From Actinomadura rubteroloni (GTDB taxonomy: Bacteria > Actinomycetota > Actinomycetes > Streptosporangiales > Streptosporangiaceae), in the NCBI RefSeq assembly GCF_002911665.1, contig NZ_MTBP01000004.1, positions 1 to 64,000 on the forward strand: a stretch of 64,000 nucleotides of DNA, in the 5' to 3' direction. A program made the translations under genes and the position numbers. How positions within the stretch are numbered: position 1 is the first letter of the stretch; every line of letters starts with the position of its first letter. This document shows, in pieces, positions 1 through 64,000 of the stretch. A model generated the notes under the pieces. It was not told the DNA's origin. It worked only from the letters and a program-made list of their open reading frames with translations, and made no database searches.

Positions 1-107
1 TTTGGCGAGAGGGAAACACCCGGTTCCATTCCGAACCCGGAAGTTAAGCCTTTCAGCGCCGATGGTACTGCATGGGAGACTGTGTGGGAGAGTAGGACAC
101 CGCCGGA
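1..107 (+). rRNA. rrf: 5S ribosomal RNA, 3' part
   Basis: The window opens inside a 5S rRNA gene. The conserved stretches CCGAACCCGGAAGTTAAGCC and GATGGTACTGC followed by GGGAGAGTAGG are the usual actinomycete 5S core and 3' arm. About ten bases of the 5' end lie before the window. Two hairpins downstream mark the end of a ribosomal RNA operon whose 16S and 23S genes should lie upstream. Confidence 0.95.
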
Positions 108-117
108 CTTATTGTGG

Positions 118-147
118 TTGAGGGCCATCCTTAGGGGTGGCCCTCAA
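118..147 (+). terminator. First hairpin after the 5S rRNA gene
   Basis: TTGAGGGCCA pairs perfectly with TGGCCCTCAA across a ten-base loop, eleven bases after the 5S end. There is no long T run. It probably ends the rRNA operon or forms a processing stem. Confidence 0.75.
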
Positions 148-169
148 CGCATTTCCAGGCACTTTTCGG

Positions 170-196
170 GGCCCCGCCGACGGCGGGGCCTTTTTT
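170..196 (+). terminator. Rho-independent terminator of the rRNA operon
   Basis: GGCCCCGCC and GGCGGGGCC form a 9-bp GC stem with a three-base loop, followed by six T residues. This is a textbook intrinsic terminator and the second in tandem after the 5S gene. Bases 197-274, up to the stop of the next (minus-strand) gene, show nothing else. Confidence 0.92.
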
Positions 197-274
197 GTGT
201 TCGGGGTGGTTAGTTGTTCTTGGGTGGGCGGCGTTTGCGGAGGGCAGCTGAGCGCGCATGTGGTCGCGGGTCGT

Positions 275-772
275 CTAGGGCGCGGGGGAGTCCAGGAAGG
301 ACGCCAGGGACGGGAGTTCCGACTCGGTGAAGACGCGCAGGCCTGCTTGGGCGAGCAAGGCGGCCGTGATGCCTTCTCCGGGGAGGGAGCGGCCCTGAAA
401 GGTGCCGTCGTGGATGCGGTGGACGCCGCAGGACGGACTGCCCTCCTTCAGGAGCGCGATGCGGGCGCCGGCGCGGCGGGCGCAGTCGAGGGCCAGGCGT
501 GCGCCGTTCACGAATGCCTCCGTGACGTCGTCGCCTGAGGCGGTCAGAACGCGTGCCGTTCCGGCCAGGACGGCCGCGCCGCCACCGGCTGCCGGGACGA
601 TCTCGGCGGCGGGACGGGGCACCGTCAGCCCGCCCGATACCTCCGGGCAGAACGGGACTAGCCGTCCCTCGGACCGCCAGCGCGCGAATAGGTCGTCGGC
701 CACTGGCTTGGCCGCGCCGTCGTAGCGGACGGGCCGGCCGAGCAGGCACGCGCTAACGAGGATCCGCTCCAT
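275..772 (-). CDS. DUF523 family protein
   Basis: A 165-residue protein of the DUF523 family (related to the N-terminal part of YbbK/2-thiouracil-desulfurase-like proteins). Conserved cysteine motifs are visible: SACLLG near residue 8, FCPEVSGG near residue 42 and GSPSCGVH near residue 115, probably a metal or Fe-S site. The biochemical role in actinomycetes is not established. Read from the minus strand, TACGCT (784-779) lies six bases before the ATG, which suggests a leaderless transcript and supports this start. It converges on the rRNA terminators and diverges from the sensor kinase at 1042. Confidence 0.85.
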   Translation of the reverse strand: MERILVSACLLGRPVRYDGAAKPVADDLFARWRSEGRLVPFCPEVSGGLTVPRPAAEIVPAAGGGAAVLAGTARVLTASGDDVTEAFVNGARLALDCARRAGARIALLKEGSPSCGVHRIHDGTFQGRSLPGEGITAALLAQAGLRVFTESELPSLASFLDSPAP

Positions 773-900
773 CCGTCCAGCGTAGGCGTCGACACGAACG
801 CGCCGTCCGGCACCTGAGGGAGGAGGCGCGTAGGTGGCCGCGCTGCCCCTGCCCGGGGCGGGCGACGCGGAGGGGACTGGAATGCGGGGGCGGCCGGGCA

Positions 901-940
901 GATGACGCGGAGTTGATCAACTGTCATCTGTCAGTAACAT
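901..940 (+). promoter_or_regulatory. Candidate promoter with overlapping palindrome ahead of the sensor kinase
   Basis: AGTTGATCAACT (911-922) is a perfect 12-bp palindrome flanked by the inverted pair GATGAC (901-906) and GTCATC (923-928). TTGATC (913-918) and TAACAT (935-940) make a -35/-10 pair with a 16-bp spacer pointing at the kinase gene. The palindrome covers the -35 element, so a dimeric repressor could act here. This is read by eye; no regulator is identified. Confidence 0.5.
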
Positions 941-1041
941 AAACATAACAATCACGATCTTCTCCGCGAACCGCAAGATGCGCCCCGAATCACCGCGATA
1001 CGGTCCGATCCCATTCGGGGTGAGGGTCCGCGGGGGTCAAG

Positions 1042-3255
1042 ATGGGAACAGGTCGCCGGGGCCGCGGCCAGTCGGTTCGCGCCAAGATGTTCCTTCTGCT
1101 GTTCCCGCCGCTCACCGCGCTCGTCCTGCTCTGGGGATTCGTCGCCGCGACGGCGCTCACCGACAGCCTCCGCCAGACGCGGGCGAAGACGTTCACGACC
1201 AACGTCGCCGAACCCACCGACACGCTGATCGCCGCGTTGCAGGACGAGCGCCGCATGTCCCTGTCGTCGCTCGGCGACGACGCGACGATCGGCCGCGCCG
1301 GGTTCGACGCCCAGCGCGCCCGCACCGGGGACGCCCGCGACGCGTTCCGCCGCGCCGCCGCCGACCCCGGCACGCGCGGCGCGACCCGGCCGGAGACGCT
1401 CCAGCGCATGACGCGGCTCGTGGACGCGCTCGGCGACCTCGACGCGCTCCGCCAGGCCGTCGACCACCGCGCCATCGACCGTCCGCAGGCGATGACGCGC
1501 TACAGCGCGCTGATCGACCTCGCCGCCGACGTGTACGACGACGTCCCGTCCAGCGACCGGCGCGTCGTGCGCAACTCGCGGATGCTGATCTCGCTGGAGC
1601 GGGGCCGCGAGCAGCTCGCCCGTGAGGACGCGCTGGTCACCGGCGTCCTCGCGGCCGGCCGGATGACCGCCGACGAGCGGCTGGAGATGATCCGGCTCGC
1701 CGGTGCCCGCCAGGCGCTGTACGACGAGGCGTCGCGGTCGCTGAGCGGCGCCGACGCCGCCCGGTACCGGGAGATCGTCACCGGTCCGGACGCCGCGCGC
1801 TTCGATTCCCTCGAACGGCTGGTGATCCGGCCGCAGAGCCGTCCGGGCGCGGCGCCGCCGCTGGACGTCGGCGCCTGGCACACCGCGACGGAGGCCGTCG
1901 GCCGTGAGCTGACGGGCCTGGCCACGCGGATCCGCGCCGTCACGACCGACCGCGCCCGCGACACCGCCCGCGCGTTCCTGCTGCGGTTGGTGCTGGCGGG
2001 CGGGCTCGGGCTCGTCGCGGTGGTCGTGTCGGTGGTGCTGGCCGTCCGCATCGGGCGGACGCTGATCCGCGAGAGCCGCGACCTGGCCCGCGACGTGTCG
2101 GCGTTCGCCGCCGAGCGGCTGCCGGGCGGCCCGGAGCCGGACGCCCCCGAGCGGCGGCTGCCCGCGCGTCCCGGCGACCCGCCGCCGCCCGAGCGGCTGG
2201 AACCGGCGCCGACCGCGCCCGACGCGCCCGGCCCGGTCTACACGGTCGGCGAGATCCGGCGGATCGGGGACGCGTTCGACCGCGCCCGCGACGCCGTCCG
2301 CCGCGCCGCCGCGAACGAGGAGGCCGCGCACCGCAGGCTCAACGAGGTGTTCGTGACGCTGGCGCGCCGCAACCAGTCGCTGCTGCAGCGGCTGCTGGCG
2401 ATGCTGGAGGCGATGCAGCGCCGCACCGAGCGTCCCGACGAGCTGGAGGCGCTGTTCGCGCTCGACCACCTCGCCACGCGGATGCGGCGGCACGCCGAGG
2501 GCCTGGTCGTGCTGTCGGGACGGCCCGCCGGACGGTCCTGGCGCGACCCGGTCCGGCTGGTGGACGTCGCCCGCGCCGCCGCGGCCGAGGTCGAGGACTA
2601 CACGCGGGTGGACGTCGCCCCGATGGGACGGACCGCGCTGCGCGGCTCCGCCGTCGCCGACACCATCCACCTGCTCGCCGAGCTGATCGAGAACGCCACC
2701 ACGTTCTCTCCGCCGACAACGACCGTGCGGGTCTCCGGCGAGCTGGTCGGACGCGGGTTCGCGATCGAGATCGAGGACGGCGGCCTCGGTCTCGGCACCG
2801 AGGAGTTCGAGGCGTGCAACGAACTGCTCGCGACCGATCCGGACGGGAGGCTGGGCGACACGACACGGCTCGGCCTGTTCGTCGTCGCGCGGCTCGCGGC
2901 GCGGCTCGGCGCGAAGGTGACGCTGCGGCCGTCGGCGTACGGCGGGGTGACGGCGATCGTGCTGCTGCCGCTGGACCTGGTGGTGGAGCCGGGCCGCGAG
3001 CCGGCGCCGGACGTCCCGCGCGAGACGGCGGCGGGCCTGCCCGCGCGGCGGCGCCAGACCCATCTCGCCGAGCGGCTGCGCGTCGACGAGCCGCTGCTCG
3101 CCGCGCCCGTCGTCGAGTCGGCCGCCGAGCCGGCCGTCGGGCCGCGCTCGCCGGAGTCCGCGCAGCGGCTGCTCACCGGCCTGCAGAGCGGGCTGGAGCG
3201 GGGCCGGGCCGCCGCGGCGGACGAGGACGGCCCGGCCGTGCCCGGGGGCGAGTGA
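1042..3255 (+). CDS. Nitrate/nitrite-sensing-domain sensor histidine kinase, CvnA-like
   Basis: A 737-residue membrane sensor kinase. A membrane segment (about residues 16-41) is followed by an extracellular helical region of the NIT (nitrate- and nitrite-sensing) type, a second membrane segment (about 313-340), a proline-rich cytoplasmic stretch, a dimerisation helix with LDHLATRMRRHAEGL, and an HATPase with N-box ELIENATTFSPP and G-box DGGLGLG. This is the layout of the conservon kinase CvnA. Conservons normally continue with a roadblock protein, DUF742 and a small GTPase. Here DUF742 follows directly with a TGA/ATG overlap, and the roadblock and GTPase genes are missing. The real signal is unknown; NIT domains are named from homologs. 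Confidence 0.88.
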   Translation: MGTGRRGRGQSVRAKMFLLLFPPLTALVLLWGFVAATALTDSLRQTRAKTFTTNVAEPTDTLIAALQDERRMSLSSLGDDATIGRAGFDAQRARTGDARDAFRRAAADPGTRGATRPETLQRMTRLVDALGDLDALRQAVDHRAIDRPQAMTRYSALIDLAADVYDDVPSSDRRVVRNSRMLISLERGREQLAREDALVTGVLAAGRMTADERLEMIRLAGARQALYDEASRSLSGADAARYREIVTGPDAARFDSLERLVIRPQSRPGAAPPLDVGAWHTATEAVGRELTGLATRIRAVTTDRARDTARAFLLRLVLAGGLGLVAVVVSVVLAVRIGRTLIRESRDLARDVSAFAAERLPGGPEPDAPERRLPARPGDPPPPERLEPAPTAPDAPGPVYTVGEIRRIGDAFDRARDAVRRAAANEEAAHRRLNEVFVTLARRNQSLLQRLLAMLEAMQRRTERPDELEALFALDHLATRMRRHAEGLVVLSGRPAGRSWRDPVRLVDVARAAAAEVEDYTRVDVAPMGRTALRGSAVADTIHLLAELIENATTFSPPTTTVRVSGELVGRGFAIEIEDGGLGLGTEEFEACNELLATDPDGRLGDTTRLGLFVVARLAARLGAKVTLRPSAYGGVTAIVLLPLDLVVEPGREPAPDVPRETAAGLPARRRQTHLAERLRVDEPLLAAPVVESAAEPAVGPRSPESAQRLLTGLQSGLERGRAAAADEDGPAVPGGE

Positions 3256-3632
3256 TGCCCGAGGGTCCCGAGGAGCTGTGGGTGGACGAGATGGCCGGCC
3301 CGGTCGTCCGTCCCTACGCGGTGGCCAAGGGACGCGCCCGGCACGCGGGCGGCGACGCGCTGGACCTGCTCGCGACCGTCCAGGCGCGGGAGCCGCTGCC
3401 CGATCCGGCGGTGCTGTCGCCGGAGGAGGAGACGATCCTCGACCTGTGCCGCGGCCCGGTGCCGGTCGCCGAGATCGCGGCGGAGCTGGCGCTGCCGCTC
3501 GGCGTGGTCCGGGTGCTGCTCGGCGATCTGCTGGAACGCCGTCTGGTGACGGCGCGAAGCCCGGAGACGGTGTCCGGGCGTCCCGACACGAACCTGCTGA
3601 AGGAAATGATCGATGGTCTGCGCGCGCTCTGA
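3255..3632 (+). CDS. DUF742 protein, CvnC-like
   Basis: A 125-residue DUF742 protein. The N-terminal part carries VRPYAVAKGRARH, the family signature (VRPY). The C-terminal half reads as a small winged-helix-like domain (IAAELALPLGVVRVLLGDLL) ending in LKEMIDGLRAL. The ATG overlaps the stop of the kinase by one base, so the two are translationally coupled. DUF742 proteins are the third member of conservons and are thought to transmit the kinase signal. Its last 20 bases overlap the start of the lipoprotein gene. Confidence 0.85.
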   Translation: MPEGPEELWVDEMAGPVVRPYAVAKGRARHAGGDALDLLATVQAREPLPDPAVLSPEEETILDLCRGPVPVAEIAAELALPLGVVRVLLGDLLERRLVTARSPETVSGRPDTNLLKEMIDGLRAL

Positions 3633-4920
3633 CGGTCGGAGGCTGCGGGCGTGGCTGGCGGGGCTCGTGCTGCTCGCGGCGGCGCTCGGCGCGTCCGGCT
3701 GCGGCCTGCTGGGCGGTCCGGCGAACGCCGAGACGGTCCCCGGCGTGACGTCGCGGCCGTGCCCGCACGCGGTGAACCGGAACCACGGCTGCATCTACCT
3801 CGGGACGCTGTCGGACCTGTCCACCGGCCCGTTCAGCGCGCTCGGCGTGCTGCTGACGCGGGCGCAGCGGGCGTTCTGGGAGCGGGTGAACGCCGAGGGC
3901 GGCATCGGCGGGTACGACGTGGACGCCGTCACCTATGTCCGCGACACCGGGTACGTCCCGAGCCGTCATCTCGCCGCGTACCTGGAGATGAAGGACCGGG
4001 TGCTGGCGCTGGCGCAGACGCTCGGGTCCTCGACGACCGAGGAGATCCTCGGCGACCTGCGGACCGAGCGGATGCTGGCGGTGCCCGCGTCGTTCCAGTC
4101 CCGCTGGGAGTTCGAGGACGTGATCCTGGAGTCGGGCACGTCGTACTGCTTCCACTACATGAACGCCGTGGACTACGCCGTCCGGCAGGGCCGGGTGCGG
4201 CGGGTGATGAGCGTCCACTTCGCGGGCGACTACGGCGCGGACGGCGCGGGCGGCGGACGGGTCGCGGCCCGCGCGCACCGGCTGGCGTACCGGAGCGTCC
4301 AGACGCCGCAGGGTCCCGACCGGCAGGCCGCGGCGGTGCGGTCGATCCTGAAGTTCAAGCCGGACGTGGTCCTGCTGTCCACCGGCCCGGCGGAGACGGC
4401 CGCGATCGTCGGGCAGGCCGTCGCGCACGGCTACAAGGGCCGGTTCTTCGGCGACCAGACGACCTGGAACGTCGCGGTGATGAAGTCGCCCGTCGCCACC
4501 GCGATGCGCGACCACTACCTCATGACCGCGACGTGGAAGCCGTTCGCGACCGACGCGCCCGGCTACACCGCGATGCGCGCCGCGCTCGGCGCGGTGGTGC
4601 CCGACGACACCCTGACGGTCGGTTGGTCGATGCAGTATCCGCTGAAGGCGGTGCTGGAACGCGCCGCGCAGAACGGGTGGCTGACGCGCCAGGGCCTCTA
4701 CACGGCGATGAAGGAGACCACGTTCGTCGACTACGAGGGCATGATGCCCCCGGCGGCGGGCGACTTCTCCGGGACGCCCAACGCGTCGGCGTTCCGGGAG
4801 ACGGTGTTCGAGCGTCCGGACCCGTCCCGGTACACGGGCCTGCGGGTGCTGACGGACTACCAGGCGGGCGCGACCGCCGACGGCTACCGGCTGGACGCGC
4901 CCTGCTCGGGCGTGACCTGA
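3613..4920 (+). CDS. Branched-chain amino-acid-type ABC substrate-binding lipoprotein
   Basis: A 435-residue periplasmic-binding-protein type 1 (Leu/Ile/Val-binding family) protein. Residues 1-30 form a lipoprotein signal with lipobox LGASGC, so it should be anchored outside the membrane. The fold signature is seen in LGTLSDLSTGPFSALGV, VNAEGGIGGYDV and later KFKPDVVLLSTGPAETAAIV. No permease or ATPase gene is adjacent. It overlaps DUF742 by 20 bases in the kinase operon, so it may act as an extracellular ligand receptor for the kinase rather than as part of a transporter. That role is inference. A strong hairpin follows the stop. Confidence 0.82.
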   Translation: MVCARSDGRRLRAWLAGLVLLAAALGASGCGLLGGPANAETVPGVTSRPCPHAVNRNHGCIYLGTLSDLSTGPFSALGVLLTRAQRAFWERVNAEGGIGGYDVDAVTYVRDTGYVPSRHLAAYLEMKDRVLALAQTLGSSTTEEILGDLRTERMLAVPASFQSRWEFEDVILESGTSYCFHYMNAVDYAVRQGRVRRVMSVHFAGDYGADGAGGGRVAARAHRLAYRSVQTPQGPDRQAAAVRSILKFKPDVVLLSTGPAETAAIVGQAVAHGYKGRFFGDQTTWNVAVMKSPVATAMRDHYLMTATWKPFATDAPGYTAMRAALGAVVPDDTLTVGWSMQYPLKAVLERAAQNGWLTRQGLYTAMKETTFVDYEGMMPPAAGDFSGTPNASAFRETVFERPDPSRYTGLRVLTDYQAGATADGYRLDAPCSGVT

Positions 4921-4949
4921 GCCGGGGGCGGGGAGGCACCGCCCCCGGC
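4921..4949. terminator. Bidirectional hairpin between convergent genes
   Basis: GCCGGGGGCGG (4921-4931) pairs with CCGCCCCCGGC (4939-4949), an 11-bp perfect stem with a seven-base loop. It starts directly after the lipoprotein stop and lies before the stop of the minus-strand SDR gene, so it can serve both. Confidence 0.8.
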
Positions 4950-4975
4950 GAGGCCGTCCAGGAGGCCGCTGCCGC

Positions 4976-5797
4976 TCACTTCTTGCCGGACAGCACCTTG
5001 TCGACGGCGAACTGCGCGACGCGCACCGCCGCCGCCGGGTTGAGCCGCACGCCCCGCCACGCGGCGCGGCCGTGCGCGGGCGCGACGATGAGGGCCTTGT
5101 TGCGGTCGACGCCGCGGATGATGTCGCGGGCGAGCTTCTCGGCGGTGTAGAGCCGGGGGACCGCCTTCTTGATGTCCTCGGTGGCGTTGCCGCTCATCGC
5201 CGTCTCCGGCAGGCCCGGGTTGACGTTGGTGAGCAGCGGCGTGTCGACGAAGCTCGGGCAGACGACGCTGACCTTGACGCCGCGTCCGGCCGCCTCGGCG
5301 CGCAGGCCGAGCGACAGCCCGACGACGGCGTGCTTGGTGGCGGTGTAGGGGATGCCGATCGGCATCGGGACGAGCCCCGCGAGCGACGCGGTGTTGACGA
5401 TGTGCCCGGACCCCTGCTCCAGCATGATCCGGTACGCCGCGTCGACGCCGTGGACGACGCCCTTGAGGTTGATGTCGATCGCGCGGTTCCAGTGGTCGAG
5501 GGTCAGTTCCTCGGCCAGGCCGCCGATCGAGATGCCCGCGTTGTTGAACACGAGGTCGAGGTGACCGTGCTCGTCGCGGACGGCCTGGTACAGCTCCGCC
5601 ACGGCGGCGGCGTCGGTGACGTCGAGCGGCGCGGCCGACGCCTTGCCCCGGCCGAGCGTGTTGAGCTTGTCGGCGACCTTCCGGGCGCCCTCGGCGTTGA
5701 TGTCGCTGACGACCACCGTGTCGCCCCGGTGGACCAGGGACGTGGCGATGGCGCGGCCGATGCCGGACGCGCCTCCGGTCACGATCGCGATGCTCAT
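4976..5797 (-). CDS. Short-chain dehydrogenase/reductase
   Basis: A 273-residue classical SDR with the NAD(P)-binding motif TGGASGIG near residue 7, the NNAG motif and the catalytic pair YTATK preceded by a serine (NTASLAGL). Aspartate in VVSDIN after the second strand suggests NAD preference. It lies 130 bases downstream of the flavin monooxygenase gene in the same direction, so it may belong to the TetR-controlled oxidation operon and act on its alcohol or ketone intermediates. The substrate is unknown. Confidence 0.85.
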   Translation of the reverse strand: MSIAIVTGGASGIGRAIATSLVHRGDTVVVSDINAEGARKVADKLNTLGRGKASAAPLDVTDAAAVAELYQAVRDEHGHLDLVFNNAGISIGGLAEELTLDHWNRAIDINLKGVVHGVDAAYRIMLEQGSGHIVNTASLAGLVPMPIGIPYTATKHAVVGLSLGLRAEAAGRGVKVSVVCPSFVDTPLLTNVNPGLPETAMSGNATEDIKKAVPRLYTAEKLARDIIRGVDRNKALIVAPAHGRAAWRGVRLNPAAAVRVAQFAVDKVLSGKK

Positions 5798-5927
5798 GGC
5801 GTGCTCCGCTCGGTTGGAACGCCGGGCCGCGGGGCCGGGAGACCCCGGTCCCGCGACGGCGGCAATTGGATGAAGGGTGGAATTGAGGGGCGAGTCTACG
5901 GCCCGTGCCCGGTGCGCGACAGGGCGC

Positions 5928-7457
5928 TCAGCTCGCGGCCTTCCCGGCGATCTCGAAGTCCGCCGGGTCGAGGCGGCGCGTGCGCAGCCAGTAGTTCACG
6001 GTCGAGGCGGGCCACGCGGCCCGGTTCACGCCGTTGCGGTCCAGGTACCAGCTCGTGCAGCCGCCCGCGACCCACACCGCGCCCTCGGACTTGGCCTGGA
6101 CCCAGCGGTTGAAGCGGTCCTGCGCGGAGGCGCGCACGGCGATCCGCCCGGCGCCCGCCGCGTCCCGCATCCGCAGGCACCGCAGGACGTACCGGACCTG
6201 CGCCTCGATGACGAAGATCATCGAGTTGTGGCCGAGCCCGGAGTTCGGCCCGAGCAGCAGGAACAGGTTCGGGAAGCCCGCGACGGACACGCCGAGGTGC
6301 GCCTCGACGCCGTCCTGCCACGCGTCCTGGATCTTCACGCCGCCGCGGCCCACGATGTGGGCGTGCTCGAAGGCGTCGGTGACGTGGAAGCCGGTGCCGA
6401 AGATGATCGCGTCGACCGGGTGCTCGGCGCCGTCCGTCGTGACGATCGAGTGCGGCCGGATCTCGGCGATCCCCTCGGTCGTGACCTCCACGTTGGGACG
6501 GGTCAGCGCCGGGTAGTAGTCGCTGGACACCAGCGTCCGCTTGCAGCCCATCGTGTAGTCGGGCGTCAGCTTGCGGCGCAGCTCCGGGTCCTTCACCTGG
6601 CGGTTCAGGTGCCACTTCGCGAGGCCGCTCGCGGCCTTCAGCAGCTTGGGGTTCTTGAACCCCAGCACGAAGCTCTCCTGCATCAGGTAGATGCCGTTGC
6701 GGTAGCCGCGCTGCACGCCGGGGACGCGCCGGAACAGCGCCTTCTCCACGCCGGTGACGCGGCGGTCGGGCTTGGGCAGGATCCACGGCGGCGTCCGCTG
6801 GAACAGCGTCAGCGCCCCGGCCTGCTTCGCCACGCGCGGGACGAACTGGATCGCCGACGCGCCCGTCCCGATGACGGCGACGCGCTTGCCCGTGAGGTCG
6901 TAGTCGTGGTTCCACTCGGCGGAGTGGAACGTCGTGCCCTCGAAGGAGTCCAGGCCCGGCAGGTCGGGGATGCTCGGCTGGTGCAGCGGGCCCATGCCGG
7001 CCGCCAGCGCCCGTCCCCGCACGACCTCGCCCGGCTCGGCGCCCGCGCCGGCGATCGTCACGCCCCAGGTGTCGTCGGCGTCGTTGTACTCGGCGCCCGT
7101 CACCTCGGTGTTGAACCGGATGTGCTGCTCCAGCTCGTACTTGGCGACGACCTCCTTGATGTACTCCAGCAGTTCGGCCTGCTTGGGGAACATCCGGGAC
7201 CAGTCGGCCTTCGGCTCGAAGGAGAACGAGTAGAGCAGCGACATGATGTCGCAGCCGCAGCCGGGGTAGGTGTTCTCCCGCCACGTCCCGCCGACCTCGC
7301 CGGCCTTCTCCAGGATGACGAAGTCGTGGACGCCGGCCTTTTTCAGCCCGATCGCCATGCCGAGGCCGGAAAAGCCCGTCCCGACGATGACGACGCCGTA
7401 GGCCTCGCCCGGCCCCGCCGCGGGCGTCACCACGGCGGGGCTCTCGTGCGCGCCCAT
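5928..7457 (-). CDS. Flavin-containing (Baeyer-Villiger-type) monooxygenase
   Basis: A 509-residue FAD- and NADPH-dependent monooxygenase. The FAD Rossmann motif VGTGFSG lies near residue 25, the family fingerprint appears as FEGTTFHSAEW, and the second NADPH Rossmann motif is VIGTGASA. The stretch YPGCGCDIMSLLYSF is typical of class B monooxygenases that convert ketones to esters or hydroxylate lipids. The ATG lies two bases after the stop of the diiron oxygenase gene, indicating one operon under the TetR regulator. The longer open frame upstream is only the shadow of that gene. The substrate is not predictable from sequence. Confidence 0.88.
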   Translation of the reverse strand: MGAHESPAVVTPAAGPGEAYGVVIVGTGFSGLGMAIGLKKAGVHDFVILEKAGEVGGTWRENTYPGCGCDIMSLLYSFSFEPKADWSRMFPKQAELLEYIKEVVAKYELEQHIRFNTEVTGAEYNDADDTWGVTIAGAGAEPGEVVRGRALAAGMGPLHQPSIPDLPGLDSFEGTTFHSAEWNHDYDLTGKRVAVIGTGASAIQFVPRVAKQAGALTLFQRTPPWILPKPDRRVTGVEKALFRRVPGVQRGYRNGIYLMQESFVLGFKNPKLLKAASGLAKWHLNRQVKDPELRRKLTPDYTMGCKRTLVSSDYYPALTRPNVEVTTEGIAEIRPHSIVTTDGAEHPVDAIIFGTGFHVTDAFEHAHIVGRGGVKIQDAWQDGVEAHLGVSVAGFPNLFLLLGPNSGLGHNSMIFVIEAQVRYVLRCLRMRDAAGAGRIAVRASAQDRFNRWVQAKSEGAVWVAGGCTSWYLDRNGVNRAAWPASTVNYWLRTRRLDPADFEIAGKAAS

Positions 7458-7459
7458 CG

Positions 7460-8473
7460 TCAGGCGGCCTTGGCGGGGGCGGCGTCGGTGCTCAGCGGAC
7501 GGCGGGTGCCCGGCTTGTCCCAGATCCCGAACGCCTTCCAGACCTGCTTGTTGCGCCGGTTGACGAGCCCCAGCTCGTTCATCAGGTCGCGGATCTTGGC
7601 GACGGAGTTGGAGATCTCTGCCTTGCTGTCCGGGTCGTGGTAGGCCTCGCGGACGACCTCGGACGGGATGTTGAAGTGCCGCACCATCGGTCCGGGCGGG
7701 GCCAGCATGATCCGCGCCATGACGCCGAGCACGACGGGCGTGAGCACGCCGAGGATCGCCTTCTGCGTGCGGTTCAGGTTCGGCACGCGGTGCTTGAGGT
7801 AGTGGCGCGCGAACGAGATGTGCCGCGCCTCCTCGGCGATGTGGATCTTCATGATCGTCTCTTCGAGCGGGTGCTTGATGTGCCCGCCCTTGAGCGACTT
7901 GCGCTGCACGTAGTCGATCGGGTCCTCGCCGCCGAGCACGAACACGAAGAACAGCTCGGTGCTGACCAGGGGGATCCACGGCGCGACCTGCGCGATGAGG
8001 CTCAGCGACCGGGGCATGCCGCGGATGGGCATCTTCGTCCGGTTCACGAACTCCTGGAACATCATGCCGTGATGACATTCCTCGGTCGTCTCGTGGTAGA
8101 CGTACCGGAACTCCGGGCGGCCGTTCGGCAGCCGGTAGGCGTAGTTCAGCAGGCCGCGCTTGAGCAGGTTCTCGAACTGCAGGCCGATCTTCATGGCCGT
8201 CGCGACGCGCCACAGCCCGATCTGCGCCCGGATCTCCGGCGGCTGCGCCTTGTACCAGGCGGTGTCGCCGAGCCGGTCGAACTGGGGAAGGACCCAGCGC
8301 GGGTCGTTCTTGTCGACCAGGAACTCGGGGTCGTCCCACGGGATGTCGGCGTACGCCTCCCAGTGCTTGTCCACCGACGCCTTGTTCAGGCGGCTGATGA
8401 CACCGAGATAAGCCTTCTTGTCCTTGACCTGCTCGCGGACTTCCTCGGCGAGTTCGGTGGGGGCTTTGGTCAT
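7460..8473 (-). CDS. Ferritin-like diiron oxygenase, AurF-type
   Basis: A 337-residue protein with the iron ligands of a diiron-carboxylate oxygenase: ETTEECHHG near residue 115 and HIAEEARHISFARHYL near residue 200 (two E-x-x-H pairs). The family holds AurF-like N-oxygenases and other diiron oxygenases of actinomycetes. The start ATG overlaps the TetR stop in an ATGA, and the flavin monooxygenase follows after two bases, so the three genes are co-transcribed. A role in oxidising a hydrophobic or xenobiotic substrate is inferred from this company. Confidence 0.78.
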   Translation of the reverse strand: MTKAPTELAEEVREQVKDKKAYLGVISRLNKASVDKHWEAYADIPWDDPEFLVDKNDPRWVLPQFDRLGDTAWYKAQPPEIRAQIGLWRVATAMKIGLQFENLLKRGLLNYAYRLPNGRPEFRYVYHETTEECHHGMMFQEFVNRTKMPIRGMPRSLSLIAQVAPWIPLVSTELFFVFVLGGEDPIDYVQRKSLKGGHIKHPLEETIMKIHIAEEARHISFARHYLKHRVPNLNRTQKAILGVLTPVVLGVMARIMLAPPGPMVRHFNIPSEVVREAYHDPDSKAEISNSVAKIRDLMNELGLVNRRNKQVWKAFGIWDKPGTRRPLSTDAAPAKAA

Positions 8474-9198
8474 GATGGCGCTCCCTCGGGGGTGGTGCGT
8501 CCGGCGTCGCCGCCGTCTTCGGGGGTGGGGGTCGGGATGGGGGAGGGGGTCAGGACGGGTCCGCCGGTCTCGGGGACGATGAGCAGGGCGATGGCCTTGA
8601 GCTGCGCCAGCACCTCCGCCTGGTGACCGTCCGCGTCGTCGTCCAGCGCGTTCTGCACCGACAGCCCGATGTACAGCGCGTACAGGGCGCGCAGCAGCGT
8701 CGAGACGAAGTCGGCGGGCAGCGTGTTCGCGGGGAACAGCCGGACGAACGTCTCCATGATCACCTGGATGATCCGCTCGTTCATGTCCCGGCACAGGGGG
8801 CGCAGTTCGTCGTCGGTGCGCCCCGCGACGGCCAGTTCCATGAGCGCTTTGGCGGGACGCCCGCGGAAGACCTCCCACAGCAGGTCGAGGGCTCCCTCGA
8901 CGTTGCGGCGGGCGGCCGGGAGGATCGCGAACGCCGTCTCGTACGCGAGCCGCTGCGCCTGGAGCATGTGCTCCAGGGCCGCGGTGACCAGCTCCATCTT
9001 CGTCGGATAGTGGTGCTGCTGGGCGCCGCGCGAGACTCCGGCGCGCCGGGCGACCTCCGTGGTCGAGGTCCCCGACCAGCCGAGATCCACCAGGCACTCC
9101 ATCGTCGCGTCCAGCAACCGCCGACGCGTCGTCGACCGCCGCTCCTCCTGGGTGCGGCGACTCGGCGGGGGCCCGTGTCGGCGACTGCTTACTGTCAC
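8470..9198 (-). CDS. TetR family transcriptional regulator
   Basis: A 242-residue TetR repressor. The N-terminal helix-turn-helix is clear (TTEVARRAGVSRGAQQHHYP, about residues 45-65), followed by a helical ligand-binding domain. I chose the GTG at 9198. The frame could open at a TTG at 9225, but that codon lies inside the palindromic operator. No strong ribosome-binding site precedes the GTG, so translation may be leaderless. It is first in the operon with the diiron oxygenase (ATGA overlap), flavin monooxygenase and perhaps the SDR, and most likely represses that operon. The C-terminal tail is rich in proline and glycine. Confidence 0.88.
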   Translation of the reverse strand: MTVSSRRHGPPPSRRTQEERRSTTRRRLLDATMECLVDLGWSGTSTTEVARRAGVSRGAQQHHYPTKMELVTAALEHMLQAQRLAYETAFAILPAARRNVEGALDLLWEVFRGRPAKALMELAVAGRTDDELRPLCRDMNERIIQVIMETFVRLFPANTLPADFVSTLLRALYALYIGLSVQNALDDDADGHQAEVLAQLKAIALLIVPETGGPVLTPSPIPTPTPEDGGDAGRTTPEGAPS

Positions 9199-9215
9199 AC
9201 CACGAAGGTACGAGC

Positions 9216-9249
9216 CGACATACAAGCAAGCAAGCCTGCTTGTATGTCG
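9216..9249. promoter_or_regulatory. 34-bp palindromic operator for the TetR regulator
   Basis: CGACATACAAGCA and TGCTTGTATGTCG are perfect 13-bp inverted arms around an eight-base spacer (AGCAAGCC). The site starts 17 bases upstream of the chosen TetR start, between it and the divergent aminotransferase gene. Length, symmetry and place fit a TetR operator for autoregulation. The AT-rich arms contrast with the surroundings. Confidence 0.82.
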
Positions 9250-9316
9250 GTCGCATCACAATCCGGAGTAAAGCGACCCGGCGGGAGCGTGATCGTCCGC
9301 GGATAGGCTGGAAGCC

Positions 9317-10531
9317 ATGCAGGTCACCCAGTCGGCGAAGCTCGGCAACGTCTGTTACGACATCCGCGGCCCCGTCCTCGGCCGCGCGCGGCAACTGGAG
9401 GCCGCGGGGCACCGCATCCTCAAGCTGCACATCGGCAACCCCGCGCCGTTCGGCTTCGAGTGCCCGCCCGAACTGCTCCAGGACATGGTCCGCAATCTGC
9501 CCGACGCGCACGGCTACAGCGACTCCAAGGGCATCCTGCCCGCGCGCCGCGCCGTCGTGCAGCGCTGCGAGGAACTGGGCATCGCCGACGTCGACGTCGA
9601 GGACGTCTACCTCGGCAACGGCGTCTCCGAGCTGATCGTCATGACGCTGCAGGCGCTGCTCAACAACGGCGACCAGGTCCTCATCCCCGCGCCGGACTAC
9701 CCGCTGTGGACGGCGTCGGTCGCGCTGTGCGGCGGGCAGGCCGTCCACTATCTGTGCGACGAGGGCGCCGACTGGATCCCCGACCTCGCCGACATGGAAG
9801 CCAAGATCACCGACCGGACGCGGGCGCTCGTCCTGATCAACCCCAACAACCCGACCGGGGCGGTGTACCCCCGTCCGGTGCTGGAGCGGATCGTCGAGCT
9901 GGCCCGGCGGCACCACCTGCTGATCTTCGCCGACGAGATCTACGACCGGATCCTCTACGACGGCGCCGTCCACACCTCGATCGCGTCCCTCGCCCCCGAC
10001 CTGCTGTGCCTCACGTTCGGCGGGCTGTCCAAGAACTATCGGGTCGCCGGGTTCCGCGCCGGATGGGTGGTGCTGTCGGGGCCGAAGCAGCACGCCGCGT
10101 CCTACATCGAGGGCCTGGACATCCTCGCCAACATGCGGCTCTGCCCGAACGTCCCCGGCCAGCACGCCATCCAGGCCGCGCTCGGCGGGAAGCAGACGAT
10201 CGAGGAACTCGTCCTGCCGACCGGACGGCTCGGCGAGCAGCGCGACCGCGCCGCCGACCGGCTCAACGCGCTGCCCGGCGTGTCCTGCGTCCGGCCGCAG
10301 GGCGCCCTGTACGTGTTCCCGCGCCTGGACCCGGACGTCTACCCGATCGAGGACGACGTCCAGTTCGCGTTCGACCTGCTGGAGGAGCAGAAGATCCTCG
10401 TCGTGCAGGGCAGCGGATTCAACTGGCCGCGCCCCGACCACTTCCGGATCGTCACGCTCCAGTACGCCGACGACCTGGAGGAGGCCATCGGCAGGATCGG
10501 CGAGTTCCTGCTCTCCCGCCGCCGGGGATGA
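9317..10531 (+). CDS. alaT: PLP-dependent aminotransferase, AlaT-like
   Basis: A 404-residue class I aminotransferase closest in pattern to bacterial alanine/valine-pyruvate aminotransferase AlaT: HIGNPAPFGF near the start, APDYPLWTASV, NPNNPTGAVY with the PLP-contacting asparagine, DEIYDRILYD, and the Schiff-base lysine in FGGLSKNYRVAGFRAGW. It should form alanine from pyruvate with glutamate as donor. TAGGCT (9304-9309) sits seven bases before the ATG, so the mRNA is probably leaderless. It diverges from the TetR gene; the operator begins about 70 bases upstream, so some cross-control is possible. Confidence 0.87.
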   Translation: MQVTQSAKLGNVCYDIRGPVLGRARQLEAAGHRILKLHIGNPAPFGFECPPELLQDMVRNLPDAHGYSDSKGILPARRAVVQRCEELGIADVDVEDVYLGNGVSELIVMTLQALLNNGDQVLIPAPDYPLWTASVALCGGQAVHYLCDEGADWIPDLADMEAKITDRTRALVLINPNNPTGAVYPRPVLERIVELARRHHLLIFADEIYDRILYDGAVHTSIASLAPDLLCLTFGGLSKNYRVAGFRAGWVVLSGPKQHAASYIEGLDILANMRLCPNVPGQHAIQAALGGKQTIEELVLPTGRLGEQRDRAADRLNALPGVSCVRPQGALYVFPRLDPDVYPIEDDVQFAFDLLEEQKILVVQGSGFNWPRPDHFRIVTLQYADDLEEAIGRIGEFLLSRRRG

Positions 10532-10582
10532 TCCGCGCGTCCGCGGGGAACGACGACAGGGGAGTTGCCAGGGAGGCGAGTG

Positions 10583-10996
10583 ATGACCACGTCGGACGGA
10601 TTGCCCGAGAAGCTCGACCGGGACGAGTGCCTGCGGCTGATCGCGCCGGGCGGGATCGGCCGCGTCGGGTTCGACGACGGCGCGGGGCCGTCCGTCCTGC
10701 CGGTCAACTACGTCGTCGCCGGTGACACCGTCGTCTTCCGGACGAGCTTCGGCGGCCGGATCAGCACCGGCGTCACCACCGTCGTGCGCGGCGCCGAGGC
10801 CCGCGTCGCGTTCGAGGTCGACGCGATCGACGCCGAGCGGCACGCGGGCTGGAGCGTCCTGCTGCGCGGCCCGGCGCACCACCTGTCGGCGGCGGAGATC
10901 GAGGCGCTGCCGGACGTGCGGCCGTGGGCCGGGGGCGAACGCGAGTCCTATGTCTCGCTGACGCCCGTCGAGGTCAGCGGCCGGCGGGTCGGCTGA
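10583..10996 (+). CDS. Pyridoxamine 5'-phosphate oxidase family FMN-binding protein
   Basis: A 137-residue split-barrel flavin-binding protein (pyridoxamine 5'-phosphate-oxidase-like, short actinobacterial type). The typical opening LDRDECLRLIAPGGIGRVGF is followed by PVNYVV and FRTSFGGR. Such proteins bind FMN or F420 and the substrate is usually unknown. GGGAGG (10571-10576) sits seven bases before the ATG at 10583 and decides this start over a TTG at 10565. The stop abuts the stop of the convergent dinG gene with no space between. Confidence 0.82.
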   Translation: MTTSDGLPEKLDRDECLRLIAPGGIGRVGFDDGAGPSVLPVNYVVAGDTVVFRTSFGGRISTGVTTVVRGAEARVAFEVDAIDAERHAGWSVLLRGPAHHLSAAEIEALPDVRPWAGGERESYVSLTPVEVSGRRVG

Positions 10997-13030
10997 TCAG
11001 CCCGCCGCGGCGTCCAGCCGGCGCAGCGCGCCCCGCGCGACCTGCGGGTCCGTCGTCGCCCAGAACGGCGGCAGCGAGTTCTTGAGGAAGCCGCCGTAGC
11101 GGGCGGTCGCGAGCCTCGGGTCCAGGATCGCGACGACGCCCCGGTCGTCCATCGACCGCAGCAGCCGTCCCGCGCCCTGCGCCAGCAGCAGCGCCGCGTG
11201 CGTCGCCGCGACGGCCATGAACCCGTTCCCGCCGTGTGCCGCGACGGCCCGCTGCCGCGCCGAGGTCACCGGGTCGTCCGGGCGCGGGAACGGGATCCGG
11301 TCCATGATCACCAGTTGCAGGGACGGGCCGGGCACGTCCACGCCCTGCCACAGCGACAGCGTGCCGAACAGGCACGTCCGCTCCTCCTCGGCGAACCGCT
11401 TGACCAGCAGGGACGTCGTGTCGTCGCCCTGGCACAGCAGCGGATGCGACAGGTGGTCGCGCAGTTCGTCGGCGGCCTGGCGCGCCGCGCGCATCGAGGA
11501 GAACAGGCCGAGCGTCCGGCCGCCCGCCGCCTCGACCAGCTCGGTGATCTCGGTGAGGCAGGCGTCGGCGAGACCGTCGCGTCCCGGCTGCGGGAGGTGC
11601 CTGGCGACGTAGAGGATGCCCGACCTCGGATGGTCGAACGGCGACCCGACGTCCAGGCCGGACCACTTCAGCTTGTCGTCCTTCGCGTCCTCGGCCGGGA
11701 GGCCCCACTGGCGGGCCAGCGGGTCGAACGAGCCGCCGAGCGTCAGCGTCGCCGACGTCAGAATGGTCGTGCGGTCCTCGAACAGCGTGCCGCGCAGCAG
11801 CCCGCCCACCCCGATCGGCGCGACGTGCAGCGTCGGCGGGCGGCTCGGCCGTCCCTCCTGCGCGAACGGCTTGGCCAGCCACACCACCTCGGTGCGCGCC
11901 GCGATCTCCGCCGCGAACGCGTCGACCAGCCGGACCGCCGTGTCGTGCAGGTCGTCCAGCGCCGTCCGGGCCGCCTTGCGCGCGCCCATGTCGGACGGGT
12001 CGGCGTCCTTCTTCTCCGGGCCGAGCGCCGTCAGGCAGGCGTGCGCGGTGTCGCGGACGACCGCGAGCGTCGTGCCGAGCGCCGGGGACAGGACGTCCAT
12101 CCGGCCTTCGGGCAGATCGTCCAGCAGGACGCCGAGCGCCTCGCCCGCCTCCTTCAGCCGGTCCGCCACGGCCTCCTCGACCAGCCGGCCGAGCCGTCGC
12201 GCCGCCGCCTCCACGCCGGGGCCGCTGAGGTCGCCGGTCGCGACGGACGTCACGCGGTCCACCAGCTCGTGCGCCTCGTCCACGATCACGACGTCGTGCT
12301 CGGGCAGGACCTGGAAGTCCTCCAGCGCGTCGATCGCGAGCAGCGCGTGGTTGGTGACGACGACGTGCGCCTCGCCCGCCGTCGCCCGCGCCCGCTCGGC
12401 GAAGCACTCGGTGCCCTGCGGGCAGCGCGTCGCGCCGACGCACTCGCGGGCCGTCACCGCGACCTGCCGCCACGCCTGCTCGCTCACGCCGGGGACCAGC
12501 TCGTCGCGGTCGCCGGTCGTGGTCTCCTCGGCCCACTCGTTCAGCCGCTTCACCTGGCGGCCGAGGCCGGAGAGCTGCTGCGGGTCGAACAGGGACTCCT
12601 CTTCGGGGTCCTCGGGGGCGCCGGTCTGGACGCGGTGCAGGCACAGGTAGTTGCGGCGGCCCTTGAGGATCGCGAACTTCGGCTCGACGCCGAGGTGCGG
12701 CTCCAGCGCCTTGGCGAGCCTCGGCAGGTCGCGGTCGACGAGCTGGTTCTGCAGCGCGATCGTCGCCGTCGAGACGACGACGGTCTTCTTCGCCGCCACC
12801 GCGTGCCGGATCGCGGGGACGAGGTAGGCCAGCGACTTGCCCGTCCCGGTGCCGGCCTGCGCGGCGACGTGCTCGCCGGACTCGATCGCGTGCGCGACCG
12901 CCTCGGCCATCGCCATCTGGCCGGGCCGCTCCGCGCCGCCGACGGCCGTCACCGCTGCGGCCAATAGGTCCTTGACGTCGGGAACGTCGGAGCTCGGCGC
13001 GGATTCGCTCAGGAGTTCGGGGGCTGGCAC
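10997..13030 (-). CDS. dinG: ATP-dependent DNA helicase, DinG/XPD-type
   Basis: A 677-residue superfamily 2 helicase of the DinG/YoaA type that unwinds DNA 5'-3' using ATP. Visible are Walker A AGTGTGKSLAYLVP (about residue 60), the DEAH box VVIVDEAHELVDR, and motif VI region QGAGRLLRS. Four cysteines between the two (NYLCLH, ECVGATRC, GTEC) match the iron-sulfur cluster of the family. Length is usual. It converges on the FMN-binding protein gene. Damage inducibility is known for E. coli dinG, but I saw no SOS box here. Confidence 0.9.
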   Translation of the reverse strand: MPAPELLSESAPSSDVPDVKDLLAAAVTAVGGAERPGQMAMAEAVAHAIESGEHVAAQAGTGTGKSLAYLVPAIRHAVAAKKTVVVSTATIALQNQLVDRDLPRLAKALEPHLGVEPKFAILKGRRNYLCLHRVQTGAPEDPEEESLFDPQQLSGLGRQVKRLNEWAEETTTGDRDELVPGVSEQAWRQVAVTARECVGATRCPQGTECFAERARATAGEAHVVVTNHALLAIDALEDFQVLPEHDVVIVDEAHELVDRVTSVATGDLSGPGVEAAARRLGRLVEEAVADRLKEAGEALGVLLDDLPEGRMDVLSPALGTTLAVVRDTAHACLTALGPEKKDADPSDMGARKAARTALDDLHDTAVRLVDAFAAEIAARTEVVWLAKPFAQEGRPSRPPTLHVAPIGVGGLLRGTLFEDRTTILTSATLTLGGSFDPLARQWGLPAEDAKDDKLKWSGLDVGSPFDHPRSGILYVARHLPQPGRDGLADACLTEITELVEAAGGRTLGLFSSMRAARQAADELRDHLSHPLLCQGDDTTSLLVKRFAEEERTCLFGTLSLWQGVDVPGPSLQLVIMDRIPFPRPDDPVTSARQRAVAAHGGNGFMAVAATHAALLLAQGAGRLLRSMDDRGVVAILDPRLATARYGGFLKNSLPPFWATTDPQVARGALRRLDAAAG

Positions 13031-13259
13031 GGGGCAACGCTACAGGGTCGTGCGGGGGCACGCGGTCGCTCCGCGTCGCCCGCTGGCCGTCACGGCCGCA
13101 CGCGTTCCCGGCCGTCTGGCGCGCCGGAACGGCGCCCGCATCGCACCGGGTACTGCCGTCGCGGGCACGCGTGTTCCGGTCTCGTAGTCTCCGCTGCTCC
13201 GCGCGCCTGTTGCCGGTGTTCCGGAGGGGTCGGCGTGCGGGATCGGGGAGGATGGGAGT

Positions 13260-13745
13260 GTGTCCGCGTCGAGAGAAGTCCTCACCTGGGAGCTGTTCGG
13301 CACGGCGAGCCGGGAGCTGGCCGTGGCGGTCGCGTCCGACGGGTACCGGCCGGACCTGATCCTGTCGATCGCCCGGGGCGGGCTGTTCGTCGCGGGCGCG
13401 CTCGGTTACGCGCTGGACGTGAAGAACCTGCACGTCATGAACATCGAGTTCTACACCGGCGTGGACCAGCGGCTGGAGATGCCGGTCATGCTGCCGCCCA
13501 CGCCGAGCGCGGTGGACCTGTCCGGGGCGCGGGTGCTGGTCGCGGACGACGTGGCCGACACGGGGGCGACGCTTCGGCTCGTCCGGGACTTCTGCGCCGA
13601 CCATGTGGCGGACGTACGGTGCGCGGTCGTATACGAGAAGCCCCGCTCCGCAGTGAAGTGCGAGTACGTGTGGCGGCGCACGGATCGGTGGATTGATTTT
13701 CCCTGGTCAGCGGACCCTCCCGTCCTTTCTCGCGACTCGTCCTGA
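13260..13745 (+). CDS. Phosphoribosyltransferase domain protein
   Basis: A 161-residue type I phosphoribosyltransferase. The PRPP-binding loop is VLVADDVADTGATL (about residues 96-109), and an upstream strand LILSIARGGLFVAGAL contributes the PPi loop. This short form is often annotated as xanthine/hypoxanthine-like phosphoribosyltransferase, and the base used cannot be told from sequence. The GTG start has GGGGAGG upstream. A TAGTCT box lies about 75 bases upstream, in the 229-base gap to dinG. Confidence 0.83.
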   Translation: MSASREVLTWELFGTASRELAVAVASDGYRPDLILSIARGGLFVAGALGYALDVKNLHVMNIEFYTGVDQRLEMPVMLPPTPSAVDLSGARVLVADDVADTGATLRLVRDFCADHVADVRCAVVYEKPRSAVKCEYVWRRTDRWIDFPWSADPPVLSRDSS

Positions 13746-13812
13746 CTCCTGGGTTTTCCACAAGTTGCGACGGGGCTTTCGCTTCGCCTCTCCCGGCGGC
13801 GAGGCTCGACGC

Positions 13813-14790
13813 ATGAACGAGCCTCTGAAGATCGGCGACCCTCGGGACGCCATCGCCGCCGTGCCCTATCTGCTGGGCTTCCACCCCGCCGACAGCCTCG
13901 TCTGTCTGGCGTTCGGCGGCCCGCGCACCGCGTGCGCCGTCCGGCAGGACCTGCCCGACGTGGACGAGCAGACCGCGCCCGTCCTGGCCCGCAACGGCTT
14001 CGAGCAGGCGATCGTCCTCGGCTACGGTCCCCCGGACCGGACGGACGACGCGGCGCACGCGCTCGCCGCCGCCCTCGACCGCCACGGCGTCAAGGTGATC
14101 GACATCCTGCGCGTCCTGGGCGACCGCTGGTGGCGCCTCGGCTGCCCCGACGAGACGTGCTGCCCGCCGTCGGGCCGTCCGATCGACACCCGCGCCGCCC
14201 GCGTCACGGCCGAGGCGGTCTACGCGGGCCACGTCGCCCTGGCCGACCGCGCCGACCTGGCCCGGACGATCGCTCCCGTGACCGGCCAGGCCGCCGCCGC
14301 GATGCGCGCCGCCACCCGTCGCGCCGAAGACCGCCTGGCCGCCTTGGCAAGGGGTCCGTCCGCCACCGGCCCGCCATCGACCCCGACCCTGCTGACGGCC
14401 GAAGGGATCCCCTTCGTCACCTGCCTGCTCGAACGCTTCCGCACGGACCGAACCCCGCCGACCGACGACGACACAGCCTGGCTTGGCCTTCTGCTGACGT
14501 CCCTGCCCGTCCGGGACGAAGCGTGGAAGCACGCCAACGACGCCCCCGCCGACCACCTTCACCTCTGGTGCGACACGACCCGCCGCATTGCGCCGCACTA
14601 CACGGCCGCTCCCGCGTCACTCCTCGCCTACACGGCCTACCTTGTAGGGAATGGAGCCCTGGCGAACCTGGCTCTCGACAGGGCATTGACCGCCGCCCCG
14701 TCCTACTCGATGGCCGCGCTCCTGCGCGAGATCATCGCCCTGGGCGTCCCGCCGTCCGACACCCAGGCCCGCCTGGCCCGCCACTTCTGA
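13813..14790 (+). CDS. DUF4192 domain protein
   Basis: A 325-residue protein of the actinobacterial DUF4192 family, recognised by the opening DPRDAIAAVPYLLGFHPADS and the later CPDETCCPPSGRPID cysteine cluster. The function is unknown. The frame is open 120 bases further upstream but that part overlaps the preceding gene's tail; the ATG at 13813 matches the family start. The C-terminal third is helical with a tetratricopeptide-like ending (LVGNGALANLALDRALTAAP). Confidence 0.8.
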   Translation: MNEPLKIGDPRDAIAAVPYLLGFHPADSLVCLAFGGPRTACAVRQDLPDVDEQTAPVLARNGFEQAIVLGYGPPDRTDDAAHALAAALDRHGVKVIDILRVLGDRWWRLGCPDETCCPPSGRPIDTRAARVTAEAVYAGHVALADRADLARTIAPVTGQAAAAMRAATRRAEDRLAALARGPSATGPPSTPTLLTAEGIPFVTCLLERFRTDRTPPTDDDTAWLGLLLTSLPVRDEAWKHANDAPADHLHLWCDTTRRIAPHYTAAPASLLAYTAYLVGNGALANLALDRALTAAPSYSMAALLREIIALGVPPSDTQARLARHF

Positions 14791-14843
14791 CAGCCCGACC
14801 TGCGCCGACCACGCCCAGACTGTCCTGTGGGCGAAGAGAAGAG

Positions 14844-15215
14844 TTAGGAGGCGACGGCTTCGCCGGGGGTGCCGGGGTCCAGGCGGCGGTCGCAGTTGCG
14901 TTCGTTGTAGGCGCGCATCCGGGGCGGGTAGCCGACGATCTGGACGTCGTAGATGGGGAGGCTCAGGTTGCGGGCCACCTTGGCGATCACGCGGGGTGAG
15001 CCGACGCGGCGGCGGGTCCATTCGCCGTCGTGGGCCACGGCGACCGCCGTCGTGTCGGTGGCGAAGGTCTCCGGCTCCACGAAGAACTCCACGCCCCGGC
15101 GGGAGCGGGCGAAGGCGATCAGGGCCTCGACGTCGGCGTCGGTCGCCTCGCGGTCGAGTGTGTTCTGTCGCGGCCCCCGGTTCTTGCGGAGCCCGAAACG
15201 GTCGCGGATCCTCAT
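14844..15215 (-). CDS. Conserved actinobacterial protein of unknown function
   Basis: A 123-residue protein that I do not recognise beyond its look of a conserved actinomycete family. It begins with a basic stretch (MRIRDRFGLRKNRG), has a central mixed alpha/beta region (VEALIAFARSRRGVEFFVEP and TDTTAVAVAHDGEWTRRRVG) and ends with YPPRMRAYNERNCDRRLD. There is no signal peptide or membrane segment. It converges with DUF4192 and diverges from the deacetylase. The long open frame upstream of the ATG runs antisense through the deacetylase and is a shadow. Confidence 0.65.
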   Translation of the reverse strand: MRIRDRFGLRKNRGPRQNTLDREATDADVEALIAFARSRRGVEFFVEPETFATDTTAVAVAHDGEWTRRRVGSPRVIAKVARNLSLPIYDVQIVGYPPRMRAYNERNCDRRLDPGTPGEAVAS

Positions 15216-15334
15216 CGGCGTCCCCCGTTCGCGGTGCCCGGAATCCTTTTCCGGGTCGATGAGCGGACTATGACCATAAACGGTCTTGGGGACGCGCGGG
15301 TTCCCACCGGCCGCCTTTTCGGGGCGCGCGGTTC

Positions 15335-15340
15335 TAGGAT
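15335..15340 (+). promoter_or_regulatory. Candidate -10 element of the deacetylase gene
   Basis: TAGGAT matches the actinomycete TAnnnT -10 consensus and lies 32 bases before the deacetylase ATG, leaving a short leader with a GGGGGAC ribosome-binding site. Confidence 0.45.
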
Positions 15341-15372
15341 GACCGGCATCGGGGCCGGTAGAAGGGGGACAG

Positions 15373-16338
15373 ATGGCGAGTCGCGTGCGCTTCGCCGCGG
15401 TGGTCACCGCGGCGGCGGTCCTCTGCGGGTGGTCGAGCAGTTTCGGGAGTGTTCCGGCCGCGGCGGACCGTTCCTTTTCCGCGGTGCCCGCACCGCAGGC
15501 CGGTCCCGGGAATGTGCGGGGATCGGGGAAGTCGGTCGAACGTCCGGCCGTCGCTCCCGGACGGCGCGGGGCGAATCCCGGACGACCGGGACTCGGCAGC
15601 GCACCCGTCCGGCCGGGTACGGCGGGCGGTCCTGGAACGCCCGCACCGGCGGGCACCCTGCCGCCGACCGAGGAGCCGCCGACGGAGGACCCGGTGACGG
15701 CCGGGACGGGCGCGCCCCGGCACATCGACTGCGCGAAACAGAAATGCGTCGCGCTCACGTTCGACGACGGACCGGGCCCGAAGACGGGCACGCTGCTGCG
15801 CATGCTCGCCGAGCGCGGCGTCCGCGCGACGTTCTTCGTCGTCGGACGCAACGCCGCCGCCCAACCGGCCGTGATCCGCCGCGAGATCGCGGACGGCCAC
15901 GTCGTCGGCAACCACAGTTGGAGCCATGCCGACCTCGGCCGGGCCTCGGCGGCCACCGTCCGCTCCGAACTGCTGCGCACCCAGCGCGCCGTCCGCCGCG
16001 CCGCCGGTGTCACGCCGGTGCTGATGCGTCCGCCCTACGGTTCGACCGACCGGACGGTCGCCGCCGTCACCCGCGAGCTGGGCCTCGCGCAGATCCTCTG
16101 GGCGGTCGACCCGCTCGACTGGAAGGACCGCAACAGCGGCATCGTGACGCGGCGCGTCGTGCGCGGCACGAAGCCCGGCTACATCGTCCTCATGCACGAC
16201 ATCCACCCGACGACGGTCGCGGCCGTCCCGGCGATCATCCGCGCGCTGAAGGCCAAGGGGTACGTCTTCGCGACCGTCCCCGAACTACTCGGCACGCACC
16301 TCAAGCCCGGCCACCGCTACACCATGCGCAAACACTGA
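15373..16338 (+). CDS. Secreted polysaccharide deacetylase (NodB homology)
   Basis: A 321-residue carbohydrate esterase family 4 enzyme. A signal peptide (about residues 1-33, cut after AAA) and a low-complexity proline/glycine linker (to about 110) precede the NodB domain. Its motifs are complete: TFDDGPG with the metal and base aspartates, HSWSH for the zinc histidines, RPPYGS, WAVDPLDW and LMHDI. It should remove N-acetyl groups from peptidoglycan or chitin-like polymers outside the cell. The start has GGGGGAC four bases upstream. A 17-bp repeat tract begins about 110 bases after the stop. Confidence 0.9.
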   Translation: MASRVRFAAVVTAAAVLCGWSSSFGSVPAAADRSFSAVPAPQAGPGNVRGSGKSVERPAVAPGRRGANPGRPGLGSAPVRPGTAGGPGTPAPAGTLPPTEEPPTEDPVTAGTGAPRHIDCAKQKCVALTFDDGPGPKTGTLLRMLAERGVRATFFVVGRNAAAQPAVIRREIADGHVVGNHSWSHADLGRASAATVRSELLRTQRAVRRAAGVTPVLMRPPYGSTDRTVAAVTRELGLAQILWAVDPLDWKDRNSGIVTRRVVRGTKPGYIVLMHDIHPTTVAAVPAIIRALKAKGYVFATVPELLGTHLKPGHRYTMRKH

Positions 16339-16445
16339 CCCACCCCGCCCAACCCCGCCGCACGCGGCACCCGGCGCGGGTAACGACGTCCCACCGCGCG
16401 GGCCACGCCGCCGCACGGAGCGCCTCACCCAACGGAGCACCCGAC

Positions 16446-16812
16446 CGCACGCGGCACCCCACGGTGCGTGGCACCCCACTGTGCGTGGCACGCCGCCGCG
16501 CGGGGCACCTCACCGCACGGGGCACGCCGCCGCACGGGACACCCCGCCGCACGGGGCAGCCCGCCGCACGGGGCACGCCGCCACACGCGACACCCCGCCA
16601 CACGCGACACCCCGCCACACGCGACACCCCGCCGCGCGGGGGCGCCTGACGGCACGCGGCGCCTGACGGCACGCGGCGCCTGACGGCACGCGGCGCCTCA
16701 CGGCAGGCGGCACCCCGCCGCAGGCGGCACCCCACTGTGCGCGGCACTTCGCCGCACGGGACACCCCGCCGCACGGGACACCCCGCCGCGCGTGGCAGCC
16801 CGCCGCGCGGGG
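16446..16812. repeat. Degenerate 17-bp tandem repeat, about 21.5 copies
   Basis: Twenty-one units aligned by eye, typically CGCACGGGGCACCCCGC with variation, run head to tail from 16446 and end in a half unit at 16804-16812. One unit (16633-16650) is 18 bases. Three neighbouring units (16582-16632) are identical, as are units at 16651-16684 and 16753-16786, so the tract is still being rearranged. Seventeen is not a multiple of three, and every frame reads as meaningless Arg/His/Pro/Gly text, so it is not coding. Many units carry a small inverted core such as GGGGCACCCC. Bases 16339-16445 are similar in composition but not clearly periodic; 16813-16909 show nothing certain. Confidence 0.92.
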
Positions 16813-16909
16813 ATCGGCGATCTTCTTCTGGAGGCGTGAAGGTGCCGGGTGGCGGGCCGGGCGCATGCGTCTTGACCGTGGAGGCGCTCGGATCCACGAT
16901 GGGTCGTCA

Positions 16910-17425
16910 ATGGAGACTCCCGACACCCAGTCCGCGCGCTTGGCGGCGTTCGGCGACCAACTGATCGAGGTTCACGACTGGCTCCGCGCGGAACTCGCCC
17001 GTCTGAGCGAGGGCGTTGACGCCCGGCTTGATGGCGGCCCGGCGCCGGAAGAACTGCGGGCGCACTGCCTGACCTTCTGCACCGCGCTGGAACGCCATCA
17101 CACCGGGGAGGACGGCGGGGCTTTCGTCGCACTTGCCGAGCGGCATCCCGACCTGGCGCCCGTACTGGACAAGCTGCGCGAGGACCATCGGCTGGTCTCC
17201 GACATCCTGCGCCGTCTTCGAGAGCTCGTCGCCGGCATAGATCCCCGCGCCGCTGACCCCCGGCAGGCGCAGCGCGTGCGCGGCGAACTCGACGGCCTCA
17301 TGGCGATTATGGAATCGCACTTCGCTTACGAGGAGCGCAGCATCGTCACGGCGCTCAACGCGCTGGACGTCCCGGAGTGGGAGGAACGGCCGCCCGAGTT
17401 CCTGCGCACCGATCCAGCCACATGA
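16910..17425 (+). CDS. Hemerythrin HHE domain protein
   Basis: A 171-residue four-helix hemerythrin-like protein with the diiron ligands in order: VHDWLRAEL, ERHHTGEDGGAF, REDHRLVSDIL and ESHFAYEERS (H, H-x3-E, H, H-x4-E pattern). Such proteins bind oxygen, iron or nitric oxide in the cytoplasm. The start is uncertain: the frame also opens at an ATG at 16865, and neither has a strong ribosome-binding site. I prefer 16910 because family members begin close to this point. The gene sits alone between two tandem-repeat tracts. Confidence 0.82.
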   Translation: METPDTQSARLAAFGDQLIEVHDWLRAELARLSEGVDARLDGGPAPEELRAHCLTFCTALERHHTGEDGGAFVALAERHPDLAPVLDKLREDHRLVSDILRRLRELVAGIDPRAADPRQAQRVRGELDGLMAIMESHFAYEERSIVTALNALDVPEWEERPPEFLRTDPAT

Positions 17426-17557
17426 CTCCAGCGGGCACGAGCGCGACGGCCGCTTAGAGCGCTCCCTGGTCGGCGACGATGTCGCTCGCCTCGCGTGCGA
17501 CCGCGCGTCGACAATCGCCTGCGTCGGCTTGGGATGGTCTGCTACCGCAGGCGTGCG

Positions 17558-17680
17558 CGTCCATAACGCGTGCGTCCGCCGCGTGCGTGGACGTCCATAA
17601 TGCGTGCGTCCGCCGCGTCCGCCGCGTCCGCCGCGTCCGCCGCGTCCGCCGCGTCCGCCGCGTCCGTTGCCGTCCGCCGC
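17558..17680. repeat. 27-bp direct repeat and 9-bp (GTCCGCCGC) tandem repeat
   Basis: A 27-base segment beginning CGTCCATAA and ending in CGCCGCGT occurs at 17558-17584 and, with one change, at 17592-17618. From 17608 the nonamer GTCCGCCGC repeats six times perfectly to 17661, then GTCCGTTGC, then another close copy. Read through, it would give Arg-Val or Ala-Ser strings. The 442-base gap between the hemerythrin gene and the DUF1707 gene holds no convincing gene, so I take it as an intergenic repeat. Confidence 0.8.
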
Positions 17681-17867
17681 GTGCGTTGCCGCGCGATGCC
17701 GTGCGTGTTCGGGGAGAACTGCGGCCGTGTGTGACGGTGTGCGTGTTGTGGCGTGCGTGTGGTGGCGTGGGTGGGTGTGGGGCGGGACCTTGGGGGGAGG
17801 GCGGGTCAGGGTTGGGTCAGGGACGTCCCCGATGGTGGTGGGCGTGCGGGGAGCGCACCATGAGGGC

Positions 17868-18395
17868 ATGGACGGGAATCAGTTCGGCGGCGTCGAGGAC
17901 GTCGGCCGGCTTCGTGTGTCCGATGCCGAGCGGGACGCTGTCGTCGGGCGTCTTCAGGACGCCTATGCCGAGGGGCGTCTCGATCACGACGAGTTCGATC
18001 TCCGTACTCACCTGGCGATGACGGCCAAGACGCGCGGCGAACTCGACACCGTGCTCGTCGACCTCGCGTCGGGCCGGGAGGACGGGACGCGGACGGGTGA
18101 GCTGAGCGGGGAGGACCGGGTGCTCGCCGCGTTGTCGCACGCGCTCGGTGTTCCGACGCTCTTCGTCGGTCCGCTCGTGCTGATGCTGACGAGCGGCAAG
18201 CGCTCCGCGTATGTGCGGCGGCACGCCGTCGAGGCCGTCAACTTCCAGTTGACTCTGCTGTTGGTCACGGTGGTGACGTTCGGGATCGGGGGCGTGCTCT
18301 ACGCTCTGACCTGGGCCGTCGCGGCGGTCGCGGCCGTCGTCGCGCTCACCGGGAAGGGTTTCCGGACGCCCTGGATCCTGCGCCTCGTGAGATAG
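17868..18395 (+). CDS. DUF1707 and DUF4870-like membrane protein
   Basis: A 175-residue protein. Residues about 14-66 are a DUF1707 domain (LRVSDAERDAVVGRLQDAYA, EGRLDHDEFDLR), common at the N-terminus of actinobacterial membrane proteins. The rest has two hydrophobic stretches (about 93-110 and 128-160) with YVRRHAVEAVNFQLTLLLV between, as in DUF4870/Tic20-like small membrane proteins. The function is unknown. I chose the ATG at 17868 from the domain boundary; the ribosome-binding site is weak. Confidence 0.75.
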   Translation: MDGNQFGGVEDVGRLRVSDAERDAVVGRLQDAYAEGRLDHDEFDLRTHLAMTAKTRGELDTVLVDLASGREDGTRTGELSGEDRVLAALSHALGVPTLFVGPLVLMLTSGKRSAYVRRHAVEAVNFQLTLLLVTVVTFGIGGVLYALTWAVAAVAAVVALTGKGFRTPWILRLVR

Positions 18396-18493
18396 TCGGA
18401 CGGCCGGTACTCCCTGGGGTGTGTGAGCACCCTCTCGCCCAATTATGTGGACGATACATGGGATGACCGGTTTACTGTCACGGGGAGGGTGAG

Positions 18494-19861
18494 ATGACGG
18501 ACCTGCTGGTCAACGGTGATCACGAACAGGCGGTCGAGGCGTTGCGCCGCTCGTACGCGGCGATCCCGGAGGGGCAGCCGATCCGGCTGGCGAAGCGGAC
18601 CTCGAACCTGTTCCGGTGGCGCGACCCGTCCGACGCCCCGGGCCTGGACGTCTCCGGTTTCGACCGCGTGCTGAGCGTCGACCCCGACACGCGCACCGCG
18701 CAGGTGCAGGGCATGACGACCTATGAGGACCTGGTCGACGCGACGCTGCCGCACGGCCTCATGCCGACCGTCGTCCCGCAGCTCAAGACGATCACGCTCG
18801 GCGGCGCGGTCACCGGCCTCGGCATCGAGTCGACGTCGTTCCGGTTGGGCCTGCCGCACGAGGGCGTCCGGGAGCTGGAGATCCTCACCGGCGACGGGCA
18901 GGTCGTCGTCGCCACGCGCGACAACGAGCACAGCGACCTCTTCTACGGTTTCCCGAACTCCTACGGCACGCTCGGCTACAGCCTCCGCCTGAAGATCGAC
19001 CTGGTGCCGGTGAAGCCGTACGTCAAGCTGCGGCACCTGCGGTTCGCCGACGCCGACGCGCTGAGCCGCGCGATGGACGAACTCGTCGCGAGCGGCGTCC
19101 ACGAGGGCGAGACCGTCGACTTTTTGGACGGCACGGTCTTCAGCGCCGACGAGCAGTACCTCACCCTCGGTTTCTTCACCGACGAAGCGCCCTACACGTC
19201 CGACTACACCGGCCAGAACATCTACTACCGCTCGATCCAGCAGCGCTCGGTGGACTTCCTGACCGTCCGCGACTACATCTGGCGCTGGGACACCGACTGG
19301 TTCTGGTGCTCGGGCGCGTTCGGGGTGCAGAACCCGCTCGTCCGCCGCGTCTGGCCGGACCGGGCCAAGCGCTCGGACGTCTACCGCAAGCTCGTCGCCT
19401 ACGACCGCCGCTACCAGGTCATCGCGCGGATCGAGCGGTGGCGCGGGCTGCGTCCCCGCGAGGACGTCATCCAGGACATCGAGGTGCCGGTCGGACGGCT
19501 GCCGGAGTTCCTGGACTTCTTCCACGCCAAGGTCGGGATGGCGCCGATCTGGCTGTGCCCGCTGCGCGCCCGCGAGAATTGGCCGCTGTACCCGCTGGAG
19601 CCGGGCCGGACGTACGTCAACGCCGGTTTCTGGGGGACGGTGCGGCTGCCCCCCGGCCAGATCCCCGAATACCACAACCGGCTCATCGAGCGTGAGGTAG
19701 CGGCCCTCGACGGGCACAAATCGCTCTACTCGACCGCTTTTTACAGCCGGGACGAGTTCTGGCGGCACTACGACGGGGAGACCTACCAGCGGCTGAAAGC
19801 GGGTTACGACCCCGGGAAGCGGCTGCTGGACCTCTACGACAAGTGCGTGCGCGGGCGCTGA
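18494..19861 (+). CDS. tmsA: FAD-binding oxidoreductase of 10-methyl fatty acid synthesis
   Basis: A 455-residue FAD-linked oxidoreductase of the DHCR24/DIMINUTO type. The PP-loop region VVPQLKTITLGGAVTGLGIE (about residues 93-112) and NSYGTLGYSLRLKIDLVPVK are typical. In mycobacteria, corynebacteria and Thermomonospora this protein (TmsA, also BfaA) reduces the methylene group put on oleoyl lipids by TmsB, giving 10-methylstearate (tuberculostearic acid). The neighbouring tmsB 88 bases downstream supports this strongly. The ATG has GGGGAGGG at good spacing. A third gene, tmsC, found in some species, is absent here. Confidence 0.85.
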   Translation: MTDLLVNGDHEQAVEALRRSYAAIPEGQPIRLAKRTSNLFRWRDPSDAPGLDVSGFDRVLSVDPDTRTAQVQGMTTYEDLVDATLPHGLMPTVVPQLKTITLGGAVTGLGIESTSFRLGLPHEGVRELEILTGDGQVVVATRDNEHSDLFYGFPNSYGTLGYSLRLKIDLVPVKPYVKLRHLRFADADALSRAMDELVASGVHEGETVDFLDGTVFSADEQYLTLGFFTDEAPYTSDYTGQNIYYRSIQQRSVDFLTVRDYIWRWDTDWFWCSGAFGVQNPLVRRVWPDRAKRSDVYRKLVAYDRRYQVIARIERWRGLRPREDVIQDIEVPVGRLPEFLDFFHAKVGMAPIWLCPLRARENWPLYPLEPGRTYVNAGFWGTVRLPPGQIPEYHNRLIEREVAALDGHKSLYSTAFYSRDEFWRHYDGETYQRLKAGYDPGKRLLDLYDKCVRGR

Positions 19862-19949
19862 GGCGTTCCGCGCCTGGGGAGGGGCCGGTCCCGCGCGGGC
19901 CGGCGCGATCCCGTCGCCTCGGCGGGGCGTGGAGACAGGAGGAAGAAAG

Positions 19950-21215
19950 ATGACGCTGGCCAAGGTCTTCGAGCGCCTGGCCGGGCCTGCGGCGCCAGTG
20001 GAGTTCGCGGCCTACGACGGGTCGCGCTCGGGGCATCCGGGCGCGGACATCCGGTTCGACGTGCGCTCCCCGTACGCGGTGTCGTATCTCGTGCACTCGC
20101 CGGGCGCGCTCGGGCTCGCCCGCGCGTACGTGAGCGGCATGGTCGACGTGAGCGGCGACATGTACACGGCCCTGTCGACGATGCAGAAGGTGCTCGGCGA
20201 CGTGACGCCGCGCGAGAAGCTGCGGATCGTCGGGGGCGTCCTCGGGGACCCGTTGCTGCGCGGCGCGGTGTCGCGCCGGCTCCCGCCACCGCCGCAGGAG
20301 GCGCCGTTCAGCCGGGTCCCGGCGTGGTTGCGGCATTCCAAGCGGCGGGACGCGCAGGCGATCTCCCACCACTACGACGTTTCCAACACTTTCTATGAGT
20401 GGGTTCTCGGTCCTTCGATGGCGTACACGTGCGCCTGTTTCCCGGAGGAGAACTCCACGCTGGAGGAGGCGCAGTTCCACAAGCACGACCTGGTGGCCAA
20501 GAAGCTCGGCCTGAAGCCGGGGATGAGGCTGCTGGACGTGGGCTGCGGCTGGGGCGGCATGGTGATGCACGCCGCCAAGGAGTACGGCGTCAAGGCACTC
20601 GGCGTGACGCTGTCCAAGCAGCAGGCGGAGTGGGCGCAGAAGGCCATCGCCGACCGGGGCCTGTCGGAGCTGGCCGAAGTGCGGCACATGGACTACCGGG
20701 ACGTTGCCGAGTCCGGGTTCGACGCCGTCAGCTCGATCGGCCTGACCGAGCACATCGGCAAGGCGAATCTGCCGTCGTACTTCTCGTTCCTGTACGGGAA
20801 GCTGAAGCCGTACGGCCGGATGCTGAACCACACCATCACCCGTCCGGACAACCTCGCGCCGTCGATGAAGCAGAGCGGTTTCATCAACCGGTACGTGTTC
20901 CCCGACGGCGAGCTGGAGGGCCCGGGGTTCATCCAGCAGCAGATGAACGACGCGGGCTTCGAGATCCGGCACCAGGAGAACCTGCGCGAGCACTACGCGC
21001 GGACGCTCCTCGGCTGGTGCCGGAACCTGGACGACCACTGGGACGAGGCCGTCGCCGAGGTGGGCGAGGGCACCGCGCGGGTGTGGCGGGTCTACATGGC
21101 CGGGTGCGTCCTCGGGTTCGAGCAGAACTGGATCCAGTTGCACCAGACGCTCGGCGTGAAGGTGGACGACGAGGGCGGGGCGCGGATGCCGCTGCGTCCC
21201 GACTGGGGGGTCTGA
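19950..21215 (+). CDS. tmsB: SAM-dependent fatty-acyl phospholipid methyltransferase
   Basis: A 421-residue protein of the cyclopropane-fatty-acyl-phospholipid synthase (CMAS) family. The SAM motif is LLDVGCGWGGMVMHAAKEYG (about residues 195-214), preceded by AISHHYDVSNTFYEWVLG and followed by GVTLSKQQAEWAQ and the SIGLTEHIG motif. Next to tmsA it is best read as TmsB/BfaB, which methylenates the C10 position of oleoyl chains in phospholipids. AGGAGG before the ATG at 19950 decides the start over an in-frame GTG at 19929. A perfect hairpin closes the operon. Confidence 0.87.
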   Translation: MTLAKVFERLAGPAAPVEFAAYDGSRSGHPGADIRFDVRSPYAVSYLVHSPGALGLARAYVSGMVDVSGDMYTALSTMQKVLGDVTPREKLRIVGGVLGDPLLRGAVSRRLPPPPQEAPFSRVPAWLRHSKRRDAQAISHHYDVSNTFYEWVLGPSMAYTCACFPEENSTLEEAQFHKHDLVAKKLGLKPGMRLLDVGCGWGGMVMHAAKEYGVKALGVTLSKQQAEWAQKAIADRGLSELAEVRHMDYRDVAESGFDAVSSIGLTEHIGKANLPSYFSFLYGKLKPYGRMLNHTITRPDNLAPSMKQSGFINRYVFPDGELEGPGFIQQQMNDAGFEIRHQENLREHYARTLLGWCRNLDDHWDEAVAEVGEGTARVWRVYMAGCVLGFEQNWIQLHQTLGVKVDDEGGARMPLRPDWGV

Positions 21216-21222
21216 CGCGGCG

Positions 21223-21253
21223 GCGGGCGCGGGGGCACGCCCCCCGCGCCCGC
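21223..21253 (+). terminator. Terminator hairpin of the tms operon
   Basis: A 13-bp perfect GC-rich inverted repeat: 21223-21235 begins GCGGGCGC and 21241-21253 ends GCGCCCGC. The loop is five bases. It lies eight bases after the tmsB stop and has no T run. Confidence 0.75.
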
Positions 21254-21297
21254 TGTGGGGGCTGACGGCCGCCGCGTCCCGGGGTACGTTCACGATC

Positions 21298-22551
21298 ATG
21301 GACGAGCTGCGGGCCGCGGACGTGAACCTGACCGACTGGGCGTTCTGGCGGGCGCCGCACGAGCACCGGCACGCGGCGTTCGCGGCGCTGCGCGGCGAGC
21401 CCCGGCTGCCCCGGTTCGAGGAGCCCGAGGTCTTCGTCGTCCCGCGCGGCCCGGGTTATTACGCGGTGACGCGGCACGCGGACGTGGTCGAGGCGTCGCG
21501 CCGGCCGCAGGACTTCTGCTCGGGCCGGGGCGCGATCAGCATTCCGGACATGCCGGGCGACATGCACGAGTACTTCGGCTCGATGATCAGCATGGACGAC
21601 CCCCGGCACGCCAAGATCCGCCGGATCGTGTCGCGCGCGTTCTCGCCGCGCATGGTGCGGCGCTTCGACGAGCAGGTCCGCGAGGTCGCCGCACGGCTCG
21701 TGGCCGGCGTCGCGGCGGGCGAGGGCACCGGCGACTTCGTGGCGGACGTCGCGGCCCGCCTCCCGCTGACGATCGTCTGCGACCTCATGGGCATCGGCGC
21801 CGAGCACCACGCGGCGGTGCTGGCGGCGTCCAACACGATCCTGGCGGGCAACGACGCGGAGTTCATCCCGCTCGGCGAGCCCGACCGGATCGTGGTGGCG
21901 CTGCTGGACGCGGCGCAGACGCTCAAGGCCATCGTGGAGGACCTGGCGGCGCGCCGCCGCGCCGAGCCCGCCGACGACCTGACGTCCGCGCTGGTCAACG
22001 CCAACATCGACGGCGAGTCGCTGACCGACCAGGAGCTGGGCTCGTTCTTCATCCTGCTCGTCGTGGCGGGCAACGAGACGACGCGCAACGCCATCGCGCA
22101 CGGCCTGGACCTGTTCACCCAACATCCCGAGCAGCGGGAACTGCTGCTGGCGGACTTCGAGGGACGGATCGGCGGGGCCGTGGAGGAGATCGTCCGGTAC
22201 GTCTCGCCGGTGATCTGGATGCGCCGCACCGCGACCCGCGACACGACGCTGAACGGCCACGACGTCGCCGCGGGCGACAAGCTGGTGCTCTACTACTGGT
22301 CGGCGAACCGGGACGAGTCGGTCTTCCCCGAGCCCGAGCGGTTCGACATCCTGCGCGACACGTCCGGGCATGTCGGCTTCGGCGGTCCCGGCCCACACTT
22401 CTGCCTCGGCGCGCACCTGGCCCGCCGCGAGGTCTCCGTGCTGTTCCGCGAGCTGTTCGGGCGCCTGCCGGACGTCCGCGCCACGGGCGCGCCGGACCGG
22501 CTGGAGTCGGCCTTCGTCAACGGCATCAAGCGGCTGCCGTACACCGGCTGA
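21298..22551 (+). CDS. Cytochrome P450
   Basis: A 417-residue soluble P450. The I-helix oxygen motif is VVAGNETTRNA (about residues 255-265), the ExxR pair is in EEIVRYVSP, and the heme loop is GFGGPGPHFCLGAHLARRE (cysteine about residue 364). The HFCLGAHLAR form and the SMDDPRHAKIRRIVSRAFSP stretch recall CYP124/125/142-type P450s that hydroxylate sterol side chains or methyl-branched lipids, but the subfamily is a guess. TACGTT (21285-21290) lies seven bases before the ATG, so the mRNA is probably leaderless with its own promoter after the tms terminator. Confidence 0.9.
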   Translation: MDELRAADVNLTDWAFWRAPHEHRHAAFAALRGEPRLPRFEEPEVFVVPRGPGYYAVTRHADVVEASRRPQDFCSGRGAISIPDMPGDMHEYFGSMISMDDPRHAKIRRIVSRAFSPRMVRRFDEQVREVAARLVAGVAAGEGTGDFVADVAARLPLTIVCDLMGIGAEHHAAVLAASNTILAGNDAEFIPLGEPDRIVVALLDAAQTLKAIVEDLAARRRAEPADDLTSALVNANIDGESLTDQELGSFFILLVVAGNETTRNAIAHGLDLFTQHPEQRELLLADFEGRIGGAVEEIVRYVSPVIWMRRTATRDTTLNGHDVAAGDKLVLYYWSANRDESVFPEPERFDILRDTSGHVGFGGPGPHFCLGAHLARREVSVLFRELFGRLPDVRATGAPDRLESAFVNGIKRLPYTG

Positions 22552-22592
22552 GCGGCCCGGGGACCGCGCCGTCGTCCCCGGACCGCGGCGGA

Positions 22593-24137
22593 TCAGCGCA
22601 GCGCGCGCTTGAGGATCTTGCCGGTGGCGGTCATCGGCAGCTCGTCGCGGAACTCCACGATGCGCGGGTACTTGTAGTTGGCGAACTGCTCCTTGCCCCA
22701 GGCGATCAGCTCGTCCTCGGTGACGGTCGCGCCGGGCGTGCGGATCACGTACGCCTTGATCTCCTCGCCGTGCGACTCGTGCGGGACGCCGACGACCGCG
22801 GCGAGGGAGACGTCCGGATGCGTCATCAGGACCTCCTCCAGCTCGCGCGGGTACACGTTGAAGCCGCCCCGGATGATCATGTCCTTCGAGCGGTCGATGA
22901 TGTAGTAGTAGCCGTCCTCGTCGCGGCGGGCGACGTCGCCGGTGCGGAACCAGCCGTCGCGGATCGCGCCCGCGGTGGCCTCGGGACGGTTGTAGTAGCC
23001 CTTCATGATGTTGTGGCCGCGGATGGCGATCTCGCCGGGGCCCTCGCCCTCGATCGTCTTCCACTCGTCGTCGATGAGCTTCATCTCCACGCCCCAGATC
23101 GGCAGGCCGATCGAGCCGGGCCGCTGCTCGCGGTCGGGCCGGTTGAAGGACGCGACCGGGGACGTCTCCGACAGCCCGTAGCCCTCCAGGATGCTCACGT
23201 CGAACTTGGCCTTGATCCCCTTGAGGACCTCCATCGGCAGCGCCGACCCGCCCGACGACGCGACGCGCAGGTTGTCGCGGATCGTCGCCACGTCCTCGGG
23301 GGAGGTGTCGTCGGTCAGCAGCGCCCAGTACATCGTCGGGACGCCCGCGAAGACGTTCACCTTCTCCTTCACCATCAGCGCGACGGCCTGCTTGGCGTCG
23401 AACCGGGGCAGCAGGACGAGCGTCCCGCGCCGGAACAGGCCGACGTTCATCATGCAGGTCTGCCCGAAGATGTGGAAAAGCGGCAGCGCGACGAGCAGCG
23501 TGTCGTGCAGCGTCTTCTCGAACAGGCTGTCGGAGACGATCGCGTTCATCAGCAGGTTGCCGTGCGTCAGCTCGGCGCCCTTGGGCTGCCCGGTGGTGCC
23601 GCTCGTGTAGAGGACGACGGCGGTGTCGTTGGCGTCGGTCTGGACGGCCTCGAACGTCCCGGGCTGCCCGCCGATCGCGGCGAGGAACGGCTCGGCGCCC
23701 TCGATCGGGGACGCGGTCGCGGTCGGGTCGGCGGGCATCAGGAAGAAGTGCTCGCAGGCGTCGGTCTCCTGGAAGCCGGCGAACCCGGCCTCGCCGAGCG
23801 GGAGCTGCGGCGTCCCCTCGAAGCAGAAGAACGCCTTCGCCTCGGAGTCGGCGAGGTGGTAGGCGATCTCGCGCGGCTTCAGCAGGACGTTCAGCGGCAC
23901 GACCACCACCCCGGCCTTGAGCGCCCCGAAGTACACCATCGGGAAGTACGGCACGTTGGGCGACGCCAGGGCGATCTTGTCGCCGGGCCGCAGGCCGCGC
24001 GCCGCCAGCAGGTTCGCCACCTGGTTCGCGACCGTGTCCAGCAGCGCGTACGAAAGCCGTGTGTCGCCGAGGACGACCGCGTCCCGGTCGGGCGTCTCGC
24101 GGGCCGCGTCTTCGAGAAGGACGGAGAGATTGAGCAT
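22593..24137 (-). CDS. Long-chain fatty acid-CoA ligase (AMP-forming)
   Basis: A 514-residue ANL-superfamily acyl-CoA synthetase. The P-loop is VVLYTSGTTGQPKGAELTHG (about residues 150-169), A5 region EGYGLSETSPV, the hinge region IIDRSKDMIIRGGFNVYPRE, and the C-terminal catalytic lysine in MTATGKILKRALR. It should activate fatty acids to adenylates and then CoA thioesters. The ATG at 24137 has GAGGAG at six bases, so I prefer it to the longer frame at 24206. It converges on the P450 gene and diverges from leuS. Confidence 0.9.
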   Translation of the reverse strand: MLNLSVLLEDAARETPDRDAVVLGDTRLSYALLDTVANQVANLLAARGLRPGDKIALASPNVPYFPMVYFGALKAGVVVVPLNVLLKPREIAYHLADSEAKAFFCFEGTPQLPLGEAGFAGFQETDACEHFFLMPADPTATASPIEGAEPFLAAIGGQPGTFEAVQTDANDTAVVLYTSGTTGQPKGAELTHGNLLMNAIVSDSLFEKTLHDTLLVALPLFHIFGQTCMMNVGLFRRGTLVLLPRFDAKQAVALMVKEKVNVFAGVPTMYWALLTDDTSPEDVATIRDNLRVASSGGSALPMEVLKGIKAKFDVSILEGYGLSETSPVASFNRPDREQRPGSIGLPIWGVEMKLIDDEWKTIEGEGPGEIAIRGHNIMKGYYNRPEATAGAIRDGWFRTGDVARRDEDGYYYIIDRSKDMIIRGGFNVYPRELEEVLMTHPDVSLAAVVGVPHESHGEEIKAYVIRTPGATVTEDELIAWGKEQFANYKYPRIVEFRDELPMTATGKILKRALR

Positions 24138-24321
24138 GGCACTCCTCGTACCGGGTGGTGTCACCAGGCGGTTACTACTGGCGAGTGTACGAACCGTAGT
24201 GCTCATCCTGATACATAAGTTGCGGCCGACGCCATATGTGGTGCTTGCTTGACATCAAGGTTGTGACCATCCGGTCGGTTCGGTGGCCGTTATCGACCGC
24301 GCGACGGCCTTGCCCCTGCGC

Positions 24322-24327
24322 TAGTCT
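24322..24327 (+). promoter_or_regulatory. Candidate -10 box of the leuS transcript
   Basis: TAGTCT fits the TAnnnT -10 consensus. The leader-peptide ATG begins seven bases after its end, the spacing expected if transcription starts at the A of the ATG and the leader is translated from a leaderless 5' end. No good -35 is visible. Confidence 0.6.
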
Positions 24328-24333
24328 TGTTGT

Positions 24334-24372
24334 ATGCGGACCACGGCCCTCCTTCTTCGACCGCCGCGCTGA
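24334..24372 (+). CDS. leuL: Leucine leader peptide of leuS
   Basis: A 12-codon reading frame encodes [12 protein letters not shown]. Three leucine codons stand in a row, two of them CTT, a rare codon in so GC-rich a genome. The frame has no Shine-Dalgarno site but begins seven bases after a -10 box, so it is probably translated leaderless. It lies 105 bases before leuS and is followed at once by two consecutive hairpins. Leader peptides with attenuators have been predicted ahead of leuS in some Streptomyces. Here ribosomes stalling at the leucine codons when charged tRNA-Leu is short would raise leuS expression. Assignment rests on position and codon content. Confidence 0.75.
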
Positions 24373-24420
24373 GCCCTACCCGGCGAGCGCGGCGACCCCT
24401 CCTGTGCGAGGGGTTCTTTC
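24362..24420 (+). promoter_or_regulatory. Attenuator hairpins between leuL and leuS
   Basis: Hairpin 1: CGCCGCGCT (24362-24370) pairs with AGCGCGGCG (24386-24394), a perfect 9-bp stem whose first arm covers the last leader codons and part of the stop. Hairpin 2: ACCCCTC (24395-24401) pairs with GAGGGGT (24408-24414), followed by TCTTTC, terminator-like. A ribosome stalled on the leucine codons (24349-24357) would cover the first arm of hairpin 1. How the freed arm would prevent hairpin 2 I could not settle by eye; it may free 24386-24394 to invade it. Confidence 0.65.
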
Positions 24421-24476
24421 ATGTCAGGGCATGTCCGTGCAGGCCCCTCAACGACCGGAACCAGTGGAGCAGCGAC

Positions 24477-26972
24477 GTGAGCAGCGACGAGACCTCGCGC
24501 AACGACCAGGCGGCCGACGGGTACGACCCGCGGGCCGTCCAGGACAAGTGGCGGGACCGCTGGGCGCGGCTCGCGCCCCACCGGGCGGGCGGCCCGGACG
24601 ACCCGCGCGAGCGCCGCTATGCCCTGGACATGTTCCCCTACCCGTCCGGTGACCTGCACATGGGCCATGCCGAGGCGTTCGCGATCGGGGACGTGTCCGC
24701 CCGCTACTGGACGCAGCGCGGGTACAACGTCCTGCACCCCATCGGCTGGGACTCCTTCGGCCTGCCCGCCGAGAACGCCGCGATCAAGCGCGACTCCCAC
24801 CCCGCCGAGTGGACGTACGCCAACATCGAGACCCAGGCCGAGTCGTTCCGGCGCTACGCCCCGTCCTTCGACTGGACGCGGCGCCTGCACACCTCCGACC
24901 CCGAGTACTACCGTTGGACGCAGTGGCTGTTCCTGCGCTTCTACGAGCGCGGGCTGGCCTACCGCAAGGGCGGGCAGGTCAACTGGTGCCCCAACGACCA
25001 GACCGTCCTGGCCAACGAGCAGGTCGTCGGCGGCCACTGCGAGCGCTGCGGCGCGCTGGTGGAGCGGCGCGTCCTGACCCAGTGGTACTTCAAGATCACC
25101 GACTACGCCGACCGGCTGCTGGACGACATGGACCAGCTCGAAGGCGGCTGGCCCGAGCGCGTCCTGCTGATGCAGCGCAACTGGATCGGCCGCTCCACCG
25201 GCGCGGACGTGGACTTCGTCATCGAGGGCCGCGCCGAGCCCGTCACCGTCTACACGACGCGTCCGGACACGCTGCACGGCGCGACGTTCATGGTCGTCGC
25301 GGCCGACGCGCCGCTGGCCGAGCAGGTCGTCGCGCCCGAGCAGCGCGCCGCGTTCGAGGCCTACCGCGAGGAGGTGTCGCGCGAGAGCGAGATCGAGCGG
25401 CTGTCCACCGAGCGCGAGAAGACCGGCGTGTTCCTCGGCCGGTACGCGGTGAACCCGGTGAACGGCGAGCGGATCCCGGTGTGGGCGTCGGACTACGTCC
25501 TGGCCGAGTACGGGCACGGCGCGATCATGGCGGTGCCCGCGCACGACCAGCGCGACCTGGACTTCGCGCTGAAGTTCGGGCTGCCGGTCCGCGTCGTCGT
25601 GGACACCGGCGCGCCCGACCCCGCGGCGACCGGCGTCGCCACGCCCGGCGAGGGCACGCTGGTCAACTCCGGGCCGGTGGACGGCCTGGGCAAGGCCGAC
25701 GCCATCGCCCGGACGGTCGAGCTGCTGGCCGAGCGCGGCACCGGACGCGCCGCCGTCAACTTCCGGCTGCGCGACTGGCTGGTCTCGCGGCAGCGGTTCT
25801 GGGGCTGCCCGATCCCGATCGTGCACTGCCCGGCGTGCGGCGAGGTGCCCGTCCCCGAGGACGAGCTGCCCGTGCGGCTGCCCGACGACCTGCGCGGCTC
25901 GGACCTGGCGCCCAAGGGGACGTCCCCGCTGGCCGCCGCCGAGCAGTGGGTCAACGTCGACTGCCCGAAGTGCGGGGGCGCCGCCAAGCGCGACTCCGAC
26001 ACGATGGACACCTTCGTGGACTCGTCCTGGTACTACTTCCGGTACTGCTCGCCGGACTACACCGACGGGCCGTTCGACGTCGAGGCCGTCCGCCGCTGGA
26101 TGCCCGTCGACCGCTACACCGGCGGCGTCGAGCACGCGATCCTGCACCTGCTGTACAGCCGGTTCTTCACCAAGGTCCTGTACGACATGGGCCTGGTGGA
26201 CTTCACCGAGCCGTTCAAGCAGTTGCTCAACCAGGGGCAGGTCGTCAACGGCGGCAAGGCGATGTCCAAGTCGCTGGGCAACGGCGTCGACCTGGGCGAG
26301 CAGATCGGCGAGTACGGCGTGGACGTCGTCCGGCTGGCGATGCTGTTCGCCGGCCCGCCCGAGGACGACATCGACTGGGCCGACGTGTCCCCGCAGGGCA
26401 TGGCGAAGTTCCTGTCGCGCGTGCACCGCGTCGCGTCCGAGGTCGCGTCCGCGCCCGGCGCCGACCCCGCCGCCGGGGACCGCGAGCTGCGCCGCGTCAC
26501 GCACCGGACGATCGAGGAGGTCACCGGGCTGGTCGAGGCCACCCGGTTCAACGTCGCGATCGCCCGGCTGATGGAGCTGGTCTCGGCCGCCCGGCGCGCG
26601 ATCGACTCCGGGCCCGGCGCCGCCGACCCGGCCGTCCGCGAGGCCGCCGAGACCGTCGCCGTCCTGCTGTCGCTGTTCGCGCCCTACACGGCCGAGGAGG
26701 CGTGGGAGCGGCTGGGCCGCACCGCGCCCGTCGTGACGGCCGGCTGGCCCGCGGTGGACCCGGCGCTGCTCGTCCAGGAGTCGGTGACGTGCGTCGTGCA
26801 GGTCGCGGGCAAGGTCCGGGACCGGCTGGACGTGGCGCCCGGCATCGACGCGGGCGAGCTGGAGGCGCTCGCGCTGGCGTCCGAGCGGGTCGTGGAGGCC
26901 CTGGCCGGAGCGGAGATCGCCAAGGTGATCGTCCGCGCGCCCAAGATCGTGAACATCGTGCCGCGCCGCTGA
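24477..26972 (+). CDS. leuS: Leucyl-tRNA synthetase
   Basis: An 831-residue class I aminoacyl-tRNA synthetase that charges tRNA-Leu. The HIGH box is present as DLHMGHAEA (about residues 58-66) after FPYPSG, the editing (CP1) domain has [20 protein letters not shown] and [21 protein letters not shown], the KMSKS loop is KAMSKSLGN, and the zinc-like [10 protein letters not shown] and CPKCGG pairs are intact. GGAG (24466-24469) sits seven bases before the GTG at 24477; the longer frame runs through the attenuator and is not coding. It is transcribed from the leader-peptide promoter and ends at a strong hairpin. Confidence 0.95.
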
Positions 26973-26973
26973 G

Positions 26974-27019
26974 CACGCGCGAAAGCCCCGTCCGGGACGT
27001 CCGGGCGGGGCTTTCGCGT
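26974..27019. terminator. Bidirectional terminator between leuS and lexA
   Basis: GAAAGCCCCG and CGGGGCTTTC form the core of a long stem that extends through CACGC/GCGTG on the outside and CCGG/CCGG inside, with a small bulge. The T and A tracts on both sides let it end transcripts in both directions between the convergent genes. Bases 27020-27139 hold nothing further that I recognise. Confidence 0.85.
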
Positions 27020-27139
27020 GTCCGTGCTCGGGGACGGAATCACGGGGCCGTTCGGGGCCGTCGCACTGGACGGTTTGTCAATGCGGGAAAGATTTCGGTC
27101 CGCCGGACGGGAACGCCGTGGTATGTCAGGATTCTCCCG

Positions 27140-27829
27140 TCACATCTTGCGGAGAACCGCGACCACACGTCCCAGAACCGACGCTTCGTCACCCGGAATC
27201 GGGTCATACGCCGGGTTCTGCGGCATCAACCAGATATGGCCGTCCCTGTGCTTCAGCGTCTTCACGGTGGCCTCGCCGTCGATCATCGCGGCGACGATGT
27301 CGCCCTGCTCCGCGACCGGCTGCTGCCGGACGACCACCCAGTCGCCGTCGGCGATGGCCGCGTCGATCATCGAGTCGCCGGTGACCTTGAGCAGGAAGTG
27401 CGTGCCCTCGCCGACGAGCTGCTTGGGCAGCGTGAAGACGTCCTCGACGGCCTCCTCGGCGAGGATCGGGCCGCCCGCCGCGATCCGGCCGACGAGCGGC
27501 ACGTACGCGGGCGCGGGCCGCGTCCCGGCCGGCTCGGCGCCGTCGACGTCCTCGGCGGTGCGCACCGGCGTCGCGCCCGGCACCCGCACCTCGACCGCGC
27601 GCGGACGGTTCGGGTCGCGCCGCAGGTAGCCCTTGCGCTGGAGGGTGCGGAGCTGGTGGGACACGCTGGAGGTGCTCGTCAGGCCGACGGCCTCCCCGAT
27701 CTCGCGCATCGACGGCGGGTAGCCGCGCCGCTGGACCGAGTCGCGGATGACCTCGAGGACCATGCGCTGCCGCTGGGTCAGCCCGCTTCCCTCGCCGGAA
27801 CCGTCGGGCAGCTCCCGGGCCTTGCTCAT
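27140..27829 (-). CDS. lexA: LexA repressor
   Basis: A 229-residue SOS repressor and self-cleaving S24 peptidase. The N-terminal winged helix reads [20 protein letters not shown], the cleavage site is the AG in [10 protein letters not shown], the catalytic serine is in [20 protein letters not shown] and the lysine in [10 protein letters not shown]. RecA-stimulated cleavage relieves repression of DNA-damage genes. I chose the ATG at 27829, with GGAGG nine bases upstream; an in-frame start at 27892 would only add an unconserved tail. Two SOS boxes upstream imply autoregulation and shared control with the divergent LysM gene. Confidence 0.95.
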
Positions 27830-27901
27830 CGCTCGTCGCCTCCAGGCGGTCGGATCCGTCACTCCTCGTCCAGGGAACGCTACCGCCTCCACGACCGATG
27901 A

Positions 27902-27917
27902 TCAAACAATTGTTCGA
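27902..27917. promoter_or_regulatory. SOS box 1 (LexA site)
   Basis: TCAAACAATTGTTCGA matches the Gram-positive/actinobacterial SOS consensus TCGAAC-N4-GTTCGA with one difference. It lies 73 bases upstream of the lexA start. Confidence 0.85.
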
Positions 27918-27957
27918 AGAAGATGCTCGCCTTCCCCCACTGCCGTGCGATAGAACA

Positions 27958-27973
27958 TCGTACACACGTTCGA
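27958..27973. promoter_or_regulatory. SOS box 2 (LexA site)
   Basis: TCGTACACACGTTCGA matches the SOS consensus with one difference. It lies 52 bases upstream of the LysM gene start and 41 bases from box 1, so each divergent gene has its own near site. Confidence 0.8.
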
Positions 27974-28024
27974 TCGAAAATGCATTCGAAACGTCGGGTG
28001 CGGACCGGTCGCGGAGGGGCAGAG

Positions 28025-28576
28025 ATGGGTGATTCGCTCCAGCGGGGACAGGTGGCGGTGTGCGGCGGCGGCCTCGTCGCCGGGCACGAGGAGCGCGGTG
28101 CTCCCGAGGACGGCGCGCGGCGGGGGTTCCCGCGCCGCCGGGGGCATCTGCGACTGATCATCGGCGGGCGCGGCGAACCGCTGGCGGACGTCCCGGCGTT
28201 CGTGGCGCCCCGCGTCGTGCGCCGGGCCGAGGCGCGGGCCGTGAGCCGGCCGGAGGGGCGGCCGGGGCTGCGGCTGACGCGGCGCGGACGGATCGTCGTC
28301 GGCGTCCTCGCGGCGGGGGTCGCGCTGGCCGTGCTGTGGCCCGTCGCCGGCGCGCTGCACGCCGGGACGCCGCCGAGCCCGCGGCCCCGGCCCGTCCGGG
28401 ACGCCGCCCGCACCGCGACGGTCGTCGTGGGCGAGCGCGACACGCTCTGGGACATCGCCGTCCGGGCGGACCCGCACGGCGACCCGGGCGCGACCGTCCG
28501 GCGGATCCGCGACCTCAACGGGATGTCGGGGTCGATCGTCCAGCCCGGGAGCAGGTTGCGGGTCCCCGCCCGCTGA
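28025..28576 (+). CDS. LysM protein divergent from lexA, probable SOS cell-division suppressor
   Basis: A 183-residue membrane protein. A basic N-terminal half of about 90 residues is followed by one membrane helix (IVVGVLAAGVALAVLWPVAG) and a C-terminal LysM domain (VVGERDTLWDIAVRADPHGD to PGSRLRVPAR) that should face the cell wall. The same layout and place, divergent from lexA, is seen in mycobacterial ChiZ (Rv2719c) and corynebacterial DivS, SOS-induced proteins that delay division; function here is inferred from this. GGAGGGG six bases before the ATG fixes the start; longer frames run into the SOS boxes. Confidence 0.82.
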   Translation: MGDSLQRGQVAVCGGGLVAGHEERGAPEDGARRGFPRRRGHLRLIIGGRGEPLADVPAFVAPRVVRRAEARAVSRPEGRPGLRLTRRGRIVVGVLAAGVALAVLWPVAGALHAGTPPSPRPRPVRDAARTATVVVGERDTLWDIAVRADPHGDPGATVRRIRDLNGMSGSIVQPGSRLRVPAR

Positions 28577-28710
28577 CCCGCGCGGCGGGAGTAAGTTGCT
28601 GCGCCGGCGCGACACGCCGGAATGGTGCGCGCGAGGTCCGATGTGATCAGGGTCTACGCGCGGGACGCCAGGTCAGAGTTGCGTAGCGTGCGTCGGCGCC
28701 CTACGGTTGA

Positions 28711-28758
28711 CCACAACATCTAGTAGTCGACGCGGTATCATTAACCACAGATTGTGGT
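28711..28758 (+). promoter_or_regulatory. Candidate pair of NrdR boxes ahead of nrdR-nrdJ
   Basis: CCACAACATCTAGTAG (28711-28726) resembles the NrdR box (ACAC-AT-rich-GTGT pattern). About 32 bases further on, centre to centre, ACCACA-GAT-TGTGGT (28744-28758) forms a second dyad. NrdR boxes usually come as pairs about three helical turns apart. TTGACC (28707-28712) may be a -35 element. The match is moderate and the second dyad is odd in length. Confidence 0.5.
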
Positions 28759-28807
28759 CGTGTGACGTCCGTGTGACGCGGCCTTGCGTCAGGGGAGAGG
28801 AAGACAC

Positions 28808-29278
28808 GTGCACTGCCCGTTCTGCCGCAACCCCGACACCAAGGTCATCGACAGCCGCTCCGCCGACGACGGGGCCGCCATCCGGCGGCGCCGCTCGTGC
28901 CCGGAGTGCGGCAAGCGGTTCACGACCCAGGAGAACGTGCTCCTCATGGTGGCCAAGCGCAGCGGCGTCACCGAGCCCTTCTCCCGGGAGAAGATCATCG
29001 CGGGGGTGCGCCGGGCCTGCCAGGGGCGGCCCGTCGGCGAGGACGCGCTGGCCCAGCTCGGCCAGCGGGTCGAGGAGGCGCTCCGGGGGACCGGCTCGGC
29101 CGAGATCCCCTCGCACCAGGTGGGCCTGGCGATCCTCGGGCCGCTCGGCGAACTCGACGAGGTCGCCTACCTGCGCTTCGCGTCCGTCTACCGGTCCTTC
29201 GAGTCCCTGGACGACTTCGCCCGGGAGATCGAGGACCTGCGCGGGCGCACTCCTGGAGAACACGCGCCGCCCCGGTGA
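28808..29278 (+). CDS. nrdR: Transcriptional repressor NrdR
   Basis: A 156-residue zinc-ribbon and ATP-cone regulator of ribonucleotide reductase genes. Zinc-binding cysteines are in the opening [16 protein letters not shown] and in [17 protein letters not shown]; the ATP-cone follows (about residues 49-139). When it binds dATP/ATP it represses nrd genes. The GTG start is set by this conserved first line and a GAGAGGA ribosome-binding site. It is cotranscribed with nrdJ, 111 bases downstream, and probably autoregulates through the boxes upstream. Confidence 0.95.
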
Positions 29279-29389
29279 GCGGCGGATCGGCACAACAGCA
29301 CTGAGAACGGACAGCCCGGGGACGCCATCGTCCTCCGGGTTCAATCGTCCTGGACAGGACCCGGCGGGAGGGTCCGGAGGGGGAAGCCC

Positions 29390-32206
29390 ATGACCGAGAC
29401 GGTGAGCGGATCGTCGGCCCGGCGCGGCAAGGGAGGCCGCAAGGGCCTCAAGGTCGAGCGGATCTTCACGACGGAGGGCGTGCATCCGTACGACGAGATC
29501 CGCTGGGAGCGGCGCGACGTCGTCATGACCAACTGGCGCGACGGCTCGGTCAACTTCGAGCAGCGCGGCGTCGAGTTCCCCGACTTCTGGTCGCTGAACG
29601 CGGTCAACATCGTCACGTCGAAGTACTTCCGCGGCGCCGTCGGCACGGCCGCGCGCGAGTGGAGCCTGAAGCAGCTCATCGACCGCGTCGTCCGTGCCTA
29701 CGTGGACACGGGCCTCGCGGAGGGCTACTTCGCGTCCTCGGCCGACGCCGAGATCTTCGAGCACGAGCTGACCTACGCCCTGGCCCACCAGCTCTTCAGC
29801 TTCAACTCTCCCGTCTGGTTCAACGTCGGCACCAAGTCCCCGCAGCAGGTCTCGGCGTGTTTCATCCTGTCGGTGGACGACACGATGGAGTCGATCCTCG
29901 ACTGGTACAAGGAGGAGGGGATCATCTTCAAGGGCGGGTCGGGCGCCGGACTCAACCTGTCGCGGATCCGCTCGTCCAAGGAACTGCTGTCGTCCGGCGG
30001 GACGGCGAGCGGGCCGGTGTCGTTCATGCGCGGCGCGGACGCGTCCGCCGGGACGATCAAGTCGGGCGGCGCGACCCGCCGGGCCGCCAAGATGGTCGTG
30101 CTGGACGTGGACCACCCCGACGTGGCCGAGTTCATCGAGACCAAGGCGCGCGAGGAGGACAAGATCCGCGCGCTGCGCGACGCCGGGTTCGACATGGACC
30201 TCGGCGGCCGGGACATCGCGAGCGTCCAGTACCAGAACGCCAACAACTCGGTGCGCGTGTCCGACGAGTTCATGCGCGCGGTCGAGGAGGACGGCGAGTT
30301 CGGGCTGCGGTCGCGGCTGAGCGGCGAGGTCATCGAGAAGGTCCGCGCCAAGGACCTGTTCCGGCTGATGGCCAAGGCGGCGTGGGGGTGCGCCGACCCG
30401 GGCATCCAGTACGACGACACGATCAACGACTGGCACACCAACCCCGAGACCGGCCGCATCACCGCGAGCAACCCGTGCTCGGAGTACATGTCGCTGGACA
30501 ACTCGTCCTGCAACCTCGCGAGCATCAACCTGCTGAAGTTCCTCGGCGCGGGCAACGTGTTCGACGTCGAGCGGTTCGCCAAGCTCACCGAGCTGATCAT
30601 CACGGCGATGGACATCTCGATCACGTTCGCCGACTTCCCGACCGAGAAGATCGCGCGGACGACGCGGGACTACCGGCAGCTCGGCATCGGCTACGCCAAC
30701 CTCGGCGCGCTGCTCATGGCGAGCGGGCACGCCTACGACTCCGAGGGCGGGCGGTCGCTCGCCGCCGCGATCACGTCGCTGATGACGGGCGTCGCCTACC
30801 GGCGGTCGGCGGAGCTGGCGGGGATCGTCGGCCCGTACGAGGGGTACGCGCGCAACGCCGACGCCCACAAGCGGGTCATGCGCAAGCACGCCGCCGCCAA
30901 CGACGACCTGCGGACGCTGGACGCGGTGGACCGCGCCGTCCACAAGGCCGCCACCCGCCAGTGGGCCGAGTGCCTGAAGCTCGGCGAGCGCAACGGCTAC
31001 CGCAACGCGCAGGCGTCGCTGCTCGCGCCGACCGGCACCATCGGCCTGATGATGGACTGCGACACCACCGGCATCGAGCCCGACCTCGCGCTGATGAAGT
31101 TCAAGAAGCTCGTCGGCGGCGGGTCCATGCAGATCGTCAACCAGACGGTGCCGCGCGCCCTCACCCAGCTCGGCTACCAGCAGGAGCAGATCGAGGCGAT
31201 CGTCGAGTACATCGCCGAGAACGGGCACGTCGTGGACGCGCCGGGGCTGCGTCCCGAGCACTACGAGGTGTTCGACTGCGCGATGGGCGAGCGGGCGATC
31301 AGCCCGATGGGGCACGTCCGGATGATGGCGGCGGTGCAGGCGTTCCTGTCCGGGGCGATCTCCAAGACCGTCAACATGCCGGAGCAGGCGACGATCGAGG
31401 ACATCGAGCGCGTCTACTTCGAGGGCTGGAAGCTCGGCCTGAAGGCGCTCGCGATCTACCGCGACAACTGCAAGGTGGGCCAGCCGCTGTCGGCGGCGGG
31501 CAAGAAGGAGACCGCCGCTCCCGCGGCCGTGGCCGAGCCGGCCGAGGTGCGGCCCGTCCGCAAGCGGCTGCCCAAGCAGCGTCCGGCGACCGTGACGCGG
31601 TTCTCGGTGGCGGGCGCCGAGGGCTACATGACGGCGTCGTCCTACCCCGACGACGGGCTCGGCGAGGTCTTCCTCAAGCTCGGCAAGCAGGGGTCGACGC
31701 TCGCGGGCGTCATGGACGCCTTCTCGATGGCGATCTCCATCAGCCTCCAGTACGGCGTGCCGCTGGAGACGTGGGTGGAGAAGTTCACGAACATGCGGTT
31801 CGAGCCGGCCGGGATGACCGACGACCCCGACATCCGCATGGCGACGTCGGTGATGGACTACATCTTCCGCCGGCTGGCGCTGGACAACATGCCGTACGAG
31901 CAGCGCGCCGAACTCGGCATCTTCACCGCCGAGGAGCGCGCGCGGCAGGCCAGCGGCGAGGACCCGGCCGCGCTGCGCGCCGAGGACCACGACGCGCTGG
32001 CGCAGTCGGCGGAGATCACCCGTCCGGCGCCGTCGCCCGCCGTCGCCGCGCCGCCCGCCCCCGCGCACTCCTCGATGGAGATCATCGAGAGCACGCAGGG
32101 CCGGACGGCCGACGCGCCGCTCTGCATGACCTGCGGCACGAAGATGCGCCCCGCCGGTAGCTGCTACGTCTGCGAAGGCTGCGGCTCCACCAGCGGCTGC
32201 AGCTAA
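29390..32206 (+). CDS. nrdJ: Vitamin B12-dependent ribonucleotide reductase (class II)
   Basis: A 938-residue adenosylcobalamin-dependent reductase that makes deoxyribonucleotides with or without oxygen. Seen are FNSPVWFNVG, NPCSEYMSLDNSSCNLASIN around the active-site cysteine and glutamate, APTGTIGLMMDCDTTGIEPD, and the C-terminal thiol tail (CYVCEGCGSTSGCS) that rereduces the site. GGAGGGGGA precedes the ATG. A proline/alanine-rich linker (about residues 860-905) joins the tail. I saw no cobalamin riboswitch in the 111 bases between nrdR and nrdJ, as expected for an enzyme that itself uses B12. Confidence 0.95.
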   Translation: MTETVSGSSARRGKGGRKGLKVERIFTTEGVHPYDEIRWERRDVVMTNWRDGSVNFEQRGVEFPDFWSLNAVNIVTSKYFRGAVGTAAREWSLKQLIDRVVRAYVDTGLAEGYFASSADAEIFEHELTYALAHQLFSFNSPVWFNVGTKSPQQVSACFILSVDDTMESILDWYKEEGIIFKGGSGAGLNLSRIRSSKELLSSGGTASGPVSFMRGADASAGTIKSGGATRRAAKMVVLDVDHPDVAEFIETKAREEDKIRALRDAGFDMDLGGRDIASVQYQNANNSVRVSDEFMRAVEEDGEFGLRSRLSGEVIEKVRAKDLFRLMAKAAWGCADPGIQYDDTINDWHTNPETGRITASNPCSEYMSLDNSSCNLASINLLKFLGAGNVFDVERFAKLTELIITAMDISITFADFPTEKIARTTRDYRQLGIGYANLGALLMASGHAYDSEGGRSLAAAITSLMTGVAYRRSAELAGIVGPYEGYARNADAHKRVMRKHAAANDDLRTLDAVDRAVHKAATRQWAECLKLGERNGYRNAQASLLAPTGTIGLMMDCDTTGIEPDLALMKFKKLVGGGSMQIVNQTVPRALTQLGYQQEQIEAIVEYIAENGHVVDAPGLRPEHYEVFDCAMGERAISPMGHVRMMAAVQAFLSGAISKTVNMPEQATIEDIERVYFEGWKLGLKALAIYRDNCKVGQPLSAAGKKETAAPAAVAEPAEVRPVRKRLPKQRPATVTRFSVAGAEGYMTASSYPDDGLGEVFLKLGKQGSTLAGVMDAFSMAISISLQYGVPLETWVEKFTNMRFEPAGMTDDPDIRMATSVMDYIFRRLALDNMPYEQRAELGIFTAEERARQASGEDPAALRAEDHDALAQSAEITRPAPSPAVAAPPAPAHSSMEIIESTQGRTADAPLCMTCGTKMRPAGSCYVCEGCGSTSGCS

Positions 32207-32219
32207 CCGAACGCCCCGC

Positions 32220-32255
32220 GAGCCGGGGGCCGGGCACCCGCCCGGCCCCCGGCTC
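32220..32255. terminator. Strong hairpin between nrdJ and the Shedu gene
   Basis: A perfect 16-bp stem: 32220-32235 begins GAGCCGGGGG and 32240-32255 ends CCCCCGGCTC, with a four-base loop. It lies between convergent genes, 13 bases after the nrdJ stop and two bases from the stop of the minus-strand gene. Confidence 0.85.
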
Positions 32256-32257
32256 CG

Positions 32258-34228
32258 TTACGCCTGGTCGTCGGCGCCTAGTTCGGGGTCTGGGCCTTGG
32301 GCGCTGTCGTCCGGCGTCCAGTGCTCGGTCAGGTCGAGGTTCCGTTCAGCGCGGTCGATCAACTGCTTGTAGCTGATCACTTCGACTCTGCTCAGATGTG
32401 AGTTGAGGACGCGCAGTGTTTCGTTGATCGTACGCTCGCTCACGTTCTCCTCGAACTCAGGATGGCCGACGACGACTGTGGCGCTGGCCCGCCTTGTATC
32501 GATCTCGAACTCGTCGAGCAGTTCGCTTCTTCGCTCGTCGAGCAAGGTCATGTAGTTCATCACTTGGCCGACGCCTTCGTGGACGGCCCGTGCCGCGACG
32601 AAGCCGCTCCGGTGTTTTTTAACAATTCGTAGCGATGGTTTCTTCAGCTCTACGATGTGGAGGACACCGTCCGGTCGCAGTAGCGGGATGTCGAGTTCGA
32701 GGCCCGGTGTGAGCCGACGGCGGACGGCTTCGTTCACGTACTCGCCGCCGAAAATCCACGACAATTTTTTCAAGGCTTGATGGACTTCGCCTTCGCTACT
32801 TGACCTGGACTCGACCAGCACTTTCAATTCGGCCAGCTTTTCTCGCCTCAACTGCAGTTGTGCCGCTTCGAGGACGGTCGCCGAGTCGCCGCGGTCCAGC
32901 AACTGGTTGATCGCCTCTTCGAGGTCGGGATCGTCGTCCCATGGATCTTCTTCGTCTTCTTCGTCGGCAAAGCTGATCCCGTCCTTGGCGGCTCGCAATG
33001 CGGGAAAACATTGCCACCGGGCGAGGCCGCCGTCATTGAACCCTTCGCCGAAGCCGTGAAGGTGGGGGTCCTCGGTGTTAACTTCTACGGGCTCCCGGTT
33101 GGTCTCCTCGGCGTTAGTTTCCACGTGTTCGGCAAGTTTCTGCATGCCATGGTAGGTGACAAGGTTTTGCAGGAACAAGGCTGGCTTATCGCCCGTGTAG
33201 AGGTGTGTGTACTCTCGTTCGAGGTCGAGACCCAGAAGTCCCCTGTTGCGTTCTCGGAACATCATTCGAAATACGGCCGGTACGTTCCCCGCAAGCCATG
33301 TAAAGTGGGTCGTTCTCAATCGCGCGCACGGGTATAGTCGATGGAAAATGGGGGCGGGGAAGGGTAGCAAATCCTCGTGAAGGATTGCGAAGACCTCTCC
33401 AGGATGTCCAGCGCAGGCTCCCTGGAGCATGGCTTTCCATTTCTCGCCTATCCGCAACCAGATTGCGTGGACCTCGTCGGGTGGAGAGGTGACGTTGTTC
33501 ATGGCTGCACGCTGTACCCAGTTCTTTTGCTGTTCCGCGAGAGTGGCAATGGCCTTGTCGGGTCGAATGCCCTCCTCGATCTTTTTCAAGTATTTCGTAA
33601 AGACGTAGCTACGCGAAATCAGCCGGCCTGCCGTCTCTGCATCCCATTCGTCCGAATTTAGCGGCGCAAATTCACGTTCCGCTGCCGCCAGGAAATCCTC
33701 ATATTTCTCCCAGCGGCCATATGGAACGCGAGACGCTGTTTGATGGCGCAGTGCTGCTGCCGCGATGATGATCGGAAGTCGGCTGGGGATTTCTTCCAGT
33801 ATGGACTCGGTCAGTTGCTTCCTGCGTGAAAGGCAGAGCTGCCAGACCTCCAGAAGAGAGGCCTCCGTGAGCGTCGGATGCTCTTCGGGTAGCGTGCTCG
33901 GTGAGAAGATCGAGAGATCGAAGTCGCCCTCAGCGAAACGAATCGCCTTCCTGATGGTCTCAGTATCGAATTTGAGGAGAGCCCGCGCCGCCGTGAGATA
34001 GGTGGCCAGAGTGCCGTCGGGCGCGCAGTGCAGGCCCCCGGGCTGGGCGACGTCCGCGAGCGTCCCGCTATACGGCTGGGTCTGGACGATCTCTCGCAGA
34101 GCGTCGTTGAGTACCCGGCACGTCCGGTCTCCGTGCCAGATCTTGCCCGAACGGCTGCGCCATAGTTTCAGCTCTACGCCGCCGAAGGGGCCTAGCGGCA
34201 CGTCCTCCCGGCTCAGTGGCTCGAACAT
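32258..34228 (-). CDS. Shedu-family (DUF4263) anti-phage nuclease with unrecognised N-terminal region
   Basis: A 656-residue protein (numbering from an in-frame ATG nine bases earlier). Residues about 482-620 form a Shedu/DUF4263 PD-(D/E)xK-type nuclease domain: D516 in LELDIPLL, E530 and K532 in HIVELKKP, Q558 in EGVGQVMNY, then RRASATVVVGHP. Known SduA proteins defend against phage, with variable N-terminal regions thought to sense infection. Residues 1-420 match nothing I know; Cys and His recur (IWHGDRTC, GGLHC). An acidic stretch (about 424-441) and a charged helix join the halves. G+C is about 35-36 per 60 bases in rows counted, well below the neighbours, suggesting transfer. AGGA eight bases before the ATG at 34228 favours that start. 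Confidence 0.82.
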   Translation of the reverse strand: MFEPLSREDVPLGPFGGVELKLWRSRSGKIWHGDRTCRVLNDALREIVQTQPYSGTLADVAQPGGLHCAPDGTLATYLTAARALLKFDTETIRKAIRFAEGDFDLSIFSPSTLPEEHPTLTEASLLEVWQLCLSRRKQLTESILEEIPSRLPIIIAAAALRHQTASRVPYGRWEKYEDFLAAAEREFAPLNSDEWDAETAGRLISRSYVFTKYLKKIEEGIRPDKAIATLAEQQKNWVQRAAMNNVTSPPDEVHAIWLRIGEKWKAMLQGACAGHPGEVFAILHEDLLPFPAPIFHRLYPCARLRTTHFTWLAGNVPAVFRMMFRERNRGLLGLDLEREYTHLYTGDKPALFLQNLVTYHGMQKLAEHVETNAEETNREPVEVNTEDPHLHGFGEGFNDGGLARWQCFPALRAAKDGISFADEEDEEDPWDDDPDLEEAINQLLDRGDSATVLEAAQLQLRREKLAELKVLVESRSSSEGEVHQALKKLSWIFGGEYVNEAVRRRLTPGLELDIPLLRPDGVLHIVELKKPSLRIVKKHRSGFVAARAVHEGVGQVMNYMTLLDERRSELLDEFEIDTRRASATVVVGHPEFEENVSERTINETLRVLNSHLSRVEVISYKQLIDRAERNLDLTEHWTPDDSAQGPDPELGADDQA

Positions 34229-34406
34229 TGTCTGCATCCTTTTGGTGGAGGGATGTTCGTCAGTCTTTCAGGGGTCACTGACGCCTTGGGCACAGACCGG
34301 CTTGGACGTTGATGTGCTCGGTGCCTGTCGTCGCCGAGCAGGTGGGGTGAGGATTCGGGGTGGGTGGTTGAGGGGCACGGGAGGTGGGGGTCACGTTGGG
34401 TGCGGG

Positions 34407-34437
34407 TTGACCTCTAGTGCGGTTGAGGTTGGAGGGT
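34407..34437 (+). promoter_or_regulatory. Candidate MerR/SoxR-type promoter of the quinone oxidoreductase gene
   Basis: TTGACC (34407-34412) overlaps the dyad CCTCTAG-TGCG-GTTGAGG (34411-34428), the same length and arms (CCTC..GAGG) as SoxR boxes. A GAGGGT at 34432-34437 would be a weak -10 at the 19-bp spacing typical of MerR-activated promoters. It lies 30 bases upstream of the ATG. Confidence 0.5.
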
Positions 34438-34466
34438 TGGGGTGTCGATCGAAAGGGGTGTGGCAC

Positions 34467-35447
34467 ATGCGTGCTGTTGTCGTTACGGCGTTCGGGGGAC
34501 CGGACGTGTTGGTGGCGAAGGAGGTGCCGGAGCCTGGTGTGGGGGACGGGCGGGTGCTCGTCCGGGTGGAGGTCGCCGAGATCAACTTTGTGGAGACGCA
34601 GTTGCGGCGGGGGTTCTCGCCGGGGCCGCCGTTGCCCGAGGTGCCGTTCGTGCCCGGCGGGGGTGTCGGGGGGACGGTCGTGGAGGTCGGGGGCGGTGTC
34701 GATCCCGGGTGGGTCGGGCGGCGCGTCGTCACGCGGACGGTCGATGGGCGCGGTGGGAATGCCGAGTTCGCTGTCGCGGACGCCGAGTTCCTGGTGCCGG
34801 TGCCGGACGGGCTTGGGACGCCCGAGGCCGCCGCTTTGCTGAACGATGGGCAGACGGCGCTCGCGTTGTTCGAGCGCGCCGCGATCCGGCCCGGGGAATG
34901 GGTGCTGGTCGAGGCGGCGGCCGGGGGGCTCGGGAGCCTGCTCGTTCAGCTCGCGCGCGGTGCCGGGGCGCGGGTGGTGGGCGCGGCCGGTAGCTCCGCG
35001 AAGCTGGACGTGGCGCGTGCGCTGGGTGCCGAGGCGGTCGTGGACTACTCGCGTGACGGGTGGACGGACGCCGTCCGGGCCGCGACCGGCGGGCGCGGGC
35101 CCGATGTCGTGTTCGACGGGGTCGGCGGGGCGATCGGCCGGGCGGCGTTCGAGGTCACGGCGCGCGGGGGACGGTTCTCGATTCACGGCGCGTCCAGCGG
35201 GGCGGCGACGTCGGTCGACGCGGCGGAGGCCGCCGCGCGCGGGGTCACCGTGATCGGGCTCGATCAGCTCTTCGCGCTGGCCGGTGCGGCGGATGCCCGG
35301 GACCGGGTCGCGCGGGTGCTGGCGGACGCCGCGGCGGGACGGCTCCGGCCGGCCATCGGGCGCACGTTCCCGCTCGCGGACGCGGCGGAGGCGCATGCCG
35401 CGATGGAAGCGCGCTCGGTGCCGGGGAAGACGCTCCTCGTCGTCTGA
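34467..35447 (+). CDS. NADPH-dependent quinone oxidoreductase-like alcohol dehydrogenase
   Basis: A 326-residue medium-chain dehydrogenase of the zinc-free quinone oxidoreductase type. It opens with MRAVVVTAFGGPDVL, has the NADPH-binding motif VEAAAGGLGSLLVQLARGAG (about residues 147-166), and NDGQTALALFERA; no structural zinc cysteines are present. It probably reduces quinones or enones in detoxification, in keeping with the SoxR/MerR-like box upstream. The ATG follows a GAAAGGGG ribosome-binding site. Bases 34229-34466, between this gene and the divergent Shedu gene, hold only that promoter. Confidence 0.87.
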   Translation: MRAVVVTAFGGPDVLVAKEVPEPGVGDGRVLVRVEVAEINFVETQLRRGFSPGPPLPEVPFVPGGGVGGTVVEVGGGVDPGWVGRRVVTRTVDGRGGNAEFAVADAEFLVPVPDGLGTPEAAALLNDGQTALALFERAAIRPGEWVLVEAAAGGLGSLLVQLARGAGARVVGAAGSSAKLDVARALGAEAVVDYSRDGWTDAVRAATGGRGPDVVFDGVGGAIGRAAFEVTARGGRFSIHGASSGAATSVDAAEAAARGVTVIGLDQLFALAGAADARDRVARVLADAAAGRLRPAIGRTFPLADAAEAHAAMEARSVPGKTLLVV

Positions 35448-35528
35448 GTGCTGCGACGGGGGCGGGCGCGGGGCCGTGCGGCGGCCCCGCGCCCTTCGGC
35501 GGTCCGCCGGGCGGTCGACAATGGGGGC

Positions 35529-35996
35529 ATGGCCAGAACGCATCATTACGGACTTGCCGTCACGTGGACCGGGAACACCGGGACCGGGACGAGCGGATAC
35601 CGCGCCTACGAGCGGGCGCACGATCTGAGCGCCGAAGGCAAGCCGGTCATCGGCGGGTCCTCCGATCCGGCGTTCCGGGGCGATCCGGCGCGGTGGAATC
35701 CCGAGGAACTGCTCGTCGCGTCGCTGTCGCAGTGCCACATGCTCTGGTACCTGGGGCTTTGCGCGGCGGAGGGCGTCGTCGTCACCGGCTACGTGGACCG
35801 TCCCGAGGGGACCATGAGCGAGGAGCGGGACGGGTCCGGACGGTTCCAGGAGGTCGTCCTGCGTCCCGAGGTGACGCTCGCGCCCGGCACGGACGTCGAG
35901 CGGGCTCGCGCCCTGCACGAGCGCGCCCACGAGATGTGCTTCATCGCGTCCTCCGTCAACTTCCCGGTGCGGCACGAACCGGTGTTCGGGGGCTAG
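35529..35996 (+). CDS. OsmC family peroxiredoxin-like protein
   Basis: A 155-residue OsmC/Ohr-fold protein. The two family cysteines are visible in LSQCHMLWYLGLC and in AHEMCFIASSVNFPV, and the helical segment NPEELLVASLSQCHM is standard. These proteins reduce organic hydroperoxides with cysteine thiols. GACAAT lies six bases before the ATG, so it may be leaderless with its own promoter. It follows the quinone oxidoreductase gene by 81 bases, a likely stress-protection neighbourhood. Confidence 0.85.
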   Translation: MARTHHYGLAVTWTGNTGTGTSGYRAYERAHDLSAEGKPVIGGSSDPAFRGDPARWNPEELLVASLSQCHMLWYLGLCAAEGVVVTGYVDRPEGTMSEERDGSGRFQEVVLRPEVTLAPGTDVERARALHERAHEMCFIASSVNFPVRHEPVFGG

Positions 35997-36062
35997 GGCG
36001 GGAACCTCGGCGGGCGCTCGTCCGTCTCGCTGGGAGGACGGGTCGTCGAGCGAGGAGCGTTC

Positions 36063-37331
36063 ATGTCGTTGCAGAAGGGCGCCAACACGGCGGTGCCTGC
36101 CGCCGCGGTCCGGGTCGAGCTGGGGTGGCGCGGTGGTTCGGGGGCGCCCGACGCCGACGCGTCCGCGCTGCTGCTCACGGCGGATGGACGGGTCAGGGAC
36201 GACGCGGACTTCGTGTTCTACAACCAGCCGGGCCATCCGTCCGGCGCGGTGCGGCACGAGGGCAAGCAGCCGGGGGTGACGGTCCGGGACGTCCTCGCGG
36301 TCGATCTGGCGCGCGTCGAACCCGCCGTGGAGCGGGTCGTGATCGCGGCGTCGGCGGACGGCGGCACATTCGCGCGCTTCGCGGACCTGTACGTCCGGGT
36401 CGTGGACGCGGCCGACGGCGCCGAGATCGCCCGCTTCGACAGCGCGGGCGCCACGACCGAGACCGCCTACGTCCTCGGCGAGCTGTACCGCAGGCAGGGC
36501 GCGTGGAAGTTCCGCGCCGTCGGGCAGGGCTACGACTCGGGGCTGGCGGGTCTCGCCACCGACTTCGGCATCTCGGTGGACGACGCGCCGCCGCCGCCCG
36601 TCCAGGACCAGTACGCGCCGCCGCCGCCGTACGAGCCGCCGCCCGTGCAGCACCAGTACGCGCCCCCGCCCGCTGCGGCACCGCCCGGCGCGGGGGCGGG
36701 CGGGAAGATCTCGCTGACCAAGAGCGCGCCGTCGGTGTCGCTGACCAAGCACGGCGCGACGTCGGGGAACATGCGCGTCAACCTCAACTGGACGGCGCGC
36801 ACGGGCGCCGCCCGGGGCCTGCTCGGCAAGCGCCGCCGCGGCGTCGACCTGGACCTGGACCTGTGCTGCCTGTGGGAGCTGACCGACGGACGGCGCGGCA
36901 TCGTCCACGCGGTCGGCGACATGGGCGCGCTGGACCGTCCCCCGTACGTGCAGCTCGACAAGGACGACCGCACCGGGACCGTCGAGACCGGCGAGAACCT
37001 GGTGATCAACCTCGACCACACGGCGAAGTTCAAGCGGATCCTGGTGTTCGCCGAGATCTACGACGGCGCCGACGACTTCCGCGGCCTGGACGCGATCGCC
37101 ACCCTCTACCCGGTCGGCTCGCCGCCGATCGAGATGCGGATGGACGACTGCGCCGACGCGTCCCGCGACGCCGTCCTCGCGCTGATCGAGAACGTGGGCG
37201 GCGAGCTGGTCGTGCGCCGCGAGGGACGGTTCGTACTCCCCCCGCCGGGCCGCCCGCGCTGGGGCAAGATGGCCGTGGACGAGGCGTACAACTGGAAGCT
37301 GGAGTGGGTCGCCTCGCGCGGAAAGGACTAG
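36063..37331 (+). CDS. TerD-TerA fusion, tellurium-resistance family protein
   Basis: A 422-residue two-domain protein. Residues about 1-175 form a TerD domain with the calcium-binding pattern [20 protein letters not shown] and [15 protein letters not shown] linker with repeated QYAPPP motifs (about 177-215) leads to a TerA-like domain (about 235-400: [53 protein letters not shown]). Ter proteins bind calcium and are linked to tellurite, phage and membrane-stress responses; no TerC or other ter genes are here. The fusion puts two normally separate partners on one chain. The stop overlaps the convergent HhH gene by four bases. Confidence 0.85.
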
Positions 37332-37957
37332 GCGCGTGCGACGGCGTCGGCGAGCTTCTTGTCCCGCGCGACGCGGACGAGCCCGGCCGTGAACCGCGCG
37401 ACGTCCTTGCCGGGAACGCCCGCCTTGCCGGGGTCGCCGGGCAGTCCGACGCGGTCGGCGCCGCGCAGCGCGAGCCGGTCCACGTAGGGCCGCAGCCACG
37501 GCCAGACGGCCTGCGCCTCGCGGCAGAAGATGTCCGCGCCGGTCGGTCCGATGCCGGGGAAGTGCTCCAGCAGCTCGGCGGCGCGGGACCGGTCGCGTCC
37601 GGCCTTGTCGGGCAGGCGGCGCAGGTCGCCGCCGTACACGTCGAGGACGATCTCCGCCATGCGTCCGAGCCGTGTCGAGGTGCCCTCGTCGTAGCGGCGG
37701 TAGTGGGCGCGGCCGAGCGCGTCCACCCGCTGCTGCCAGCTCAGGCCGGCCATGCCGCGCGGCGTGCCGCCCCCGGCGGCGAACAGCTCGCGCGCGGCGG
37801 CGACGGCGATCTTGGCGGAGATGCGGGTGCTCAGCAGGTTGGCGAGGACGAGCAGCTTCCACAGCGCGGCGGGCTGGTCCTTGACCGGGATGCCCGCCTC
37901 CTCGGCGTAGGTCTGCCGTCCGGCGTCGTCCAGGAGCTTCTTGGCCTTGGCGTCCAT
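37328..37957 (-). CDS. Endonuclease III-like HhH protein
   Basis: A 209-residue helix-hairpin-helix protein of the DNA glycosylase superfamily. The HhH motif is [20 protein letters not shown] (about residues 129-148). I see no iron-sulfur cysteine cluster at the C-terminus and no clear lysine/aspartate catalytic pair, so whether it cuts DNA is uncertain. The family is common in actinomycetes and annotated as endonuclease. It overlaps the TerD-TerA gene by four bases at the 3' end and lies 31 bases downstream of rnhB, probably one operon. Confidence 0.75.
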
Positions 37958-37988
37958 GCGCAGCGCCTACCCACGACGGGCGCGCCGC

Positions 37989-38732
37989 TCACATCAGGCT
38001 GAGCTGGCCCTCGCCGGCGTTCGGGTCGCGGTGCCGCTTGAGGTGCCGCCAGCGCGGCAGGTCGTCCAGATACGACCAGCTCAGCCGGTGGTGCGGCGTC
38101 GGGCCCGACTCCCGCAGCGCCTCCTGGTGGACGGGCGAGGGGTAGCCCGCGCTGTCGGCGAACCCGTAGGCGGGGAAGTCGGCGCCGAGCGCGGCCATGT
38201 GCTCGTCGCGGTGGACCTTGGCGAGGACGGACGCGGCGGCGACCGTAACGGAACGTTGATCCGCTTTGATCTCGCAGCGCACCCGCCACGGACGGCCGAG
38301 GAAGTCGTGCGAGCCGTCCAGCAGCACGATGCCGGGCGGGACGGGCAGCGCCTCCAGCGCCCGGACGGCCGCCCGGCGCAGCGCGGCGGTCATCCCCAGC
38401 TCGTCGATCTCGGCGGGCGACGCGGAACCGAACGCGTGCCCGGCCAGCCAGTCCGGCAGGACGGCGGCGAACGCGGACCGATGCGCGGCGGTGAGCAGCT
38501 TGGAGTCGGTGAGCCGGACGGTCTTCCCGCCGCGTCCGGGCAGCGACGGCGGCTCGGACAGATCGGTGACGGCCGCGCAGACCACCACGGGCCCGGCCCA
38601 GGCGCCGCGCCCGACCTCGTCCACCCCGGCGATGACGGGCGCGCCGCCGAGCGCATCCCGCAGGGCGTGCTCGATCGCGTAGTCCGCCCGCTCGCGCGGC
38701 ACGGGCGCGGGCGCCGCAAGCAGCTCGTCCAT
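37989..38732 (-). CDS. rnhB: Ribonuclease HII
   Basis: A 247-residue RNase HII, which nicks RNA in RNA-DNA hybrids and removes misincorporated ribonucleotides. The catalytic DEDD set is seen: [18 protein letters not shown] with the first Asp-Glu pair (about residues 37-38), LDGSHD, and the metal-site region [20 protein letters not shown]. It lacks long extensions. It lies ten bases downstream of the stop side of the response regulator gene region in the same direction. Confidence 0.93.
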
Positions 38733-38742
38733 GCGGGAAAGC

Positions 38743-39348
38743 CTAGAGCCACCCGTTGTCGCGCGCGGTGTGAAGCGCCTCGACGCGGTTGCGGGCGCCG
38801 GTCTTCCCGATCGCCGACGACAGGTAGTTGCGGACCGTGCTCTCCGACAGGTGCAGCGCGCGGGCCACGTCGGCGACCGTGGCGCCGTCGGACGCGGCCG
38901 ACAGCACGTCGCGCTCGCGCGCCGTCAGCGGGTTCGGCCCCACCGACAACGCGGCCGTCGCGAGCGCCGGGTCCACGACGCGCTCGCCCGCGAGGACGCG
39001 CCGGATCGCGGCGACCAGGTCCTCGATCGGCCCGTCCTTGACCAGGAAGCCGTGCGCGCCCGCGTCCATCGCGCGCCGCAGGTAGCCGGGACGGCCGAAC
39101 GTCGTCACGATGAGCACCCGGCAGCCGGGCAGGTGCTCGCGCAGGTCGGCGGCCAGCTCCAGCCCGGTGCGGCCGGGCATCTCGATGTCCAGGACGGCCA
39201 CGTCGGGACGGGCCGAAAGCGCGGCGGCCAGCACCTCGGCGCCGTCCCCGATCTCCGCGACGACCTCGATGCCGTCCTCCAGCCCGAGCAGCAGGGCGAG
39301 CGCGCCGCGCATCATGCCCTGGTCCTCGGCGAGCAGCACCCTGATCAC
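38743..39348 (-). CDS. NarL/LuxR-type response regulator
   Basis: A 201-residue DNA-binding response regulator. The receiver domain (1-120) has the acidic pair AEDQ, the phospho-acceptor aspartate in [10 protein letters not shown] (about residue 53) and the lysine in FLVKDG. The C-terminal LuxR helix-turn-helix is [20 protein letters not shown] to [15 protein letters not shown]. The GTG start follows GGAGG and overlaps the stop of the kinase gene by four bases (GTGA), so the pair is coupled. The regulated genes are not evident. Confidence 0.92.
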
Positions 39349-40478
39349 GGCACCTCCGTTGTGAGCCGGACGGTCAGCGCGAACCCGCCGCCCGGACGCG
39401 GCCCGGCGGTCAGCGAGCCGCCCGCGTCCGCGACGCGTTCCCGCAGGCCGCGCAGCCCGTGCCCGCCGGACGGCGTTCCGGTGGCGGAACCGTCGTCCAC
39501 GATCGACAGCACGTCGTCCTCCAGCGTGATCGTGCAGGTCCGCGCGCCGCTGTGCCGGACGACGTTGGTGACGCCCTCCCGCACGGCCCAGCCGAGCAGC
39601 GCGTCCGCCCCGGGCGGCAGCGGGTCGTCCGAGCGCCGCACGACCGGCTCGATCCCGGCGGCGGCCAGCGCGGACCGCGCCGCGTCCAGCTCGGCCGCCA
39701 GGCCCCGCCCCCGGTACCCGGCGACGGCCTGGCGGACCTCGCCGAGCGCGTCCCGCCCGACGGTCTCGATGTCGGCGGCCTGCCGCGCGGCGAGCGCCGG
39801 GTCCCGCTCGGCGATCCGCCGGACGGCCTGCGCCTGCACCACCATCAGCGACAGCGTGTGGCCGAGCAGGTCGTGCAGGTCGCGGGAGAAGCGCAGCCGC
39901 TCGCGCTCGACGGCCGCCGACGCCAGCTCCTCGCGGGCGTCGCGCAGCAGCGTGATCACCAGGAACAGCCGGACGACGATCGTGGTGACGAGCCCGGCGG
40001 TCAGCGTCGTCCAGGCGGCGGCGGCGACCCCGCCCGTCCCGAGCCCGCCGAGCCACGCCGACCCGGTCGCGACGGCCGTCACGCCGCCGACGCCAGCGAA
40101 CATCGGCACCTCCAGGCCGCCGCGCGGACGCGGCAGGTGCCCGATCACCGCGCCCGCCGCGACGCCGAGGACGCCGAGCGCCGACAGCCAGTGTCCGCCG
40201 AACCAGGCGATCGCGGCGCCCGTCGCGGCGGTCTGGGCGGCAAGCAGCAGGACGGCCGCGCGCAGCGGGCGCCGTCCGTCGAACGCGGTGCGCAGTGTGG
40301 CGACGAACAGCACGGCGACCACGGCGACGAGCAGCGCGGCGGCCCAGCGCGGGCGCGCCGACCCCGACACGACGTCGGACGCGGGCCACGCCAACACCAC
40401 GACCCACACCGACAGGCCGCGCGCGTCCGGCCCGGAGCCGTCGATCCGGGCGAGGTCGAGCGGCGGACGGCGCCTCAC
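39345..40478 (-). CDS. Sensor histidine kinase, NarL partner type (HisKA_3)
   Basis: A 377-residue membrane kinase. Four to six hydrophobic segments fill residues about 20-165. The phosphorylated histidine is in RFSRDLHDLLGHTLSLMVVQ, typical of HisKA_3, and a shortened HATPase follows (AVREGVTNVVRHSGA, GHGLRGLRERV). It phosphorylates the coupled NarL regulator. I chose the GTG at 40478; a TTG at 40505 is also in frame. It diverges from the AAA+ gene, with 95 bases between. Confidence 0.88.
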   Translation of the reverse strand: MRRRPPLDLARIDGSGPDARGLSVWVVVLAWPASDVVSGSARPRWAAALLVAVVAVLFVATLRTAFDGRRPLRAAVLLLAAQTAATGAAIAWFGGHWLSALGVLGVAAGAVIGHLPRPRGGLEVPMFAGVGGVTAVATGSAWLGGLGTGGVAAAAWTTLTAGLVTTIVVRLFLVITLLRDAREELASAAVERERLRFSRDLHDLLGHTLSLMVVQAQAVRRIAERDPALAARQAADIETVGRDALGEVRQAVAGYRGRGLAAELDAARSALAAAGIEPVVRRSDDPLPPGADALLGWAVREGVTNVVRHSGARTCTITLEDDVLSIVDDGSATGTPSGGHGLRGLRERVADAGGSLTAGPRPGGGFALTVRLTTEVP

Positions 40479-40573
40479 CTGGGACTCTCTTGATCCACGC
40501 CGCAACCGTACCTGCGGTGTTCCGACGAACCCGCGGCGAAGAGTCCCATTCGGCCGAGTCCTGCGATTTACTC

Positions 40574-43036
40574 ATGGGGATGGCACGGTTCGGCGGCTTC
40601 CGCTCCCGCCCGGCGACGGCGATCGCGACGACGGCGCGGGATCTGTTCGAGCGCCTGCGCTCGCGGTACTTCCAGTTCCCCGCGGGACTGCGGTTCCTCG
40701 GCGGCCTGGTGCTGCTCGCGGCCGTCGCTGCGGCGGCAGTCGTGCTGGGCGGCCCGGTCGCGCTCGTCGCGGGCGCCGCCGCGGTGCTGCTGACGGTCGG
40801 GCACCTGGTGCTGCGGACCCCGGCGGGCACCGCGCTGCTGCTCGTCGTCGCCGGCTGGGTCGCGGTGTCCTTCCCGCTCGACCACCTCTACCGGGCGCCC
40901 TACGACGGCAACACGCTCGTCCTGGCGGCGCTCGCGCTGCCCGTCGCGGTCGCGTCGTCGCGGCTCGGCGGGTTCGCGCCGTGGCGGACGGCCCTGCTGG
41001 CGTTCGGGACGGGCGGGCTCGTCGCCGCCGCCGGGGCCGCCGTCGCGCCGCGCGCCGGGATCCTCGCGGCGATCGCGGCGATGGCGGTCGTGCTCGTCCA
41101 CCGGTGGCTGCGGTCGCGGGAGACGGTCGCGGCCGAGGCGTACGAGACGGGCTGGGTGCAGGAGCAGTCCGAGCCGGAACGGGCCGTCCCCGTGCCCCGC
41201 GCGTCCGAGCCGCCGTCGGAGGTCGCGGCGGAGGCCGCCCCGGCGGCGGGCGTGCCCGCGGCGTTGCAGGCGGCCTACGAGCAGCGCGTCGCGGCGTCCC
41301 CGGGCGACGCGCCCGGCATCTCCGTCGAGGACGCGCTCGCCGAGCTGGAGGCGATGGTCGGGCTGGAGCCGGTGAAACGGCAGGTCCGGTCGATCGCGGC
41401 GTCGCTGGAGGCCGCGCACCTGCGCGCCGCCGCCGGGGTGCCGACCGAGAAGCCGATGCGGCACTTCGTGTTCGTCGGGCCGTCGGGGACGGGCAAGACG
41501 ACCGTCGCGCGCGTCCTCGCCAAGATCTTCTACGCGTTCGGGCTGCTGCCCTCGCCGCTGGTCGTGGAGGCGGGCCGGGCGGACCTGGTCGGCGAGCACC
41601 TCGGCGCGACGGCGATCAAGACCAACGCGCTGATCGAGTCGGCGCTCGGCGGCGTGCTGTTCATCGACGAGGCGTACGGGCTGGTCAACGCGGGGGAGGG
41701 GCGTTCGGACCGGTTCGGGGACGAGGCCGTCCAGACCCTGCTGAAGCGCGCCGAGGACGACCGCGACCGCCTGGTCGTCATCCTGGCCGGCTACGAGACG
41801 CAGATGGACGCCTTCCTCGACTCCAACCCGGGGCTGGCGTCCCGGTTCGGCACCCGCGTCCACTTCCCGAGCTTCCAACCTGACGAGCTGCTGCGCATCG
41901 CCGAGTACCACGCCGGGCTGCGCGGCGACCGGCTCGCCCCCGACGCCCGCGCCCGCCTCGCCGATCGGTTCGCGGACGTCCAGCGGCGGGGCATCGTGGA
42001 CGAGCTGGGGAACGGACGGTTCGTACGGTCGCTCACCGAGGGCGCCGCGCGGGCGCGGGACGTCCGGGTCGTCGGGGACGCCGCGTCCCCGCCCACCGCC
42101 GACGACCTCGTCACGCTGCGCGCCGTGGACGTCGACGCCGCCTTCGCCGAGCTGACCGAGCGCTACCGCGGTTTCGCCGAGACCCCCACCCTGGACGAGG
42201 CCCTTGGGGAACTGGACGCGATGATCGGTCTCGCGCCGGTGAAACAGCAGGTCCGCGAGATCGCCGCGCAGGCCCGCGTGGCACGGCTGCGGCAGGAACA
42301 GGGGCTCGTCACCCGTCCGCCGACCCGGCACTTCGTGTTCACCGGCCCGCCCGGCACCGGGAAGACGACCGTCGCGCGGCTGCTCGGCCGGGTGTTCGCC
42401 GCGCTCGGGCTGCTCGCCCGTCCGGTCGTGGTCGAGGCGCAGCGCGCGGACCTGGTCGGCGACCACCTCGGCTCCACCGCGCTCAAGACCAACCGGCTCA
42501 TCGACTCCGCGCTCGGCGGCGTGCTGTTCATCGACGAGGCGTACGCGCTCGCGGGCTCGGGGTACGCGGGCGGGGACGCGTTCGGCGCCGAGGCCGTCCA
42601 GACGCTGCTGAAGCGCGCCGAGGACGACCGGGACCGGCTCGTCGTCGTCCTCGCCGGCTATGAGGCCGACATGGACCGGTTCCTGGCGTCCAATCCGGGT
42701 CTGGCGTCCCGGTTCGGGACGCGCGTGACGTTCCCGTCCTACGGCCCCGACGAACTGCTGCGGATCGCTCAGCTCGTCGCCGAGCAGGGCGGCGACGTCT
42801 GGGCCGACCGGGCGCTGGACGACCTGGCGCTCGTGTTCCAGCGCGTCGTCGGGCAGGGCCGCGTGGACGAGCTCGGCAACGGCCGGTTCGCCCGCACCCT
42901 GTACGAGAAGGCGTGCGCGCTCCGGGCGCTGCGGGCGGCGGAGCTGGGGGACGCCGCGACGACCGCGGACCTGACCGTCCTGACCGCCGAGGACGTCCGG
43001 GACGCCTACGCCGGGCTGGGGCGCGTCTCGTCCTGA
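40574..43036 (+). CDS. Membrane-anchored tandem AAA+ ATPase, CbbX/SpoVK-like
   Basis: An 820-residue protein. Residues about 38-175 hold four or five hydrophobic segments, then two complete AAA+ modules repeat. Module 1: Walker A VGPSGTGKTT (301-310), Walker B GVLFIDEAYG (360-369). Module 2: TGPPGTGKTT (590-599), GVLFIDEAYA (649-658). The segments AVQTLLKRAEDDRDRLVV and SNPGLASRFGTRV appear in both, so the modules arose by duplication. CbbX and SpoVK-type ATPases form hexamers that remodel protein complexes; EccA of type VII secretion is related. No cbb or ecc gene is near. The ATG at 40574 or the next at 40580 may be used. Confidence 0.85.
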   Translation: MGMARFGGFRSRPATAIATTARDLFERLRSRYFQFPAGLRFLGGLVLLAAVAAAAVVLGGPVALVAGAAAVLLTVGHLVLRTPAGTALLLVVAGWVAVSFPLDHLYRAPYDGNTLVLAALALPVAVASSRLGGFAPWRTALLAFGTGGLVAAAGAAVAPRAGILAAIAAMAVVLVHRWLRSRETVAAEAYETGWVQEQSEPERAVPVPRASEPPSEVAAEAAPAAGVPAALQAAYEQRVAASPGDAPGISVEDALAELEAMVGLEPVKRQVRSIAASLEAAHLRAAAGVPTEKPMRHFVFVGPSGTGKTTVARVLAKIFYAFGLLPSPLVVEAGRADLVGEHLGATAIKTNALIESALGGVLFIDEAYGLVNAGEGRSDRFGDEAVQTLLKRAEDDRDRLVVILAGYETQMDAFLDSNPGLASRFGTRVHFPSFQPDELLRIAEYHAGLRGDRLAPDARARLADRFADVQRRGIVDELGNGRFVRSLTEGAARARDVRVVGDAASPPTADDLVTLRAVDVDAAFAELTERYRGFAETPTLDEALGELDAMIGLAPVKQQVREIAAQARVARLRQEQGLVTRPPTRHFVFTGPPGTGKTTVARLLGRVFAALGLLARPVVVEAQRADLVGDHLGSTALKTNRLIDSALGGVLFIDEAYALAGSGYAGGDAFGAEAVQTLLKRAEDDRDRLVVVLAGYEADMDRFLASNPGLASRFGTRVTFPSYGPDELLRIAQLVAEQGGDVWADRALDDLALVFQRVVGQGRVDELGNGRFARTLYEKACALRALRAAELGDAATTADLTVLTAEDVRDAYAGLGRVSS

Positions 43037-43070
43037 CGGTTCTGTCGGCGGCGCGTGGTTGGATCGGGCC

Positions 43071-44114
43071 ATGCTCTCGGTGACGTGGCCGCAGGTGCTG
43101 GCCTGGCGGATGCGACGGCAGTTCGTCACCGACCCCGGCGCGGACACGGCCGCCGGGGTCGCGCGGCGGCTCGGCGGCGTGCAGGCGCAGGTGGCGTCGG
43201 CGGCGGAACTGGCGCTCGCGGTGCGCGGCGCGCCGCCCGCCGCTCCGGCGCTCGCGGACGGGTCGCTGGTCAAGACGTGGGCGATGCGCGGCACGCTGCA
43301 TCTGCTCCCGTCCGACGAGCTGGGCGCCTATCTGGCGGTGTGCGCTCGCGTCCGGAACTGGGAGAAACCGAGCTGGCAGCGGACGTTCGGCGCCACGCCC
43401 GCCGACCTGGAGGCCATCGCGGCGGCGGCCGCGGACGCGCTGGCGGGCGGCGCGGTGCTGACCCGCGAGGAACTGACCGCCGCGATCGTGGAGCGGACCG
43501 GGTCCGAGCACCTCGCCGAGGTGCTCGGCTCCGGCTGGGGGACGCTGCTCAAGCCTTTGGCCTGGTGGGGCGTGCTCTGCTACGGGCCGCCGCGCGGCAC
43601 GCGGGTCACGTTCACCGCGCCGGTCGGTGTCTCGTCGCCGCCGCTGGAGGAGGCGGGCGCGCTCGTCGTCCGGGCGTTCCTCGGCGCGCACGGGCCCGGC
43701 ACGCCCGCCGCGTTCGACCAGTGGCTGACGCGCGGCAACCTGCGCAAACGCGAGGTCGCGGGCTGGTTCGACGGCCTGGAGGACGTCGCGGTGGACGGCG
43801 TGCCGATGAAAGCCCGTCCCGGCGACGCCGCGGACATCGCGTCCGGCCCGCCCGCCCCGCCCGTGCGGCTGCTCGGGCCGTTCGACCAGTACGTGCTGGG
43901 CGCGGGGACGTCGGCGGGCTACCTCGTCCCGGCCGAACACCGTGCGGCGGTGAGCCGCGCGGCGGGGTGGATCTCGGCGGTCGTGCTGCACGAGGGACGC
44001 GTCGCCGGGGTCTGGGAGGCCAAGGACGGCGACGTCGCCGTCACCACGTTCACGGACGTGCCCGCCGGGCCGCTCGCCGCCGAGGTCGACCGGGTGCGGG
44101 CGCTGCTCACCTGA
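43071..44114 (+). CDS. Winged helix DNA-binding domain protein (HTH_42/DUF1006)
   Basis: A 347-residue protein of the AlkX/YcaQ-like HTH_42 superfamily. Recognisable are GGVQAQVASAAELALAVRG near residue 35, VKTWAMRGTLHLLPSDEL near 70, and the ending LLGPFDQYVLGAG. E. coli YcaQ is a DNA glycosylase for crosslinks, and actinomycete members may share this, though I did not confirm catalytic residues. TTGGAT lies six bases before the ATG, which again suggests a leaderless mRNA. The end overlaps the convergent pxpC stop by eight bases. Confidence 0.82.
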   Translation: MLSVTWPQVLAWRMRRQFVTDPGADTAAGVARRLGGVQAQVASAAELALAVRGAPPAAPALADGSLVKTWAMRGTLHLLPSDELGAYLAVCARVRNWEKPSWQRTFGATPADLEAIAAAAADALAGGAVLTREELTAAIVERTGSEHLAEVLGSGWGTLLKPLAWWGVLCYGPPRGTRVTFTAPVGVSSPPLEEAGALVVRAFLGAHGPGTPAAFDQWLTRGNLRKREVAGWFDGLEDVAVDGVPMKARPGDAADIASGPPAPPVRLLGPFDQYVLGAGTSAGYLVPAEHRAAVSRAAGWISAVVLHEGRVAGVWEAKDGDVAVTTFTDVPAGPLAAEVDRVRALLT

Positions 44115-44967
44115 CCGCGCGGAACCGGACGTTCTGCCCCGGGCGGAGTTGCGCGGCCAGCGGCACGTCGGCGGCGGCGACCACGGCGAGCACCGGGTAG
44201 CCGCCGGTCGTCGGGTGGTCGGCGAGGAACAGGATCGGCAGGCCGTCCGGCGGCACCTGGAGCGCACCGGTCACCATGCCCTCGCTCGGCAGCTCGCCGT
44301 CGCGGGCGCGGGCGAGCACGGGGCCGTCCAGGCGCACGCCCACGCGGTTGGACGCGTCCGTCACCGCGTAGGGGGCGCCGGTCAGTGTGGCGAGCGCGTC
44401 GGACGCGAACCAGTCGTCGCGCGGTCCCGGGCGGACGCGCAGCTCGGGCGTCTCGGGCAGCGTGGGGACGGGGGCGAGGTCCACCGCGATGGGGTCCAGG
44501 CCGTCCGCGCGGCCGAACGGGACGACGTCGCCCGCCGTCAGCGGACGCGGCCCGAGCCCCGACAGCAGGTCGGCCGAACGGCTGCCGAGCACCGCGTCCG
44601 GCGTCAGCCCGCCCCGCACCGCGACGTACGTCCGCACGCCCCGCACGGGCGCGCCGACCTCCAGCGTCGCGCCCGCCGGGACGCGGAACGGCGCGTTCAT
44701 GCCCTGCTGCCGCCCGTCCACGGCGACAGGCGCGGGCGCCCCGGTCACCACGGCCCACACCGCGCCCTCCGGCCGCAGGGCGGCGCCGCCGAACGTCAAC
44801 TCCAGCCCGGCCGCGCCCTCGGGATTGCCCACGAGCCGGTTCGCCAGCCGCAGCGCGGGGACGTCCGCCGCCCCCGACCCGGGCACCCCGAGATGCGCCA
44901 GCCCGGCCCGCCCGAGATCCTGCACCGTCGCCAACGGCCCCGCCCGCAACACCACCAGCCCGCTCAC
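44107..44967 (-). CDS. pxpC: 5-oxoprolinase subunit C (biotin-dependent carboxyltransferase-like)
   Basis: A 286-residue PxpC (KipA/AHS2) protein with the opening VLRAGPLATVQDLGRAGLAH, LANRLVGNPEGAAGLELTF and YVAVRGGLTPDAVLGSRSAD. With PxpA and PxpB it hydrolyses 5-oxoproline (pyroglutamate) to glutamate using ATP. The GTG start overlaps the stop of the small repeat ORF by four bases (GTGA). Normally pxpB and pxpC are adjacent; here the repeat ORF is between them. The 3' end overlaps the winged-helix gene by eight bases. Confidence 0.93.
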   Translation of the reverse strand: MSGLVVLRAGPLATVQDLGRAGLAHLGVPGSGAADVPALRLANRLVGNPEGAAGLELTFGGAALRPEGAVWAVVTGAPAPVAVDGRQQGMNAPFRVPAGATLEVGAPVRGVRTYVAVRGGLTPDAVLGSRSADLLSGLGPRPLTAGDVVPFGRADGLDPIAVDLAPVPTLPETPELRVRPGPRDDWFASDALATLTGAPYAVTDASNRVGVRLDGPVLARARDGELPSEGMVTGALQVPPDGLPILFLADHPTTGGYPVLAVVAAADVPLAAQLRPGQNVRFRAVR

Positions 44968-45197
44968 GGTGTCTCCCGCAAGCCTGCGGCGCGCTCGATG
45001 CCGCGCGCTTCCCTCGTCGCTCTGGTCGCAAGCTCCCGCCGCTCCTCAGTCCAGCGCACGGCGCACGCCTCCAGCTCGCGCTGTGTTCCCCGCGAGCCTG
45101 CGGCGCGCCTGATGCCGCGCGCTTCCCTCGTCGCTCTGGTCGCAAGCTCCCGCCGCTCCTCAGTCCAGCACGCGGCGCGCGCCTCCGGCTCGCTCAC
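44964..45197 (-). CDS. Small ORF of two tandem ~38-residue repeats inside pxpABC
   Basis: A 77-residue frame between pxpB and pxpC. It starts at a GTG that overlaps the pxpB TGA (GTGA) and stops in a TGA that overlaps the pxpC GTG in the same way, so all four reading frames are coupled. The product is almost only two copies of a charged helical unit, each with WTEERRELATRATREARGI. The first begins VSEPEARAAC, the second RELEACAVR. I know no function. It may be a real microprotein, or a repeat insertion that keeps the downstream gene translated. Confidence 0.55.
   Translation of the reverse strand: MSEPEARAACWTEERRELATRATREARGIRRAAGSRGTQRELEACAVRWTEERRELATRATREARGIERAAGLRETP
44968..45195. repeat. 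Two ~114-bp tandem copies between pxpB and pxpC
   Basis: The segment starting AGCCTGCGGCGCGC occurs at 44981 and again at 45095, a period of 114 bases. A central run of over 50 bases is identical in both (from GATGCCGCGCGCTTCCC to CTCAGTCCAGC). The junction GAGACAC-GTGAGC (minus strand) appears at the start of pxpC, in worn form between the copies (about 45074-45090), and at the end of pxpB, so three junctions frame two units. Confidence 0.9.
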
Positions 45198-45802
45198 TGT
45201 GTCTCCCGCTCGTCCGCCTGGACGAAGCGGACTCGGGCGCCGGGGGTCAGGAGTGACGGGGGGTCGCGGTCGATGTCCCACAGCGGTGCGTCGGTGCGGC
45301 CGAGCAGGCGCCAGCCGCCCGGCGAGGACGACGGGTACACCGCCGCGTACGGGCCGGCGATCGCGACCGCGCCCGCCGGGACGGACGTGCGCGGCGTCGG
45401 GCGGCGCGGCACCCGCAGCTCGTCCGGCAGGCCCGTCAGGTAGCCGAAGCCGGGGGAGAAGCCCAGGTAGGCGACCGTGTACTCGGCGGCGGCGTGCCGC
45501 GCGACGACCTCGGCGGCGCTGAGGCCGGTCAGGTCGGCGACCTCCGCGAGGTCCGCGCCGTCGTAGACGACCCGGATCTCCACCGGGGGCGCGTCGGCGG
45601 CCGTGCGCGGCGGGGGCGCCAGCGCGGCGACCCGCTCGGCGAGGCGGTCCGGGTCGCCGGTCGTCGTGATCAGGACGGTCCGCTCGCCCGGCACGACGTC
45701 CACCACGCCGGGCAGGCCCGCCGCGCGGACGGCGGCGTCCAGCCGGTGCGGGTCGGCGGTCTCCACCAGCAGCGCCGCGTCCCCGGCGCGCCGGATCCTC
45801 AT
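45194..45802 (-). CDS. pxpB: 5-oxoprolinase subunit B
   Basis: A 202-residue PxpB (KipI/AHS1) protein. Signatures are the opening RIRRAGDAALLVE, VVYDGADLAEVADLTGLSAA, YTVAYLGFSPGFGYLTGLP and VPAGAVAIAGPYAAVYPSSS. It is a subunit of the ATP-dependent 5-oxoprolinase. The ATG overlaps the pxpA stop by four bases, and its own stop overlaps the GTG of the small repeat ORF. Order in transcription is pxpA, pxpB, repeat ORF, pxpC. Confidence 0.94.
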   Translation of the reverse strand: MRIRRAGDAALLVETADPHRLDAAVRAAGLPGVVDVVPGERTVLITTTGDPDRLAERVAALAPPPRTAADAPPVEIRVVYDGADLAEVADLTGLSAAEVVARHAAAEYTVAYLGFSPGFGYLTGLPDELRVPRRPTPRTSVPAGAVAIAGPYAAVYPSSSPGGWRLLGRTDAPLWDIDRDPPSLLTPGARVRFVQADERETQ

Positions 45803-46551
45803 GCGAACGGCTCCGGCGTGACCCCGGCGGCGACCAGCGCGTCCCGGACGGCCCGCGCCAGCCCCACCGCGCCCGGCGTGTCCCCGTGGACGCAGATCGA
45901 CCGGGCGCGCACCGGGACCGGCGTCCCGTCGACGGCCTTGACCTCGCCGTCCACCGCCATCGCGACGGCGCGCCGCACCACCGCCTCCGGGTCGTGGATC
46001 ACCGCGCCGGGCTCGCGCCGCGACACGAGCCGTCCGTCGGGGGTGTAGGCGCGGTCGGCGAACGCCTCCGCGACGACCGTCAGATCGTCGGCCGCCGCGA
46101 ACACCGCCGAGCCCGGCAGCGTCAGCAGCGGCAGCGCCGGGTCGTACGCGCGGACGGCCGCCGCGACCGCCGCCGCCTGCACCGGGTCCCGCGCGATCCG
46201 GTTGTAGAGCGCGCCGTGCGGCTTGACGTAGGCGACCCGTCCGCCCTGGGTGCGCGCGATGCCGTCCAGCGCGGCGATCTGGTACAGGATCTCGGCGGTC
46301 AGCTCGTCGGGCGGGACGTCCATCTCGCGCCGCCCGAACCCGGCCAGGTCCCGGTAGGACACCTGCGCGCCGATCGTCACCCCGTGCTGCACCGCGCCCG
46401 TGCAGACGCGCCGCAGCGTCAGCGGATCACCCGCGTGGAACCCGCACGCGACGTTCGCGCTCGTGACGATCGAGAGCAGCGCCGCGTCGTCGCCCAGCTC
46501 CCACCGGCCGAAGCCCTCGCCGAGGTCGGCGTTGATGTCGATGACCGCCAT
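45799..46551 (-). CDS. pxpA: 5-oxoprolinase subunit A (LamB/YcsF family)
   Basis: A 250-residue PxpA protein, first gene of the operon. The family line is INADLGEGFGRW at the N-terminus, SANVACGFHAGDP (about residues 31-43), VKPHGALYN and a C-terminal VRARSICVHGDTPGAV with metal-type histidine and aspartate. It forms the catalytic core with PxpB and PxpC for cleavage of 5-oxoproline, a damage product of glutamine and glutathione. The 36-base space to the gene upstream shows no promoter. Confidence 0.94.
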   Translation of the reverse strand: MAVIDINADLGEGFGRWELGDDAALLSIVTSANVACGFHAGDPLTLRRVCTGAVQHGVTIGAQVSYRDLAGFGRREMDVPPDELTAEILYQIAALDGIARTQGGRVAYVKPHGALYNRIARDPVQAAAVAAAVRAYDPALPLLTLPGSAVFAAADDLTVVAEAFADRAYTPDGRLVSRREPGAVIHDPEAVVRRAVAMAVDGEVKAVDGTPVPVRARSICVHGDTPGAVGLARAVRDALVAAGVTPEPFA

Positions 46552-46587
46552 CCCGCCATTGTCGCGGACGGCGCGGGCCGGCGGCCG

Positions 46588-46968
46588 TCAGACCCACTCC
46601 TCCCGCAGTTCCGCCACGTCGCGCGCCGGCGCCCACGCCTGGTAGACGCCCCGGTCGAAGCACTCCAGGCCGAGCCGCTCCGCGAGGGGTGCGCGTCCGC
46701 CGGTGTACTCGACGCGCAGCCACCCGTCGTGGTGGGCGAGGACGAGGAACGGCTCGCCGCGCCACACGCAGCGCGTGGTGACGTACGACAGGTGCTCGAC
46801 GTCCGCCAGCGGGACGATCCGGACGTACCGCCCAGTCCCCGCCGGGACGAACCCCGTCGCCGCCCGCGTCCCGTACAGCCGGACCTGGGCGCCGCAGGGA
46901 CTGGCCTCGTAGTCGGTGCCGCCCCAGCCCGCGTAGTAGCCGTGCCGGATCGTCAGCGTGTCGGTCAC
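46588..46968 (-). CDS. Unknown protein coupled to the TY-Chap/SseB-like gene
   Basis: A 126-residue protein that I do not recognise. It is rich in aromatic residues (HGYYAGWGGTDYEA, RYVRIVPLADVEHLSYVTTR, FLVLAHHDGWLRVEYTG) and looks like a mainly beta domain. There is no signal peptide or membrane segment. The GTG start overlaps the stop of the large upstream gene by four bases (GTGA), so the two are made together and may work as partners, possibly effector and partner or immunity-type protein. That is only inference from coupling. Confidence 0.6.
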   Translation of the reverse strand: MTDTLTIRHGYYAGWGGTDYEASPCGAQVRLYGTRAATGFVPAGTGRYVRIVPLADVEHLSYVTTRCVWRGEPFLVLAHHDGWLRVEYTGGRAPLAERLGLECFDRGVYQAWAPARDVAELREEWV

Positions 46969-49652
46969 CGCCGCGCCCCTTCCGCGTCCCCGCCCGCCGT
47001 CCGCCGCCACTGCCGCCGGTCCGCGTCGAACCGGGCGATCGGCGTCGCCTCGCCGGACCGGTCGATCCGGTAGATCTCCGCCTCGTGCGGCAGCCGCTGG
47101 CTGTCGATCTTGAACTCGGGGATCGGGGGGCCGTCGCCCGGCGCGTAGCCCGAGCCGGGGAACGGCGCGTTCTCGATCACCCAGCCGCCCGGGATGATCT
47201 CCATGCTCCACTCGTCGATGCCGCCGAGCGGCGTCCGGAACAGCGTGGGCTTCACGGCGGGCCAGCGCAGCACGTGGATCGTGTCGTCGGACGCCGAGAA
47301 CGGCGTCCCCTGGTAGGTGAGGCCGAGCGCGCGGACGATCTCGGTGGGCGTCCGCAGGTCCGCGACGTCCTTCAGCCGGTGGACGTACCCCGCGACCAGC
47401 TCGTACCCGCCCTCCACGTAGTGCCGGACGTGCTCGGGCCGCAGCACCTTCTGCATCACGACGAACTCCGCCGACGTCGGGCGGATCCGCGTCGGCGCCG
47501 CCCGCTCGACGGTCGGCAGCGGCTTGGGCGCGCGTCCGTCGGCGGGCACGGGGTCGGGCTGCGTCATGGACGGCTTGGGCGCGTCGACACGCGTCTCCGA
47601 CGGCGTGCGCGTCCCCCGGCCCCCGCCCGGCGGGTCCGGCGTCGTGCTCCCCGGGACGGGCGCGACCCGCCGATCGCCCAGCCGCGTCCCGCCCGGCGCC
47701 TGCGGCAGCGCGTGCGCCGCCGCCGCATGCCGCTCGACGGGCACTGGCTTCTCCTGCGCGTGCGAGGCCGGCTCGGCCGCCCAGCGCGGCACGTCCCGCA
47801 ACGGCTGCCGACCGGCCTCGGGCGCCGCGGGCTGCCGCGCCGGAACGTCCGGCACGGCGGGCTGGCGCGGCGGTTCGGGCGGCGTGGGCTGGTAGCCGAA
47901 CTCCTGCGCCGCGACAGGCTGCCGGGCGCCGGGCCGGTGCGGCGGTTCAGCGTGCTGCGCGGCGGGTTGCCGGGCCGGGACCTCGGGCGTGCCGGGCCGT
48001 CGCGGAGCCTCGGACGGCGCGGCGGCGGGCTGCCGCACTGGAACGTCCGGCACGGCGGGACGGCGCGGCGGTTCGGGCGGCGCGACCTGACGGCCGGGCT
48101 CCTGCGCCGCAGCGGGCTTGCGCGCCGGGACGTCGGGCGTGCCGGGCCGAGCCGGTTCGGGTCGGTGGCCGAACTCGTGCGCGGCCGGTTGGCGCACCGG
48201 GACGTCCGGCCTGCCGGGCTCGGCCGGGGTACGCGGTGAGTCCGGCGCTGCGGGTGTCGGGGTCGGCGCAGGCGTGGTCTGCGGTGTGCGGACGGCCGGT
48301 TCGGGCTGCGGGGGTGTGGCGCGGCGCGGTGGTTCGGCCTGGCGGTCCGGCTGGCGCGGCGCGATGTCCGGTGCGGCGGGGTGACTCGCCGGTTCGGGCG
48401 CCGGACGGCGCGGGGGCGTGTCCGGCGCGGGGGTCGCGGCGGGTCGGCCCGGCGTGGGCGTGGCCTGCGGGGTGCGGACGGGGGGCTGCGGGGGCGTGGC
48501 CGGTGCTGCGGCGGGTCGGCCGGGCATCGGCGTGGCCTGTGGTGTGCGGACGGACGGCTCGGGCTGCGGGGGCGCGGGGCGGCTCGGCGGCTCGGGCACG
48601 GCCTGCGGGGCCGGGGGTGCGGGCGGGCGCGGCGGGGCGTCCGGTGTGGTGCGGGAGGGGTCGGACGGGGCGGGCTTCCCCGCGACGCGCTTGTCGTCCG
48701 GCTCGGGCTTGGCGGGCGGCTCCACCGACGGCAGCGGCGTCGTCCGCACGGAGGGGGACTCCGGGACGGGCGCCGCCGCGGGACGGGCCGCGAGGTCGGC
48801 TCCGGCGGTCCTGGCGACCGTCTCGGCGTCCAGGTAGGCGGCGCTCGGCAGGCCCGGGTCGACCGCCAGGCCCCACTCGCGGCGTGGCCACGCCCGTGCC
48901 AGTTCCGCCAGCGTCACCGGACGGTGGTGGACGGCCTGACCGCGCAGCGACCGGTCCATCGCCTCCGGGGAGGTGAACCCGAGGACGTACGTCCCGTCCC
49001 CGAACTTGGCGGTGGCGAACTGGTCGGCGGCCTCCGAGCCAGGCTCGCCCGGCACCGGCAGGCACAGCGTGGCCCCGGCGAGCAACGCGAGGTACGCCTG
49101 CTCGTCGCCGCGCCGCCGCGCGGCCGTCAGCTCGGCCTCCAGGTCGTCGACGGCGGGCGGCGGGGCGAGCCCGGCGGCCTCCGCGGTCGTCTGCTCGGCC
49201 TCGGGGATCGCCAGCGGCAGCCCGAGGCCGGGCAGGGCGAGGCCGCCGCCGTCCCCGGAGGTGCGTCCGGCCTGGTAGACGAGGTCCAGCGGCGACCGGA
49301 CGCCGTAGACGTCCCGGAACGCGGCGACCATCCGGTCGGCGAGCCGGTCCACCTCGGCGGACTGCAGCGGCGTGAGCCGCATGCGGGGCGGCATCGTGAG
49401 CCGGTGCGACCAGTTCAGCCGGTCCCGGCCGTCCGGTTTGCGCCAGCCGAGCGCGCCGAGCCGCCGCTCCTGCCGGTGCGACAGCGGACGCGGCAGGAAC
49501 GCGCTCCCGACGGCCTCGGCGTCGATCGCGCTCGTGGACCGCATCGCCTGCACGTACGGCAGCCCCGTGGGACCCTGCACGATGATGAACGACCGGACCG
49601 GGAGGCGCTGCAACTCCCGGGACAGCCGTCCGGCGAAGTCTTCCCAGTCCAC
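46965..49652 (-). CDS. TY-Chap/SseB-like multidomain protein with long proline-rich linker
   Basis: An 895-residue protein. Residues about 1-150 resemble a Tir-chaperone-like (TY-Chap/YbjN) domain (DWEDFAGRLSRELQRLPVRS); about 165-290 resemble SseB (RGDEQAYLALLAGATLCLPV, GDGTYVLGFTSPEAM, EWGLAVDPGLPSAAYLD). A proline-rich stretch of over 400 residues follows, with recurring PDVPVRQPAA and VRTPQATP units. The last 150 residues (from SAEFVVMQKVLRPEHVRHYV) form a separate unknown domain. The N-terminal half is paralogous to the next gene. I chose the GTG at 49652, which lies behind GGGAGCGGGA; a TTG at 49667 is possible. The function is unknown. Domain names are by pattern, not by search. Confidence 0.65.
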   Translation of the reverse strand: MDWEDFAGRLSRELQRLPVRSFIIVQGPTGLPYVQAMRSTSAIDAEAVGSAFLPRPLSHRQERRLGALGWRKPDGRDRLNWSHRLTMPPRMRLTPLQSAEVDRLADRMVAAFRDVYGVRSPLDLVYQAGRTSGDGGGLALPGLGLPLAIPEAEQTTAEAAGLAPPPAVDDLEAELTAARRRGDEQAYLALLAGATLCLPVPGEPGSEAADQFATAKFGDGTYVLGFTSPEAMDRSLRGQAVHHRPVTLAELARAWPRREWGLAVDPGLPSAAYLDAETVARTAGADLAARPAAAPVPESPSVRTTPLPSVEPPAKPEPDDKRVAGKPAPSDPSRTTPDAPPRPPAPPAPQAVPEPPSRPAPPQPEPSVRTPQATPMPGRPAAAPATPPQPPVRTPQATPTPGRPAATPAPDTPPRRPAPEPASHPAAPDIAPRQPDRQAEPPRRATPPQPEPAVRTPQTTPAPTPTPAAPDSPRTPAEPGRPDVPVRQPAAHEFGHRPEPARPGTPDVPARKPAAAQEPGRQVAPPEPPRRPAVPDVPVRQPAAAPSEAPRRPGTPEVPARQPAAQHAEPPHRPGARQPVAAQEFGYQPTPPEPPRQPAVPDVPARQPAAPEAGRQPLRDVPRWAAEPASHAQEKPVPVERHAAAAHALPQAPGGTRLGDRRVAPVPGSTTPDPPGGGRGTRTPSETRVDAPKPSMTQPDPVPADGRAPKPLPTVERAAPTRIRPTSAEFVVMQKVLRPEHVRHYVEGGYELVAGYVHRLKDVADLRTPTEIVRALGLTYQGTPFSASDDTIHVLRWPAVKPTLFRTPLGGIDEWSMEIIPGGWVIENAPFPGSGYAPGDGPPIPEFKIDSQRLPHEAEIYRIDRSGEATPIARFDADRRQWRRTAGGDAEGARR

Positions 49653-49716
49653 TCCCGCTCCCGCCAATCGTCGACACGGTCTCAGCGAACGGTAGCCGCC
49701 CCGCGCCGTTATTGCG

Positions 49717-50931
49717 TCATTCGGGAGGATGGCCCGGAAGCACGTCCGCGCGGACGGGCGCCCACACGCCGCCGATCGCGTCGTACACGGCGACGGGGAC
49801 GGCCGTGGTCTCGCGGCCCTCCTCGACGTCCACCCGCCAGAGCCGCGTGCCGTGCGGCGGACGCAGCACCGGAACGTCCTGCACCGGCGGCGGCGACGGC
49901 GGCGCGGCCGGGGCGGCGGGCGCCTCGGCGAGCCGGTCGGCGCCGAGCCGCGCGACGGCGGCGGCGTCCAGCAGGACCTCGCTCGGCAGCCCCGGGTTCA
50001 CCGCGAGCTGCCACGCCGGGTCGGCCCAGGCCGCGCCGAGCTCGGCGAAGGACGTCCGGCGGTACGGTCCGGGCGGCCCGCCGTCCCGGCTCATCGCGGC
50101 CGGGGACGTGAACACTGCCACGAACGTCCCGCCGCCGATGGAGATCAGCGGCAGGCCGTACGGCTCGTCGGGCCCGCCCGCGCCCGGCAGGACGAGGTCC
50201 GCGCCGCGCAGCAGGTCGAAGTAGGCCGCGTGGTCGCCGCGCCGCCGCGCGTCGGCGAGGAACCCCTCCAGGTCCGACGGGGGCGGGACGGGAGCGGGCG
50301 CGGGCGCCGGCTCCGGGTCGGGCACGGGCGCGCCGAGCAGCCCGGCCCCGGCGAACGCCCCCGCCGACCCGTTCACCGCCGACCCGTTCATCCCGAAGTG
50401 CCCGTCGTCATGAGTGAAGTGCGGCTCGTCCCGCACCAGCGCCTCGGCGAGGACGGACACGGTCGAGCGCCGCTCGGCGATCCGCGCCGGGTCGGCGGTC
50501 TCGATGCCGAAGTCCAGCAGCTCGATCAGCCCGGTGCCGTGCCGGTGGAACGACTCGTAGACGAGGTCGGACGGCCGCCGCACGCCCTGCACGTCCCGCA
50601 GCGCCGTCACCATCACCTCGGCCAGCCGCGCGTGGTCGGCGGGCGAGGCGTAGGCGGGCAGTTCGGTCCACCAGTTGCGCGGCGCGGGATCGGCGGGCGG
50701 ACGCCAGCCCGCCTCGCTCATGACCTCTTCGTCCGCGAGGGTCAGGAGCAGCGGTCCTTCGAGGAAGTTGTTGCTCACCGCCTCGGCGTAGAGCCGGTCC
50801 GGCTCGCGCATCGCCTGGACGTAGTGGCGGCTCTCCTCGCGCTCGCGCACGATGAGGATGGTGTCCCGGTCGAGACCCGCCAGCTCGCGCCCCAGCCGCC
50901 GGGTGAACTCGGACCACTCCAACAAGATCAC
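49717..50931 (-). CDS. TY-Chap/SseB-like protein, paralog of the large neighbour
   Basis: A 404-residue protein with the same two N-terminal parts as the 895-residue neighbour: LLEWSEFTRRLGRELAGLDR at the start, a short proline-rich break (about residues 210-235), then RRRGDHAAYFDLLRGADLVL and GGGTFVAVFTSPAAM and WQLAVNPGLPSEVLLD. It has only a short C-terminal extension (TRLWRVDVEEG, VYDAIGGVWAPV). The start is unclear: AAGGAG directly abuts the GTG at 50931, while TTG codons at 50925 and 50922 have better spacing. It is first of the TY-Chap pair, 64 bases from the next gene. Confidence 0.65.
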   Translation of the reverse strand: MILLEWSEFTRRLGRELAGLDRDTILIVREREESRHYVQAMREPDRLYAEAVSNNFLEGPLLLTLADEEVMSEAGWRPPADPAPRNWWTELPAYASPADHARLAEVMVTALRDVQGVRRPSDLVYESFHRHGTGLIELLDFGIETADPARIAERRSTVSVLAEALVRDEPHFTHDDGHFGMNGSAVNGSAGAFAGAGLLGAPVPDPEPAPAPAPVPPPSDLEGFLADARRRGDHAAYFDLLRGADLVLPGAGGPDEPYGLPLISIGGGTFVAVFTSPAAMSRDGGPPGPYRRTSFAELGAAWADPAWQLAVNPGLPSEVLLDAAAVARLGADRLAEAPAAPAAPPSPPPVQDVPVLRPPHGTRLWRVDVEEGRETTAVPVAVYDAIGGVWAPVRADVLPGHPPE

Positions 50932-51028
50932 TCCTTATGCCCGCGATCGGCCCCCCTGAGCCGCGCGGGAACCGGGGTCCCGGAGTAATGATGATTGTCG
51001 CCCCGGACTCCTTCTGGCAAACCGGCGT

Positions 51029-52636
51029 TCAGCCCGGCGGCGGCTCATGCCGCAGGGCGCCGAGCGCGTCCCGGAGTGCGTCCGGATCGTCGCCGGCCCG
51101 TTCGAACGCCCCGATGAGCCGGTGTAGGACGTCATGACGCTCGAAACCGACGTCCAGCAGCGCCTGCGCCGTCTCCCACAACTCCGGCGGATCGCCGTCC
51201 CAGAGCCGGGCGGCGAGACGCTCGTGCGCGTCGAGATGTTCCTGGTCGGCCCCCGGATGCTCGAATTCCAGCAGGATACGGCGGTCGGCCGGCGCGGACG
51301 GGTCCAGCGCGCCGAGATCGACGACGCCGTGCCGTCCCGACAGCCGGTGCCGTCCGGACAGGAACGGCAGCGCGAAGGCCCGCCGGGGCAGCGCCTCCAG
51401 GTCGCCGTCGGGCAGCAGCCGGTCGACCAGCGCGCGGTCCAGCCCGGCGGCGGCCGGGTCGCGGTAGGCGGCGGCGAACCGGACGGTGGCGTCCCAGACG
51501 GCGTCCAGGGTCGCGCGGACGCCCTCGTCCGGCAGCCCCGTCTGCCGCGCCGCCCACCGCACCCACGACGCCAGCACGTGCGGGACAGCCTCTTGTTCCG
51601 CCGGGGAGAGGAGAACCTTGCGCGGCAGCCAGTCCAGCAGAAACATCTCGGCCTTGAGCGGGCTCACGCGCAGCGGACGGCCGAAGTCCTGCGCGCAGCC
51701 GTAGTCGATGATCCGGTCCACGCAGCGTCCCGCCGCCGACAGGTCCGACAGGCCCTCCGCCTCGTCCGACGCCAGGAACCGCGCCGCGAGCGTGGCCCGC
51801 CGGTCCCCGCCGTGCGGGACGGGCTGCGGCGCCCGCCCGCCCGGCGGCAGTGCCCGCACCCGCGCCCGCAGGAACGCGTGGTAGGACGCGAAGTCCTCCC
51901 CGACGGGCGGGTTCACGGTCGCGTTCGTGTGCTCCAGCGCCCGGTGCAGCATCGCGCGCGTGTCGGCGGGGTCCAGCGGCTCGAACCGCATCAGCGGACG
52001 GTCCCGGCTCTCCGCGCGGCACTGCGCCAGCAGGCGTTCCACCCGCGAGGACACCCACGCGTCCCGGACCATCCCGTACGCGGGGACCGTGCCGCGCGGC
52101 GTCCGCCCGCCCGCGCCGACCGGCTCGGCCTTCGTCCGGTCCACCAGGACGACGAGCGCGTGCCGCCGCGGGCCGCCGTAGGAGAAGGTGCAGACGATCG
52201 ACTCGTGGTCGCCGTAGACGTCGCCGGACACGAAGCACTCCTCCGGCATGACCGTCCCGAGCCGGTCCGCCCACGCCGGACGGGCGACGCCGCGCGCCAT
52301 GAGGTCCAGCGCGGCCCGCTCGGCCTCGGCGGCCTGCCGCGGCGTCCCGAGGTACCCGATGCCGGTGAGCAGCGCGAGCGCGGCCGGGGTGCCGGCGCCG
52401 GCCGCGTACCGGACGAGCCCGTCCCCGACGACCTCCTCCACGTCGCCCTCGACGACGCGCCGCCCCCACCACGCCCCGAGGATCCGGCTGACGATCAGCT
52501 CGGCGTCCAGCGGCCCGCGCACCGCGAGCAGTTCCCGCGCATGCTGAAGCATCCCCTCGTAGACGAGCGTCATCTCGTCGGGGGGCGGCGGACGATCGGG
52601 CTCCCCGGCGGAACGGCGGCTGCTGCGGGGACTCAC
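51029..52636 (-). CDS. Conserved actinobacterial protein of unknown function
   Basis: A 535-residue soluble protein with no family that I can name. It is mostly helical; notable stretches are MTLVYEGMLQHARELL near residue 22, CTFSYGGPRRHALVVLVDRT near 150, YGCAQDFGRPLRVSPLKAEM and WLPRKVLLSPAEQEAVP. The layout recalls helical proteins seen in many actinomycetes without assigned role. It lies 98 bases upstream of the TY-Chap pair in the same direction and could be the first gene of that operon. The GTG has GAGGC upstream. No signal or membrane segments are seen. Confidence 0.65.
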   Translation of the reverse strand: MSPRSSRRSAGEPDRPPPPDEMTLVYEGMLQHARELLAVRGPLDAELIVSRILGAWWGRRVVEGDVEEVVGDGLVRYAAGAGTPAALALLTGIGYLGTPRQAAEAERAALDLMARGVARPAWADRLGTVMPEECFVSGDVYGDHESIVCTFSYGGPRRHALVVLVDRTKAEPVGAGGRTPRGTVPAYGMVRDAWVSSRVERLLAQCRAESRDRPLMRFEPLDPADTRAMLHRALEHTNATVNPPVGEDFASYHAFLRARVRALPPGGRAPQPVPHGGDRRATLAARFLASDEAEGLSDLSAAGRCVDRIIDYGCAQDFGRPLRVSPLKAEMFLLDWLPRKVLLSPAEQEAVPHVLASWVRWAARQTGLPDEGVRATLDAVWDATVRFAAAYRDPAAAGLDRALVDRLLPDGDLEALPRRAFALPFLSGRHRLSGRHGVVDLGALDPSAPADRRILLEFEHPGADQEHLDAHERLAARLWDGDPPELWETAQALLDVGFERHDVLHRLIGAFERAGDDPDALRDALGALRHEPPPG

Positions 52637-52719
52637 GCCTCTAGCTTCGCAGATCCGCCGCCCGCCGCGTCACCCCGCGTCCGCGCCCGCCCCCGCGGCC
52701 CGCCCCCTAAGCTGGGCAC

Positions 52720-53301
52720 ATGCCCACGACGGTCCATCTCGCGCAGTCGCCCGAGGCCGACGCGCTCCTGTCGCGCAGCCCCCTCGCAGCCCTCGTCGGC
52801 ATGCTCCTGGACCAGCAGATCCCGATGGAGTGGGCGTTCGCGGGGCCGTACACGATCGCGCGGCGGATGGGCGCGGAGGATCTGGACGCGCACGAGATCG
52901 CGGGGCGCGACCCGGAGGCGTTCGCGGCGCTGTTGTCGGAGAAGCCGGCCGTGCACCGGTACCCGGGGTCGATGGCCAAGCGGGTGCAGCAGCTCTGTCA
53001 GTACCTTGTGGAGAACTACGGCGGGGACGCCGAGGCGGTCTGGCGCGACGTCCCGTCCGGCGCGGAGCTGCTGAAGCGGCTGAAGGCGCTGCCGGGGTTC
53101 GGCGACCAGAAGGCGCGGATCTTCCTGGCGCTGCTCGGCAAGCAGTACGGCGTGCGTCCCGAGGGGTGGCGGGAGGCCGCGGGCGCGTACGGCGAGGACG
53201 GGTCGCGCCGCTCGGTCGCCGACATCACCGGTCCGGAGTCCCTGGCCGAGGTGCGGGCGTTCAAGCAGGCCCAGAAAGCCGCCGCCAAGTCCGCCCGCTG
53301 A
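52720..53301 (+). CDS. HhH-GPD-type base excision repair protein
   Basis: A 193-residue DNA glycosylase-like protein. The HhH motif is LKRLKALPGFGDQKARIFLA (about residues 113-132), following ALVGMLLDQQIPMEWAF near residue 25. A C-terminal basic tail (KQAQKAAAKSAR) could bind DNA. The family is common in actinomycetes; which damaged base it removes is not known. TAAGCT (52708-52713) sits six bases before the ATG, again a leaderless arrangement. It diverges from the 535-residue protein gene. Confidence 0.82.
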   Translation: MPTTVHLAQSPEADALLSRSPLAALVGMLLDQQIPMEWAFAGPYTIARRMGAEDLDAHEIAGRDPEAFAALLSEKPAVHRYPGSMAKRVQQLCQYLVENYGGDAEAVWRDVPSGAELLKRLKALPGFGDQKARIFLALLGKQYGVRPEGWREAAGAYGEDGSRRSVADITGPESLAEVRAFKQAQKAAAKSAR

Positions 53302-53354
53302 GCCGCCGGGCCGGTGGATTCCGGCTGCCGCGGTCGTTCGCTGGGGGTGGAGCC

Positions 53355-53380
53355 GGTAAAGAGTAGGGTGTCGCTTTACC
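53355..53380. other. Inverted repeat with TAGGGT in the 441-base gap after the HhH-GPD gene
   Basis: GGTAAAG (53355-53361) pairs with CTTTACC (53374-53380); TAGGGT lies in the loop and AGGTTTTTG follows. It may be the terminator of the HhH-GPD gene, or a promoter with an overlapping dyad. The rest of 53302-53742 shows only a weak promoter candidate for the next gene (TTGTGA at 53646 and TACCGT at 53667). Confidence 0.4.
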
Positions 53381-53742
53381 AGGTTTTTGCCGCATGTTCC
53401 GGGTGGTTTCGCGGTGGGATGCCCCCATCCGGACCGGAGGGAACCCGGCGAGCCGGACCCCGATTCATGGCGTGGCGTCGTACCATCTCGTACTTGCCGC
53501 CCTCGCGCGCCCGGACCCCGGACACCGCGCGCGGGAGCGACGTCCGAAACCACCGCCGCCGGACGAGGGCCGCGGGACGACGGCGTCCCGGACCTTCCGC
53601 CCGCGCCGAACCCTCGGGATGATGAGAACCTGACTTCGACCGGTGTTGTGAGGGAGGCGGGAGCGCTACCGTGCTCCCATTCGCCCATAGTGATGAGAAC
53701 TCGCCGCGCGGTGCGGAAGCCCGAGGGCCGGAGGTGTCGCTG

Positions 53743-55884
53743 ATGAGCACGGGGACGCCCGTTCCGCATCCCCGCGTCTCCGGGGTGGAGGGCCAGCAGA
53801 TGAACGCGTCCGACGCCGCGCTCTACACCGCCTTGATGAACGAGGCCCCCGCCGGGATCGCCTTCTTCGACGCGGCCCGCCGCTGCCGCCGCGCCAACGA
53901 CGCGCTCGGCCGCCTGCTCGGCGTCGCCGCGCGCGACCTCGCCGAACGGCGGCTCGCCGAGATCCTTCCGGCCGAGGCCGCCGCCGCGGCCGAGAACGCG
54001 CTCGGCGCCGTCCTGGCCGGGGAGCCCGCGGTCACCGAGACCGAACTCGTCCTGCCCGTCCCCGAGCCGCGCCGTCCGGTGCCCGACGTCCCGTCGCCGG
54101 CCGCGCCGCCCGTCACCGAGCGGATCCTCGCCTGCACCTGGCTGCCCGCCCGCGACGCCGACGGCGCGCCGATCGGCGCGGTGCTGACCGCGCTGGACAT
54201 CACCGACCGCCGCCGCTCCGAGGACGTCATCCGACGCAAGGAGGAGCGGTACCGGTCGCTGGTCGAGGCCAGCTCGCAGATCGTGTGGGTCGCCGCCCCC
54301 GACGGGACGGTCCTGGACGACGCGCCGGAGTGGCGCACCGTCACCGGCCAGACCCAGGCCGACTACGCCGAGGGCGGCTGGCTCGCCGTCGTCCACCCCG
54401 AGGACCGGCCGCGCGTCGAGGCGCTGTGGCGCGAGTGCGTCGGGGAGAACCGCGTTTTCGAGGGCTCCTACCGCGTCAGGACCAGGACGGGCGCGTTCCG
54501 GCACTTCGACGTCCGGGCCGTCCCGATCTGGCGCGGCGGGACGGTCGTGGAGTGGGTCGGCGCGAACCTGGACGTCACCGGCCAGCGCGAGGCCGAGGAG
54601 ATGCGCGGCCGGCTGACCGAGCAGCTCTCGGCCGCCGCGCTGCGCACCGCCCGGCTCCAGCAGGCCACGTCCATGCTCGCCGAGGCGTTGACGGTCGCGC
54701 AGGTGGTGCAGGTCATCACCGAGGTCGGACGGTCGGCGATCGGCGCCGACTACTCGGCGGTCGCGCTGCTGGACGACGCCAAGGCCAACCTGTCGATCGT
54801 GGAGTCGTCCACGCCCGGCGACGACACCGGTGAGAGCACCGTCCTGCGCGAGGTGTTCCCCGTCGCCGACCAGACGGTGATGTCGGTGGCCGTCCGCGAG
54901 AGCCGTCCGTTCCTCGCCGAGCATCCGAACGTGCTGCGCCTGCAGCTCGGCCGCGACGAGTCGGGCCTGTTCGCCCGGCACGCCGAGGAGCGCGCCTGGG
55001 TCGGGCTGCCGCTGCTGGCGGCGGGCGCGGCGATCGGCGCGCTGCGGTTCTCCTTCACCCGGCCGCGCGAGATCACCGACGAGGAACGCGTGTTCCTGGA
55101 GGCGCTCGCGGGCCAGTGCGCGTTCGCGCTCGAACGCGCGATGCTGTTCGAGCGCGAGCACCGCACCGCCGAGCAGCTCCAGCGCAGCCTGCTGCCGAGC
55201 GACCTGCCGCAACTGCCCGGCATGGTGCTCGCCGCCCGGTACAGCCCGGCGACGCGGCACGTGCAGGTCGGCGGCGACTGGTACGACGTCTTCAAGTTGC
55301 CCGACGACCGGCTCGCGATCGCCGTCGGGGACGTCATGGGCAAGGGCGTGCTGGCGGCGGCCGTCATGGGACGCGTCCGCAACGCCCTGCGCGCCCTCGC
55401 GCTGAACGACCCGCGTCCCGCCGCGGTGCTCTCGGGACTCGACCGGCTGTTCAGCGCGACCGAGTCCGAGGAACAGTTCACGACGGTCGCGTACGTGGTC
55501 ATCGACCCCGAGACCGGTCAGGGGACGTTCAGCAACGCGGGCCATCCGCCGCCGCTGATCGTCTCGCCGCACGCGCCCGCGCGGGTGGACGACGTCGAGC
55601 CGGGGACACCCCTCGGCTGGCCGAGCGAGCGGCTGCAGACAAGTTTTTCCGTGGAGACCGGCAACACTGTGGTCTTCTACTCCGATGGACTGGTGGAGAA
55701 CCGTAGGCGTGGGGTGGACGCCGGCCTGGAGGAGCTGGTCGCCGTCGCGGAAGACGCCCCACCTGAAGTGGTAGGAGATCCCGAGAGACTCGTCGACTTC
55801 CTGGTCGATCGGATGCTTGCCGGATACGAGCAAGTGGACGATGTGACCGTACTCGCCCTGCACGTCCCGCCCGCGCCCGCGTAA
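53743..55884 (+). CDS. PAS-PAS-GAF-PP2C (SpoIIE) serine phosphatase
   Basis: A 713-residue signalling phosphatase (SpoIIE/RsbU type). Two PAS domains (about residues 25-160 and 165-290; the second has [20 protein letters not shown]), a GAF domain (about 310-470) and a PP2C domain (about 490-710) with [41 protein letters not shown] and [10 protein letters not shown]. Such proteins dephosphorylate anti-sigma-factor antagonists in response to ligands or stress. The next gene encodes the principal sigma factor, but no anti-sigma pair is present here. GGAGG eight bases before the ATG at 53743 decides the start. Confidence 0.9.
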
Positions 55885-56147
55885 GAAGGCCGCCCGCCGG
55901 TGGTGCGGAATGCGGTCCCGTACGTACGAAGGACCGCTCCGCGCCCTCTAAGGTGGGGAGCTACCGAGAAGGACACCGAGGCGGAATGCGCAGCCGTGCC
56001 AGAATGCTTGACCCACTGAAGAGCGGGTACGCTGCGTTCCCGCACATGTGGCCCAGCTCGGTGTGTGGTCCCACCCCGTGTGAGGCCGGTCCTGGCCCGT
56101 CAGGGCACTTGGGTCAACCAAGCCACACGTTCGTTCGAGAGGTATTT

Positions 56148-57788
56148 GTGTCGCCTGCTAGCTCGACCTCGAAAGCGTCAGATCTGCACGAGCACGTCAT
56201 CGCGCAACTGATCGAGCGTGGACGGTCCCAGGGTTACCTCGAAGCCGACGACGTACGCCGTACGTTCGAGGAGGCCGACATCCCCGTGTCGAAGGCCTCC
56301 AGCATCTTGCGGAGCCTCAGCAAGGAGGGTGTGACGGTCGTGGTGAGCGCCGCCGAATCCGCAGCGCCGAAGCGTCCGCGCAAGCGCGCGACGACGCCTC
56401 CGGCGCGCCGGCCGAAGACCGCCGCTGCCGCCAAGGAGCAGCAGCCCGAGACGGTGACCGCCGTCGTCAGCGATGACGACGAGCCGGCCGCCAAGCCCAA
56501 GCCGGTGAAGCCGGCTGCCCGCAAGGCCCCGGCCAAGGCCAAGAAGGCCGCCGCCAAGACCGTCGCCGCCGCGCCCGCCAAGGCCCCGGCCAAGGGCGGC
56601 GCCAAGGGCGGCGAGGACCCCGAGCTGGACGACGAGGTCGACGTCACCGAACTCGAGGACCTGAACGACCTCGAGGCCGACCTCACCGACGACGCGGTCG
56701 AGCTGGAGACCGAGGAGACCGAGGAGGCGGAGGCCGAGGAGCCCGCCCCCGCCGTTGTCGCCGCGCCCGCCGCCAAGGACAAGCCCGCCGACGGCGCGCC
56801 GGTCTCGGAGGAGGAGGCGTTCGTCCTCGGCGACGACGACGAGGACGCCCCCGCGCAGCAGATCGCCGCCGCGGGCGCCACCGCCGACCCGGTCAAGGAC
56901 TACCTCAAGCAGATCGGCAAGGTCCCGCTGCTCAACGCCGAGCAGGAGGTCGAGCTGGCCAAGCGCATCGAGGCGGGCCTGTTCGCCGAGGAGCGGCTGG
57001 CCGCCGACGGCCCGGCGATGTCGGACGAGGACCTCGAAGACTTCGAGTGGATCGCCGAGGACGGCCGCCGCGCCAAGAACCACCTGCTGGAGGCCAACCT
57101 CCGGCTCGTGGTGTCGCTGGCCAAGCGCTACACCGGACGCGGCATGCTGTTCCTGGACCTGATCCAGGAGGGCAACCTCGGCCTGATCCGCGCGGTCGAG
57201 AAGTTCGACTACACCAAGGGCTACAAGTTCTCCACGTACGCCACGTGGTGGATCCGGCAGGCGATCACCCGCGCGATGGCCGACCAGGCGCGGACGATCC
57301 GCATCCCGGTCCACATGGTCGAGGTGATCAACAAGCTGGCGCGCGTGCAGCGGCAGATGCTCCAGGACCTGGGCCGCGAGCCCACCCCGGAGGAACTGGC
57401 CAAGGAACTGGACATGACGCCCGAGAAGGTCGTCGAGGTCCAGAAGTACGGCCGCGAGCCGATCTCCCTGCACACGCCGCTGGGCGAGGACGGCGACAGC
57501 GAGTTCGGCGACCTCATCGAGGACTCCGAGGCGATCGTCCCGGCCGACGCGGTCAGCTTCACGCTGCTCCAGGAGCAGCTCCACTCGGTGCTCGACACGC
57601 TGAGCGAGCGCGAGGCGGGCGTGGTGTCGATGCGGTTCGGCCTGACCGACGGCCAGCCGAAGACGCTGGACGAGATCGGCAAGGTGTACGGGGTGACCCG
57701 GGAGCGCATCCGGCAGATCGAGTCCAAGACGATGTCCAAGCTGCGCCACCCGTCGCGGTCCCAGGTCCTGCGCGACTACCTGGACTGA
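56148..57788 (+). CDS. rpoD: Principal RNA polymerase sigma factor (HrdB/SigA)
   Basis: A 546-residue group 1 sigma-70. The N-terminal 240 residues are rich in Ala, Lys and acidic residues, as in actinomycete HrdB. Region 1.2 starts at [20 protein letters not shown], region 2 has [20 protein letters not shown] and the -10 helix [20 protein letters not shown], region 4 has [20 protein letters not shown]. It recognises housekeeping promoters. The GTG at 56148 has GAGAGG upstream; the longer frame from 55953 is not needed. A parE gene about 4.8 kb downstream gives the same neighbourhood as hrdB-parE in Streptomyces. Confidence 0.96.
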
Positions 57789-57803
57789 CGGATCGTTCGC
57801 CGG

Positions 57804-57840
57804 GTCCGGCCCTCGTCCGCGCTACGGGCGGGGGCCGGAC
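57804..57840 (+). terminator. Hairpin after rpoD
   Basis: GTCCGGCCC (57804-57812) pairs with GGGCCGGAC (57832-57840), a 9-bp stem 15 bases after the rpoD stop. Confidence 0.65.
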
Positions 57841-57978
57841 ACGTTTCGTGCATGTGTCGGCACGCGGACGGCAGGAGTCCGGACAAGGCTCACTTAAGGA
57901 AAACGGCCAGGTCAATTTACTCCTGGGTATGTAACACAGTGTTTACCGCCAAGTAGCTTCCACCGCCTCGCTCCTTCC

Positions 57979-57984
57979 TACGCT
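57979..57984 (+). promoter_or_regulatory. Candidate -10 box, leaderless gene
   Basis: TACGCT ends eight bases before the ATG at 57993, so transcription would start at or next to the start codon. An imperfect dyad GTAACAC/GTGTTTAC (57931-57946) lies in the -35 to -60 area and may be an operator. Confidence 0.5.
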
Positions 57985-57992
57985 TCCGCGCT

Positions 57993-59021
57993 ATGGGACT
58001 CATGGAGCTTGACCGGGCACCGGGAGGACCGGTGGACCGGAACCCGACGAGCAGCGGGGCCACGGTGGTCCGTCCCCGCACCGCGCAGGTGATCACCGGG
58101 CGGCCGTGGGTGGATCCCGCGCTCGACCAGGCGGTCACGGCCGTCCGCGACCGCTATTTCCGGTTCGGCGCGCACGTCCTGGCCGAGTCGCGCGCGGATC
58201 CGGAGCTGCGTTCGCTGCGCGTCGAGGCGCTGGCGAAGGCGGCGATCGGCTGGAGCGGCGGCATCGAGGCGCTGCTGGCCGAGGACGCCCGCAACCCCGA
58301 CCTGTGGCTGTGGCTGGGCCGCACCCGGGTGGAGGAGGCGTGGTCGGTCCGGCCGGACGGCCGGGCGCGTGCGGTGCAGGCCGCCCGCTTCACCACCTAC
58401 ACCAAGTTGATGCGCGGCGCGCGCGAGCCGTTGCGCAAGGCGGCGGAGATGCTGCCCGAGGATCCCGTCCCGTGGGAGTCGATGCTGTGGCTCGCGCTCG
58501 GGCTGGACCTGGACCGCGAGGAGAAGGACGCGCTCTGGGAGCAGGTCAGCCGCCGCTGCCCGACGCTCTACGGCGCGCACGTCGCGCGCGTGGTGACGCT
58601 GTCGCCGCAGTGGGGCGGGGTGCCGGAGGAGATGTTCGACTTCGCGCGGGTGGCGATGAGCACGGCCGGCCGCGAGGACCCGCGGGCCGCGCTCGTTCCG
58701 CTGGCCTATTTCGAGCACTTCGTCCAGTCGCGCTCGGGGATCATCCGCGGGTCGTCGTCGTGGTTCACGCCCGAGGAGAACCGGGACGTGGCGACGGCGG
58801 CGCGGGGCTGGTTCGAGGGCGCCCGCCCGCATCCGCGGACGATCGAGGCGCACAACATCTTCGGAGCCGCGTTCCATCTGGCCGACGCGCGCCGTCCCGC
58901 CCGCCAGCACCTGCTGCGGACGTTCGGGCGGCCGAGCGGGCTGCCGTGGACGTACCTCGGCAGCGACGGCACGCACCAGTACCTCAAGGCGTGCAAACAC
59001 CTGAACGTCGTCACGGACTGA
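57993..59021 (+). CDS. Conserved helical (TPR-like) actinobacterial protein
   Basis: A 342-residue protein with no named family that I recognise. It is helical with repeated patterns like SRRCPTLYGAHVARVVTLSP and WLALGLDLDREEKDALWEQ, similar to tetratricopeptide or DUF4034-like proteins. No signal or membrane segment. A -10 box ends eight bases before the ATG and supports a leaderless start at 57993 over the in-frame ATG at 58002. It follows the sigma factor gene but has its own promoter. Confidence 0.65.
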   Translation: MGLMELDRAPGGPVDRNPTSSGATVVRPRTAQVITGRPWVDPALDQAVTAVRDRYFRFGAHVLAESRADPELRSLRVEALAKAAIGWSGGIEALLAEDARNPDLWLWLGRTRVEEAWSVRPDGRARAVQAARFTTYTKLMRGAREPLRKAAEMLPEDPVPWESMLWLALGLDLDREEKDALWEQVSRRCPTLYGAHVARVVTLSPQWGGVPEEMFDFARVAMSTAGREDPRAALVPLAYFEHFVQSRSGIIRGSSSWFTPEENRDVATAARGWFEGARPHPRTIEAHNIFGAAFHLADARRPARQHLLRTFGRPSGLPWTYLGSDGTHQYLKACKHLNVVTD

Positions 59022-59180
59022 ACCGGTTCACCGGCCGGGACGCGCCGCCCGGCCCGAATTCGGCACGTTCCAAACGAGCGCACCGCACGGACCGAGCGAG
59101 CGACTCGCGCTGAGCCGGCCACTCGTGCCCTCCGTGCCGCGCGAACCGATCAGGCCGCCATGCCACGCGAGCGACAGGGA

Positions 59181-59948
59181 TCAGTCGGGGAGGATGACGT
59201 CCAGGGCGGGGCCCTGGGGTGTGCCGGTCAGTTCGGCCGTATGGCCGAGGCCGGTGACGATCTTCAGGAGTTCGTCCGGCGTGCGCGGGTCCGTGCCGGA
59301 CGCGATCAGGTCGCGGGCGATCAGGCCGCGCGTCGCCTTCGCCATGTGGCTGACGACCGTGCGCCGCACCTCGCCGCCGACGACCCGTTCCCGGAACACC
59401 CGGACGGCGACGGCGGGGCCGGGCGCACGCCACGCGGCGGAGTAGGGGCCGGAGCGCAGATCGACGACGAGCCGTCCGTCCGCGCCGAGCGGGCCGTCCA
59501 GCGCGCGGGTCAGGGCGGGCCGCCAGAGCGTCGCCGGCCGGCCGAGTCGCGGCAGGGTGACGTTCATGGACAGCCGGTACGGTGGCACGCGGTCGGTGAG
59601 CCGCAGAGCGCCCCACAGCCCCGAGAACACCACGATCCGCTCCGCGGCGCGCACGGGATCGAGCGTGTCGAGGGCGAGATGGTCGTACAGGACGCCGGTG
59701 TAGAGCCGCGCGACGGGCAGCGCGGGCGCGTCGGCGAGGGCGCGGTTGCGGGCGAGCGCGTCGGCGGCCTGTCCGGCGGGCAGCCCGAGGACGTCCGCGC
59801 CGGACGGCCGGGCCGACACGCGGCGCACGGCCGTCAGCAGCCGCTTGCGGACCGGGTTCAGCCCGGGGAACGCCAGCGCGGCGAGATCGAGCGGCGGCCC
59901 GTCCCCGCCGGCGGCCTTCTTCTCCGACGGCGGCAGCAGGATGAACAC
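59181..59948 (-). CDS. yaaA: YaaA family peroxide stress protein
   Basis: A 255-residue DUF328/YaaA protein. The family opening FILLPPSEKK (from the GTG start) and NGLWG-type segment here VVFSGLWGALRLTDRVPPYR, later VVDLRSGPYSAAW and VVSHMAKATRGLIAR, are diagnostic. E. coli YaaA lowers free iron and protects DNA against hydrogen peroxide. A GGGGGG run before the GTG at 59948 fits the start; the frame is open 16 codons further but those are not conserved. It lies 102 bases downstream of the DUF7455 gene in the same direction. Confidence 0.85.
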   Translation of the reverse strand: MFILLPPSEKKAAGGDGPPLDLAALAFPGLNPVRKRLLTAVRRVSARPSGADVLGLPAGQAADALARNRALADAPALPVARLYTGVLYDHLALDTLDPVRAAERIVVFSGLWGALRLTDRVPPYRLSMNVTLPRLGRPATLWRPALTRALDGPLGADGRLVVDLRSGPYSAAWRAPGPAVAVRVFRERVVGGEVRRTVVSHMAKATRGLIARDLIASGTDPRTPDELLKIVTGLGHTAELTGTPQGPALDVILPD

Positions 59949-60050
59949 GTTCCCCCCGGAACGGCGCGGCCCGCGCACCGGACCGGTCGCGGGCACCGGA
60001 AACGGCGGCCCCCGTGGCTCGGTGGCCGCCGCAAGCGGGTCTGGTCCGAC

Positions 60051-60281
60051 CTACCGGTCGTCGTCGACGGCGGAGGCGGGCGTTTCGGTGAGTCGGGCGG
60101 ACTCGTCCTGTATGTCGGCCCCATTGGATCGGAGCGCCTCCGCGTACTTGCGCCCGTGGTGGGCGCAGAAGAGAAGGTCGCCGCCGCCTACAAGGACCGC
60201 ACGGACGTAGGCCTGGGCGCCGCAGCGGTCGCACCGGTCGGCGACGGTCAACGGCTTGGTCGGGGCAAGGGCTCCAGTCAC
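60051..60281 (-). CDS. DUF7455 small zinc-ribbon-like protein
   Basis: A 76-residue actinobacterial protein with ADRCDRCGAQAYVRAVL and LLFCAHHGRKYAEAL; the CxxC and CxHH set likely binds zinc. The family is widespread in actinomycetes near sigma factor genes, and its role is unknown. Its start is an ATG; the region upstream (60282-60419) is the divergence from nothing, as the next gene is on the same strand, and holds its promoter. Confidence 0.8.
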   Translation of the reverse strand: MTGALAPTKPLTVADRCDRCGAQAYVRAVLVGGGDLLFCAHHGRKYAEALRSNGADIQDESARLTETPASAVDDDR

Positions 60282-60419
60282 GGCACCTTCCTCATGCTCG
60301 GGGTCGGTACTTAAGACAACATCTAACCCGACGTGAACGTTCCCAACCGGTTTCCAGGTACGCCGAGAGCAGAATGGCAGCCTTAGTGACCGAGGTCACA
60401 TCGGGTTGGTGACGCTCCG

Positions 60420-61490
60420 TCACGAAGCGTCCCAGCGGAACAGCCGGGAGGCGAGGAACGCGGTCACCGCGGCCACCCCGAGGAGTACTCCGATCTGCGG
60501 CAACGCCGACGCGGGGCCGAGTCCGCGCCCCATCACGTTGAGCATCGCCTCGTTCAGGTAACGCAGCGGAAAAACGTAGGACAGGGTCCGCATCCACACC
60601 GGCGCATCGTCCAGAGGGAAGAACGAACCGCCGAGGAACGCCATCGGCAGCACGACGAGCTGGGTCATCGACTGGGCGGACTCCTGCGTCTTGGCCCATG
60701 CCCCGATCAGCATTCCGATGCCGAGGAACGCCAGCACCCCGGCCACGACCGAGGGGATCGCCATCCACCACGCGCCCATCAGCTTCAGGCCGAAGACCGG
60801 GAGCTGGGCCACCGCGAGGAACAGCCCGAGCTGCACCATCGCGACGGCGAGGCTGACGGCCACCCGCGCGCCGAACACGGTCGCGATCGGCGCGGGCGAC
60901 AGCCGCAGCCGCCGCAGCATGCCCTTGGTCCGCCAGGTCACGAGCGTCTGCGAGGCACCGAACACGCCCGCCGACGCCAGCGCCCAGCCGAGCAGGCTCG
61001 GCGTGAAGAACTGGATCGCCTTGAGCGAGTCGTCCTCCACCTGGACGTCCGACATCCGGTAGGTGGGCGGCCTGCCGGACGCCTCCTGGTTCGCCGCCTG
61101 GACGACCGCGCCGAGCAGGCCCCGCACCGTCCCGGCCTTGACCTGGTCGGCCGCCGAGTAGTGGACGACGAGCGTCCCGTCCCGCTGCTCCACGGCCGCG
61201 GCGGCGTCGCCCTTCTCGACCTTGCGCAGCGCCGCCGCCGACGTGGCGTAGCGGGTGACCTTCATGGTCTTGCGCAGGTCCGCGTCATGGGCGACGGCCC
61301 CGTCGATCAGCGGCGCCGCGCCGATCTCGATCACGTCGACCTTGGACGACGTCTGGTGCCCGAACACGCCGCCGAACACCACGAGGAACATCAGCGGGAA
61401 CAGGACGGTGAAGAACAGCGCGCCCCGGTCCCGGCGGAAGCCGAGGAACATCGCCCGCGCCAGGCTCCGGAAACTCTGCCAGGTGCTCAT
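60420..61490 (-). CDS. ABC-2 type transporter permease
   Basis: A 356-residue ABC-2 exporter membrane subunit. An N-terminal membrane helix (about residues 25-45, FFTVLFPLMFLVVFGGVFG) is followed by an extracellular region of about 120 residues and five membrane helices (about 165-350) including PSVVAGVLAFLGIGMLIGAW and VLPMAFLGGSFFPLDDAPVW, typical for drug or polyketide exporters. The ATG overlaps the ATPase stop by four bases (ATGA), so the two make one transporter. What it exports is unknown. Confidence 0.88.
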   Translation of the reverse strand: MSTWQSFRSLARAMFLGFRRDRGALFFTVLFPLMFLVVFGGVFGHQTSSKVDVIEIGAAPLIDGAVAHDADLRKTMKVTRYATSAAALRKVEKGDAAAAVEQRDGTLVVHYSAADQVKAGTVRGLLGAVVQAANQEASGRPPTYRMSDVQVEDDSLKAIQFFTPSLLGWALASAGVFGASQTLVTWRTKGMLRRLRLSPAPIATVFGARVAVSLAVAMVQLGLFLAVAQLPVFGLKLMGAWWMAIPSVVAGVLAFLGIGMLIGAWAKTQESAQSMTQLVVLPMAFLGGSFFPLDDAPVWMRTLSYVFPLRYLNEAMLNVMGRGLGPASALPQIGVLLGVAAVTAFLASRLFRWDAS

Positions 61491-62389
61491 GCGCGGTACT
61501 CCCGTCCGGTCAGGTCGAGGAACACGTCCTCCAGGGTGGCGCCGCGGATCTGGACGCCCGTCAGCGCGTCCCGCGTCGCCAGGGCCGCGACGACGGCCGA
61601 CGGGTCGCGGGTCTCGACGGTCAGGGACACGCCGTCGTCGGCGGCCTCGTCGGCGCCGGGCAGCGCGCGGGCGTCCTCCAGCGGCAGGACGCCGCTGGCC
61701 ACGCTGATCCGCGCGGGCGCGTCCAGGCCGCGCACGAGCGTGGCGGGCGGCCCCATCCGCAGGATCTTGCCGCCGTCCATGATCGCGACGCGGTCGCAGA
61801 GGGACTCGGCCTCGTCCATGTAGTGCGTGGTCAGCACGATCGTGCGGCCCGCCGTGTTGATCTGCCGCAGGACGTCCCACAGGTTGCGGCGCGCCTGCGG
61901 GTCGAGGGCGGCGGTGGGCTCGTCCAGGAAGACCAGCTCGGGGTCGTGGACGAGCGCGCACGCGATCGACAGCCGCTGCGCCTGCCCGCCCGACAGCTTC
62001 TCCACGCGCTCGCCCGCCTTGCCGGTGAGCCCGACGGCCTCCAGCATCGCGTCGGCCTTGCGCGCCGGCACCCCGTACAGGGACGCGAACGTCTGCAACT
62101 GCTCGCGCGCGGTGAGCCGCTCGAAGAACGCCGACGCCTGCAACTGGACGCCGATGCGGGGCAGGAGCTTGGAGTTGCGCGGCCACGGCGGCAGGCCGAG
62201 GACGGTGACCGTCCCCTCGTCGGCCTCCCGGAGACCCTCGATGATCTCCAGCGCCGTGGTCTTGCCCGCGCCGTTCGGGCCGAGGATGCCGAAGAACTCG
62301 CCCTCCTCGACGGTGAACGAGACCCCGTCCACGGCACGGACGTCGCCGTACCGCTTGCGGAGCCCGTCCGCATTGATCGTGTGTGCCAT
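61487..62389 (-). CDS. ABC transporter ATP-binding protein (DrrA-like)
   Basis: A 300-residue ATPase that energises the ABC-2 permease. Walker A is GILGPNGAGKTTALEIIEGL (about residues 35-54), the ABC signature KLSGGQAQRLSIA, Walker B ELVFLDEPTAALDP and the switch histidine in VLTTHYMDEAE. A C-terminal DUF4162-like extension (about 215-300) is normal for DrrA-type exporters. The ATG at 62389 follows an ordinary leader; the frame upstream is not coding. It is divergent from parE. Confidence 0.92.
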   Translation of the reverse strand: MAHTINADGLRKRYGDVRAVDGVSFTVEEGEFFGILGPNGAGKTTALEIIEGLREADEGTVTVLGLPPWPRNSKLLPRIGVQLQASAFFERLTAREQLQTFASLYGVPARKADAMLEAVGLTGKAGERVEKLSGGQAQRLSIACALVHDPELVFLDEPTAALDPQARRNLWDVLRQINTAGRTIVLTTHYMDEAESLCDRVAIMDGGKILRMGPPATLVRGLDAPARISVASGVLPLEDARALPGADEAADDGVSLTVETRDPSAVVAALATRDALTGVQIRGATLEDVFLDLTGREYRA

Positions 62390-62518
62390 GATCGGGACCT
62401 TAGGGCCGAGACGGCCCCGGGACACCCGCCCGGAGGTGGATCCGGCGTCTCCACCCCCGGTCGCGCGGCCGGGGGCGGACGGCGGCGAGCCTGGCGGAGG
62501 AATGTCGGAACCCGGGGG

Positions 62519-62524
62519 TACTCT
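62519..62524 (+). promoter_or_regulatory. Candidate -10 box of parE
   Basis: TACTCT fits TAnnnT and lies about 60 bases before the parE start, in the gap to the divergent exporter genes. Confidence 0.45.
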
Positions 62525-62585
62525 CGTCCCCGGCGGACGGAGATCGCCCGCCTGACCCGGCTCGCCCCCGAGGAGCGCACGCACG

Positions 62586-64000
62586 TTGACCGCCGCGACA
62601 GCCGAACCCACGACCGACGACCCGCAGGGCTACTCCGCCCGGCACCTCTCGGTGCTGGAGGGGCTGGAGGCCGTCCGCAAGCGTCCCGGAATGTACATCG
62701 GGTCCACCGACAGCCGGGGCCTCGCGCACTGCCTCTGGGAGATCGTCGACAACTCCGTCGACGAGGCGCTGGCGGGCTACTGCTCGCACATCCAGGTGAC
62801 CATGCACGCCGACGGCTCGTTCGAGGTCGCCGACGACGGGCGCGGCATCCCGGTGGACGTCGAGCCCCGCACCGGGCTGCCCGGCGTCGAGCTGGTCATG
62901 ACGCGCCTGCACGCGGGCGGCAAGTTCGGCGGCGTGTCCTACACCGCGTCCGGCGGCCTGCACGGCGTCGGCGCGTCCGTCGTCAACGCCCTGTCGGCCC
63001 GCCTCGACGTCGAGATCGACCGCGACGGCCGCACCTGGGCGATGAGCTTCAAGCGCGGCCTGCCCGGCGAGTTCGCCGACGCCGGACGGCCGAACGCCCG
63101 GTTCAAGAAGCGCTCGGGCGTCCACGAGATCGGGCGGGTCGGCAAGAACGTCACCGGCACCCGCACCCGCTTCTGGCCGGACCTGCAGATCTTCCTCAAG
63201 GACGCCACGGTCGACGGCCCCCTGGTCATGGACCGGATGCGGCAGACCGCGTTCCTCATCCCGGGCCTCACCATCGACGTCCGTGACGAGCGCGGCGAGG
63301 AGCCGGTCGAGGAGACGTTCCGCTTCGACGGCGGCATCGGCGAGTTCTGCACCTACCTCGCCAAGGACCCCGCGATCGTGGAGATCCTGCGGCTGGAGGG
63401 CAAGGGCGGGTTCACCGAGACCGTCCCCGTCCTGGACGACCAGGGCCACCTGACCCCGACCGACGTCGAGCGGGAGCTGGAGGTCGACGTCGCGCTGCGC
63501 TGGGGCACCGGCTACGAGACGATCACCCGGTCGTTCGTCAACGTGATCGCCACGCCCAAGGGCGGGACGCACGTGCGCGGGTTCGAGCGGGCGCTGGTGC
63601 GCGTGCTGAACGAGCAGCTCCGCGCCACCAAGCTGCTGAAGAACAACGACGAGGACGTGCTCAAGGAGGACTGCCTGGAGGGCCTGACCGCCGTCGTGAC
63701 GGTCCGGCTGCCCGAGCCGCAGTTCGAGGGGCAGACCAAGGAGATCCTCGGGACGTCCGCCGCGACCCGGATCGTGGCGCAGGTCGTGACGCGCGAGCTG
63801 AAGGCCGTCTTCGACAACCCGGGACGCGGACAGAAGCAGCAGCTCCGGACCGTCCTGGAGAAGGTCGTCGGGGCGGCCAAGACCCGCATCGCGGCCCGCA
63901 CCCAGCGCGACAACCAGCGCCGCAAGAACGCGCTGGAGAACTCGGCGCTGCCCGCCAAGCTGGTGGACTGCCGGTCCGCCGACGACCGCAGCGAGCTGTT
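62586..64000 (+). CDS. parE: DNA topoisomerase IV subunit B, 5' part
   Basis: The first 471 codons of a type IIA topoisomerase ATPase subunit; the gene continues past the window. The GHKL ATPase is complete: YIGSTDSRGLAHCLWEIVDN with the Mg-binding asparagine, VADDGRGIPVD, GGKFGGVSYTASGGLHGVGA, and the transducer part with VNVIATPKGGTHVRGFERAL and the lysine-rich QTKEILGT. GyrB is excluded only by position: an hrdB-like gene 4.8 kb away and the family parE order in Streptomyces argue for ParE. The start is a TTG at 62586 behind GAGGAG; no earlier start with a better site is seen. Confidence 0.9.
   Translation, partial: MTAATAEPTTDDPQGYSARHLSVLEGLEAVRKRPGMYIGSTDSRGLAHCLWEIVDNSVDEALAGYCSHIQVTMHADGSFEVADDGRGIPVDVEPRTGLPGVELVMTRLHAGGKFGGVSYTASGGLHGVGASVVNALSARLDVEIDRDGRTWAMSFKRGLPGEFADAGRPNARFKKRSGVHEIGRVGKNVTGTRTRFWPDLQIFLKDATVDGPLVMDRMRQTAFLIPGLTIDVRDERGEEPVEETFRFDGGIGEFCTYLAKDPAIVEILRLEGKGGFTETVPVLDDQGHLTPTDVERELEVDVALRWGTGYETITRSFVNVIATPKGGTHVRGFERALVRVLNEQLRATKLLKNNDEDVLKEDCLEGLTAVVTVRLPEPQFEGQTKEILGTSAATRIVAQVVTRELKAVFDNPGRGQKQQLRTVLEKVVGAAKTRIAARTQRDNQRRKNALENSALPAKLVDCRSADDRSEL

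What the first reader, a model, noticed from the sequence alone, without database searches (positions are those of the whole stretch)
32258..34228. Shedu-family nuclease with a ~420-residue unknown sensor-like region, as a lone GC-poor insert between nrdJ and a housekeeping gene
The C-terminal domain has the Shedu/DUF4263 residues (D516, E530, K532, Q558 in the numbering from the first ATG), while residues 1-420 match no family I can name and contain paired His/Cys segments. G+C in rows counted is 35-36 of 60, against 41-44 in neighbours. Shedu proteins carry varied N-terminal regions that decide what is sensed; a new one may define a new trigger. No integrase or partner gene is present, so it appears to act alone.
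Basis: partly seen in the sequence, partly recalled or inferred. Interest (0 to 1): 0.78.

Follow-up and report, generated by a model that had tools for sequence, protein, structure and literature searches.

The report
Shedu nuclease with borrowed sensor protein
A probable one-gene phage-defence nuclease in which a Shedu-type DNA-cutting domain is joined to an undescribed, probably metal-binding protein that other actinobacteria make on its own, once at the corresponding chromosomal spot without the nuclease, so what it senses can be tested piece by piece.

Summary
ORF 32258-34237(-) carries a Shedu C-terminal domain (Pfam SduA_C E 1.6e-15; PADLOC SduA E 1.6e-81) with the named residues D516/E530/K532/Q558. 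It lies alone in a 2,140-bp GC-poor insert (59.4%) after nrdJ; a close relative has 74 bp there. The first ~420 residues match nothing in Pfam, PADLOC, NCBIfam or PDB sequences.

New here: those ~420 residues are a protein family of their own. One Streptomyces genome encodes a freestanding version (35% identity over residues 5-417, E 1e-76), antisense beside nrdJ as in the window, without the nuclease. Weaker relatives are freestanding in Curtobacterium and other Streptomyces. The first ~85 residues form a conserved H-x4-C...HC (or CxxC) module, probably zinc-binding. It also starts ~665-760-aa proteins; two sit in a conserved MADS-like/AIPR/Nsn cluster, and a divergent copy lies beside ABC-3C genes.

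Best reading: a Shedu nuclease whose usual N-terminal half was replaced by an existing sensor-like protein that licenses cleavage. Shedu membership is well supported; sensing, metal binding and anti-phage activity are inferred. The N-terminal structure model was unusable (pLDDT 39); the module alone folds with fair confidence (79), without PDB match in the look made. New variant of a known kind.

The parts
32258..34237 (-). Shedu-family ORF; likely start ATG 34228 (AAGG upstream), alternative ATG 34237
32978..34216 (-). N-terminal region (residues 5-417 from ATG 34228), homologous to a freestanding Streptomyces protein (148/421 identical, E 1e-76)
33977..34213 (-). H-x4-C ... H-C module (residues 6-84), putative metal-binding; 36 of 79 residues identical to the G1271 relative
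33164..33328 (-). second conserved block (residues 301-355; 31 of 55 identical to the G1271 relative)
32918..32977 (-). acidic linker and probable fusion junction between N-terminal family and Shedu part
32333..32917 (-). Shedu SduA part matching PADLOC PDLC00401 positions 201-398 (protein residues 441-635); Pfam SduA_C at 32357-32803
32564..32692 (-). PD-(D/E)xK-type residues D516, E530, K532, Q558 (numbered from ATG 34237)
32220..32255 (.). perfect 16-bp hairpin between the nrdJ and Shedu stop codons; a similar hairpin is seen by eye after nrdJ in G016
32264..34403 (.). 2,140-bp GC-poor insert; replaced by 74 bp in G016
29390..32206 (+). left flank: vitamin B12-dependent ribonucleotide reductase (nrdJ)
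34467..35447 (+). right flank: quinone-oxidoreductase-like gene

Best explanation
The gene encodes a single-protein Shedu-type defence nuclease. Its C-terminal PD-(D/E)xK domain is an ordinary SduA nuclease of the PADLOC PDLC00401 clade. The N-terminal half usual in that clade has been replaced by a ~420-residue actinobacterial protein that also exists freestanding. By analogy with characterised Shedu proteins, this N-terminal part holds the nuclease inactive until it meets an infection signal and then licenses DNA cleavage. The conserved Cys/His module at its start most likely binds zinc and contacts nucleic acid or a partner protein. Shown: nuclease family and residues, domain swap, freestanding homologue, foreign insert at a variable site. 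Inferred: autoinhibition, signal recognition, zinc, and anti-phage activity.
For: SduA_C and PADLOC hits. Three same-genus SduA proteins match PDLC00401 nearly end to end (positions 2 to 400 or 401 of 404), whereas the window protein matches only positions 201-398. C-terminal identity to four same-genus SduA proteins is 69-91 of 198 residues. A freestanding N-terminal homologue lies in a Streptomyces genome beside nrdJ, with weaker freestanding relatives in Curtobacterium and Streptomyces. The module is shared with proteins in a conserved defence-gene cluster (hhalign probability 96.4). [quoted passage not shown]).
Against: No functional data. The window gene has housekeeping neighbours, not a defence island. 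The N-terminal half has no annotated domain, and its predicted structure was not interpretable. Metal binding is read from conserved residues only; the window type has HC where other types have CxxC, and C68 lines up in some alignments but not in others. A fourth same-genus SduA (G023) also lacks a match to the first 175 positions of PDLC00401, so N-terminal variety in this clade is not unique to the window. The G1271 homologue has no Shedu match in the 14 kb examined, so the two parts do not need each other everywhere.
Confidence: 0.6

Rival explanations
1. Canonical DNA-end sensing (a special case of the best reading): the N-terminal part is a DNA-end clamp, like that of E. coli SduA, and the protein cuts at a set distance from free ends. 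The trigger would then not be new, only the clamp.
For: End sensing with an N-terminal clamp is a described Shedu mechanism (passages of PMC12904381).
Against: No sequence or profile similarity of the N-terminal part to any PDB chain; the freestanding forms have no Shedu domain to clamp for.
Confidence: 0.3
2. The N-terminal family is a regulator or immunity-like partner of several effectors, acting in trans when freestanding and in cis here. It restrains the nuclease rather than recognising phage.
For: Module proteins lie beside different candidate effectors: an AIPR gene directly downstream (L099, L102), ABC-3C genes (L069), CoiA-nuclease genes (L177, and L068 with a broken copy), and an uncharacterised 743-aa ORF in two genomes, one of them with both genes broken.
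Against: Several members have no recognised effector next to them; no control was run for chance association with defence genes.
Confidence: 0.25
3. The protein is a house DNA-repair or plasmid-control nuclease carried at the nrdJ locus, not a phage-defence gene.
For: Neighbours are lexA, nrdR and nrdJ; a homologue of the N-terminal part is also beside LexA, NrdR and nrdJ genes in Streptomyces.
Against: The insert is GC-poor, absent from the empty site of a near relative, and its full-length N-terminal family is rare; the C-terminal domain matches SduA defence models.
Confidence: 0.1
4. The gene is a recently captured, non-functional fusion under decay.
For: Foreign codon use (GC3 0.70); related loci in other genomes are broken (G012, G1309, G753 contig C410, L109).
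Against: The frame is intact over 659 codons, a plausible ribosome site is present, and catalytic and Cys/His residues are conserved.
Confidence: 0.1

Closest known systems
Shedu (SduA), PADLOC PDLC00401 clade; Pfam PF14082
   Same: C-terminal nuclease domain, conserved residues, single-gene organisation, patchy presence.
   Different: Residues 1-440 do not match the first 200 positions of the PDLC00401 model; residues 5-417 belong to a separate actinobacterial protein family.
VcSduA, a Shedu with an N-terminal GHKL ATPase (PMC12137116, passages seen)
   Same: A Shedu nuclease domain joined to an unrelated regulatory N-terminal part.
   Different: Pfam reports no ATPase domain in the window protein.
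Freestanding ~435-aa protein in Streptomyces genome G1271 (unnamed; L166 6155-7459)
   Same: Homologous over residues 5-417, same His/Cys residues, same antisense position next to nrdJ.
   Different: No Shedu domain, and no Shedu match in the 14 kb examined.
About 665-760-aa proteins of the same genus and Streptomyces (L099-L102, L167-L177)
   Same: Share the N-terminal [DE][IV]PLGP...H-x4-C module.
   Different: CxxC instead of HC, a second such motif near the C-terminus in ten of eleven read, otherwise different; in two loci followed by an AIPR gene.

Membership tests
Shedu (SduA) | C-terminal SduA_C/DUF4263 domain above the curated cut-off | tested here: met
   58.1 bits, cut-off 27, E 1.6e-15; PADLOC SduA E 1.6e-81
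Shedu (SduA) | PD-(D/E)xK-type catalytic residues | tested here: met
Shedu (SduA) | Single-gene system with variable N-terminal region | tested here: met
   no other gene evident in the insert; N-terminal region differs from that of four same-genus SduA proteins
Shedu (SduA) | N-terminal region of an already described Shedu type | tested here: inconclusive
   no hit in Pfam, PADLOC, NCBIfam; the paper that classifies Shedu N-termini (Gu et al. 2025) is not held and was not read
Shedu (SduA) | Anti-phage activity, oligomeric nuclease | not testable with these tools
   needs experiments
Known zinc-finger families | Match to a curated zinc-finger model or solved fold | tested here: not met
Known zinc-finger families | Conserved set of Cys/His ligands | tested here: inconclusive
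   H32 and C37 invariant; C68 invariant but not; fourth ligand differs between types (HC or CxxC)

The most novel reading that the evidence does not exclude
The ~420-residue protein and its Cys/His module are an undescribed actinobacterial defence sensor that is plugged into different nuclease effectors, in cis as a Shedu fusion and in trans elsewhere (AIPR/AbiU, ABC-3C, CoiA-like nucleases). The window gene would be the fusion that gives its function away.
Probability: 0.3. Interest if true: 0.75.

Novelty: new variant of a known kind. Interest (0 to 1): 0.5.

Why it matters
What the diverse N-terminal parts of Shedu proteins detect is, as far as I know, open for most of them. Here the N-terminal part exists naturally with and without the nuclease, at corresponding sites beside nrdJ, and in freestanding relatives. 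That gives a natural set of constructs (nuclease alone, sensor alone, fusion) for asking what it binds and whether it restrains the nuclease. It also flags an unannotated Cys/His module found in several actinobacterial defence loci.

Tried and rejected
AlphaFold2 of the whole N-terminal region gave pLDDT 38.6 and was not used. The module alone gave pLDDT 78.8, pTM 0.62, but no PDB match by VIA-align, which only re-aligned Foldseek's top 194 chains; the separate Foldseek job could not be placed because the machine was busy, and the viral library was not asked. Alignments of all module types had no stretch conserved enough for the search for related loci. A two-row module alignment and the Shedu C-terminal part found no confirmed relative in viral contigs, the corrected pattern none there, and phage records none. 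Plasmid records: the window protein matched four, over its C-terminal part only; the 754-aa protein two and the 431-aa protein one, all in Streptomyces; the G1271 homologue none.

How hits were thinned. Loose module searches (37 of 60 genomes reported; 83 of 394) were followed only for G034 and G753, the two with E of about 1e-5 or less besides the window; most other rows were not read, and some true members (G458, G022, G012, G031) were recognised only later. One search reported 27 of 341 genomes; I kept 6 (G000, G034, G458, G022, G012, G031), read and dropped 7 (L075, L077, L079, L080, L084, L086, L089), and dropped 14 unread for weak E-values (0.007 or worse). One search reported 19 of 323; I kept 18 and dropped G1176, unread, because it matched outside the module. 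One search gave 10 places; I dropped one (L107, Clostridiales, 37-codon frame); of the nine kept, L109 is broken after the module and L112 is cut by the end of the held DNA.

I did not claim enrichment near defence genes. and 94/95 scanned 24 proteins, three of them module proteins and one ORF (743 aa) twice, and two further neighbours in Pfam only (AIPR in L099; a tRNA-synthetase-like gene in L174). Neighbours of L100, L106, L108, L171-L173, L175, L176 and L178 were not scanned (the 743-aa ORF of L175 was, in another genome), L168 was not gene-called, and no control loci were scanned. A Ser/Thr kinase near the module gene in L167 was not counted, since I recall such kinases as common in these genomes. 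Similarity of the C-terminal motif of the long family to the window module is not supported (hhalign probability 8%). One literature search for MADS gene names returned nothing useful.

Full report
What is there. Pfam finds one family, SduA_C (PF14082), at residues 479-627, E 1.6e-15. PADLOC finds SduA models, best PDLC00401 at residues 441-635, E 1.6e-81. The named residues D516, E530, K532, Q558 are present and identical in four same-genus SduA proteins. The first 448 residues give nothing in Pfam, PADLOC or NCBIfam. phmmer of the whole protein against PDB sequences gave two chance-level hits (best E 0.7), and a profile of the N-terminal family gave none.

The insert. nrdJ (NF005122) and a quinone-oxidoreductase-like gene flank the ORF. 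In relative G016 (nrdJ tail 97% identical), window 31900-32263 (93.8%) and 34404-35600 (88.2%) align to stretches 74 bp apart, so the window carries a 2,140-bp insert. A second same-genus genome, G003, also has the oxidoreductase within 1.5 kb of nrdJ. Of 36 genomes searched, 34 had nrdJ and 30 gave a locus; in those 30 tails of 1.5 kb the Shedu protein was found only in the window's own. GC is 0.594 in the insert against 0.726 in the window; GC3 of the ORF is 0.70 against 0.98 for nrdJ. No terminal repeats were found. What follows nrdJ differs among the genomes, by crude gene calls.

The nuclease half is ordinary, the N-terminal half is swapped. SduA proteins of G018, G027 and G002 match PDLC00401 from position 2 to 400 or 401 of 404; the window protein matches only 201-398. 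The fourth, G023, matches only 176-398, so N-terminal variety within this clade is not unique to the window. C-terminal identity to the four is 91, 89, 82 and 69 of 198 residues.

The N-terminal half is a protein family of its own. In 323 genomes of the genus of G753, searched with a module profile, 18 had module proteins by my reading (19 reported). The genus is Streptomyces: G753 contig C334 and L111, titled Streptomyces sp. WAC06614, have the same length and carry the same 743-aa ORF. One of the 18, G1271, encodes a protein of about 435 residues aligned to window residues 5-417 (148/421 identical, E 1e-76). It lies antisense directly after nrdJ, with LexA and NrdR genes upstream, as in the window, but has no Shedu domain, and no Shedu match lies in the 14 kb examined. 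Two segments are well kept: residues 6-84 (36 of 79) and 301-355 (31 of 55). A Curtobacterium protein of 410 residues aligns to residues 4-178 (30%, E 6e-14). A Streptomyces 431-residue family aligns to the window module and, more weakly, to the G1271 protein over 351 columns (24.5%, E 1e-11). None of these three has a Pfam family. A DNA pattern for the motif with one fixed spacing found 10 places in the genome collection, nine of them real by reading (eight Streptomyces, one Curtobacterium) and one chance; none in viral contigs. The full-length family is rare: 3 of 374 class genomes, the window's included, one of the three being only a module match.

Contexts of module proteins. In G458 and G031 (same genus) a 754-760-residue module protein is followed by an AIPR gene (AbiU model in PADLOC for L102) and flanked by mad6-, mad7- and NsnA/B/C-model genes, with 62.9-90.3% identity between the two clusters; G012 has a decayed version. 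In G034 a divergent module protein lies beside ABC-3C genes matching PDC-M68A/B. In Streptomyces: next to a SLFN_AlbA_2 gene (L104; its 98.5% identical counterpart in L105), near a TIR/ThsB gene (L169), near OLD-like and CoiA-nuclease genes (L177), next to an uncharacterised 743-residue ORF in two genomes (L067, L175), and at other loci with no recognised defence gene. Only a subset of neighbours was scanned and no control was run, so association with defence genes is suggestive only. The window gene itself has housekeeping neighbours.

How it probably works. Papers describe Shedu as a common DUF4263 nuclease under diverse N-terminal regulatory domains, and E. coli SduA as a tetramer whose N-terminal clamp binds DNA ends before nicking (passages only). 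By analogy, the window's N-terminal part should restrain the nuclease and recognise something made during infection. What it recognises cannot be told from sequence. The Shedu classification paper (Gu et al. 2025) was not held, so whether this N-terminal type is listed there is unknown; the listings of the library searches and the passages seen showed no description of it.

Verdict. A real Shedu-family gene with an N-terminal half not found in the libraries searched, and, more usefully, one whose N-terminal half exists naturally without the nuclease. New variant of a known kind; function untested.

Noticed in passing
L099 (G458:C1:270500-284500) and L102 (G031:C52:314500-328500): Conserved cluster of mad7- and mad6-like genes, a 754-760-aa two-motif Cys/His protein, AIPR, and NsnC-NsnB-NsnA; a decayed copy in L101 (G012). 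The Cys/His protein (tested for L102) has no PADLOC family and no Pfam family above cut-off.
   Followed up: partly
L067 6840-9068 and L175 (G1309): A 743-aa ORF without Pfam or PADLOC match follows the 431-aa module gene in two Streptomyces genomes; its C-terminus looks like a PD-(D/E)xK nuclease by eye. In L175 the first gene has lost its middle and the second is interrupted.
   Followed up: partly
L099-L102, L167, L169, L170, L171, L174, L176: The long module family has a second Cys/His motif near its C-terminus (HSPxC...CSKCGGY in most), similar in layout to the first (hhalign probability 71%; sequences).
   Followed up: partly
window 32206 onward and nrdJ tails L114-L134: The gene that follows nrdJ differs widely among genomes of this genus, by crude gene calls, so the site seems to tolerate insertions.
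   Followed up: partly
L068 (G753 contig C410): A broken second copy of the 431-aa module gene lies directly upstream of a CoiA-nuclease-like ORF in the same genome.
   Followed up: no
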